Translations under genes and position numbers: made by a program
From: a virus
DNA length: 31,764 nucleotides
Virus record (IMG/VR): IMGVR_UViG_3300001685_000006
Coordinates: 1-31,764 of that record
Strand: one strand, 5' to 3'
Part shown: one piece after another, positions 1 through 31,764 of the stretch
Layout: each line of letters starts with the position of its first letter
How positions within the stretch are numbered: position 1 is the stretch's first letter
Notes under the pieces: model-generated
The model's database searches: none
The model's input: only the letters and a program-made list of their open reading frames with translations
Told to the model about the DNA's origin: nothing

Positions 1-781
1 CTCCCAAGCTTGGGAATGGATTGAATTTATTTACGGTGTCAAAAAAGAAAAGGCCAGGATCACCGTTAGTCCATGCATTTCTAATAGCTCTTTTCCAAAT
101 ATCATCTCTATGAATAGTGGTTGCTATTTCTTTTGTGCTTGGACTTGACAAATGAACCTGACCTTTCTTGTGCTTCTTCATCATAAATTTATCATCGACA
201 CTCATAGATAAATTAAATGTTTGAATTTCACCATTTAATTTTGAATCTAATATTTTTAATACATCAGGATGATCATATTTAAAGATACCCATGTTAGCTG
301 CACGTCTTGTCTTACCTCCAGATCTTACTGTGTTGCTTAACATATCAACAACATTTAGATAAGCTAATGGGCCGGATGCTGAACCACCTGTTGAGATACT
401 TGCTCCTTTTTCTCTGAGGTTAGTAATAGGTATGCCTGATCCTGCTCCAGATGCATAAATTTTAGCACAGACTCCCCACATTTCAATGATAGAGTCCATT
501 GAATCTTCCAGGCCCAGGACATAGCAAGCGGATAAGGCACGATCATGTGGATTTTTTGAATCACTACCTGCATTGATTATGCAGGGTGAATTAGGTCTGA
601 ATATTTTTTCTTCGAGTATATTAAAGAATTGATTTTGTTCGGCAGGACTTTCCCCTACAAATTTGGCTATTCGTGAGTGGGTTTGTGATGGTTTGGTTTC
701 TCCTTTCAGTTTATCAAAATATAGTCGTTTATAAATTGCTATTGCGTTATCTGAATAAGTCCACTCTCCTTCTAATGTCAT
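1..781 (-). CDS. nrdJ: Class II (B12-type) ribonucleoside-diphosphate reductase, N-terminal part, cut by window edge
   Basis: Reduces ribonucleotides to deoxyribonucleotides, supplying dNTPs for replication. The reading frame stays open from the ATG at 781 to the left edge, giving 260 codons. Visible family motifs in order are FRPNSPCIINAG (61-72), LSACYVLGLEDSM (83-95) with Cys86 at the position of the first redox cysteine, SGAGSGIPI, GGSASGPLAYLNVVD, GGKTRRAANMGI followed by HPDVLKIL, FNLSMSVDDKFM (189-200), and NGDPGLFFFDTVNK (239-252). This pattern is closest to adenosylcobalamin-dependent NrdJ as I remember the family. The catalytic thiyl cysteine and the C-terminal cysteines would lie beyond the window, so the class call rests on the N-terminal half. 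It overlaps the upstream gene by one base (TAATG), so the two are translationally coupled. Confidence 0.88.
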   Translation of the reverse strand, partial: MTLEGEWTYSDNAIAIYKRLYFDKLKGETKPSQTHSRIAKFVGESPAEQNQFFNILEEKIFRPNSPCIINAGSDSKNPHDRALSACYVLGLEDSMDSIIEMWGVCAKIYASGAGSGIPITNLREKGASISTGGSASGPLAYLNVVDMLSNTVRSGGKTRRAANMGIFKYDHPDVLKILDSKLNGEIQTFNLSMSVDDKFMMKKHKKGQVHLSSPSTKEIATTIHRDDIWKRAIRNAWTNGDPGLFFFDTVNKFNPFPSLG

Positions 782-1401
782 TATCTTTTCCCCCTGAAAG
801 TCTTATCTTGTTTTGTTTTGATTTTTTTAATTTTATCTAATTCCAATTCAATATCCTCTTGATAATAAATAAGTATAGCTTTAGTAATTCCGTCTAAATA
901 ATTATCCATAGCAAAATCTACTTCCATATCACGGAATACTTTATTGAAATCAATATCTGCTCCATTTTTGTCTTTAATTGCAGAGTTTTCCATAAGTATA
1001 CGTTTTATCTTATAGGAAATATCATCAACACAATTTAATAGTTTTTTTAATTTTAGATTTTCAGGAGAGGAGAGATGGAGGTCTTTATCTTTTGTTAATT
1101 TATCTTTTCTTATCAGGTCTTTGGTCTGGATTATAAACCCTGCCATTTCCTGTCTTTCTTTATGTTTTTTATTTCTATAATCATTAAATACTTTCAATCG
1201 AAATGAATCAACGGTGTGGGCTATTATTCCTTCTGGACTATCTGTTTTTTGTAATTCTAAATTTAATTCCTTATTTAGTATTAAGTTTAATCCTAATGGG
1301 TTTAAAAATGTTCTGTTTAATTCCGGTAATATTCCCATGTTTAGTAATAAATCTTGTAATTCTTCTTTGTTGTCTACTAAATCTAATGTTTGTTCTATCA
1401 T
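781..1401 (-). CDS. Hypothetical protein, 206 aa, upstream of nrdJ
   Basis: I do not recognise this protein. It is charged and mostly helical in appearance, with a lysine-rich C-terminus (KIKKIKTKQDKTFRGKR). The central part, residues about 60-100, reads like a conserved core (EGIIAHTVDSFR, then KKHKERQEMAGFIIQTKDL). There is no signal peptide or membrane segment. The ATG at 1401 is preceded by CAGGAG at good spacing. The stop TAA overlaps the nrdJ ATG, so the gene is probably co-translated with the reductase; a role near nucleotide metabolism is only a guess from position. Confidence 0.75.
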   Translation of the reverse strand: MIEQTLDLVDNKEELQDLLLNMGILPELNRTFLNPLGLNLILNKELNLELQKTDSPEGIIAHTVDSFRLKVFNDYRNKKHKERQEMAGFIIQTKDLIRKDKLTKDKDLHLSSPENLKLKKLLNCVDDISYKIKRILMENSAIKDKNGADIDFNKVFRDMEVDFAMDNYLDGITKAILIYYQEDIELELDKIKKIKTKQDKTFRGKR

Positions 1402-1515
1402 CGTTTTTTCTCCTGTTGAGTATAATCATAGTTATCTGATAGAGTTTCCAATGAAATTGACTCTTTAAATATCCAACCTTAATAAGTTTTAATTGATTAT
1501 TTTTTAAGGTATGAA

Positions 1516-1543
1516 AATCCTGATCTAAAGTATAATCAGGATT
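1516..1543 (-). terminator. Weak hairpin after the Rad50 C-terminal gene
   Basis: Read on the minus strand, AATCCTGAT and ATCAGGATT form a 9-bp perfect stem with a 10-nt loop, followed by TTTC. It sits 8 bases after the stop codon of the Rad50 C-terminal gene, in the 150-bp gap before the next gene. The U-run is short and the stem AT-rich, so it may only attenuate or mark an mRNA 3' end. Confidence 0.4.
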
Positions 1544-1551
1544 GGTCTTTT

Positions 1552-2142
1552 CTATAAGTAAATGATATTGTCTGCTTGTTCGATTAATTCATTTGTATGA
1601 CTACACATAATGATTTGAAGACTTAATAATTTTGAAATTTCTTTGATCATTTTTGAAACTAAAGGGATATATCTTTTGGAAACATTTTTAAAAGGTTCAT
1701 CCATGATAAGGATGGGGGCAGGATCAGGTTCTTCTAAAGCATGGATGACCAATCGGAGAGAAAAAGCAGTAACGTCTGTTAAGCCTCCTGATATAGTGTC
1801 TTTACGTGGTTCAAGAAGAACTCCATTCCTATCAATAAACCATTGTATTTCAAATTGGTCTCTTTTATCATAATTAAATTGAGCTACAAAACTATACTCG
1901 TCACCGTAGACTGTTTGGATAGCAAAAGTAACGGTGTTTTCAATAAAATCTTTGACTTCTTTTCTGGTAGTATCCCCAATTTTGATGACATAAGATTTTG
2001 CCATCTCCAGGGATTCCAAAATAGATTTTTCTTTGGCAATTATGAGTCTGTTGGAGCGCAAACTGGATTGAGCGAATACCAATTCGGTTTCCATAATGTT
2101 AATCATTTCACACAGTTTTGTGAATGTTTCATTATGTGGCAT
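1552..2142 (-). CDS. Rad50/SbcC-like ATPase, C-terminal half (signature motif and Walker B)
   Basis: This is the C-terminal half of a Rad50/SbcC (T4 gp46-like) ABC ATPase, which with Mre11 processes DNA ends in recombination and repair. The first ~60 residues look coiled-coil. The ABC signature SGGLTDV is at 118-124, Walker B ILIMDEP at 144-150 with Asp148 and Glu149, and the switch histidine in CSHTNEL at His182. There is no Walker A; that motif is on a separate protein encoded at 4152-5222. The start ATG at 2142 is preceded by AAGGA and overlaps the end of the upstream 86-aa coiled-coil gene by 11 bases. A complete ATP site would need both half-proteins, because Rad50 sites form between Walker A/B of one head and the signature of another. 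Confidence 0.85.
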   Translation of the reverse strand: MPHNETFTKLCEMINIMETELVFAQSSLRSNRLIIAKEKSILESLEMAKSYVIKIGDTTRKEVKDFIENTVTFAIQTVYGDEYSFVAQFNYDKRDQFEIQWFIDRNGVLLEPRKDTISGGLTDVTAFSLRLVIHALEEPDPAPILIMDEPFKNVSKRYIPLVSKMIKEISKLLSLQIIMCSHTNELIEQADNIIYL

Positions 2143-2392
2143 CGATCAATCCTTCAGAAACGATAGAATTGTATAATGATTCTGTTTGATTTGCAACTCT
2201 TTTTTTTCTGTCTTCTTTTTCATCAATTAATTGATCATAAAGCTCATATCCTTCCTCCAAATTATCAATATCAAATTCTTCTTTTAGTTGATTAAGAAGT
2301 AGTTCTTCTTGAGCTATTGCTCTTTGATTTTTGTTTTTCATGTCATTCAAAAAATTTTTCATTTTAGTGATTTTTGCTTCAACTAAATCCAT
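2132..2392 (-). CDS. Small coiled-coil protein, possible Rad50 coiled-coil fragment
   Basis: An 86-aa charged helical protein with heptad-like spacing almost throughout, including QEELLLNQLKEEF and a stretch ending YDQLIDEKEDRKKRV. There is no catalytic motif. It has a strong GGAGG site before the ATG at 2392, and its stop overlaps the start of the Rad50 C-terminal half. Position and composition suggest it could supply part of the returning coiled-coil arm of a Rad50 broken into several polypeptides, but a separate partner protein is equally possible. The gene is well supported; the role is inference. Confidence 0.7.
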   Translation of the reverse strand: MDLVEAKITKMKNFLNDMKNKNQRAIAQEELLLNQLKEEFDIDNLEEGYELYDQLIDEKEDRKKRVANQTESLYNSIVSEGLIDAT

Positions 2393-2442
2393 TTTTTTTC
2401 CTCCATAAAAATTTTTAAATTTTTATATTGGTATAATTCAAG

Positions 2443-3237
2443 TTAACTTTTTTTAAGTATACTCAGGATAGGATCTATCTGATAATCATAGGCATGAAGG
2501 CCCATAGATGTAAAAGTTAATGGCCCTGGTTCAACATCATCTAATTGATTAGCAACATACTCATTTAATAAGGTAAGTCCTCCCATGTTTTCAGGAAACC
2601 CTGCATAAAGATCCCAGGATCTAAAGATACAACCCATTATTAGATAACCACCTTTAATCTTGAAATCGATACCTCTGAGACAGGGGGATGTCTTGCGCTC
2701 ACCTTCATTGTCATAGGGTATGTCATAGTTAAAGCCAGAGTCCACATTTCCAACGTTAATGTAGCAATGGTTGTTCCCATACCCTTTTTCTTTAAAGTGC
2801 CTGACAACCCATTCTAAAGGGGTTTCTTTATTGTCTATGAATTCTTCATCTGATAGTTTTTCTTCTTCTGTTTGTAATGCTTCCGGTTTTGCTAAAAAAT
2901 GTCTGTAATGATCTGTACCATTGATCCATGAGCTATATTTGTAATGCTCATTGCCTTCCAATTCAGGGTTCATTAAGTAATTGGGAAAATACTCAAGTTC
3001 CAGCTTTTCATCGGTTGTTACAGGAGGGATACCTTCAGGCATGATTGGAGCAAGCGGTCTGGTGTGAGGATAATTGATAAAACCAGAGCAAAAATCAAAT
3101 TCCAATCTTGATGCTCCAGCAAATGATCCTGTATCAATCTTGTATTTTCTGCCAAATTCCCAAACATAAGATAATAGTTGAAAGTAACAATCGTTTAAAT
3201 CATTAGCCATAATTTGTACGGGTTTAAAATTGTTCAT
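2443..3237 (-). CDS. thyA: Thymidylate synthase (ThyA-superfamily, archaeal-like)
   Basis: Converts dUMP to dTMP with methylene-tetrahydrofolate, or possibly a related pyrimidine (hydroxy)methylation. Counting from an in-frame upstream ATG at 3255, the catalytic cysteine is Cys192 in SPCLRGIDFKI, followed by FRSWDLYAGFPENMGG (211-226), which carries the Arg-Ser-x-Asp phosphate-binding loop and the conserved Asn223, and by GLHAYDY (252-258). These are the standard TS nucleotide-binding elements, in the form I associate with archaeal TS. I place the start at 3237 (MNNFKPV), giving 264 aa, because AAAGGAG lies 6 bases before it while the ATG at 3255 has no site. The gene overlaps the Mre11 gene by 14 bases and sits between the two Rad50 pieces. 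Hydroxymethylase activity cannot be excluded from sequence alone. Confidence 0.85.
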   Translation of the reverse strand: MNNFKPVQIMANDLNDCYFQLLSYVWEFGRKYKIDTGSFAGASRLEFDFCSGFINYPHTRPLAPIMPEGIPPVTTDEKLELEYFPNYLMNPELEGNEHYKYSSWINGTDHYRHFLAKPEALQTEEEKLSDEEFIDNKETPLEWVVRHFKEKGYGNNHCYINVGNVDSGFNYDIPYDNEGERKTSPCLRGIDFKIKGGYLIMGCIFRSWDLYAGFPENMGGLTLLNEYVANQLDDVEPGPLTFTSMGLHAYDYQIDPILSILKKS

Positions 3238-4174
3238 TGATAACTCCTTTTTCAATTAGATCTGCTGTTGTTGTTCTGATTATTGTTTCTACTCTATTAG
3301 GAAGTTCATGTTGATCTAAATTATGCATTAATGTTTTTAAAAATGATTTTTTATGTTTGAATTTTTTGTTTTTCAATGAATCAACAAATTTTAAAACATT
3401 GTCTGTCATTGTTTCAATGTTTTGTTCAATGTGAGTTCTGGACAAAACCTGCTCTGGATCAAGGTCGGATATAATTAGTTCTTTATGTATTAATGTGTCA
3501 AGATTTAATAGTGTAACTGAAGGTATGAACCATTCTTCAACTGTACGTCTGATTATAGGCCCAGGATTGATTACTCTTGTTTCTTGATGTTTGTAAATAT
3601 AGCGTCTGTGCCAATGACCACAAATAATCAAATAAAATCCTTTAAGTTGGGGATCAGTATCAATATTTGAGCAAAATTCGGTGTCATCTAAGATCCATGA
3701 ACCTTGTCTTTTTAATTTTTTACCGGATACAATAGCTTTATGAGATAAAAGTAAACCTGGACGATCTCCATACCATTGTATTTCTTTTGATTCCCAATCC
3801 AGCCATGCCCACCACATTTTATAATCTCTCCAGAATTCAGAGATATGTTTTACTTTGTTATTGTTTTTCCAAAGGACTCCTAATGATGTACGATCCCACA
3901 TATCCATAGAATGATATTGAAGGTCATGATTACCCCAAACAAAATACAATGGGTTATGTAATTTGGTTAATATTTCTCCAAGTCGAGTGAGTAATGAATT
4001 TGCAATTATAGCAACGTTGAATATATCTCCAGTGTGAACAATAGGTACATCATTTTCATTGGCAAGTTCTATAATGTATTCCCATTTTTCAAATTGAATT
4101 TCAACAAGGTCATCTAAACGTGCAACAGGATTGCGTCCTGTAAGATGACTATCACCGACAACAAGTATCTCCAT
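3224..4174 (-). CDS. Mre11/SbcD-like nuclease (T4 gp47-like)
   Basis: Metallophosphoesterase subunit of the Mre11-Rad50 (SbcCD, T4 gp46/47) complex that trims DNA ends. All phosphoesterase motifs are present: GDSHL with Asp8 and His10, HTGDIFN with Asp50, GNHDL at 81-85, SHK at His144, and CGHWHR with His187 and His189. The length of 316 aa is close to T4 gp47. The C-terminal ~80 residues are charged and helical and would be the Rad50-binding part. The ATG at 4174 is preceded by AAAGG and lies inside the end of the Rad50 N-terminal gene (23-bp overlap), which implies coupled synthesis of the two partners. Confidence 0.9.
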   Translation of the reverse strand: MEILVVGDSHLTGRNPVARLDDLVEIQFEKWEYIIELANENDVPIVHTGDIFNVAIIANSLLTRLGEILTKLHNPLYFVWGNHDLQYHSMDMWDRTSLGVLWKNNNKVKHISEFWRDYKMWWAWLDWESKEIQWYGDRPGLLLSHKAIVSGKKLKRQGSWILDDTEFCSNIDTDPQLKGFYLIICGHWHRRYIYKHQETRVINPGPIIRRTVEEWFIPSVTLLNLDTLIHKELIISDLDPEQVLSRTHIEQNIETMTDNVLKFVDSLKNKKFKHKKSFLKTLMHNLDQHELPNRVETIIRTTTADLIEKGVINEQF

Positions 4175-5222
4175 CTTTTACCTTTCTATTACATAGTGGA
4201 CAATAACCTAATTGAATAAATGCTTCATTAATTTCTGCTTCTTGAATTAAAATACTTTTTTCTGTTGTTTTTTGTACTGTTTGTGCTTCTTTAATCTGAT
4301 CTAAGCATTTTTTAAGTAATTTGGATTTCAATTTTAGTGAACTTAATTCCAAATTTTTGGAGTGAATAGCATGTAATGAATTTAATAAAGATATTATTAT
4401 ATTTGGATCAATGATTTTTATTTTTTTTATCTTTATTAAAATAGATTCAAGTTTTTCAATACTTTCATCGAAATCATTGGTTTCTTCAAGATCACGGACA
4501 ATAGTTTTTATATTGTCATCAAACCTACTTATTCTTTTGTACTTCATTTTTATTTCCTCTATCAACTCCAATTGTACCAATATATTTTCTAATCTACTTG
4601 TTTTTATTTCTAATTCGGATACTTCTTTTTCTAAATAAATAATACCTTCTGCTTTAAGTTTGTATCTAACTATATTTTTTAATCTTTCAATGGTTTTTAA
4701 ATGCACTTCATTATTTTTTTTATGTCTTTTAATTTCACTTTTTGAATGAGATAATTTTTGTTTAATTGAATCAATGATAATTTCTTGATCACCCATACCA
4801 GTAGCACTATTTAATAATTTCCCTGCTGATCCTCCAGTAGAAAATAAAAGGTAATGAACATCATTTTGTTTCTGCCAATTGATTTCTTTGAAATTAAATA
4901 ATTCTTTTACTGGATCTGGAACAGATGTACCAAAGGCTTTTAAAGGTTTACCATTATTAAGATAGTATTTGTTTTTGGTGCGCTTAACGGTGTTTCCTGC
5001 ATCATCTTTTAATTGAATTGATAATTTTTTATCAGTCAACCATGATTGATATAGTTTTTCTCCTCCTCTTGGGGAATTTTCAATTAAAAGATATAAAGCA
5101 CGAATCAAAGTACTTTTACCTTCCTCTGATTCACCTACAATTATATTTAAACCTTTGGTGAATTTAACTACTTTTTTAATGTGCAATCCAAATGCTTCAA
5201 CTGTGAGTTCAGATAAATTCAT
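4152..5222 (-). CDS. Rad50/SbcC-like ATPase, N-terminal half (Walker A, coiled coil, zinc hook)
   Basis: The N-terminal half of the Rad50-like ATPase. The N-terminus NLSELTVEAFG is followed by Walker A GESEEGKST (30-38), as in RecF/Rad50/SMC proteins. A long charged coiled-coil region follows, from about residue 150 to 330. The protein ends in a zinc-hook-like sequence with CPLC at 341-344 and stops 12 residues later. In an intact Rad50 the chain would turn at the hook and return to the signature and Walker B half; here that half is encoded 2 kb downstream at 1552-2142. The break exactly at the hook suggests a functional split rather than decay. Overlap with the Mre11 gene indicates translational coupling. 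Confidence 0.88.
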   Translation of the reverse strand: MNLSELTVEAFGLHIKKVVKFTKGLNIIVGESEEGKSTLIRALYLLIENSPRGGEKLYQSWLTDKKLSIQLKDDAGNTVKRTKNKYYLNNGKPLKAFGTSVPDPVKELFNFKEINWQKQNDVHYLLFSTGGSAGKLLNSATGMGDQEIIIDSIKQKLSHSKSEIKRHKKNNEVHLKTIERLKNIVRYKLKAEGIIYLEKEVSELEIKTSRLENILVQLELIEEIKMKYKRISRFDDNIKTIVRDLEETNDFDESIEKLESILIKIKKIKIIDPNIIISLLNSLHAIHSKNLELSSLKLKSKLLKKCLDQIKEAQTVQKTTEKSILIQEAEINEAFIQLGYCPLCNRKVKDGDTCCR

Positions 5223-5223
5223 A

Positions 5224-5421
5224 CTAAGTAACCTTTATGATCATAGTATCCCCATTTGATTGATAAAGCATGACACCTGTAAAATTAGTAGGATCTAACT
5301 CTTTGTTTGATATTATTACCTCTCCTCCTAAACGTTTAACTAATGCAGCAACTATACATAATTCAGGAGGCATGGTTTCTAATTTTTTCCCTTCTACTGT
5401 TATTTTATTTTCTATATTCAT
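5224..5421 (-). CDS. Small hypothetical protein, 65 aa
   Basis: Unrecognised. It is a short protein with a likely mixed alpha/beta core; the middle reads LETMPPELCIVAALVKRLGG, followed by a beta-like segment EVIISNKEL and a C-terminal strand DTMIIKVT. It starts one base after the previous stop and ends one base before the Rad50 N-terminal start, with GGAGA as ribosome site. The tight packing argues that it is translated. Position hints at a role with the Mre11/Rad50 proteins, without direct evidence. Confidence 0.65.
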   Translation of the reverse strand: MNIENKITVEGKKLETMPPELCIVAALVKRLGGEVIISNKELDPTNFTGVMLYQSNGDTMIIKVT

Positions 5422-5422
5422 C

Positions 5423-5755
5423 TCATATCTCCGGTTTTTTAATACGCATCCAATGAGAAGGGGTATTTCTTAATTTGGTATACTTGTCATATAGAGCATG
5501 TTGTAATTGAACGAAAGAAACAGCTTCATATAGAGAATCCCATTTGGGATCATAGATTAAAATGGGTTGATGTATATCTAATGGTAAATGATCTTTAAAT
5601 AAAATCCATTTGTGGTAAGGCAGATCTTTTTCTTCTGTGTTGTTATGATACTGTTCCAGCATAACATCTATATCAGGAGACTTTTGGGAGGTCGATTCCG
5701 AATTGGACGATACCATCAACTTCTGTCGCTTTACCTTCAATTTCAAACGTTTCAT
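5423..5755 (-). CDS. DUF551-like small protein
   Basis: A 110-aa protein. The second half (WILFKDHLPLDIHQPILIYD, then an aromatic middle and SHWMRIKKPE at the end) resembles the short DUF551 phage proteins, which share a leading Trp, a Pro-rich turn and a terminal W-M-x-x-P. The N-terminal ~30 residues are basic and Ser-rich and look disordered. The ATG at 5755 has AAAGGAG 8 bases upstream, better than any internal Met, so the gene overlaps its upstream neighbour by 83 bp. Function unknown; the family match is from memory and moderate. Confidence 0.6.
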   Translation of the reverse strand: MKRLKLKVKRQKLMVSSNSESTSQKSPDIDVMLEQYHNNTEEKDLPYHKWILFKDHLPLDIHQPILIYDPKWDSLYEAVSFVQLQHALYDKYTKLRNTPSHWMRIKKPEI

Positions 5756-6275
5756 GTCCTGCTCTCCTTTTGTTTCTTATCAGTTGATGGTCATTATTTA
5801 ATGATTCAAAAAGACCCCAAGCTATATTGAAAATTTCATTAAATAATGGATGATCATGTCTTATCATTTTATATAATTCTTGATCATCATGAATATTTTT
5901 GCCTTGAAGTTCAAAGATCTTGGTCATTGCATTGGGTTTTTTTGTTTCAAGGTAGCAATCAGGATATAGGTTAACCCTGTATATTTTATTTTGGTATCTA
6001 AAAATTTGTATTTTAATTTTGTAATGAAAGATTGATCTCCAGGGTAGGATAGTAATTATTTTATCTTTTTTTCGATGGATAACTACTTTGATTACTTCTC
6101 CTTTAGCATGGATATATGCCATTGATCGAGTAACATTAACTCTTTTAAATTTTATTATCTGATTACTTGTTATTGCTTTAGCAAGATCTTTTTTAGTTAT
6201 ATTCAATGCAGTACGTTCAAAGAAACGTTCTGATGAATGATCATTAAATATATATTTAAGGTTACTTTTTTTCAT
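5673..6275 (-). CDS. Hypothetical protein with DUF4258-like N-terminus
   Basis: About 200 aa. The N-terminal ~80 residues (HSSERFFERTALNITKKDL, then KGEVIKVVIHRKKDKIITILPW) resemble the small DUF4258 domain, in which an H-x-x-x-R motif precedes a helix and a beta sheet. That family is often associated with toxin-like or RelE-like folds, but no activity can be claimed here. The rest is unrecognised. The ATG at 6275 follows an AAGGAAGGGA stretch; a GTG directly before it at 6278 is an alternative start. It overlaps the nuclease gene upstream and the DUF551-like gene downstream. Confidence 0.6.
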   Translation of the reverse strand: MKKSNLKYIFNDHSSERFFERTALNITKKDLAKAITSNQIIKFKRVNVTRSMAYIHAKGEVIKVVIHRKKDKIITILPWRSIFHYKIKIQIFRYQNKIYRVNLYPDCYLETKKPNAMTKIFELQGKNIHDDQELYKMIRHDHPLFNEIFNIAWGLFESLNNDHQLIRNKRRAGHETFEIEGKATEVDGIVQFGIDLPKVS

Positions 6276-6906
6276 CACCTGTTCCCTTCCTTTTCATAAT
6301 TTGCCTAACTATATAATTTTGTATTACAGTAGGACTAATAGCTTCAGTCCAATTAAAAAAATGTCTTAGATTCATAACAGTTACAGGAAGGTAGCAAAAA
6401 TCACCATTGACATTAACTATATTGATTCCAGGATTACCAAATCTTGCCATAAATCCGGCAAAAATATCATTATGCATAGCAATACAAGGACTACGCCTAT
6501 TCCTCCGAAAGATAAGCATAGGTTCTCGATCAGAGTTAATTGCATCATTGAGACATTGATTCCAAAATTCATGAAACATAGTCATCTTTTGTTGTGAATC
6601 AATTAGATCCATGATTGACCACATGGTTAATGTTGTACTTTGTTTCTTTTTTGATTTAGTTTTCTTTGCATAACCTGTTTTGCATTCAATTGAAAATATA
6701 TCGAACCAAAATTTAGTTTCTGGAATAGTATAGGTAATGTCACCAAACATATCAGGACGAATCAATTTCTGTTTAGCTTTCTGCTTTTGGGTTGCTCTTG
6801 CTCCAGATGATTCAGTTCTCCATACTCCATCCTCAGTTTTCATATGAGTTAAGTATAATGAAAACTCTTTAGACATTTCCCCTTCAAATCCACCACCCTT
6901 TGCCAA
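6262..6906 (-). CDS. PD-(D/E)XK family nuclease, resolvase-like
   Basis: Probably a structure-specific or Holliday-junction-resolvase-like endonuclease. The PD-(D/E)XK pattern is readable: an N-terminal helix with acidic residues (FEGEMSKEFSLYL), a basic SSGARATQK segment (33-41), MFGDITY with Asp56, then a strand FSIECKTGY giving Glu74-x-Lys76. LIFRRNRRSPCIAM later would be the core beta strand near DNA. The start is TTG at 6906 with AAGGAG 8 bases upstream and directly after the previous stop, so length is 214 aa. It sits between the RecA and Mre11/Rad50 genes, which fits processing of recombination intermediates. The exact substrate is inferred, not shown. Confidence 0.72.
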   Translation of the reverse strand: MAKGGGFEGEMSKEFSLYLTHMKTEDGVWRTESSGARATQKQKAKQKLIRPDMFGDITYTIPETKFWFDIFSIECKTGYAKKTKSKKKQSTTLTMWSIMDLIDSQQKMTMFHEFWNQCLNDAINSDREPMLIFRRNRRSPCIAMHNDIFAGFMARFGNPGINIVNVNGDFCYLPVTVMNLRHFFNWTEAISPTVIQNYIVRQIMKRKGTGDEKK

Positions 6907-6907
6907 T

Positions 6908-7081
6908 TTATTTACTCCTTAATTGAATTCTCTTTGGTTTAGATTTCAAATGAGTTTTGGGGTTCCAATAAATATATATATTTTTAGATCTACAATGAAG
7001 ACATTTTTCGGCATTATATTCTGCCCAACTTGATCCACAATCTCTGCATTCCCATGATTGCGGTTGCCCTTTCTTACCCAT
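6908..7081 (-). CDS. 57-aa zinc-ribbon protein
   Basis: A short gene filling the gap between its neighbours. It begins MGKKGQPQSWECRDCGSS and carries CRDC at 12-15 and CLHC at 27-30, the spacing of a small zinc ribbon, followed by a basic tail (KPKRIQLRSK). The ATG at 7081 overlaps the previous stop, and its TAA precedes the TTG of the nuclease gene by one base, so it is embedded in a coupled series. It probably binds zinc and perhaps nucleic acid; no specific role can be assigned. Confidence 0.75.
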   Translation of the reverse strand: MGKKGQPQSWECRDCGSSWAEYNAEKCLHCRSKNIYIYWNPKTHLKSKPKRIQLRSK

Positions 7082-7496
7082 ATTCTATTTGTCCTTCATT
7101 GGTTCTAATTAATTTAGAGTTCTTATAGATCTCATATTTAATTTCATTGGTAGGAAAAGAGAATACCCAATCTTCAGCAGCATTAACTGTTTCAAAATCA
7201 ACAATAATAAGATCACAATGTTTTGCTTTTAAATATGAATCAAGTTTATCTCTTTTAAGCATCATTATCTTTGGTACATATTCAATTGCTAATTGAGGAT
7301 CTAAGATAACAACAATTATCTCTTTGGGATAGAAAAGATAAACGTATAATTGAATAAGATTGGTTGTTTTAATAAAACTATATTCTTGATCAGTTCTCAG
7401 TAATCCACGAAAATTGGGAATTTTGCCAAAAACTGCTTCTTTTTCTTTAGAATCTGCTTTCAGAAAAAATTCAAAAAAATCTTTTAAATCCTCCAA
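7074..7496 (-). CDS. Hypothetical protein, 140 aa, TTG start
   Basis: Unrecognised. The best start is the TTG at 7496, because GGGGAGG lies 5 bases upstream and the recA-like stop ends at 7498. A longer frame from 7571 would overlap that gene and has no ribosome site. The product appears alpha/beta, with hydrophobic strands (EIIVVILD, CDLIIVDFE) that suggest a compact soluble fold. It is positioned directly after the recombinase, in the recombination block. Confidence 0.7.
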   Translation of the reverse strand: MEDLKDFFEFFLKADSKEKEAVFGKIPNFRGLLRTDQEYSFIKTTNLIQLYVYLFYPKEIIVVILDPQLAIEYVPKIMMLKRDKLDSYLKAKHCDLIIVDFETVNAAEDWVFSFPTNEIKYEIYKNSKLIRTNEGQIEYG

Positions 7497-7497
7497 G

Positions 7498-8616
7498 TTA
7501 ACCTCCCCATTTGGGTTTTCGATCAATCTCAGCATTAAGAATGATCTCATTCCAATAATCTTGTAGATCACATTTTAATTCATGAGCAACATAATCATTA
7601 TTTGCTGCCAATTCGATTAATTCAGACCGATACATTTTTTCATCATGAAATACAAGGTAATTACCAGATCGTTCAAATTGATCATTATCCCAAAGAAAAT
7701 TAACAGCAGATCCAAAGTTATCAATCCCATATCCATGTAGAATGTTCATCATAACATCATTGTAACGACCACCTGTTTTATTCTTTTTAATTTTGACTCT
7801 GACTTCAATTCCCTGATTGATTTTGTTATCACTTGTAATTTTTCTGACTTCTTTGAGCATGAATATGTGTGTGGCGTAGTGATCAAGAGCTTTTCCTCCT
7901 GCTCTTGTATTGGGATCACCGAATACGATTCCAACGTTCATTCGGATCTGAGATAGGATAAATAGAATAATATTTGAATTGTGTACTTTATCAATTGAAT
8001 TGCGAAATAATTGAGATAGAACCCTGGCTTTGCCTCCTCCCATATCTTGTTTTTCAATTCCTTTTTTTTCAAGATGTTTTATTTCTCTTGCATCTCTTAA
8101 TGTATCAAGTGAATCAAGTACATAAAGAACAACATCGTAATCTTTATCATTCTTATTAATGTACTCAAGATTGTTGTAAAGGTTTTCAACCGTTTTTGAT
8201 CGTTGAAATAATCTGTCACCCTTTTTTCTTTTAAATCCTACTAAATCTTCACGTAATCCATATACTTGTGTTAATGGTACATTGAATTTTGCAGCTAATC
8301 GGTAATCAAATGCATGTTCTGGTTCATCATAATACATTTTAACACGTTTTTTCTTTAGAAGATGTTCAATATACCAAACAGAATTAACTGCTTCACAAGC
8401 AAGGAGTGTTTTACCTGTTGAATAATCTCCAACTGGATTAATAACTCTGCCAATTGGATATGCTTGATCTACGTGATTTGTTAATGCTAAATTCAGCATC
8501 CAACTGCCGGAATCAATAAATGCCAGGGGTTTTTTGAGATTTACTTCAGGCAATAATTCACAGGTTTTTAATCGATCACGTAAATTAGGTTTTTCTGTTA
8601 ATTTTAATCTTGGCAT
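7498..8616 (-). CDS. RecA/UvsX-family recombinase
   Basis: A DNA strand-exchange ATPase for recombination-dependent replication and repair. Walker A is GDYSTGKT at 63-70, an acidic EPE (98-100) occupies the usual catalytic glutamate area, Walker B VLYVLDSLD is at 163-171 with Asp168, and SQIRMNVG through GGKALDHYATH (222-250) match the loop 2 and nucleotide-coupling region of RecA. Its length of 372 aa is typical of UvsX and RecA. The ATG at 8616 has AAGGAG upstream. It follows SSB and UvsY-like genes, the order expected for a presynaptic complex. It is closer to phage UvsX-type proteins than to canonical host RecA by my reading. Confidence 0.9.
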   Translation of the reverse strand: MPRLKLTEKPNLRDRLKTCELLPEVNLKKPLAFIDSGSWMLNLALTNHVDQAYPIGRVINPVGDYSTGKTLLACEAVNSVWYIEHLLKKKRVKMYYDEPEHAFDYRLAAKFNVPLTQVYGLREDLVGFKRKKGDRLFQRSKTVENLYNNLEYINKNDKDYDVVLYVLDSLDTLRDAREIKHLEKKGIEKQDMGGGKARVLSQLFRNSIDKVHNSNIILFILSQIRMNVGIVFGDPNTRAGGKALDHYATHIFMLKEVRKITSDNKINQGIEVRVKIKKNKTGGRYNDVMMNILHGYGIDNFGSAVNFLWDNDQFERSGNYLVFHDEKMYRSELIELAANNDYVAHELKCDLQDYWNEIILNAEIDRKPKWGG

Positions 8617-8630
8617 TTAGTACTCCTTGT

Positions 8631-8652
8631 GGGGAGTCAATTAAGACTCCCC
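8631..8652 (-). other. Perfect intergenic hairpin between SSB and recombinase genes
   Basis: On the minus strand GGGGAGTC and GACTCCCC form an 8-bp GC-rich stem with a 6-nt loop, directly ahead of the AAGGAG site of the recombinase gene. No U-run follows on either strand, so it is not a standard intrinsic terminator. It may stabilise the upstream SSB mRNA 3' end, mark an RNase processing site, or affect recombinase translation. Confidence 0.55.
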
Positions 8653-8662
8653 TAATTAATAA

Positions 8663-9871
8663 TTAAATGTCAATGTCTGCTTGTTCAATGAATTTTTCAT
8701 ACATATCTTCGACAATGGCATCCACCGCTTCTGATTGAGAATCAAATTCTAAAGCAACTTTATAATCATTTTTATTACACCATGCTTTAAATCTGATTGA
8801 AGATAGTCCTGATAATTCTTGTCTTGTTTTTTCACATTCAGATTCAATTTCAGCAAGGGTTTCATCGACAGTAGTTTTGCTGGCATCATACCCTTTGTTT
8901 TCTTCTTCTTCTTTTTGTTGCAATCGTTGACGCAATGATGATGTGCTGCCCTCTTTAGTTTTTGCTGCTGCTTCATCTTCATCTTCATCTTCTTCAGTTT
9001 GCATTGATTCTTTGATTTCTTCATAATCAGCATAATGAATTAGATATTCAATTGCATTTTCAAAACCCTGATCTTCAGCTTCAGTGATTAAAGTATCCAA
9101 TTGTTCCAGTATTTCATTTGGAATTGGGTTTTCCCGTTTATGTAGATCAAATGAACCATATCCAGGAAATGTACCTGCTGAAGTCTTTCGTTTGGAAACT
9201 TCCATTGCCACCGTTCGACCTTCACCATCAGGGGAAACGTCTGAAATGTCCAAGGTTGTACGATTGATTTTGTCTCTTACCTTTCCTTGGATTTCCTGGT
9301 GAACGGCAACCTTGGGCGCATTCCATACCCTTAATGTGTAATCTGGTGGTTCATCTCCTAATAGTTCTTCAGTACGTTTCCAGAGAAGGTAAACAATCCG
9401 ATCTTGAGGATACAATTTTTTTGCAGCATTTTTGAATTTTTCCTCAGACCATCGTTTTTCATTGAGGTATTCCTCTTTTTTTCGATAGAGTTTTGATTGC
9501 ACTTCGCATCGATAGCATTGTTTACGGTGAGCTTGGTGAGGACAAATAAATGCATCTTTTGCAAAACCTACTGCAAAATGTACTTGGCATTCCCAATGAT
9601 AGGGAATGTGGGGAATGAATGAAACGGGGAGAATATCATAGAAATGATCACCAATTACTAAATGGGGTTGCCATTCTTCAATTTCAAAAGTACTCAATAT
9701 TTCATGATTGAATATGGTTTTGCCCATTGATCCAGATTTGGTTTGTTTATCTCTATTTTCATAAGTTTTTTCTAATGTGGAAGTATCCCGTTTTTTGAAC
9801 TTATCTCTGATTCCACCACCACCTCCACTTGTTAACTTTTTTCTGTCTCTTAATCGATCTTGCAATGACAT
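8663..9871 (-). CDS. gp32-like single-stranded DNA-binding protein
   Basis: Likely the replicative ssDNA-binding protein. The core (about 53-240) has GDHFYDILPV, then a gp32-like zinc motif with Cys110, His112, Cys119 and Cys122 (CPHQAHRKQCYRCEV), then a YLLWKR strand, as in T4-type SSB. The N-terminus MSLQDRLRDRKK is basic, a Gly run is at 16-20, and a very acidic stretch TEEDEDEDEAA follows the core near residue 292. The C-terminal ~70 residues form another small domain. The leading SLQDRL motif recurs as SLRQRL at about 312. AAAGGAGG precedes the ATG. At 402 aa it is longer than T4 gp32 (301 aa). Gene order with UvsY-like and RecA genes supports the call. Confidence 0.75.
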   Translation of the reverse strand: MSLQDRLRDRKKLTSGGGGGIRDKFKKRDTSTLEKTYENRDKQTKSGSMGKTIFNHEILSTFEIEEWQPHLVIGDHFYDILPVSFIPHIPYHWECQVHFAVGFAKDAFICPHQAHRKQCYRCEVQSKLYRKKEEYLNEKRWSEEKFKNAAKKLYPQDRIVYLLWKRTEELLGDEPPDYTLRVWNAPKVAVHQEIQGKVRDKINRTTLDISDVSPDGEGRTVAMEVSKRKTSAGTFPGYGSFDLHKRENPIPNEILEQLDTLITEAEDQGFENAIEYLIHYADYEEIKESMQTEEDEDEDEAAAKTKEGSTSSLRQRLQQKEEEENKGYDASKTTVDETLAEIESECEKTRQELSGLSSIRFKAWCNKNDYKVALEFDSQSEAVDAIVEDMYEKFIEQADIDI

Positions 9872-9873
9872 AG

Positions 9874-10314
9874 TTAATCCTCCTTTAATCGAAATCGTTT
9901 GGGTTTGACTTCATGTTCCTTGACAATTGGAGTTGAATAATAATTATTCAACCAAAGTTTTACCATTTCTTTAATCATCCATCCTTTCTCAACAATTGAA
10001 TCAACTGCTGATTTTGCATCGTCATAAAGGTATTGATACTTTATGACTTCATTAAATTGTACTTCATATTTAGGATCACCTTTAATCAATCGAAAAATCA
10101 CTTGATCAGTATCTTTGTGAATGCCATATTCTTTTTTGTTGCGTCTGTATTCTTCAGCCAATTCGCCTTCCAAAATATCTAAATTCTTTTGGGCTTTTTT
10201 AAGCATTGACTTCATTTTGGCTTGACGCTTAGTGTATTTTCGCATTAAATCAGCTTGGCGTTCTGATTCAATTTCAAGATTATACCGATCAAGTGAAAAT
10301 TCTGGATCGTACAT
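9874..10314 (-). CDS. UvsY-like recombination mediator candidate
   Basis: A 146-aa helical basic protein. After an N-terminal helix with YTKRQAKMKSMLKKAQ, it has DQVIFRLIKGDPKY and ends in a helix AVDSIVEKGWMIKEMVKLW. That order (basic helix, short central stretch, then Ala-rich helix ending in a Gly-aromatic-x-Ile-Lys motif) parallels T4 UvsY, which loads UvsX onto gp32-coated ssDNA and is of similar length (137 aa). The gene lies three bases upstream of the gp32-like SSB gene and just ahead of the RecA/UvsX gene. The match is a pattern match by eye rather than an alignment, so the call is tentative. Confidence 0.5.
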   Translation of the reverse strand: MYDPEFSLDRYNLEIESERQADLMRKYTKRQAKMKSMLKKAQKNLDILEGELAEEYRRNKKEYGIHKDTDQVIFRLIKGDPKYEVQFNEVIKYQYLYDDAKSAVDSIVEKGWMIKEMVKLWLNNYYSTPIVKEHEVKPKRFRLKED

Positions 10315-10322
10315 AATAACTC

Positions 10323-11219
10323 CTAAAAAGTTAATTTACGTTTATAAGATTCAGTAGCATCAGTAATTTCTTCTTTAAGTCCATTCAATTCATGACTGAT
10401 TAATTTTTCCAATGATTGATCATTGCGGAGATCTTTGGGAGTTACATCTGCCAGTAGAGATTTTGCTTCACTGACCATATTTTGCAATTGATCATCATTG
10501 AATATGTTTTTATATTTGAATGTGTTAAAGAAGTCATCAAACTTTTCCAATGCTTCCGGTCTAACTCTGCGTTTTTCACCATTGAGTTTACCATTTAATG
10601 TTGAAGACAAGTGAGTTACAAGTTCACCAAAACCCTCACGCATGGCAATTACGCAATTGTGCCTTGTTTCATTCATCATTGCTTGAATGCGATCTGTTTC
10701 AACCTTGTACATTTCATCGGTCAATCCAGAGGGAATAGTCATATCGAACCATCTCCATTCAATGCTGTATCGATTACGAACATTCATTGGATATGCTTCT
10801 TTATTAAATAATCCATCTTTCTTTAAGGTTTTTTCCGATTCCTTAATCCATTTGTCATAGTCTTTGGCAAATATGTTGACCTCTTTTTTGAGCATCTTTG
10901 AATATGCTCTGAGTTTCATATCTGCTTCTTCACTTATGTCATTGGATACAAAATGAACGGATTTAATCGGAAAGGGTAAAGATATTTCATTCCAAATGTA
11001 GTTCCGAACCTGAGTGATGACTGAATTGATTGGTGTCAATCGTTCTGACTTAATCAATCGTTGATAGCCTGATACCCAATCAGTTTCTTCAGTCATTTTA
11101 GCTCTAATCTCTTTGGGAATGCCCTTTCTGGCTTGCCATGTGTGTGTTTCAAATTGAAGCAGAGTTCCAAGATCGAAAATGTTAATTTCATTGCCTGTGT
11201 TCTTTGCGATTGTAGCCAT
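10323..11219 (-). CDS. DUF3150-like protein
   Basis: A 298-aa, mainly helical, charged protein. Its N-terminal IFDLGTLLQFETHTWQARK, central PFPIKSVHF, a basic helix with YDKWIKE, and the RRVRPEALEKFDDFF segment resemble DUF3150 proteins, which in phages and bacteria often sit near AAA+ ATPase genes. Function is unknown. It ends in YKRKLTF, a tail shared with the next upstream gene product and similar to the exonuclease subunit tail. Ribosome site AAAGGAG is clear. It lies between the Ycf46-type module and the recombination genes. Confidence 0.6.
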   Translation of the reverse strand: MATIAKNTGNEINIFDLGTLLQFETHTWQARKGIPKEIRAKMTEETDWVSGYQRLIKSERLTPINSVITQVRNYIWNEISLPFPIKSVHFVSNDISEEADMKLRAYSKMLKKEVNIFAKDYDKWIKESEKTLKKDGLFNKEAYPMNVRNRYSIEWRWFDMTIPSGLTDEMYKVETDRIQAMMNETRHNCVIAMREGFGELVTHLSSTLNGKLNGEKRRVRPEALEKFDDFFNTFKYKNIFNDDQLQNMVSEAKSLLADVTPKDLRNDQSLEKLISHELNGLKEEITDATESYKRKLTF

Positions 11220-11240
11220 GATTGATTCTCCTTTCTTTTA

Positions 11241-11708
11241 TTAGAATGTTAGTTTGCGTTTGATGATCTTCTTTTTCTTTTTAATAGGAAGATCATCGAC
11301 ATAATCAGTTCCAAATAAAATCGATTGATAATTTTTTGCTTCTAAAACAAAATCATCATAGGTTTTATTTGTAGCATTACCTATAAATTTAATAGTTACA
11401 TCACCATGACCTAAATGAACATCTGTTATTCTTCCTTTAATTAAACAAGGATGAACATCTTTGAAATATAAAAGTAATTCTTCAGCTTCCGTTTGGAATC
11501 TTAATTCATCTACTAAATAATCATCTGCTGGTCTTGGAACAATTAAAGTAATGTCTAAATAATTACTGCCAGGAACAGAAAATTTTTGTTTTCCTTGAAG
11601 TGTCTCCTGAGTAGTGTATTCCATTTTTTGTTCAACATCAGCTTGTACCCCTTGAATTAAGAATCGAGTACCTTTTGGATGAAAGAATAATACTTCGTAT
11701 AAATCCAT
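11241..11708 (-). CDS. Hypothetical protein with KRKLTF tail
   Basis: Unrecognised 155-aa protein. It looks beta-rich in the first ~130 residues (LDITLIVPRP, ITDVHLGHGDVTIKFIG) and then has a run of lysines (KKKKKIIKRKLTF) at the C-terminus. The tail matches that of the neighbouring DUF3150-like protein. The ATG at 11708 follows the DUF2997 gene by 4 bases with only a weak GTGG site, so it probably depends on translation of the upstream gene. Confidence 0.7.
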   Translation of the reverse strand: MDLYEVLFFHPKGTRFLIQGVQADVEQKMEYTTQETLQGKQKFSVPGSNYLDITLIVPRPADDYLVDELRFQTEAEELLLYFKDVHPCLIKGRITDVHLGHGDVTIKFIGNATNKTYDDFVLEAKNYQSILFGTDYVDDLPIKKKKKIIKRKLTF

Positions 11709-11712
11709 TTAA

Positions 11713-11916
11713 TTAACCACAGAAATTTTTATGAACAGTCCTTGTTTGATTCTTTTGATAGAATACAGGTTTGAATTCTGGCCCAAGACCTTTGCCCAAT
11801 GCATCTTTCAAATGATTGACTATATCATCGGTGATACATTCTTCACCAACGAATCCATCAGTTTCAAAATGAATCTTACCTTGTTCATCGACTTCTACAA
11901 TAATTTGTTTCTGCAT
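11713..11916 (-). CDS. DUF2997 protein
   Basis: A 67-aa protein whose beginning (MQKQIIVEVDEQGKIHFET, then DGFVGEEC) fits DUF2997: a beta hairpin from a basic start, then Gly-x-x-Gly-x-x-Cys and a helix ending near ALGKGLG. As I recall the family, DUF2997 proteins occur next to DUF1257 (Ycf35-like) and Ycf46-type AAA+ ATPases in bacteria and phages, and the same three are together here. AAGGAGG precedes the start. Molecular function is unknown; a regulatory or adaptor role to the ATPase is plausible. Confidence 0.75.
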   Translation of the reverse strand: MQKQIIVEVDEQGKIHFETDGFVGEECITDDIVNHLKDALGKGLGPEFKPVFYQKNQTRTVHKNFCG

Positions 11917-11927
11917 AATTAACCTCC

Positions 11928-12158
11928 TTATTCTACGATTTCAAGAACATGCCGTTGTCTTGTTTTTCCTGATGCTGCACTTAAAATAGTTCTAATTGCT
12001 TGAGCAGTTCTGCCTTGTTTGCCAATGATCTTTCCTATATCTTTTTTTGCTACTTTGAGTTCTAATACAGTAGTGTGATCACCTTCAATTGTATTGACTT
12101 CTACATCATTTGGAAAGTCAACCAATGATCGTGCAATGTAATTAATTAAATCTTTCAT
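11928..12158 (-). CDS. khpA: KhpA-like KH-domain RNA-binding protein
   Basis: A 76-aa single KH-domain protein with the full KhpA (YlqC) layout: MKDLINYIARSLVDFP, then an acidic strand, VLELKVAKKDIGKIIGKQGR with the GKQG loop at 46-49, and AIRTILSAASGKTR before the final strand. In bacteria KhpA binds RNA, often with KhpB/Jag, and affects cell-size and translation programmes. Finding it inside a replication operon of an apparent phage is unusual. It lies between the DUF2997 and DUF1257 genes, with AAAAGG before the ATG, and so is part of the same transcript as the Ycf46-type module. Confidence 0.88.
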   Translation of the reverse strand: MKDLINYIARSLVDFPNDVEVNTIEGDHTTVLELKVAKKDIGKIIGKQGRTAQAIRTILSAASGKTRQRHVLEIVE

Positions 12159-12170
12159 CTTATATTCCTT

Positions 12171-12611
12171 TTAAACAGTGATTACTATTCTGCGTTTTTC
12201 ACCTTGTTTGGTTTTAATGACTGATTCTCTGCACAGTTTCCCTTTTAACATTGCCGCTTGTTTGGTTTTTTCCATTGTGTAATGTTGAATGAAGGTAATT
12301 GCTTTTTCTCCCCCCATTTTCTTTTTTAATGAGCTATCAAAAAAATCCCAAAGCAATGAATATGCCCCTTTTTGAGTTTTGGATTTGATTACTCCGATTT
12401 CGTAATTGATTCCAGGGAATTTAATCTTGTGTTCACATTTGCCAAGATCAGATGCTTTAATCCCCTCTGGTAAAGGATAATCACCAACATTTGTACCATA
12501 CCATTTATAGGTTTTTGCATTAAGGATTAATTCACCTCCCATTCGTTTTGCGGTCATTGATAAAGCTTTAATGTCGGTTACTTCTAAATCGATTATTTCA
12601 TTGTGGCTCAT
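12171..12611 (-). CDS. DUF1257 / Ycf35-like protein
   Basis: A 146-aa protein starting MSHNEIIDLEVTDIKALSM and continuing with AKRMGGELI, an aromatic KWYGT, GINYEIGV (67-74) and FIQHYTMEKTKQAAMLKG (107-124). This matches the DUF1257 family, which includes the chloroplast and cyanobacterial Ycf35. The MSH start, the YxIG motif and the Q-x-Y-x6-K-x-A end are the diagnostic points. Molecular function is not known. It sits between KhpA and a tRNA gene downstream of a Ycf46-type ATPase, the usual company of the family. AAAGGAG precedes the ATG. Confidence 0.78.
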   Translation of the reverse strand: MSHNEIIDLEVTDIKALSMTAKRMGGELILNAKTYKWYGTNVGDYPLPEGIKASDLGKCEHKIKFPGINYEIGVIKSKTQKGAYSLLWDFFDSSLKKKMGGEKAITFIQHYTMEKTKQAAMLKGKLCRESVIKTKQGEKRRIVITV

Positions 12612-12632
12612 TAGTTACTCCTTTCTTTTAAT

Positions 12633-12719
12633 TGGTGGGCAGGGGAGGAGTTGAACCTCCAGCGTTTCCAATGTCACGGGTTTACAGCCCGCTTCCTTCA
12701 GCCATTTGGATACCTGCCC
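12633..12719 (-). tRNA. tRNA-Tyr (GTA)
   Basis: An 87-nt cloverleaf including an encoded 3' CCA. The acceptor GGGCAGG pairs with CCTGCCC, followed by discriminator A and CCA. The anticodon stem GCGGG/CCCGT holds CTGTAAA with anticodon GTA at 12683-12685. A long variable arm follows, as in class II tRNAs, then a T stem GGAGG/CCTCC around TTCAACT. GTA reads tyrosine codons. It sits inside the operon, just after the Ycf46-type ATPase stop and 22 bases before the DUF1257 start, so it must be cut out of the polycistronic transcript. Confidence 0.93.
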
Positions 12720-12725
12720 AATTGA

Positions 12726-14225
12726 TTAATTAAGTTTTAACTTACGGGGTTTCATGATTTCCTTTGAATGATCTTTGGCATTGGCCCATCTAAATGATTT
12801 TGCCATTTCCTTTGTGCGATCAAACTTCTTTGAATCGAATCGAGATAGTACTGGAATATTTTTCATGGCAATTTCAACTGGTTCATAATGAGAATCTTTT
12901 GCCAATTGTTCAATCTCTGCTCCAGACCATCCTTCATCATTTAATTTTTTACAGAATTCATTATCAATTGGTATTTCTGAATCATATTTACGATTTTGAA
13001 TTTCAATGATTGATTTGACTTCATGCTTATTGGGCAGATTGACAAAAAAGATAGTATCCCATCGACCACCAGTACGTTTGAATTCAGGTGGTAATGCATC
13101 CAGATTGTTTGCAGTTCCGAATAAAATACCTTCAGATGTTCTTTCCTGCATCCAGGTTAAGATATGACCAAGCATTCCTTCATCAACTCCACTTGAAGTT
13201 GATTGTTGACCTTGACCAGTTCCACCAAAGAACTTTTCAATTTCATCTAATACAAAGATGCATCTTCCAATTGAATCAATTGTCTTTGTGGCTTTCCTGA
13301 TTTTCTTTTCAGTTTCACCAACGATTCCCTCTTTGACCGCACCTACATCAAATAGAACAATGGGCCAATCAAGAATTGATCCTAATACCTTTGCTCCTAA
13401 TGTCTTTCCAGTTCCAGGGAATCCAGCACATAATACTGCTCTAACTTTAGGTTTGGTTGATTTGGCATTGAGAAAAGGTTCTGATCTAAGTTCCCAATAG
13501 TTTTTGAAGTGATCCATTCCACCAAGATTGATAATTGGTTCGGGTTCAATGAATTGCATAAATCCAGTTTGTTTAACCACTTGTTTTTTACGATCCATGA
13601 TATGCCTGAAATCAAATGATCGAGTTTCAACGGCAGATTTGGCAAGAGCATTTTCAATCTCCTCCCAGGTCATGCCTTTACATGCTTCAATGATTGGATT
13701 ATTAACTTTGAATTTATCTTCATAGCTATCTCCTAATTCTTCAATTGAAGTTTCGGAAATACCACTGGCAATGGTGGTGATTTCTTCAGTATTGGGCATA
13801 TCGAATTGTTCAACTGGAATGAACTCTTTGATTTTGGAAGGAATTGCAGCAGAGTTAGATCCAACCATAATGATCATTGTATGATTGGCTTTTAATAGAT
13901 CGTAAATGTCAAGAATGGTCTGGACTACATCGAATGATTCAATGAATTCATCAAAGTTTTCCAGAATGAATGCAGTATTGGAGGGGGCAGCAGCAAATGA
14001 TCCATCTGCTTGTTGTCCTACTGATCTGCGTAGGATGTTGAGAGCATCGATTGGTTCATCTTCACCAAATCGATAGTAATCATTAATGAGTCCACGGATA
14101 GGACTCCACATTTTCTTTTTGAAAGGTGCATCTATTTCAATTGATTTCATTGCACGTTTCATTTCCAGGGTTTCAACAAATACACAACCATAACCGGCTT
14201 TCATGTAATTGGTTAAATTCAACAT
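12726..14225 (-). CDS. Ycf46-type AAA+ ATPase
   Basis: A 499-aa AAA+ ATPase. The N-terminal ~210 residues form the extra domain seen in Ycf46 proteins, followed by DRKKQVVKQTG and an INLGGMDHFK linker typical of that family. Walker A is GFPGTGKT at 268-275, Walker B FVLDEIE at 324-330 (Asp327, Glu328), sensor 1 GTANN at 370-374, arginine-finger region RTGGRWD at 384-390, and a sensor 2-like GWSGAEIEQ near the C-terminal domain. The pore-type segment VKEGIVGETE follows the Walker A domain. The C-terminus ends KPRKLKLN. The family appears in plastids, cyanobacteria and phages with DUF1257 and DUF2997, as here. Substrate unknown; ATP-driven remodelling is expected. Confidence 0.85.
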   Translation of the reverse strand: MLNLTNYMKAGYGCVFVETLEMKRAMKSIEIDAPFKKKMWSPIRGLINDYYRFGEDEPIDALNILRRSVGQQADGSFAAAPSNTAFILENFDEFIESFDVVQTILDIYDLLKANHTMIIMVGSNSAAIPSKIKEFIPVEQFDMPNTEEITTIASGISETSIEELGDSYEDKFKVNNPIIEACKGMTWEEIENALAKSAVETRSFDFRHIMDRKKQVVKQTGFMQFIEPEPIINLGGMDHFKNYWELRSEPFLNAKSTKPKVRAVLCAGFPGTGKTLGAKVLGSILDWPIVLFDVGAVKEGIVGETEKKIRKATKTIDSIGRCIFVLDEIEKFFGGTGQGQQSTSSGVDEGMLGHILTWMQERTSEGILFGTANNLDALPPEFKRTGGRWDTIFFVNLPNKHEVKSIIEIQNRKYDSEIPIDNEFCKKLNDEGWSGAEIEQLAKDSHYEPVEIAMKNIPVLSRFDSKKFDRTKEMAKSFRWANAKDHSKEIMKPRKLKLN

Positions 14226-14248
14226 AATCTTTTTCTCCTTTCGTTTGT

Positions 14249-15463
14249 TTAATTGGTTTTAATTCGTTTCATATCCAACCAGTTTTTACCTACTTCCCAA
14301 TCAGTTTTCATTCTAACGGTAGTAGTCCAGGGTAGGTGGGGTTTATCGGTCATTTTTTCATCTACCATATCTATGAAGTCTCCACCTTCATAGGTTCTCA
14401 GATTGGCTTTACCACTATCATGTATCTGATTGATTAAATGTGATTCCCATCCTCCTTTCTCCAATTCATCTTCGATATTAATTAACGAGTCAAGCAATAA
14501 TAAAAATGACGTTGATTGAATTGGATAATTAATTATTTCGTTTCTGGTTAAGGGAAATCTTCTGCGAAATCCGAATGGATTTTCAACATACCCTGTTTTG
14601 TAGTATTTGTCAACTATGGCATCCTGATATGCTTTATAGATGTGATACCTTTCATAAAATTGATTTTGACAATCCTTAATATGGTTCTGAGAAAAGTTAA
14701 AGAAGTAATGATCAAATGCTTCATGTTTTGTTTTGCGTTGATTGTAAATGTTATAAACAAAATCTTTATAAAAATCACTCTTTCGCATTTCTTCTGCAAT
14801 TGATGAAAATCCTGCTCCAAAGAAATTAGCAAAAGTAAAATTGTTCTTTGCCAGGAATCGTTCATTGTCACCAAACTTTTCTTTTACCTGTTCATAGGAG
14901 TAACCTTTCAATCCAAATAGTTTAATTGCCCAATGGGAATGCATATCCAGATCGTTATTAAGATCTTCAATCATTTGGGGATCATTGCCAAGCATTCCTG
15001 CAACTTTGACTTCTGCACCATCGTAATCAAATTCACATATAAGCCATCCTTTTCCTAAACAAACAAATACTTTTCTAATTGTTTTCCAGGGTAGGTTCGG
15101 AAGTATATCACCATGTTTCGGTTGATTCTGTAAATTGGGATCTGATGAACTTGATCGATAGGTTTCAGCTACATTCAACCATAGTTCATGATGTACTCTA
15201 CCATCATGTTCAGATACATTGCGTTTGAGATCGGCAATATAAGTATTCAATGCTTTGTTAAGTTTTCTATATTGTAATAATAATTTGCAAAATTTTATGT
15301 TTTGATTTTCAGCGTAATGAATGATTGTTGCTTCATCTGTTTTGTAATTACCTGTTTTTTTATTAGGTTCTGTAAGAGGTTCTAATCCAAGGAACTCATA
15401 AAGGAATTCCTGCATCTGAGGATTAGATCTGAGATTGAAATTGAAATCAGATTCATTAATCAT
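14249..15463 (-). CDS. Family A DNA polymerase, polymerase subunit (split gene)
   Basis: The polymerase half of a family A DNA polymerase, 404 aa, starting within the thumb (KKTGNYKTDE at 35-44). Motifs are LQNQPK (111-116), motif A CEFDYDGAEVKVAG with catalytic Asp146 and Glu151, motif B R202-x3-K206 leading to FFG at 214-216, and motif C NQIHDS at 345-350 with Asp349. Motif B is one residue longer between the Lys and the Gly than in E. coli Pol I, and motif C has HDS instead of HDE. The exonuclease half is a separate protein encoded at 16052-17620. The TAATG overlap with the gene between them shows coupling. This is probably the replicative enzyme, acting as a two-chain complex. Confidence 0.88.
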   Translation of the reverse strand: MINESDFNFNLRSNPQMQEFLYEFLGLEPLTEPNKKTGNYKTDEATIIHYAENQNIKFCKLLLQYRKLNKALNTYIADLKRNVSEHDGRVHHELWLNVAETYRSSSSDPNLQNQPKHGDILPNLPWKTIRKVFVCLGKGWLICEFDYDGAEVKVAGMLGNDPQMIEDLNNDLDMHSHWAIKLFGLKGYSYEQVKEKFGDNERFLAKNNFTFANFFGAGFSSIAEEMRKSDFYKDFVYNIYNQRKTKHEAFDHYFFNFSQNHIKDCQNQFYERYHIYKAYQDAIVDKYYKTGYVENPFGFRRRFPLTRNEIINYPIQSTSFLLLLDSLINIEDELEKGGWESHLINQIHDSGKANLRTYEGGDFIDMVDEKMTDKPHLPWTTTVRMKTDWEVGKNWLDMKRIKTN

Positions 15464-16128
15464 TAAATTTCCCTTATATTTATTGGTTTGATTTTGCTTA
15501 AATCAATTGTATCAGGTTTATCATTTGTTACTTTGCCAGATTTAGTTCCTTTGACTTTTATTTTTTTAATTGAATCTTTTGATATTTCAAATACACCAGC
15601 TATTTCAAAGTATTCATCGATACCTTGAATTATATGACTGATCATAGACATTTGCTTATCTGAATCTGTCATTTGTGATAATTGAATTTCCAGACTATAA
15701 TCAATCATTGTGATGATTGAAGTTATACTTCCAATAAATATTCGCATCGGTTCAGGATCTTTAAAATTATCAACTGCACATTCAAATTCTTTCCAGATGT
15801 GATTTATATAGTTTTCAACAGATCCCATTCGGGTACTGTCAAGCATGTTAGCAATGATTTGCATACACATAGTAAGGTAATTATTCATTTGATTTGGAGA
15901 TTTGAATACTTCTACATCCAGATTATACAACTCAATGTAATCAGATAATTCTTTTCGATACATTGAAAATGGTTTTATAAGTGATTTTCTTTTTCTTACA
16001 TCTACAATAAAGGCTTTCTTTCCATTGTAAATGAATGAAAATTCTTTTAGATTAAAATGAAAGTTTTCTTCTAATCGGTTTACCACTTGTTGTATTACTG
16101 CTGATTGTTCTTGAGTGATCTTTATCAT
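15463..16128 (-). CDS. Hypothetical protein between the two polymerase halves
   Basis: About 221 aa, unrecognised and mostly helical. It has a basic FIVDVRKRKSLIKPF segment near 40-60, a central helical block with several Met/Ile repeats, and a Lys-rich end. It shows no palm, thumb or homing-endonuclease motif, so it is not obviously a polymerase domain or a mobile intron gene. I choose the ATG at 16128, because AAAGGAG lies 9 bases before it; the ATG at 16137 is directly against that site. It overlaps the exonuclease subunit by 77 bases and the polymerase start by one base. It could be a bridging factor for the split polymerase, which is inference. Confidence 0.75.
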   Translation of the reverse strand: MIKITQEQSAVIQQVVNRLEENFHFNLKEFSFIYNGKKAFIVDVRKRKSLIKPFSMYRKELSDYIELYNLDVEVFKSPNQMNNYLTMCMQIIANMLDSTRMGSVENYINHIWKEFECAVDNFKDPEPMRIFIGSITSIITMIDYSLEIQLSQMTDSDKQMSMISHIIQGIDEYFEIAGVFEISKDSIKKIKVKGTKSGKVTNDKPDTIDLSKIKPINIREI

Positions 16129-17620
16129 AAGTTCCATCTCCTTTCATTTTTATAGAAAGTGATTTTAATTTCTTATCAGTTGATTTACTTAAATTGGTTT
16201 TATCTTCTAAATAAGTATTATAAGCTTTGAATTGAGGGATCTGAGATATGCGAGTAAGTACTGATTCCATTTTATTAATTAATGTAGTTTCCAATGAATC
16301 CAATTCTTCTTCACCTATTTTAATTCCTGCCTTTGTCATGTTTGCAAAGAGCTTATGACCCCTATGTAAAAACTCATAATTATATTTAGCATTAGGGTAA
16401 ACAATTGGAAGTATCTTTTCAATTAACAACCATTGATTGTAGGTAGTAATAACATCTAATCCAGCATAGAGTATCATATCGTCATATGGTGCTTCTCTGA
16501 TTCGATTCTGTTTATCATCCTTATCCTTTTTCATTAGAAATGTTTTAACTGTATCTGAATAAGGTGGAATGCCAAACCTTGTTAGGTTTTGAAAATCTAA
16601 TGAAGTGGTTCCTCTGCGTTCATCAATCACATGAGATGCAATCATTGGATCTTGAGTATTGACTATTTCAGCGCCAAATACCCATCGACTGACATTGCGT
16701 TCAAATTTGACATTTTGGATTATCTTTTCAATTGATGGATTGGGTAAAAATTTTTCCATGAAATGCCAAAGCATAAAATCATTGTTCTCATTTTCCAACC
16801 ATAATGATTCATGCAATACCCAGGCATATTTTGCAGTTGAGAATTGAATGTGAGTGATTTCAAAGTTATCATCGAATGGTTTGACATTGGTTGCTTCATA
16901 ATCGAATGCAATTCTTTTTGTATTCCAGATCTTATCAAGGCAATCTCTTAATTCTTTTTCAGTTTTAACCTCTTTAATTGTGATCCCTTCAAGGATCTTT
17001 CGTTCCTGAAGTAATTGATCGACTTTTTTATAGGTATTGTATTTAGACCAGAATTTTAATGCACGTTTAAGATCACGCTTTAAAGCGTATTGTTGATCAT
17101 AATTATATAGGTCATTAGGGTTCATCAGAGTGTACACAAGGCAATTAAATTCATAATTAGGGATCAACCTACCTCTGAGCTTTGTCGGTGGGATTTTGTT
17201 CTTTAAATTGAATAGGGATTTGAATGCCATTTCTCCACAACAAATGATCATTTTAGGTTTTAATTTATTAAGTTCATCGACTAAGAATGATCGACAGCAT
17301 TTGAATTGAACTTCAGTGGATTTCTTTTTTGAATAACATTTAAGAGCGTAGACAAATGCAGCAACGTTTTTTAGATTGAATCCCTCTTTGAATGCATTTG
17401 ATCTGATTGCTTGTGCTTTTTTATTTGAAAAATGAATTGATCGAGTGTCATCATCCTGTGATGGTTGTTGACCTAATATAACCAATCCACTGTAATTGCT
17501 TCCTTTGTAGAATGGAAAGAATGGAGTATCAATTGCAGGATTATCAAAACGATTGCATTTATCACAATCATATTTGACATTTGATTTTTTTGTCTGTGGT
17601 AGAGGAAAATAGAAACTCAT
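16052..17620 (-). CDS. Uracil-DNA-glycosylase-like domain fused to polymerase 3'-5' exonuclease (split family A polymerase)
   Basis: A 522-aa protein. Residues 1-195 resemble a family 4 UDG: CDKC at 19-22 plus Cys95 and Cys108/109 would hold a 4Fe-4S cluster, GQQPSQDD at 50-57 matches motif 1, and the later motif 2 site reads MNPND instead of HPS. Residues 210-400 are a DEDD exonuclease: FDYEAT with Asp240 and Glu242, QNVKFE with Asn303 and Glu307 (Asp is usual here), and YAGLDVITTY with Tyr385 and Asp389. A helical thumb-like region follows, and the chain ends IRRKLSF. A similar UDG-like N-terminal domain is known in SPO1-type polymerases, as I recall. The altered UDG residues leave catalysis uncertain. 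Only a GGTGA site precedes the ATG at 17620. Confidence 0.82.
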   Translation of the reverse strand: MSFYFPLPQTKKSNVKYDCDKCNRFDNPAIDTPFFPFYKGSNYSGLVILGQQPSQDDDTRSIHFSNKKAQAIRSNAFKEGFNLKNVAAFVYALKCYSKKKSTEVQFKCCRSFLVDELNKLKPKMIICCGEMAFKSLFNLKNKIPPTKLRGRLIPNYEFNCLVYTLMNPNDLYNYDQQYALKRDLKRALKFWSKYNTYKKVDQLLQERKILEGITIKEVKTEKELRDCLDKIWNTKRIAFDYEATNVKPFDDNFEITHIQFSTAKYAWVLHESLWLENENNDFMLWHFMEKFLPNPSIEKIIQNVKFERNVSRWVFGAEIVNTQDPMIASHVIDERRGTTSLDFQNLTRFGIPPYSDTVKTFLMKKDKDDKQNRIREAPYDDMILYAGLDVITTYNQWLLIEKILPIVYPNAKYNYEFLHRGHKLFANMTKAGIKIGEEELDSLETTLINKMESVLTRISQIPQFKAYNTYLEDKTNLSKSTDKKLKSLSIKMKGDGTYDKDHSRTISSNTTSGKPIRRKLSF

Positions 17621-17636
17621 TTAATCACCATTTGAC

Positions 17637-17661
17637 AAGCAGGGGCTATTAACCCCTGCTT
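17637..17661 (-). other. Perfect intergenic hairpin before the UDG-exonuclease gene
   Basis: AAGCAGGGG and CCCCTGCTT form a 9-bp stem with a 7-nt loop between the stop of the SAP-like gene and the UDG-exonuclease start. No U-run follows in the direction of transcription (GTCAAATGG), so termination is doubtful. It resembles the hairpin at 8631-8652 in placement and may affect mRNA stability or processing. The weak ribosome site just downstream makes a translational role possible. Confidence 0.5.
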
Positions 17662-17681
17662 ATTTGATAATTGATTATTGA

Positions 17682-19037
17682 TTAATCCATATCATTGTCG
17701 GTTTTGATGATCTTAAACATGGTCTGGACACGTTTTTTGATAAAGATAATGGATTTTCCCTTTTCTTTGTAAATGGGGGATACTGCTTTCACTACAGCAT
17801 CTTCTGATTTACCTGCAACAACCAATTGCTCCATGATTGCATAAACTGATTGAGCATCAGCAGCAGGGGTTTTAGCAGATAGTTTACCTCTTTGTTTTAC
17901 AGTGGTGGTTTCCTTTGTTGCTTCTTTTCCAATTGTAATTTCAGCAAGCAGTTTTTTCTGCATTCCAGGAACAGATTTCTTTTGAAGTGCATTCAATTTG
18001 ATTCCCAATTGATCACACATTTCAACCAGGGATTCTTTATCTTTGCCTTTGGCAGCATCATTGATTAATTCTGCTGTGATTGTAACACTATCCTGATCAG
18101 TTGATTCTCCAACACCTTCAACTGTTTCAGCAATCTTATTGGCAACCAGATCAAGGATCTCATCTTTCTTTTTGCCGATTCCAATTGTAAGACCGATGAA
18201 CTTGGCAAATTTCCGCAATTCGGTCATTTTCAATTCTTCCACTTTGGCAAAGGCATCATCAACACTGAAACCTTCATCGGAAGGAGTCCACCAATTGAAT
18301 AGTTCTTCAGGTGATGGTTTTGTTTCATCTTTGCCTTTGACATCAACTTTACCACTTTCTGCTGCTTTCTTTGCAGCAATGCGCTCTTTGAGTGACATAG
18401 GTTTTTCTTCCTTTGGTTCCGCTTTTGATTTGATGTGATCGAGCATCATTGATTGAAGGGTTTCTTCATCAACATCATCAGGTACTTCCATGCTTTCAAA
18501 GATTCCCTGATATTCTGAATAGACTTCAACCAATTGATCTTCATTTTCACATTCGTTAATGAGTTCTACGATTTCTGCCAATTGATCATCCCCTGCGGTT
18601 TCAACTTCAGCTTCAGCTTTAGGGGGATTTTTGAGAAAATCAATCATTGCCTTTTTCATTTGAGTAGGCAATTTATAGGCTGAAGGATCAAATCCTTCAA
18701 ATAAAGGAGCAACATCACCATCTTCAAGGATCTCCATCAATTCAGCCTTTTTGGTATAGCCTTCAAGGACTTCAACTACATCATCAATTGAAATGCCGGT
18801 ATCACCTGAAGCAGCAGCAGTTTCAGTAACGGCAGCAGCACCTGATTCAGCTTCAGCTTGATCGAACAGGGAATCATCCAATTCATTGTACCATGCAACC
18901 AGTTCTTTTGAGTATTGAACTTTCGGTTCTACATTACGGATGATTTCCAATACCAGATCGTCATCATTCATTTTGTTCATTTGAGCGAGTTTCAATCCGA
19001 CTTCTTTACCAAATTCTTTCAATTGTTTTAATTCCAT
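17682..19037 (-). CDS. Large acidic protein with SAP-like helical modules, internal start form
   Basis: A 451-aa protein from an ATG at 19037 with an excellent AAGGAGG site 6 bases upstream. It is acidic in the middle, with Ala/Glu-rich linkers, and carries several short helix-turn-helix stretches such as MTELRKFAKFIGLTIG followed by GKKKDEILD, and SLVEMCDQLGIKLNALQKK, which resemble SAP/HeH DNA-binding units. MSLKERIAAKKA near the middle matches a motif at the SSB N-terminus. A DNA-associated scaffold role is a reasonable inference; no enzyme motif is seen. The frame continues without a stop into 101 further codons upstream (19038-19340), so a longer 552-aa form is possible. Confidence 0.75.
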   Translation of the reverse strand: MELKQLKEFGKEVGLKLAQMNKMNDDDLVLEIIRNVEPKVQYSKELVAWYNELDDSLFDQAEAESGAAAVTETAAASGDTGISIDDVVEVLEGYTKKAELMEILEDGDVAPLFEGFDPSAYKLPTQMKKAMIDFLKNPPKAEAEVETAGDDQLAEIVELINECENEDQLVEVYSEYQGIFESMEVPDDVDEETLQSMMLDHIKSKAEPKEEKPMSLKERIAAKKAAESGKVDVKGKDETKPSPEELFNWWTPSDEGFSVDDAFAKVEELKMTELRKFAKFIGLTIGIGKKKDEILDLVANKIAETVEGVGESTDQDSVTITAELINDAAKGKDKESLVEMCDQLGIKLNALQKKSVPGMQKKLLAEITIGKEATKETTTVKQRGKLSAKTPAADAQSVYAIMEQLVVAGKSEDAVVKAVSPIYKEKGKSIIFIKKRVQTMFKIIKTDNDMD

Positions 19038-19340
19038 GAGTAACCTCCTTACATTAATTTTTTTAATGATTAGTAACTTATGCGCCAATTCAATTTCTTC
19101 TATATCAGCGATCACCATCCGATTTCCTAAGACCTGATCAATCAATTGATCATATCGATCAGCTTTTAAAAGTTTTTGTCCTCCTTTCTCAAGGTATTTA
19201 AAACACATCTTTCGTAACAAATACATTTCGTGTCCTTTAAATCCCCATCTGTATTGTTGAGAGTTAATTGCATTATACAATCTCTTTCTCTGGATTAGAG
19301 TATAGAGATAACACTTCCATCTTGGCAATTGGACAAGCAA
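19038..19340 (-). CDS. In-frame N-terminal extension or separate upstream cistron without stop
   Basis: About 101 codons from a TTG at 19340, placed immediately after the stop of the upstream gene and preceded by AAAGG. The sequence (YRWGFKGHEMYLLRKMCFKY, later DRYDQLIDQVLG and IEEIELAHKLLIIKKI) has the appearance of real coding sequence. It reads through into the large SAP-like protein with no stop (INVRRLL then Met). It could be a true N-terminal domain of that protein, or a once separate gene that lost its stop. Both the long form and a short form from the internal start may be made. Confidence 0.5.
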
Positions 19341-19817
19341 TTAATTGCCTTTATGTAATGCTATTCTTTCCTTTAGAGTTAGTTTGGATTTAGGTAAGGT
19401 TAATCGTTTGGGAACTTTTAATTGATCAGGATTTTTTGGAATATCCTCTGGATTAGGATCAATGAATTGAATGCCTATTTTTGGATATTCTTTTTGTTTG
19501 GCAACAGATAAGATTTTATTTGCTTCAGCTTTGCCTAATCGATTAATGAATTCTTCTTTCCATTTAATGTTTGACTTCTTGAATACCCATCTCCAGGCCC
19601 AGGTAGGAGGAGAATCAGAAGTAAGTAATTGATCAAGCTTTTTCATATAGTGATCAATCTTTTTGTTTACTTCATCAAGTGATTTGGAAAGAGATATTTT
19701 TTCTTGATTGAATTCATAAAGAGTCAAATGAAGATCATCCATTTGAAACTTTTGCTTTCTGGTCGGTTCTTTGATTACTTGTTTAACACTTTCATTGAAT
19801 TTTTTCCATTTGTTCAT
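19341..19817 (-). CDS. Hypothetical protein with coiled coil and TLKERI tail
   Basis: A 158-aa protein starting at the ATG at 19817 (MNKWKKFNESVK), chosen because GAAAGGA precedes it and because a longer frame would begin inside the promoter at 19862-19890. It has a coiled-coil part (FNQEKISLSKSLDEVNKKI), then TWAWRWVFKKSN and a Pro-rich stretch, and ends LTLKERIALHKGN. That tail echoes motifs in the SSB and in the next gene's product. Function unknown. It is the first gene after the promoter and so heads the replication operon. Confidence 0.72.
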   Translation of the reverse strand: MNKWKKFNESVKQVIKEPTRKQKFQMDDLHLTLYEFNQEKISLSKSLDEVNKKIDHYMKKLDQLLTSDSPPTWAWRWVFKKSNIKWKEEFINRLGKAEANKILSVAKQKEYPKIGIQFIDPNPEDIPKNPDQLKVPKRLTLPKSKLTLKERIALHKGN

Positions 19818-19861
19818 ATCTTTTCCTTTCGTTTGTTTGGTCTGCCATTCAGTCGATAATA

Positions 19862-19890
19862 AGCATACATCATTGGAAAACAAATGTCAA
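19862..19890 (-). promoter_or_regulatory. Sigma70-type promoter
   Basis: Minus strand TTGACA at 19890-19885, 17-nt spacer, and TATGCT at 19867-19862 with a TG just upstream of the -10. It lies about 45 bases before the start of the 158-aa gene and so drives the following replication block. Confidence 0.75.
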
Positions 19891-19912
19891 GCTTTAAAAC
19901 CTGTTGATTTAA

Positions 19913-20086
19913 CTAAGGAATTTGCATTTCGACATATTTTTGAATGCCCCTGACAATCAGCATGAATATGACTTGAGATCGGGAATATATCATTCCATCT
20001 GACTTTTCCATCTCCTTTTTAATTGATTCAATTTTCTTATCAACTTCAGGAGTGATTCTTATGTTTACATGCTTGCTTAAACCCAT
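19913..20086 (-). CDS. Ribbon-helix-helix (CopG/Arc-like) protein, 57 aa
   Basis: A short gene starting MGLSKHVNIRITPEVDKKIE, the basic beta strand followed by helix A of a CopG/Arc ribbon-helix-helix fold, then a second helix around SRSQVIFMLIVRGIQKYV. VNIRI would contact the DNA major groove. AAGGAG precedes the ATG at 20086 and the gene stops at a TAG. It lies directly upstream of the promoter at 19862-19890, so it may regulate that promoter or a phage switch. This is inference from placement. Confidence 0.78.
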   Translation of the reverse strand: MGLSKHVNIRITPEVDKKIESIKKEMEKSDGMIYSRSQVIFMLIVRGIQKYVEMQIP

Positions 20087-20099
20087 TGTTTAATTCTCC

Positions 20100-20318
20100 T
20101 TACTTGATTGTTTTATAGTCATCATCTTCTTTTATTATGTGTTTAAATCGAATTTCATAAGGTTCTACCATTGCATCTGTTCGACTAATTACTCTGATTT
20201 GAGTATCTTCTGGAAATGTTACATCATACTTTCTTTTTATATAAGCATTAATTATTTGTTGTATTTCAATCCAATCAATTGTATGAGTTATAACATTAGT
20301 TACTTGTTTTTTAATCAA
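20100..20318 (-). CDS. Small hypothetical protein, 72 aa, TTG start
   Basis: Unrecognised 72-aa protein (VITHTIDWIEIQQIINAYIK, then RKYDVTFPEDTQIRVISRT and a beta-like end). The start is TTG with AAAGGAGG 8 bases upstream. It looks like a helix plus sheet single domain. It lies between the winged-helix gene and the ribbon-helix-helix gene and is probably co-transcribed with both. Confidence 0.65.
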   Translation of the reverse strand: MIKKQVTNVITHTIDWIEIQQIINAYIKRKYDVTFPEDTQIRVISRTDAMVEPYEIRFKHIIKEDDDYKTIK

Positions 20319-20335
20319 TGGTAGAACCTCCTTTT

Positions 20336-20890
20336 CTATTGGTTATTTACAATGCTTTGCAGTTCATCCAATTTAATTGAGCCGCCGGACTTGTTACGAA
20401 TTTTCTCACTCAATTCATGGATCTTTTTTCCCTGTTCTACAATATGGCGATCCCTTTCTTGAACAGTTGCTTCAAGATCCAGAATCATTTTCTTTGCTGA
20501 TTTTAATTGATTCGTAAAACCCTGGATTGAATTGTTTTTGACTTCCAATAGTTCTTCAATCCCTTTACCAATCTTGACATAAGAATCATATAAATCTGGT
20601 TCTGGATCTGGTTGAAGGTTCTTATCATCCAATTTGGTATCTTCTAATTGAGTTTGAATTGGTTTAGGGGGATGGAATTGATAGACAACACTCATACCTC
20701 TACGAGCATCGGTTTTAGTAACCAATCCTTTTTTCTTTAGATCCCTTGATACAAGTGTACTCATTGTATTGTTTTTGATATGTGGGAATGTTTTCCACAA
20801 ATCTTTAATGATGAATCTGTTAATTTTATTCTCAATTAAATATTCAATTACTTGTTGTGTGTGTGACTTTTGTGATTTTGATTCTTTCAT
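20336..20890 (-). CDS. Winged-helix-like DNA-binding protein with coiled-coil C-terminus
   Basis: A 184-aa protein. Residues about 8-72 (SHTQQVIEYLIENKI, then LWKTFPHIKNNTMSTLVSRD, then LKKKGLVTK and a beta wing ending VVYQF) fit a winged helix. A Pro-rich linker follows, then a long coiled coil from about 105 to 165. This layout suits a dimeric transcription regulator. AAAAGGAG precedes the ATG, and the 5' leader belongs to a repeated 60-bp element. Target unknown. Confidence 0.65.
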   Translation of the reverse strand: MKESKSQKSHTQQVIEYLIENKINRFIIKDLWKTFPHIKNNTMSTLVSRDLKKKGLVTKTDARRGMSVVYQFHPPKPIQTQLEDTKLDDKNLQPDPEPDLYDSYVKIGKGIEELLEVKNNSIQGFTNQLKSAKKMILDLEATVQERDRHIVEQGKKIHELSEKIRNKSGGSIKLDELQSIVNNQ

Positions 20891-20897
20891 TTAATTT

Positions 20898-20957
20898 CTC
20901 CTTTTCAATTGGTCGGTTTTGTCATTCGTTTCAAAAAACTGCTGTGATTGCTTTGTT
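20898..20957 (-). repeat. 60-bp dispersed leader repeat, copy 1
   Basis: Nearly identical to 28899-28958, with about four or five differences. It reads AACAAAGC, then GCAGTTTTTTGAAACGAATG, then AAAACCGACCAAT and GAAAAGGAG on the minus strand. It forms the whole intergenic leader of the winged-helix gene. No clear promoter is seen within this copy. Confidence 0.85.
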
Positions 20958-21708
20958 ATATATTATTCCTCCTTTCAGCATTTTCTTTTTTACATCGTTC
21001 AATTGATTTTTTGGTTTGTTGCTCATACCTTTCTGCTTCTTGTTGATCAAATGGTCGGGCTTTCAATACATAATCCAATGCTAATTTACGATTCCAAAGT
21101 ATATGGTAATTGATTTTAAAATATTCGATAAATTCAATCCATTTATGATCTGACCAGGGGGGAGTCCAGGGGGATGATCGACAAATAAATATTGCATCAA
21201 ATACAGGGGGATCTTCAGGAATTGAATAGGATACTTCAGTATATAATAATTTGCCTTTGTGTTCTGGATTAGTTTTTCGCCAAGGGGGATAAAATAAATG
21301 GTAGGATTTAATTTGATTAAGTAAGCACCCTACCCAATTGCCACAATTGAGTTGTGATTCTTTTTTAGGTAATTCATTACCATAATAAATATCGTGGTGC
21401 TGATCAAAGTTATAGATATTTGATTTAGGGAAAGCATCAATTAATGTTTTAATGTCAACATGAGTATCGCTGATTACAAGCATACTTGGATATGAATTGA
21501 TTAGGATCTTATCTAAAAATCCATTTAACAATTGCAGATCTGGATGATATATATCTTTGGCAATTATTTTGTGATCAAATAGATTTCGATTGCTCCACCT
21601 AATAGGCCAAATGATTTCGCAATATATTTTGTTATTGTCTTGAAATTGCCAATCAAAAACAAAGTTATCTGGAAAGAAGTAATCCCAATCAATTGAAAGT
21701 ATATTCAT
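20956..21708 (-). CDS. Arginase/UPF0489-like metalloprotein candidate
   Basis: A 250-aa protein with possible metal-binding motifs: SIDWDYF with Asp7 and Asp9, a NFDQHHDIYYG segment with Asp102, His104, His105 and Asp106, and CGNWVG at 122-127. The arrangement resembles the UPF0489 (arginase-like fold) group, some members of which I recall as peptide arginases. It also has a SSPWTPPWSD patch (178-187) and a helical, Arg/Lys-rich C-terminus. Whether it acts on protein arginine, another amide, or has no activity cannot be told from sequence. Its TAATG overlap with the upstream gene indicates coupling. Confidence 0.55.
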   Translation of the reverse strand: MNILSIDWDYFFPDNFVFDWQFQDNNKIYCEIIWPIRWSNRNLFDHKIIAKDIYHPDLQLLNGFLDKILINSYPSMLVISDTHVDIKTLIDAFPKSNIYNFDQHHDIYYGNELPKKESQLNCGNWVGCLLNQIKSYHLFYPPWRKTNPEHKGKLLYTEVSYSIPEDPPVFDAIFICRSSPWTPPWSDHKWIEFIEYFKINYHILWNRKLALDYVLKARPFDQQEAERYEQQTKKSIERCKKENAERRNNI

Positions 21709-22016
21709 TAAACACTTCTCCCTTTATCCAATAAAGATTTACATGCTGCATCTTCAGTCAATTCAAAATCTTCTAATTCAAGGATAATTGATTTCATGTA
21801 GATTCGATTATTAATTTCTCCATGACAAAGATAGGCATGATTATATAAACCATACTTAACGGGGATCTGAATTCGATCTGGATCACGCTTCCATCGTTTG
21901 ACTTGACCATTGATTCTCCATCGAACAGGAGTGCAGTTGTCAGCATTGGTAAATCGATTTGAATAAATGTAATCACCGAATTCGAGTGCTTTTGCTTGTT
22001 GTAATGTAATTGGCAT
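21708..22016 (-). CDS. Hypothetical protein, 102 aa
   Basis: Not recognised by function. The sequence (LQQAKALEFGDYIYS, then CTPVRWRINGQVKRWKRDPD) looks like a small beta-barrel-type domain seen as an anonymous phage protein. It has no cysteine cluster or signal. AAAGGAG precedes the ATG, and the stop overlaps the start of the arginase-like gene. The Arg/Lys/Trp-rich centre suggests nucleic acid contact, but that is only a suggestion. Confidence 0.7.
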   Translation of the reverse strand: MPITLQQAKALEFGDYIYSNRFTNADNCTPVRWRINGQVKRWKRDPDRIQIPVKYGLYNHAYLCHGEINNRIYMKSIILELEDFELTEDAACKSLLDKGRSV

Positions 22017-22037
22017 TGATTAATCTCCTTTCGTTTG

Positions 22038-22349
22038 TTAAACTGTCATTATAAATATTTCACTGATTATAGCATTTAAGTATTCATCAGCATCACAATT
22101 AATTAAATCAGATCTTGTAGATAATCGTTTGAATAGCCTTTTAACAGTTGTGATTCGTTTATCCTTAAAATATTCTAAATGAATTGGAGTGTCTTTGATT
22201 GTTACATTTTTAATTACAAAATGAAATGGATAGAAATACCATTTAGATCCCAGGTCATTTGAATATTCCCAGGCATCATCAATTGATTCAAATTCAGGTC
22301 TTTCAGTAACATACTCACCATCAAATGACATACAAATTAATTGATACAT
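22038..22349 (-). CDS. Hypothetical protein, 103 aa
   Basis: Unrecognised protein beginning MYQLICMSFDGEYVTERPEF, then a helix DDAWEYSNDLG and a beta segment KWYFYPFHFVIKN. It reads like a small alpha/beta phage accessory domain. It carries the repeated AAACGAAAGGA ribosome cassette. Confidence 0.7.
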   Translation of the reverse strand: MYQLICMSFDGEYVTERPEFESIDDAWEYSNDLGSKWYFYPFHFVIKNVTIKDTPIHLEYFKDKRITTVKRLFKRLSTRSDLINCDADEYLNAIISEIFIMTV

Positions 22350-22363
22350 ATTTTTCCTTTCGT

Positions 22364-22729
22364 TTAATTATTAAACCAACCATCATATGAATTAATTGAA
22401 TTGATAATGAAGGCAAGGTTGTCATTATCCAGATTATCTAATTCAGTTTCAAGATCTGAACCAATGTAATCAAAGAATCCTTTGCTTGATTCATCAATTA
22501 AATAGTCTCTAACATCTGTAAGAGATACCCATGTATGATTCAATTGAATTTCATGATCATCATCTGGTTCTTCATTACAAAGGAAATTACAAAAGATACA
22601 AGCATCATCTTTTGGATCACGCAATATACCGTATTCAAATAGACTGATTTCAATTGTTACATCAACTCTATCGGTATAGTTGTCATATTCATCATTTTCA
22701 ATTGCTGCTTTGATTTCACCATAGGTCAT
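22364..22729 (-). CDS. Hypothetical acidic protein, 121 aa
   Basis: Unrecognised. It is very acidic (EEPDDDHEIQL, ESSKGFFDYIGSDLETELDN) with few basic residues, which is common among phage proteins that mimic DNA or bind basic host factors, but there is no specific match. AAAGGAGG precedes the ATG. The start overlaps the previous stop by ATGA. Confidence 0.68.
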   Translation of the reverse strand: MTYGEIKAAIENDEYDNYTDRVDVTIEISLFEYGILRDPKDDACIFCNFLCNEEPDDDHEIQLNHTWVSLTDVRDYLIDESSKGFFDYIGSDLETELDNLDNDNLAFIINSINSYDGWFNN

Positions 22730-23181
22730 TTTATTATTCCCTCCTTTCGATTGAATGTTTCATAAAGCAATTCAATCATGTGATTGTAATGGTCAATTCT
22801 TTCTTTAATTTCATTAATTGATTTTTGTTTCCATTTTTTAATGATTGCTTCATCAACATTGCAAGCTTTGCAATAGGTTGTGAATCTGCCATCAGAACGT
22901 TTGTAAGCATTGGCATTGTGCAATCGTTCTCGACATCTGGAACAGGTAGGTAACACACAATGATCCTTTTGTTTTCTTTTTTTCTTTTTTGTCAAATCAT
23001 ATTCCTTTTTAATTGGTTTGAATCGAATGAATGCTTGTCCATCAATACATATCCAAATGCGTCCATCTCTTGCTGTTTGTATTCCTACATCACAGATTTG
23101 AGATTCTACATTAGGTATCTCAATTGATAGTAATCCCTTTTGATGTGTTTCATTAATTGTTGCCCAACAAGTATTTTTCAT
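22726..23181 (-). CDS. Zinc-ribbon-containing protein, about 151 aa
   Basis: After a beta-rich N-terminus it has a lysine stretch (LTKKKKRKQK), then a zinc ribbon CSRCRERLHNANAY with C-x2-C and a second C-x2-C in YCKACN, of the type seen in HNH-adjacent zinc domains. A charged helix follows. No HNH catalytic residues are visible. I use ATG at 23181; a TTG 15 bases upstream is an alternative. Neither has a good ribosome site, and translation probably depends on coupling to the gene that stops at 23184. Confidence 0.65.
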   Translation of the reverse strand: MKNTCWATINETHQKGLLSIEIPNVESQICDVGIQTARDGRIWICIDGQAFIRFKPIKKEYDLTKKKKRKQKDHCVLPTCSRCRERLHNANAYKRSDGRFTTYCKACNVDEAIIKKWKQKSINEIKERIDHYNHMIELLYETFNRKEGIIK

Positions 23182-23183
23182 GA

Positions 23184-23984
23184 TTAAATAGCCCAACTGG
23201 TTTGCATGAATTGATTCATTTCCAGCCTTCTGAAATGATCGGCAATTGCTTCTTTCTCATATTGATTGATTGCACAATCAATTGCGTTTTTTGCCATTTC
23301 CATCAATCCAGACTTTTCATGATTACAACCAAAGAATCCCCAACAGGAATCATCACAATTGATTTCTTTGTTTTCATCGGTAGGTTCAATTACATAACCA
23401 TAGACAGATCCGGTTAAGTAATCATCATAAGTATTGACTTCTGATCGCATAATGTCAATTGCCTTTTGTTCTAACTTCTTTGACATTATCTTTCGATTGA
23501 ATTCCTTTTTGATTGCTTCTTTGGTAACATAGATGTATCCGATTTGACCTGAATCCCAAGGGCAATTGAATGGGCCAGTTGAGATTGTAATGCCGGAATG
23601 ATCATAGAGGTATAAGGGAAGCATAACATAGTATTGATTGATTGCTTTCTCAATTATGTTATCACATCTTTTTTCACATGCATTGAATGCTTGATTGTCA
23701 TCAAGATTGGGATACTTGATTGATAGTTTTCTCCATCCGATTCCATTTTCCCAATAATCAATTCTGTTTTCATTATAGGGATCAGCTTCAATTGCCAATT
23801 GCTGCAAGAATTTATTCGGTTCACAATCAGGTTGTTTGTGGCCTAATGTATATCTGGAATGCCAGCAAGCCATAGTTCCAAACATATCAAAATCATCAAT
23901 TGGATTTATAGATGGATCTTGATCCTGGTGAATGTTAATATTAAATCCCCGATATTCAATTGCTTCACTAAATGAGTCATCCAT
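23184..23984 (-). CDS. Hypothetical protein, 266 aa
   Basis: Unrecognised. The N-terminal part (IEYRGFNINIHQDQDPSINP, later MACWHSRYTLGHK) and the segment YVMLPLYLYDHSGITISTG, together with GQIGYIYVTKE, resemble anonymous phage proteins in this size class. The C-terminal third is helical. GAAAGGA of the repeated cassette precedes the ATG at 23984. No catalytic motif is clear. Confidence 0.7.
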   Translation of the reverse strand: MDDSFSEAIEYRGFNINIHQDQDPSINPIDDFDMFGTMACWHSRYTLGHKQPDCEPNKFLQQLAIEADPYNENRIDYWENGIGWRKLSIKYPNLDDNQAFNACEKRCDNIIEKAINQYYVMLPLYLYDHSGITISTGPFNCPWDSGQIGYIYVTKEAIKKEFNRKIMSKKLEQKAIDIMRSEVNTYDDYLTGSVYGYVIEPTDENKEINCDDSCWGFFGCNHEKSGLMEMAKNAIDCAINQYEKEAIADHFRRLEMNQFMQTSWAI

Positions 23985-24040
23985 TTTTACATTCCTTTCG
24001 TTTGTTTAATTAATTGAAAAAACTGGAGTGAATTGCCTTG

Positions 24041-24949
24041 TTAGAAGTTTAATTGTTTGGTAATGAATTGCTTCATTGCTTTTTTCAATCGTCTTACTGT
24101 CATATCAGCAACCATTGGTTTGTGTTCTGTATCATCAGAATGAAACCAACAGGATATGTTATGCTTATCAAAATCAGATAATCCATAAGTCATATTCGGA
24201 TTGCCCCAAATGCCTTCTTGATCATAGAATTCGGATTTGATTGCATTTATAAGTAAAGTAGGAACGAAATAGTTTTCTTTGATATGACCTCTAATGCAAT
24301 CATATGTCCAGGGTTTTTCATTGAATGGAATGAGTTCTGGTTGACCATCAATCAATTTAAGAGTACTCATTTTATCAGCAATTGGCTGCCCATTGTGTGC
24401 TTGACAAACCCAACAATCACTATATCCAGGAGCAGGTACTTTCCCTGATTGTAATGCTTCCATAAATTTGCGAATGTAATTGTCAATCTTTTTCAATTGA
24501 TTGCGCTTTTTCTTTTCTTTTGCTTTGGAGTGTTCCTTGATTGCATTGCCATTGGCATTGGTGATATGTCCATCGTGAGTGATTATCATGTGATCCTCAT
24601 AAAGGTATCGTTTTTTATTGTATGATAGATACCAAAGGAATTTTTCGGAATAGACATTGATGCCGGTAGGTAGGAATCTTGACATTCGATCCTTTGTAGT
24701 TACAGTTTTCCATCCATCTGTATTCAATTGAATGGAACCATTTTCAAAGAATGTGATTATGTCGGTATTATGCAGTTTGATTGCAATGGTGGTGGGAGTT
24801 CGTTTGATTACTCTTGTGTTGTTTGCAATTGGACGATCAATTGTATTTGCCTTGCGTACACCTTGAGCCAAATAGTGTACTAATTGATCATACGATTGCG
24901 GTTCTAAATAACTGTAGGGTTGATTGCTATAACCGTGATGTTTATCCAT
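24041..24949 (-). CDS. Hypothetical protein, 302 aa, conserved phage type
   Basis: A protein with a beta-rich first half (IANNTRVIKRTPTTIAIKL, HNTDIITFFENGSIQLNTDG, KTVTTKDRMSRFLPTG) that I have seen as an uncharacterised phage protein, followed by a Lys-rich coiled helix, a CWVC pair at about 179-182, and a helical end. The last residues are KQLNF. Function unknown. The ATG overlaps the previous gene's end. The upstream cassette is AAACGAAAGGAG. Confidence 0.7.
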   Translation of the reverse strand: MDKHHGYSNQPYSYLEPQSYDQLVHYLAQGVRKANTIDRPIANNTRVIKRTPTTIAIKLHNTDIITFFENGSIQLNTDGWKTVTTKDRMSRFLPTGINVYSEKFLWYLSYNKKRYLYEDHMIITHDGHITNANGNAIKEHSKAKEKKKRNQLKKIDNYIRKFMEALQSGKVPAPGYSDCWVCQAHNGQPIADKMSTLKLIDGQPELIPFNEKPWTYDCIRGHIKENYFVPTLLINAIKSEFYDQEGIWGNPNMTYGLSDFDKHNISCWFHSDDTEHKPMVADMTVRRLKKAMKQFITKQLNF

Positions 24950-25106
24950 TGATTGATTCTCCTTTCGTTTGTTTAATGATTACTTGCCAATCTTTGCCAT
25001 ATGCCAATTGATATTCTGCTCTAAGGTAATTGGCATCATCTTTTGTATCCGCTTCATCAATTACTTCTCGATTGCCTTTGTAAATACCAATGATTTCGTA
25101 ATGCAT
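24942..25106 (-). CDS. Small hypothetical protein, 54 aa
   Basis: A short gene. It begins MHYEIIGIYKGNREVIDEAD and continues DTKDDANYLRAEYQLAYGKDW, a beta hairpin and helix like small anonymous phage proteins with a GxYKG start. The ATG at 25106 has AAAGGAGG 4 bases upstream and follows the previous stop by 0 bases. Its own stop overlaps the next gene. Well supported by spacing, unknown in function. Confidence 0.75.
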   Translation of the reverse strand: MHYEIIGIYKGNREVIDEADTKDDANYLRAEYQLAYGKDWQVIIKQTKGESING

Positions 25107-25460
25107 TCAACCTCCTTTGATTAAAGTTTCAAGGTTCTTAATTACCTGGGGATGAAATAGAATCATATTGCCTTTGAGATAGTATTGCTTCTTTTCAATG
25201 ATTCGATTCAATTTAGGGATCACTTGATCAATTGGTATCGTTTCAATCATTTCAGCAATGATCTCATATTGATCTGAAAAGATATAGTAACTCGGAGTCC
25301 ATTTGTCATACTTAAACAATTCGCTTGAGTTCAATGAGATGCAATTGTTTCCTAATTGCTCTGCTTTAGGGTTGAGTGGCAATTTCCGAATCTGATCTGC
25401 TACAATCAGCAATTCCTTTCTGATTGCACTAAGTTTATCAATGATTGATTGTTTATCCAT
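25107..25460 (-). CDS. Hypothetical protein, 117 aa
   Basis: Unrecognised helical protein (DKLSAIRKELLIVADQIRKL at the start, then FSDQYEIIAEMIETI and a basic NRIIEKKQYYLKG). It has one cysteine. GAAGGAAGGA precedes the ATG. It is directly adjacent to the 54-aa gene. Confidence 0.68.
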   Translation of the reverse strand: MDKQSIIDKLSAIRKELLIVADQIRKLPLNPKAEQLGNNCISLNSSELFKYDKWTPSYYIFSDQYEIIAEMIETIPIDQVIPKLNRIIEKKQYYLKGNMILFHPQVIKNLETLIKGG

Positions 25461-25464
25461 TCAA

Positions 25465-25782
25465 TTATTTCCTTCCTTCTTTGTATCGTCTAAAGAATCG
25501 ATTTAATTTACCTTTCATTGTTTCAATCCAATCAGACAAATGTTCTGGACTACCATCATATTCTATTTCAATCCAATAATAATTACACATTTCTTTTATA
25601 TCTTTGAATTGATTCCATAGATTGTCTTCTGCTGAATTGTGATAGGTTGAATGATCATACGATCCAGCATAAGCATGGGATTGATCATAGTGATGAGCTT
25701 TGCTGTAATCCAATCGATCAGGTGGAAACCATTCAGGGATTGAAAAGGACACTTTGATTTCAATTGCTTCTGAATTAAACAT
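25465..25782 (-). CDS. Hypothetical protein, 105 aa
   Basis: Unrecognised. The first part is a beta strand (AIEIKVSFSIPEWFPPDR), then a His/Tyr/Ser-rich stretch, DYSKAHHYDQSHAYAGSY, and an acidic-to-basic end. His-rich content could bind a metal. GAAAGGA precedes the ATG at 25782, which overlaps the stop of the next upstream gene. Confidence 0.65.
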   Translation of the reverse strand: MFNSEAIEIKVSFSIPEWFPPDRLDYSKAHHYDQSHAYAGSYDHSTYHNSAEDNLWNQFKDIKEMCNYYWIEIEYDGSPEHLSDWIETMKGKLNRFFRRYKEGRK

Positions 25783-26918
25783 TAATAAGTCCTTTCAATC
25801 AATTGATTCCAATGCTTTGAAAAGAATATTTGAGCATCTTCTGATTGATCGATAACTGTATGATATATTCTTTTGGCTTTCCTTCGATCATCCTTGCTGT
25901 TTATATCATATCCCATATCAGCCGCCCAATCATCCCATGAATTGTAATTTTCAATTGAAAGCCAATCACCTGTAATGCATTCAATTACTTGATCTGGCAT
26001 AGGGGGAACCCTGACACCTTCAAATGGTTTCCTGGGATCGCCTTTAATTGGAGGGGGAAAGAATCCCAAATCCTGAACAGTTTTGTAATCATCAATTGTT
26101 TGACCTTTACTCATTTGTTTAGGTTTGTATCCCATCATTCTAATTGTTTTGTTTTTCCAATTGGTAAGCAATCGACCAGTTTTGAATACATCGGATGATT
26201 GAGATTTAGTCATCAATCGATGACCGATACCAGTTGAGAAGTAGGTTTGAAAAGTATCGCCGGAATCATCAATCAATTTGACTTTCCAATGATCCATTGA
26301 AGTATTAGATTGTATGTTGGGATTGGAATCAGTTGATCGGATTTCCCATTTGAAATTGTTTTCAATGAGATAATCCATTATTGCAGAACGAGTCTTATCA
26401 GGGGGAGTTACTTGCAGATTTTGAATGAATGTAATTACTGAAACAGGCAAAGCATTGATTAACCAAAGTGATCCATAGTGATAGCCAGTACTCAATTCAG
26501 GATTGGTCTCATTGTCAATCAATAGATGGTGCTGTTTAAGCATTGCACATACCTGATCATAATCCCATCCATCAAATGATTTGATTTGATCTCTCCAGAA
26601 GTTAACATATTCCATTTGAAGCAATGATCCAGCATTCATATCATTTAAATGGCAAGTTTTCCAGATTGCAAGTAGATGAATCAATTGATTACGATCCATA
26701 TAGAGTTCATCGAAATCAGATGGATTGATTGAATCATGGATTTGACCACCTGAATGATTGCCAATTGATCCACAGATTGATAATGTCTTGTAAGTTGATC
26801 CAATTGGAGTGAGTGCTGTTGTAATTGCACTTGCTTTACTTGCTTTTTTGTCTTTCAATTCGATTTCCAGAATAACCTTGTCTTTGCCAATCATTCCAAC
26901 TAATAGTTCTTTTTTCAT
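25782..26918 (-). CDS. Hypothetical protein, 378 aa
   Basis: A large accessory protein. Its WKTCHLNDMNAG, the GYHYGSLWL and the C-terminal SWDDWAADMGYD segments are features I associate with an anonymous phage protein family; no function is assigned to it. The GGQIHDSI start region and mixed alpha/beta composition are compatible with an antirestriction-like or host-interaction protein, but this is not shown. SD cassette: ATCGAAAGGAG. Confidence 0.65.
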   Translation of the reverse strand: MKKELLVGMIGKDKVILEIELKDKKASKASAITTALTPIGSTYKTLSICGSIGNHSGGQIHDSINPSDFDELYMDRNQLIHLLAIWKTCHLNDMNAGSLLQMEYVNFWRDQIKSFDGWDYDQVCAMLKQHHLLIDNETNPELSTGYHYGSLWLINALPVSVITFIQNLQVTPPDKTRSAIMDYLIENNFKWEIRSTDSNPNIQSNTSMDHWKVKLIDDSGDTFQTYFSTGIGHRLMTKSQSSDVFKTGRLLTNWKNKTIRMMGYKPKQMSKGQTIDDYKTVQDLGFFPPPIKGDPRKPFEGVRVPPMPDQVIECITGDWLSIENYNSWDDWAADMGYDINSKDDRRKAKRIYHTVIDQSEDAQIFFSKHWNQLIERTY

Positions 26919-26941
26919 TTAATTAATCTCCTTTCGATTGT

Positions 26942-27388
26942 TTAATTAAATTTGTTAAGCATTTCTTGTTTCAATGATTCCCACAATTCATCAGTACATT
27001 CAATGTCTTCATTCATTACCAATGGAGTAACATAAGCATTGATAATTGCTTCATATGAATCACCACTATCATTGAATGAATGAGCAGGGAGCAATCCCAT
27101 TTCGGTTAATGATCCCATTGTATTGACATCTTCCATAATTAAATTACAATGATCAATGAATTTCTCGAATCGTTCTTTATTCAATTGAGCGCAGTATTTT
27201 CGATGCTTGCCATTTTCCCAATCATATCCCAAGTAATCGTAATCGAATTGATCATCATCTTCAGTACAATTCCATCGTTTAATAAATGGAGGTTGAAATG
27301 CTTTGACTGATTCGGTTTTCATAATGTCAAATGAATAGATAACATAGAATTCCAATTCCAAAGTATCATAAAATGTAGTTTCAGGCAT
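26942..27388 (-). CDS. Hypothetical protein, about 148 aa
   Basis: Unrecognised. Begins MPETTFYDTLELEFYVIYSF, then an acidic, aromatic stretch (DDDQFDYDYLGYDWENGKHR) and helices. I use ATG at 27388; a TTG at 27394 is closer to the GGAG site and is possible. The protein has no signal or membrane part. Confidence 0.65.
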   Translation of the reverse strand: MPETTFYDTLELEFYVIYSFDIMKTESVKAFQPPFIKRWNCTEDDDQFDYDYLGYDWENGKHRKYCAQLNKERFEKFIDHCNLIMEDVNTMGSLTEMGLLPAHSFNDSGDSYEAIINAYVTPLVMNEDIECTDELWESLKQEMLNKFN

Positions 27389-27409
27389 AATCAATTAATC
27401 TCCTTTCGT

Positions 27410-27832
27410 TTATTTTGAATGACGGTTAATGTATTCGGATTCCTTTTGCTTCTCTGATTCATCCCTGTAATCAAATGGGAATACCTTTGGTTTATCAATT
27501 GTATTGATTGCTTTCATGGTTCTGTGTTCAACGAAAGCAGCATCCAGGTTCTTTTGTACTTTTACTCGTTGTTGATTCGGTAAATTCAATGCTGATTGAA
27601 TCTCTTGAAAGCCACCGGATTCTGCAATAGCTCTTTGAATCAATTGAATGATCGGTTCAAGTTCTTCATCTTTCAATTGACGAAATCTTTTATATTTCAG
27701 ATTATCATTTGATTTATGAAAAGAAATAGAATACCATTCCCTGGCACAATCAATGATGTGATAGAATTGATGTTCACCTTCATTGCCTTCAATTAATAAT
27801 CCGATGCAACCGCAATCTAATTGAATAAACAT
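27410..27832 (-). CDS. Hypothetical protein, 140 aa
   Basis: Unrecognised. It begins with a beta hairpin (MFIQLDCGCIGLLIEG) that ends near a Cys-x-Cys pair, followed by a helix-rich remainder with a basic tail. AAGGAGG precedes the ATG. It is co-directional and closely spaced with its neighbours. Confidence 0.68.
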   Translation of the reverse strand: MFIQLDCGCIGLLIEGNEGEHQFYHIIDCAREWYSISFHKSNDNLKYKRFRQLKDEELEPIIQLIQRAIAESGGFQEIQSALNLPNQQRVKVQKNLDAAFVEHRTMKAINTIDKPKVFPFDYRDESEKQKESEYINRHSK

Positions 27833-27835
27833 AAA

Positions 27836-27988
27836 TTAATCCTCCTTATCATTTGATTGATTAGTAGTTCTTTGAAAATCAGATTTGCTGATATACTTCC
27901 AATCACCAGATTTATACATTTGTTTTGCTTTTTGATTGGATACTCTTTTGACATTTTTAAATCTGATATGTTGCATACATTTAGCCAT
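27836..27988 (-). CDS. Small hypothetical protein, 50 aa
   Basis: A basic protein, MAKCMQHIRFKNVKRVSNQK continuing AKQMYKSGDWKYISKSD, with one cysteine. AAAGGA precedes the ATG at 27988, and the gene ends just before the next start with AAGGAGG overlapping its end. The spacing and SD are good evidence for translation. Possible nucleic-acid or ribosome contact from its charge only. Confidence 0.72.
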   Translation of the reverse strand: MAKCMQHIRFKNVKRVSNQKAKQMYKSGDWKYISKSDFQRTTNQSNDKED

Positions 27989-28040
27989 TCAATTAATTCC
28001 TTTCAATATTGATTAATGAGTTCTGAAATAAGGTTCTGGA

Positions 28041-28889
28041 TTAGGCGTAATTACCAAATGAAGGCATTCCATTGTCTTCATTGCAACTATCGGCATAATC
28101 CTGATTGGTTTGATATTCACCTACATTGAATGAAGTATATCCCAATTGCCATTCTCTTGAATCTGAATTGAAATCAGCTTCAATCCAATCACAACCATCA
28201 AGGATTGATTGAATTTCCTGATAGAAGAAATCATCTTCTGGATGCCAATAGCCCTCAAAGAATTCAGCGCAATCACAATCATCGTAATTATCAGTTCCCT
28301 GGTATTCACAATCCATTTCATGTACCAATTGATCTTCTGGAGGTAGGTCTTTCGATTCAATCTCAAATTCATTTGGATTGACTACCCAGGAACTCAATAG
28401 ATAAGGAATGCCGGTAATTCCCAATTCCCTTTTAGAATAAGCTTTCCATCGATAGGTGATTGATTCATATCCAACATGACTTCCATTGCCATCCATTGCA
28501 TACCTGGAAGTGACGCAATCAATTGTAAATCCAATTGGCTTTTCATCTGGATCAGGAATGGTATTCGGTTCTGGATCAGGGGTACTCCAAATAGGCTGAA
28601 CATCGATTGATTCAATATGTCCGGTTTTTCCCATTGAATAAAGGAAGGATTCAAGATCTATAAATTGAATGTGATTGATCGTATTTTTGGCAATGGGAGT
28701 AAGGTGGGATTTTAAGCAATCTAAGTCATCGATTGCTTCTTTGGATTGACACAGAAAACATTTGTCAATTACTTCAGAAGTAGTGCAAGTACAATCAGGA
28801 TAGAGTACTTTGATTTTGCGGTGAAGTTCGATTGATTTGTCTAAGTCATCAATAATTTGTTTGATTGTTCTGTCATTTAATTCCATCAT
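28041..28889 (-). CDS. Hypothetical cysteine-rich acidic protein, 282 aa
   Basis: Unrecognised. Acidic overall, with Cys pairs (DCTCTTSEVIDKCFLC at about 32-47), a Pro-rich linker (STPDPEPNTIPDPDEKP) and a beta segment GYESITYRWKAY. It follows a good promoter and the 60-bp leader repeat. The ATG has AAAAGGAG upstream; the next codon is also ATG. Confidence 0.7.
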   Translation of the reverse strand: MMELNDRTIKQIIDDLDKSIELHRKIKVLYPDCTCTTSEVIDKCFLCQSKEAIDDLDCLKSHLTPIAKNTINHIQFIDLESFLYSMGKTGHIESIDVQPIWSTPDPEPNTIPDPDEKPIGFTIDCVTSRYAMDGNGSHVGYESITYRWKAYSKRELGITGIPYLLSSWVVNPNEFEIESKDLPPEDQLVHEMDCEYQGTDNYDDCDCAEFFEGYWHPEDDFFYQEIQSILDGCDWIEADFNSDSREWQLGYTSFNVGEYQTNQDYADSCNEDNGMPSFGNYA

Positions 28890-28898
28890 TTAATTAAT

Positions 28899-28958
28899 CT
28901 CCTTTTCGATTGGTCGGTTTTGCCATTCGTTTCAAAAAACTGCTGTCAATGCTTTGTT
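28899..28958 (-). repeat. 60-bp dispersed leader repeat, copy 2
   Basis: Second copy of the element at 20898-20957. Here it starts about 15 bases downstream of the promoter -10, so it is transcribed as the 5' leader of the 282-aa gene. Confidence 0.85.
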
Positions 28959-28972
28959 GATAATGATATGTG

Positions 28973-29001
28973 AATATAACATGATGATTTTAGCCTGTCA
29001 A
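28973..29001 (-). promoter_or_regulatory. Consensus-like sigma70 promoter
   Basis: Minus strand TTGACA at 29001-28996, 17-nt spacer with TG just upstream of the -10, and TATATT at 28978-28973. Five or six of six bases match at each box. It drives the 282-aa gene and its leader. Confidence 0.85.
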
Positions 29002-29055
29002 GTAAAAATTCACAATTTTTTACAATGTGATTAAATTTTTTTAAAGTCAATGTAA

Positions 29056-29469
29056 TCAATCATTTAGATCGATTAAATACTGCTCTATTGCTTCAATCCA
29101 ATCACCCCAGGATGTGAATTCAAATCGATCATTGACTATATCGTAAATGATTGTGATTGCGTATGATTCGCCTTGATTGACATATAAACCAATGCAATCA
29201 CTCCAATAATGATTTTTGTAATAGCCTTCCATTCGACTTGATTCAATTCCAAATCCATCGATTAACTCATTCAATGCTTCCATCTTTTCATTCAATATAT
29301 CTGGAGGATTAAAGCATTGACTTCTCAATCGATTGACTGATTCAAATTGTGATAAGTCAACTTTTCCATTGATTACTTTGTAGATTAATTCAATTTGTTT
29401 TGAGTCAACTTGCCATACTTCCATCAATACTTCTTTTGCAATGTCATTGGTAATTAATTCATGTCTCAT
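29056..29469 (-). CDS. Hypothetical protein, 137 aa
   Basis: Unrecognised, mixed alpha/beta. It begins MRHELITNDIAKEVLMEVWQ and ends with EFTSWGDWIEAIEQYLIDLN, and has SYAITIIYDIVNDRF as a beta segment. AAAGGAG precedes the ATG. It is followed by about 50 bases and then the promoter at 28973-29001. Confidence 0.68.
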   Translation of the reverse strand: MRHELITNDIAKEVLMEVWQVDSKQIELIYKVINGKVDLSQFESVNRLRSQCFNPPDILNEKMEALNELIDGFGIESSRMEGYYKNHYWSDCIGLYVNQGESYAITIIYDIVNDRFEFTSWGDWIEAIEQYLIDLND

Positions 29470-29511
29470 TTGATTAATCTCCTTTCCTGGACTCGTTAGC
29501 TTTGTTATTGA

Positions 29512-29790
29512 TTAATTGACCAATCCCAATAGGTCAATGTGGACAGTTCCCGTAATATCGGTTTGAATGATATTATAGATAAATGTTCGATTGATTTTTT
29601 TCCAATTGGCTTTATTCAATCGAATTGATCCAATCCTGGTATTCAATCGCCAAAAGACAATCCATTTTTCAATTGAATCATCATTGATTGATTGCTTTCT
29701 TTTGCAATCAGGACATAAGCTAATTAAATCATCAATTATAATTACTTCACTTTGATTATTACAATTAGAACAGATTAACTTGATATTCAT
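29512..29790 (-). CDS. Zinc-ribbon protein, 92 aa
   Basis: CSNC at 8-11 and CPDC at 26-29 (LICSNCNNQ, then SLCPDCKRK) make a standard zinc ribbon at the N-terminus. The rest is a beta-rich domain (VFWRLNTRIGSIRLNKANWK, then FIYNIIQTDITGTV). It probably binds zinc and perhaps nucleic acid or a protein partner; no specific function. It lies directly after the promoter at 29841-29870. Confidence 0.75.
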   Translation of the reverse strand: MNIKLICSNCNNQSEVIIIDDLISLCPDCKRKQSINDDSIEKWIVFWRLNTRIGSIRLNKANWKKINRTFIYNIIQTDITGTVHIDLLGLVN

Positions 29791-29840
29791 GGTTATAATC
29801 CTTTCAATTGTGATTGCGTTATTGCAATGAGGTTAATTGG

Positions 29841-29870
29841 AATTTATCAGGGAATACTATGGTAAGTCAA
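29841..29870 (-). promoter_or_regulatory. Probable sigma70 promoter
   Basis: Minus strand TTGACT at 29870-29865, 18-nt spacer, and TAAATT at 29846-29841. The -10 is weak. Placement just after a terminator and 50 bases before a gene supports it. Confidence 0.55.
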
Positions 29871-29876
29871 GACGCA

Positions 29877-29916
29877 AAAATCCCTATTCTGATTGATACT
29901 CCAGAATAGGGATTTT
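29877..29916 (-). terminator. Intrinsic terminator, possibly bidirectional
   Basis: AAAATCCCTATTCTG and its complement form a 15-bp perfect stem with a 10-nt loop, and the 3' arm ends in a T-run. It lies 18 bases after the stop of the 85-aa gene and just before the next promoter, separating two units. Confidence 0.85.
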
Positions 29917-29934
29917 CAAATTGTAATTGATTGA

Positions 29935-30192
29935 TTAGAAATAACGATTAGATAGTGGTTGATTGGTTATTTTAAGGAATGAATATTGATTGGATAGTTT
30001 AATCCAATCGGATTTATCATAAGCATAGTATTTGATATACCAATTGGGTGATTCATTTGGTATATCATAAATTCCAGGTAATTGACCAAATTTACAGCCG
30101 AATGGAATCAATATTTCATTCTTGATTGATTCCAATTCAATACCAAGTGCTTTTGCCAATTTAATTGCAATTGCTTCTCCAATCCAAATCAT
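29935..30192 (-). CDS. Small hypothetical protein, 85 aa
   Basis: Unrecognised. It begins MIWIGEAIAIKLAKALGIEL and has a beta/aromatic second half (NWYIKYYAYDKSDWIKL). AAAGGA precedes the ATG, and its leader carries the small ATTGC/GCAAT hairpin. It is followed by the terminator at 29877-29916. Confidence 0.65.
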   Translation of the reverse strand: MIWIGEAIAIKLAKALGIELESIKNEILIPFGCKFGQLPGIYDIPNESPNWYIKYYAYDKSDWIKLSNQYSFLKITNQPLSNRYF

Positions 30193-30241
30193 AGTCTAAT
30201 TCCTTTCAATTGTTTTTGATTGCTTTATTGCAATCTGGAAT

Positions 30242-30270
30242 AGGATATAATAACAAAAGGCATATGTCAA
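30242..30270 (-). promoter_or_regulatory. Probable sigma70 promoter inside a hairpin
   Basis: Minus strand TTGACA at 30270-30265, 17-nt spacer, and TATCCT at 30247-30242. The -35 overlaps the loop of the hairpin at 30255-30288. Confidence 0.6.
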
Positions 30271-30288
30271 GTAGACCATATACCTTTT
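30255..30288 (-). terminator. Hairpin, likely terminator overlapping the next promoter
   Basis: AAAAGGTATATG pairs with CATATGCCTTTT (one G-T pair) around a 10-nt loop, followed by GTTATT. It ends transcription of the 66-aa gene, or regulates the promoter with which it overlaps. Confidence 0.6.
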
Positions 30289-30295
30289 AATTGAA

Positions 30296-30496
30296 TTATC
30301 GCAATCCTAATTGCTTCTTTTTGATTGCGAATCGTCTTTCCCTTTTATCAATTCGATTGAATTTATTTTTGCCAATTTTTCTTTTAAGTTCAATCCAATC
30401 ATCGAAATTTGATTGATCGATTTTGGGATTGATAATTTCTTCAATTGATTTCAAATCAGGATCTTCTTTTAATTTTAATTGATCGAAATAATTCAT
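30296..30496 (-). CDS. Small basic protein, 66 aa
   Basis: Start at 30496 (MNYFDQLKLKEDP), after the previous stop and with GAAAGGGG about 11 bases upstream. The C-terminal part is strongly basic (KRKIGKNKFNRIDKRERRFA), ending KKKQLGLR, which suggests nucleic-acid binding. Not otherwise recognised. Confidence 0.6.
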   Translation of the reverse strand: MNYFDQLKLKEDPDLKSIEEIINPKIDQSNFDDWIELKRKIGKNKFNRIDKRERRFAIKKKQLGLR

Positions 30497-30503
30497 TGAT
30501 TGA

Positions 30504-30671
30504 TTAACCCCTTTCATATTCTTTACATGCTGGATTGTCAATTGATACGCATTTATTCAATTCAAAACAAAATGGATTGATTGCCTTATTCATACAGCAT
30601 AAGCAATTATTACAAGTTCGATTATCTAATTCAGGAAAAATGCAATTCATTAATCGTTCATTGTCATCCAT
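30504..30671 (-). CDS. Cysteine-rich protein, 55 aa, eight Cys
   Basis: Start at 30671 (MDDNERLMNC), with AAAGGA upstream. Cysteines are at 10, 20, 23, 25, 26, 35, 41 and 49, with a C-x2-C-x-C-C core (TCNNCLCC). It likely binds zinc or forms a metal cluster. Not recognised. Confidence 0.65.
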   Translation of the reverse strand: MDDNERLMNCIFPELDNRTCNNCLCCMNKAINPFCFELNKCVSIDNPACKEYERG

Positions 30672-30702
30672 TTGATTGATTCCTTTCAATCAATCCCCAA
30701 TC

Positions 30703-30758
30703 GAGTTCTGGATTAGGGATTGATTAATTGAGTTCTGGAATAGGGTTCTGGAATAGGG
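30703..30758. repeat. Three direct repeats of a CCCTATTCCAGAAC-type unit
   Basis: On the + strand, gttctggattaggg and two copies of gttctggaataggg occur at 30705-30718, 30732-30745 and 30745-30758. Related copies are at 28020-28045, and TCTGGAATAGG also occurs just after the -10 box at 30242-30247. Function unknown. Confidence 0.7.
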
Positions 30759-30765
30759 TGATTGA

Positions 30766-31596
30766 TTACTCGCAATAGCCATCAATGATCAATTGGCTTG
30801 CTTCCTTATATGATACGAATTCCGAATCATCAATCCATTTCGGAATACCTTTAATCGTTTGACGATTGACAAATTTCCATTGATTGAGTTTTTTGGAATG
30901 CCGAATCAATTTCCAATCATCACCGATTGCCAATTCAAAGATTGATTTATCTTTGATTGGATCTCCAATTGTCCAATCATCCGATGGATCAACTGATTCA
31001 ATCACTTCTTGCGTTTCAATCGTTACCGGCCCATTGCTTAAATCAATCAATGGTTTTTTAATCTCATCTTTTAATGTGATTATACCGCCAATAGGAGTAT
31101 CAATCAATTCCTTTTTAGGTTTGGCAATCACCTTGCATTTGTTATCGGTAGCTGATTGATTGACAGGTTTTGATTGATTGGCTTTTTTCTTTGCTGCTCT
31201 TGCCTTGCCTTTATCTGATTTGGTAATTGATTGATTGGCAGGTTTTGATTCAACCTTTTTAATAACAGGCTTTTTAATGGTAGGTTTGGAATGATTGATT
31301 GATCGGCGTTTGATTGCAGCTTGCCTTTTAAAGAATTTCATTGCAGTTTTGCCATTCGGCAATCGATTATCATAATCAATTAAGAATGCATCGGTCTCGA
31401 ACTTATCAATCAAATCAACATCGAATTGCTTCATGCAATTGATACATAAGATTGATTCATAATTGGAATGATCAATTGAATGTACTGTTGAATCAAACCA
31501 ATCATTGCCGTCATTGAATGCAATTAATTGATTCATTGGATTGATTCCACAAAATGCTTTGCCAGTTTTTTGATTGATGATGTGATTCTTTTTCAT
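30766..31596 (-). CDS. Hypothetical protein with long Lys/Asn/Gln-rich linker, 276 aa
   Basis: The N-terminus has a small Cys-containing domain (AFCGINPMNQ at 15-24, then LCINCMKQF with C-x2-C), followed by a basic linker (KKPVIKKVESKPANQSITKS and ANQSKPVNQSATDNK), then an acidic, beta-rich C-terminal domain (about 210-276). A zinc domain joined by a flexible linker to another module is plausible. GAAAGGA precedes the ATG. The NQS repeats follow the ATTGATTG word bias of this DNA. Confidence 0.68.
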   Translation of the reverse strand: MKKNHIINQKTGKAFCGINPMNQLIAFNDGNDWFDSTVHSIDHSNYESILCINCMKQFDVDLIDKFETDAFLIDYDNRLPNGKTAMKFFKRQAAIKRRSINHSKPTIKKPVIKKVESKPANQSITKSDKGKARAAKKKANQSKPVNQSATDNKCKVIAKPKKELIDTPIGGIITLKDEIKKPLIDLSNGPVTIETQEVIESVDPSDDWTIGDPIKDKSIFELAIGDDWKLIRHSKKLNQWKFVNRQTIKGIPKWIDDSEFVSYKEASQLIIDGYCE

Positions 31597-31764
31597 TGGA
31601 CTGTATCCTTTCGTTTGATTGATTGATTCTGATTGATTTCAAAATCAATTTGAAAATTTTGGAGTGATCAATATTGTTATGAATGATTGAAATACTCCAT
31701 CGTCTATATATACGCCAAAAACCCCAGGCGATTGATTGGGTGATTGATTGATTGAAAATGCATA
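31597..31764. other. Intergenic stretch at the right edge
   Basis: This 168-bp region has no supported gene. It contains an AAACGAAAGGA ribosome cassette, several ATTGATTG words, a leader-like segment related to the 60-bp repeat, and a small CGCC/GGCG inverted repeat. No convincing -35/-10 pair is seen. Confidence 0.6.

Follow-up and report, generated by a model that had tools for sequence, protein, structure and literature searches.

The window, i.e., the whole stretch of DNA analyzed here, is a viral fragment of 31,764 bases from IMG/VR. Five adjacent genes on its minus strand are transcribed in the order Rad50 N-half (N), Mre11, thymidylate synthase (TS), K (a label used here) and Rad50 C-half (C). 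These genes and their main features are as follows:

4152-5222, minus strand: Rad50 N-half (N), 356 aa, ending in CPLCNRKVKDGDTCCR, with SbcC and AAA_23 profile matches
5112-5135, minus strand: Walker A motif GESEEGKS, N residues 30-37
4209-4793, minus strand: helical arm, N residues 144-338, with ~47-residue periodicity
4191-4202, minus strand: zinc-hook-type CPLC, N residues 341-344, 12 residues from the C terminus
3224-4174, minus strand: Mre11/SbcD-type nuclease partner, 316 aa (Metallophos_2, E 8e-12; phrog_100, SbcD-like)
2443-3237, minus strand: thymidylate synthase (Thymidylat_synt, E 1e-5), with an alternative start at 3255
2132-2392, minus strand: K, a coiled-coil gene, 86 aa, predicted helical hairpin
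1552-2142, minus strand: Rad50 C-half (C), 196 aa, matching SMC_N and the C end of Rad50 profiles
1783-1791, minus strand: ABC signature SGG, C residues 118-120
1696-1710, minus strand: Walker B motif LIMDE, C residues 145-149

A preliminary description, made from the sequence alone, had placed the Walker A motif, coil and CPLC hook in one gene and the signature and Walker B motif in another, and this was borne out by the open reading frames and the profile matches. It had also claimed that each gene has its own Shine-Dalgarno (SD) site and overlaps its neighbor. The first claim held for all five genes, which are preceded by the SD-like sites aaagg, aaagg, aaaaaggag, ggagg and gaagga. The second held only in part: N and Mre11 overlap by 23 nt, Mre11 and TS by 14 nt, and K and C by 11 nt, but TS and K are separated by a 50-nt gap. 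The good SD of TS precedes ATG 3237 and not TTG 3255, and ATG 3237 is probably the start of this gene. The TS is divergent and lies within the module in the lineage of the window; it was also found in the related locus L005 (11959-13043), where an additional 115-aa gene precedes it. In L011 and L013, neither TS nor the 115-aa gene separates Mre11 from K. Because it is missing from these two loci, TS is considered a lineage-specific insertion that is incidental to the module and lies outside the machine. A gene for a UvsX/RecA-like protein is located ~2-3 kb upstream of the module in the phage.

The N-half carries the motifs of a Rad50 N-lobe. Across 75 non-redundant N-halves, Walker A residues G30, G35 and K36 were present in all sequences, residue 37 was Ser or Thr in all, and Q119 of the Q-loop was invariant. 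The AF2 model of N, built with 70 relatives, comprises a Rad50 N-lobe and two long helices (residues 144-267 and 273-338). The mean pLDDT of this model was 86.6, and its pTM with the arm included was low (0.43). Its best matches in the PDB were Rad50 and SMC heads (9a9j_A, E 3e-6; 1f2t_A, E 2.5e-5; also 1f2u); 1f2t and 1f2u carry the N- and C-terminal Rad50 segments as separate chains. The distance between the N-lobe and the hook was 151-307 aa overall, with clusters at 156, 203 and 250 aa in phages and, for the bacterial set described below, at 306, 259 and 212 aa. Autocorrelation revealed self-similarity of the arm at a lag of 47 residues (z 24.9) and again at 94 (z 12.8). The N arm does not conform to a simple heptad coil, and its topology is unresolved. 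Across phages and bacteria the arm length shifts in whole steps of ~47 residues, despite sequences that are only ~20% identical. The arm ends in the putative hook. Two hook cysteines aligned in 75/75 N-halves, with a strict CxxC within the last 45 aa in 71 of them and altered Cys spacing in the other four; the first Cys lies a median of 12 residues from the C terminus. With a CxxC at its tip, the N arm thus satisfies the criterion for a zinc hook, with zinc binding itself being inferred.

The C-half consists of an N-terminal helix (~58 aa) followed by the SGG signature, the LIMDE Walker B motif and a CSH H-loop. It aligned to residues 696-864 of the 883-residue Rad50_Halo profile (E 2e-6) and matched the ATPase family phrog_15167 (E 8e-23). 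Among 71 C-halves, D148 and E149 of the Walker B motif were present in all, whereas His182 of the H-loop was found in 56 and was replaced by Asp in 11. The signature reads GGG or SGG, with G120 in 69/71 sequences, and is atypical in that it follows G/S-G-G-x-x-D as opposed to LSGGQ/E. Walker A, Q-loop, signature, Walker B and H-loop are all present in the system, but spread over two chains. N and C are therefore complementary, each alone being an incomplete ABC ATPase.

The metal ligands of the Mre11 partner (D8, H10, D50, H83, H145 and H189) are kept in 75-77 of 77 Mre11 sequences. The window Mre11 had no match to the SbcD model TIGR00619 at E 0.1, and the Mre11s of the module fall outside the SbcD clade; an SbcD would be recognized by a score over the TIGR00619 cut-off and a position in that clade. 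In the Mre11 tree, the module-associated proteins from viral contigs, bacteria, fused chains and cultured phage formed one group with respect to SbcD and YhaO (SH-aLRT 99), which shows that the Mre11 partners share ancestry. The base of this group was unresolved, so a phage or bacterial origin of the module was not decided.

K is predicted by AF2 to be a hairpin of two helices (residues 3-40 and 45-79; pLDDT 94.8). A K-C read-through fusion from L006 was not used for structure prediction, as MAFFT threaded the C rows onto K. K homologues were recovered by profile in 126 loci and the C-half in 131. Profile searches assigned K to no family except the nameless phrog_18563, to which the member from phage vB_BboS-125 belongs. 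The possibility that K is a copy of the N-terminal helix of the C-half or of an N-arm repeat was rejected, since the hhalign probabilities (64% and 25%) were no better than coiled-coil resemblance.

The preliminary description had regarded the split as stable and had suggested a search for phages with the same or a fused arrangement. Profile searches of every ORF in the relatives yielded 98 distinct loci, nearly all on viral contigs, and the split was found again in relatives from 100% down to ~20% identity. The viral contigs included relatives with N identities of 100, 89, 67, 56 and 55% and C identities from 100 to 28%. The order N-Mre11-K-C was found in 79/98 loci and in a further two where N is present as two ORFs (81 in total); the remaining loci mostly miss one part, frequently where the contig ends. 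Median lengths were 355 aa for N, 307 for Mre11, 82 for K and 205 for C. No ORF in the 98 loci matched both the N and C profiles, and none met the definition of a single-polypeptide Rad50/SbcC, in which the N- and C-lobes are joined by an antiparallel intramolecular coiled coil. Large open frames among the relatives (e.g., 1159 aa) proved not to be real fusions: in L071, each of N, Mre11, K and C was confirmed to end in its own stop codon. Comparison of the window with L003, L005 and L006 gave dN/dS values of 0.07-0.48 for N, Mre11, K and C; these values below 0.5 indicate purifying selection on all four proteins. The claim of a stable split was thus upheld.

Two refutations had been named in advance. 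The first, an assembly error, is excluded because ~98 independent loci show the split. The second was a complete Rad50 at another place in the genome, and it found no support: contigs of 30 relatives (40-112 kb) contained no second full-length Rad50, and each had one strong Rad50-type Walker A match, corresponding to the N-half, apart from one of the 30 records without any. Because only a 31.7-kb fragment of the window's own genome is available, a complete Rad50 elsewhere in that genome cannot be fully excluded. A megablast search of one module stretch against phages gave no match.

The module also occurs in cultured phages. The four genes occur together and in order in Microcystis phage Mvi-JY20 (proteins XAI95539-XAI95542), where each is annotated as hypothetical; its K was identified by eye, as the profile did not recover it. 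In Bacillus phage vB_BboS-125, N, K and C are present along with a 573-nt gap that contains an AP2-domain gene, and Mre11 lies downstream. The vB_BboS-125 N, C and K proteins fall into phrog_16465 (exonuclease), phrog_15167 (ATPase) and phrog_18563 (unknown), families whose descriptions do not link them to a common machine. In Microbacterium phage Magritte, N (gp155), K (gp245) and C (gp2) are dispersed, the N-half lacks the CxxC, and no Mre11 was found in the genome pieces examined. The Magritte K comes after a gene that reads as a PD-(D/E)XK/Cas4-like nuclease (gp244). These Magritte observations concern L138 (1363-2480) and L139 (1839-2891).

The module is not confined to phages. The C-half profile matched in 21/291 genomes of one bacterial class and in 66/399 genomes of its phylum, which we take to be Bacillota, and nearly all of these matches were ORFs of ~210-260 aa. 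The typical bacterial order is cinA-recA-mre11-N-K-C-rny, and RNase Y and/or RecA adjoins the module in 14/20 loci examined; module genes were identified by profiles and their neighbors by reading the sequences. In the Bacillota-type loci L188-L207, the genes flanking the module read as cinA/recA on one side and RNase Y/ymdB/spoVS on the other, which places it in a core chromosomal neighborhood. The bacterial N proteins end ~20 aa beyond the CxxC. A canonical SbcD above the cut-off was found in only 1 of 42 module-bearing genomes, compared with 14 of 40 other genomes (Fisher p 1e-4), with the caveat that these genomes are not phylogenetically independent.

Three bacterial genomes (L180, L181 and L182) encode a single chain of 684-700 aa in which Mre11 is followed by the N-lobe and then the C-lobe. 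The joining of these three in one chain indicates that they are parts of one machine. The hook is absent and the arm almost absent from the fused chains, which results in a very small Mre11-Rad50. Mre11 and Rad50 in one chain is a condition met only in L180-L182 and not in the window, where the genes are separate. The fused chains probably derive from the split form, because they nest inside the bacterial split group of the Mre11 tree (SH-aLRT 96 and 100). A gene that reads as an AddB-like nuclease lies downstream of the fused chain in L180 and L182.

Taken together, N, Mre11, K and C likely constitute a divergent Mre11-Rad50 (SbcCD-type) complex for DNA-end processing with a naturally divided Rad50, in which assembly, zinc binding, the position of K and the ATPase, nuclease and tethering activities are inferred. 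In such a complex, N would supply the N-lobe with Walker A and Q-loop, the long helical arm and the terminal two-cysteine hook, and C would supply the C-lobe with signature, Walker B and H-loop, together with its short helix of ~58 aa. The two lobes would form one ATPase head without a covalent link, and ATP would be sandwiched by two heads on an Mre11 dimer. Zinc may join two N arms via their CxxC motifs, which is an inference. K most likely would pack at a fixed site, near the base of the arm or at the N/C junction, where it may keep the halves joined or substitute for a short stretch of paired coil. The role in the phage would probably be recombination-dependent replication and repair, as for T4 gp46/gp47, with the UvsX/RecA-like protein. 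Against this reading stands the lack of any physical evidence for N-C association, ATPase or nuclease activity; the earlier prediction of a head assembled from separate chains accordingly remains an inference and has not been shown. Further points against the reading are the atypical signature and the Asp at position 182 in 11/71 C-halves, the dispersed genes and missing CxxC of Magritte, the low pTM of the N model, an arm that departs from a simple heptad coil, and the non-independence of the genomes in the SbcD comparison.

The best-surviving alternative, although unlikely, is that K and the N-terminal helix of C together make up the complete return arm, i.e., that the Rad50 chain is simply interrupted at two points, the hook and the K/C boundary, and regains its canonical fold. 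In its favor, the lengths roughly match in the window (arm ~195 aa; K 86 aa plus C helix ~58 aa), and K precedes C at almost every locus. However, the arm varies over its 151-307 aa in ~47-residue steps, whereas K is always ~80 aa (each helix with an sd of ~5 aa) and the C helix is near-constant (sd 6 aa). Arm length was not correlated with that of K (rho -0.01), the C helix (0.14) or the two combined (Spearman rho 0.11, p 0.34). Since the K and C-helix lengths are independent of the arm, K and C do not form a full return arm. Moreover, K is predicted to be a hairpin and not a single long helix. The suggestion that the 86-aa protein is a third piece of Rad50 therefore held in part: K is a regular, conserved member of the module, but not simply the missing return arm.

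It is very unlikely that N and C act independently, with N being an SMC/RecF-like ATPase half that binds DNA, C a separate ATPase, and no head common to both. They are encoded by separate genes, which are far apart in Magritte, but each has only half of an ABC ATPase site with complementary invariant motifs; moreover, three bacteria have them fused within one chain, and they lie in one operon in most loci. Finally, a decaying, mis-assembled or frameshifted Rad50 pseudogene, which would fit with Rad50 ordinarily being a single chain, can be dismissed, since the split recurs in ~98 loci as well as in dozens of bacterial genomes, other genes intervene between the halves, selection is purifying and the motifs are intact.

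The divided Mre11-Rad50 resembles SbcCD/Mre11-Rad50 of E. coli, B. subtilis, archaea and eukaryotes in combining an Mre11-type nuclease with an ABC ATPase that has Walker A, Q-loop, signature and Walker B, a long arm and a CxxC hook. Three features set it apart: a Rad50 split into two chains at the hook, an additional 80-aa hairpin protein, and an Mre11 that groups separately from SbcD and YhaO. The module thus shares the motifs and, by inference, the way of working of SbcCD, but does not fit the definition of Rad50/SbcC as one chain. As in T4, whose gp46/gp47 are a phage-encoded Mre11-Rad50 pair, a UvsX/RecA-like recombinase is encoded in the genome. T4 gp46 is a single chain, unlike the split Rad50 of the module; its coil is shorter than in cellular forms (PMC3175470). 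Mimivirus R555 is an Mre11/Rad50 fusion of 1351 aa with a coil of cellular length (PMC3175470). The L180-L182 chains likewise fuse Mre11 to Rad50 parts and represent a natural change in chain number, but are only ~700 aa long, have neither arm nor hook, and branch within the split clade. The P. furiosus Rad50 catalytic domain 1F2T/1F2U is a laboratory construct with the N and C segments as two chains. In contrast to this artificial truncation, the split in the module is natural, and arm and hook are retained on N. No paper on a split Rad50/SbcC was found in the open-access literature searched, which does not cover subscription papers. The module probably represents a stable form of Mre11-Rad50 that is old and does not yet have a name.

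A bolder reading, which in our view is slightly more likely to fail than to hold, is that this is an unrecognized class of Mre11-Rad50 in phages and bacterial chromosomes, where it replaces SbcCD beside recA. Its Rad50 would obligatorily consist of N, K and C, with an arm that grows in ~47-residue modules and lacks a return strand to pair with. Two such arms would be joined directly at a zinc hook near the chain termini. Rad50 is viewed as a single chain whose ends meet via an intramolecular coiled coil; a natural and widespread form with its head halves in separate genes would mean that this link is dispensable, and the module would offer a natural two-part system for studies of head assembly and hook function. 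It would also add an uncharacterized 80-aa subunit to the Rad50 complex, provide a DNA-repair annotation for hypothetical genes in phages and beside recA, and give a possible reason why some bacteria lack SbcCD.

As a separate observation, the family A DNA polymerase of the window is also divided (14249-17620, minus strand). One piece (16052-17620, minus strand) carries a uracil-DNA-glycosylase domain and a 3'-5' exonuclease, the region 15463-16137 (minus strand) encodes a 224-aa protein of unknown kind, and the other piece (14249-15463, minus strand) carries the polymerase domain.
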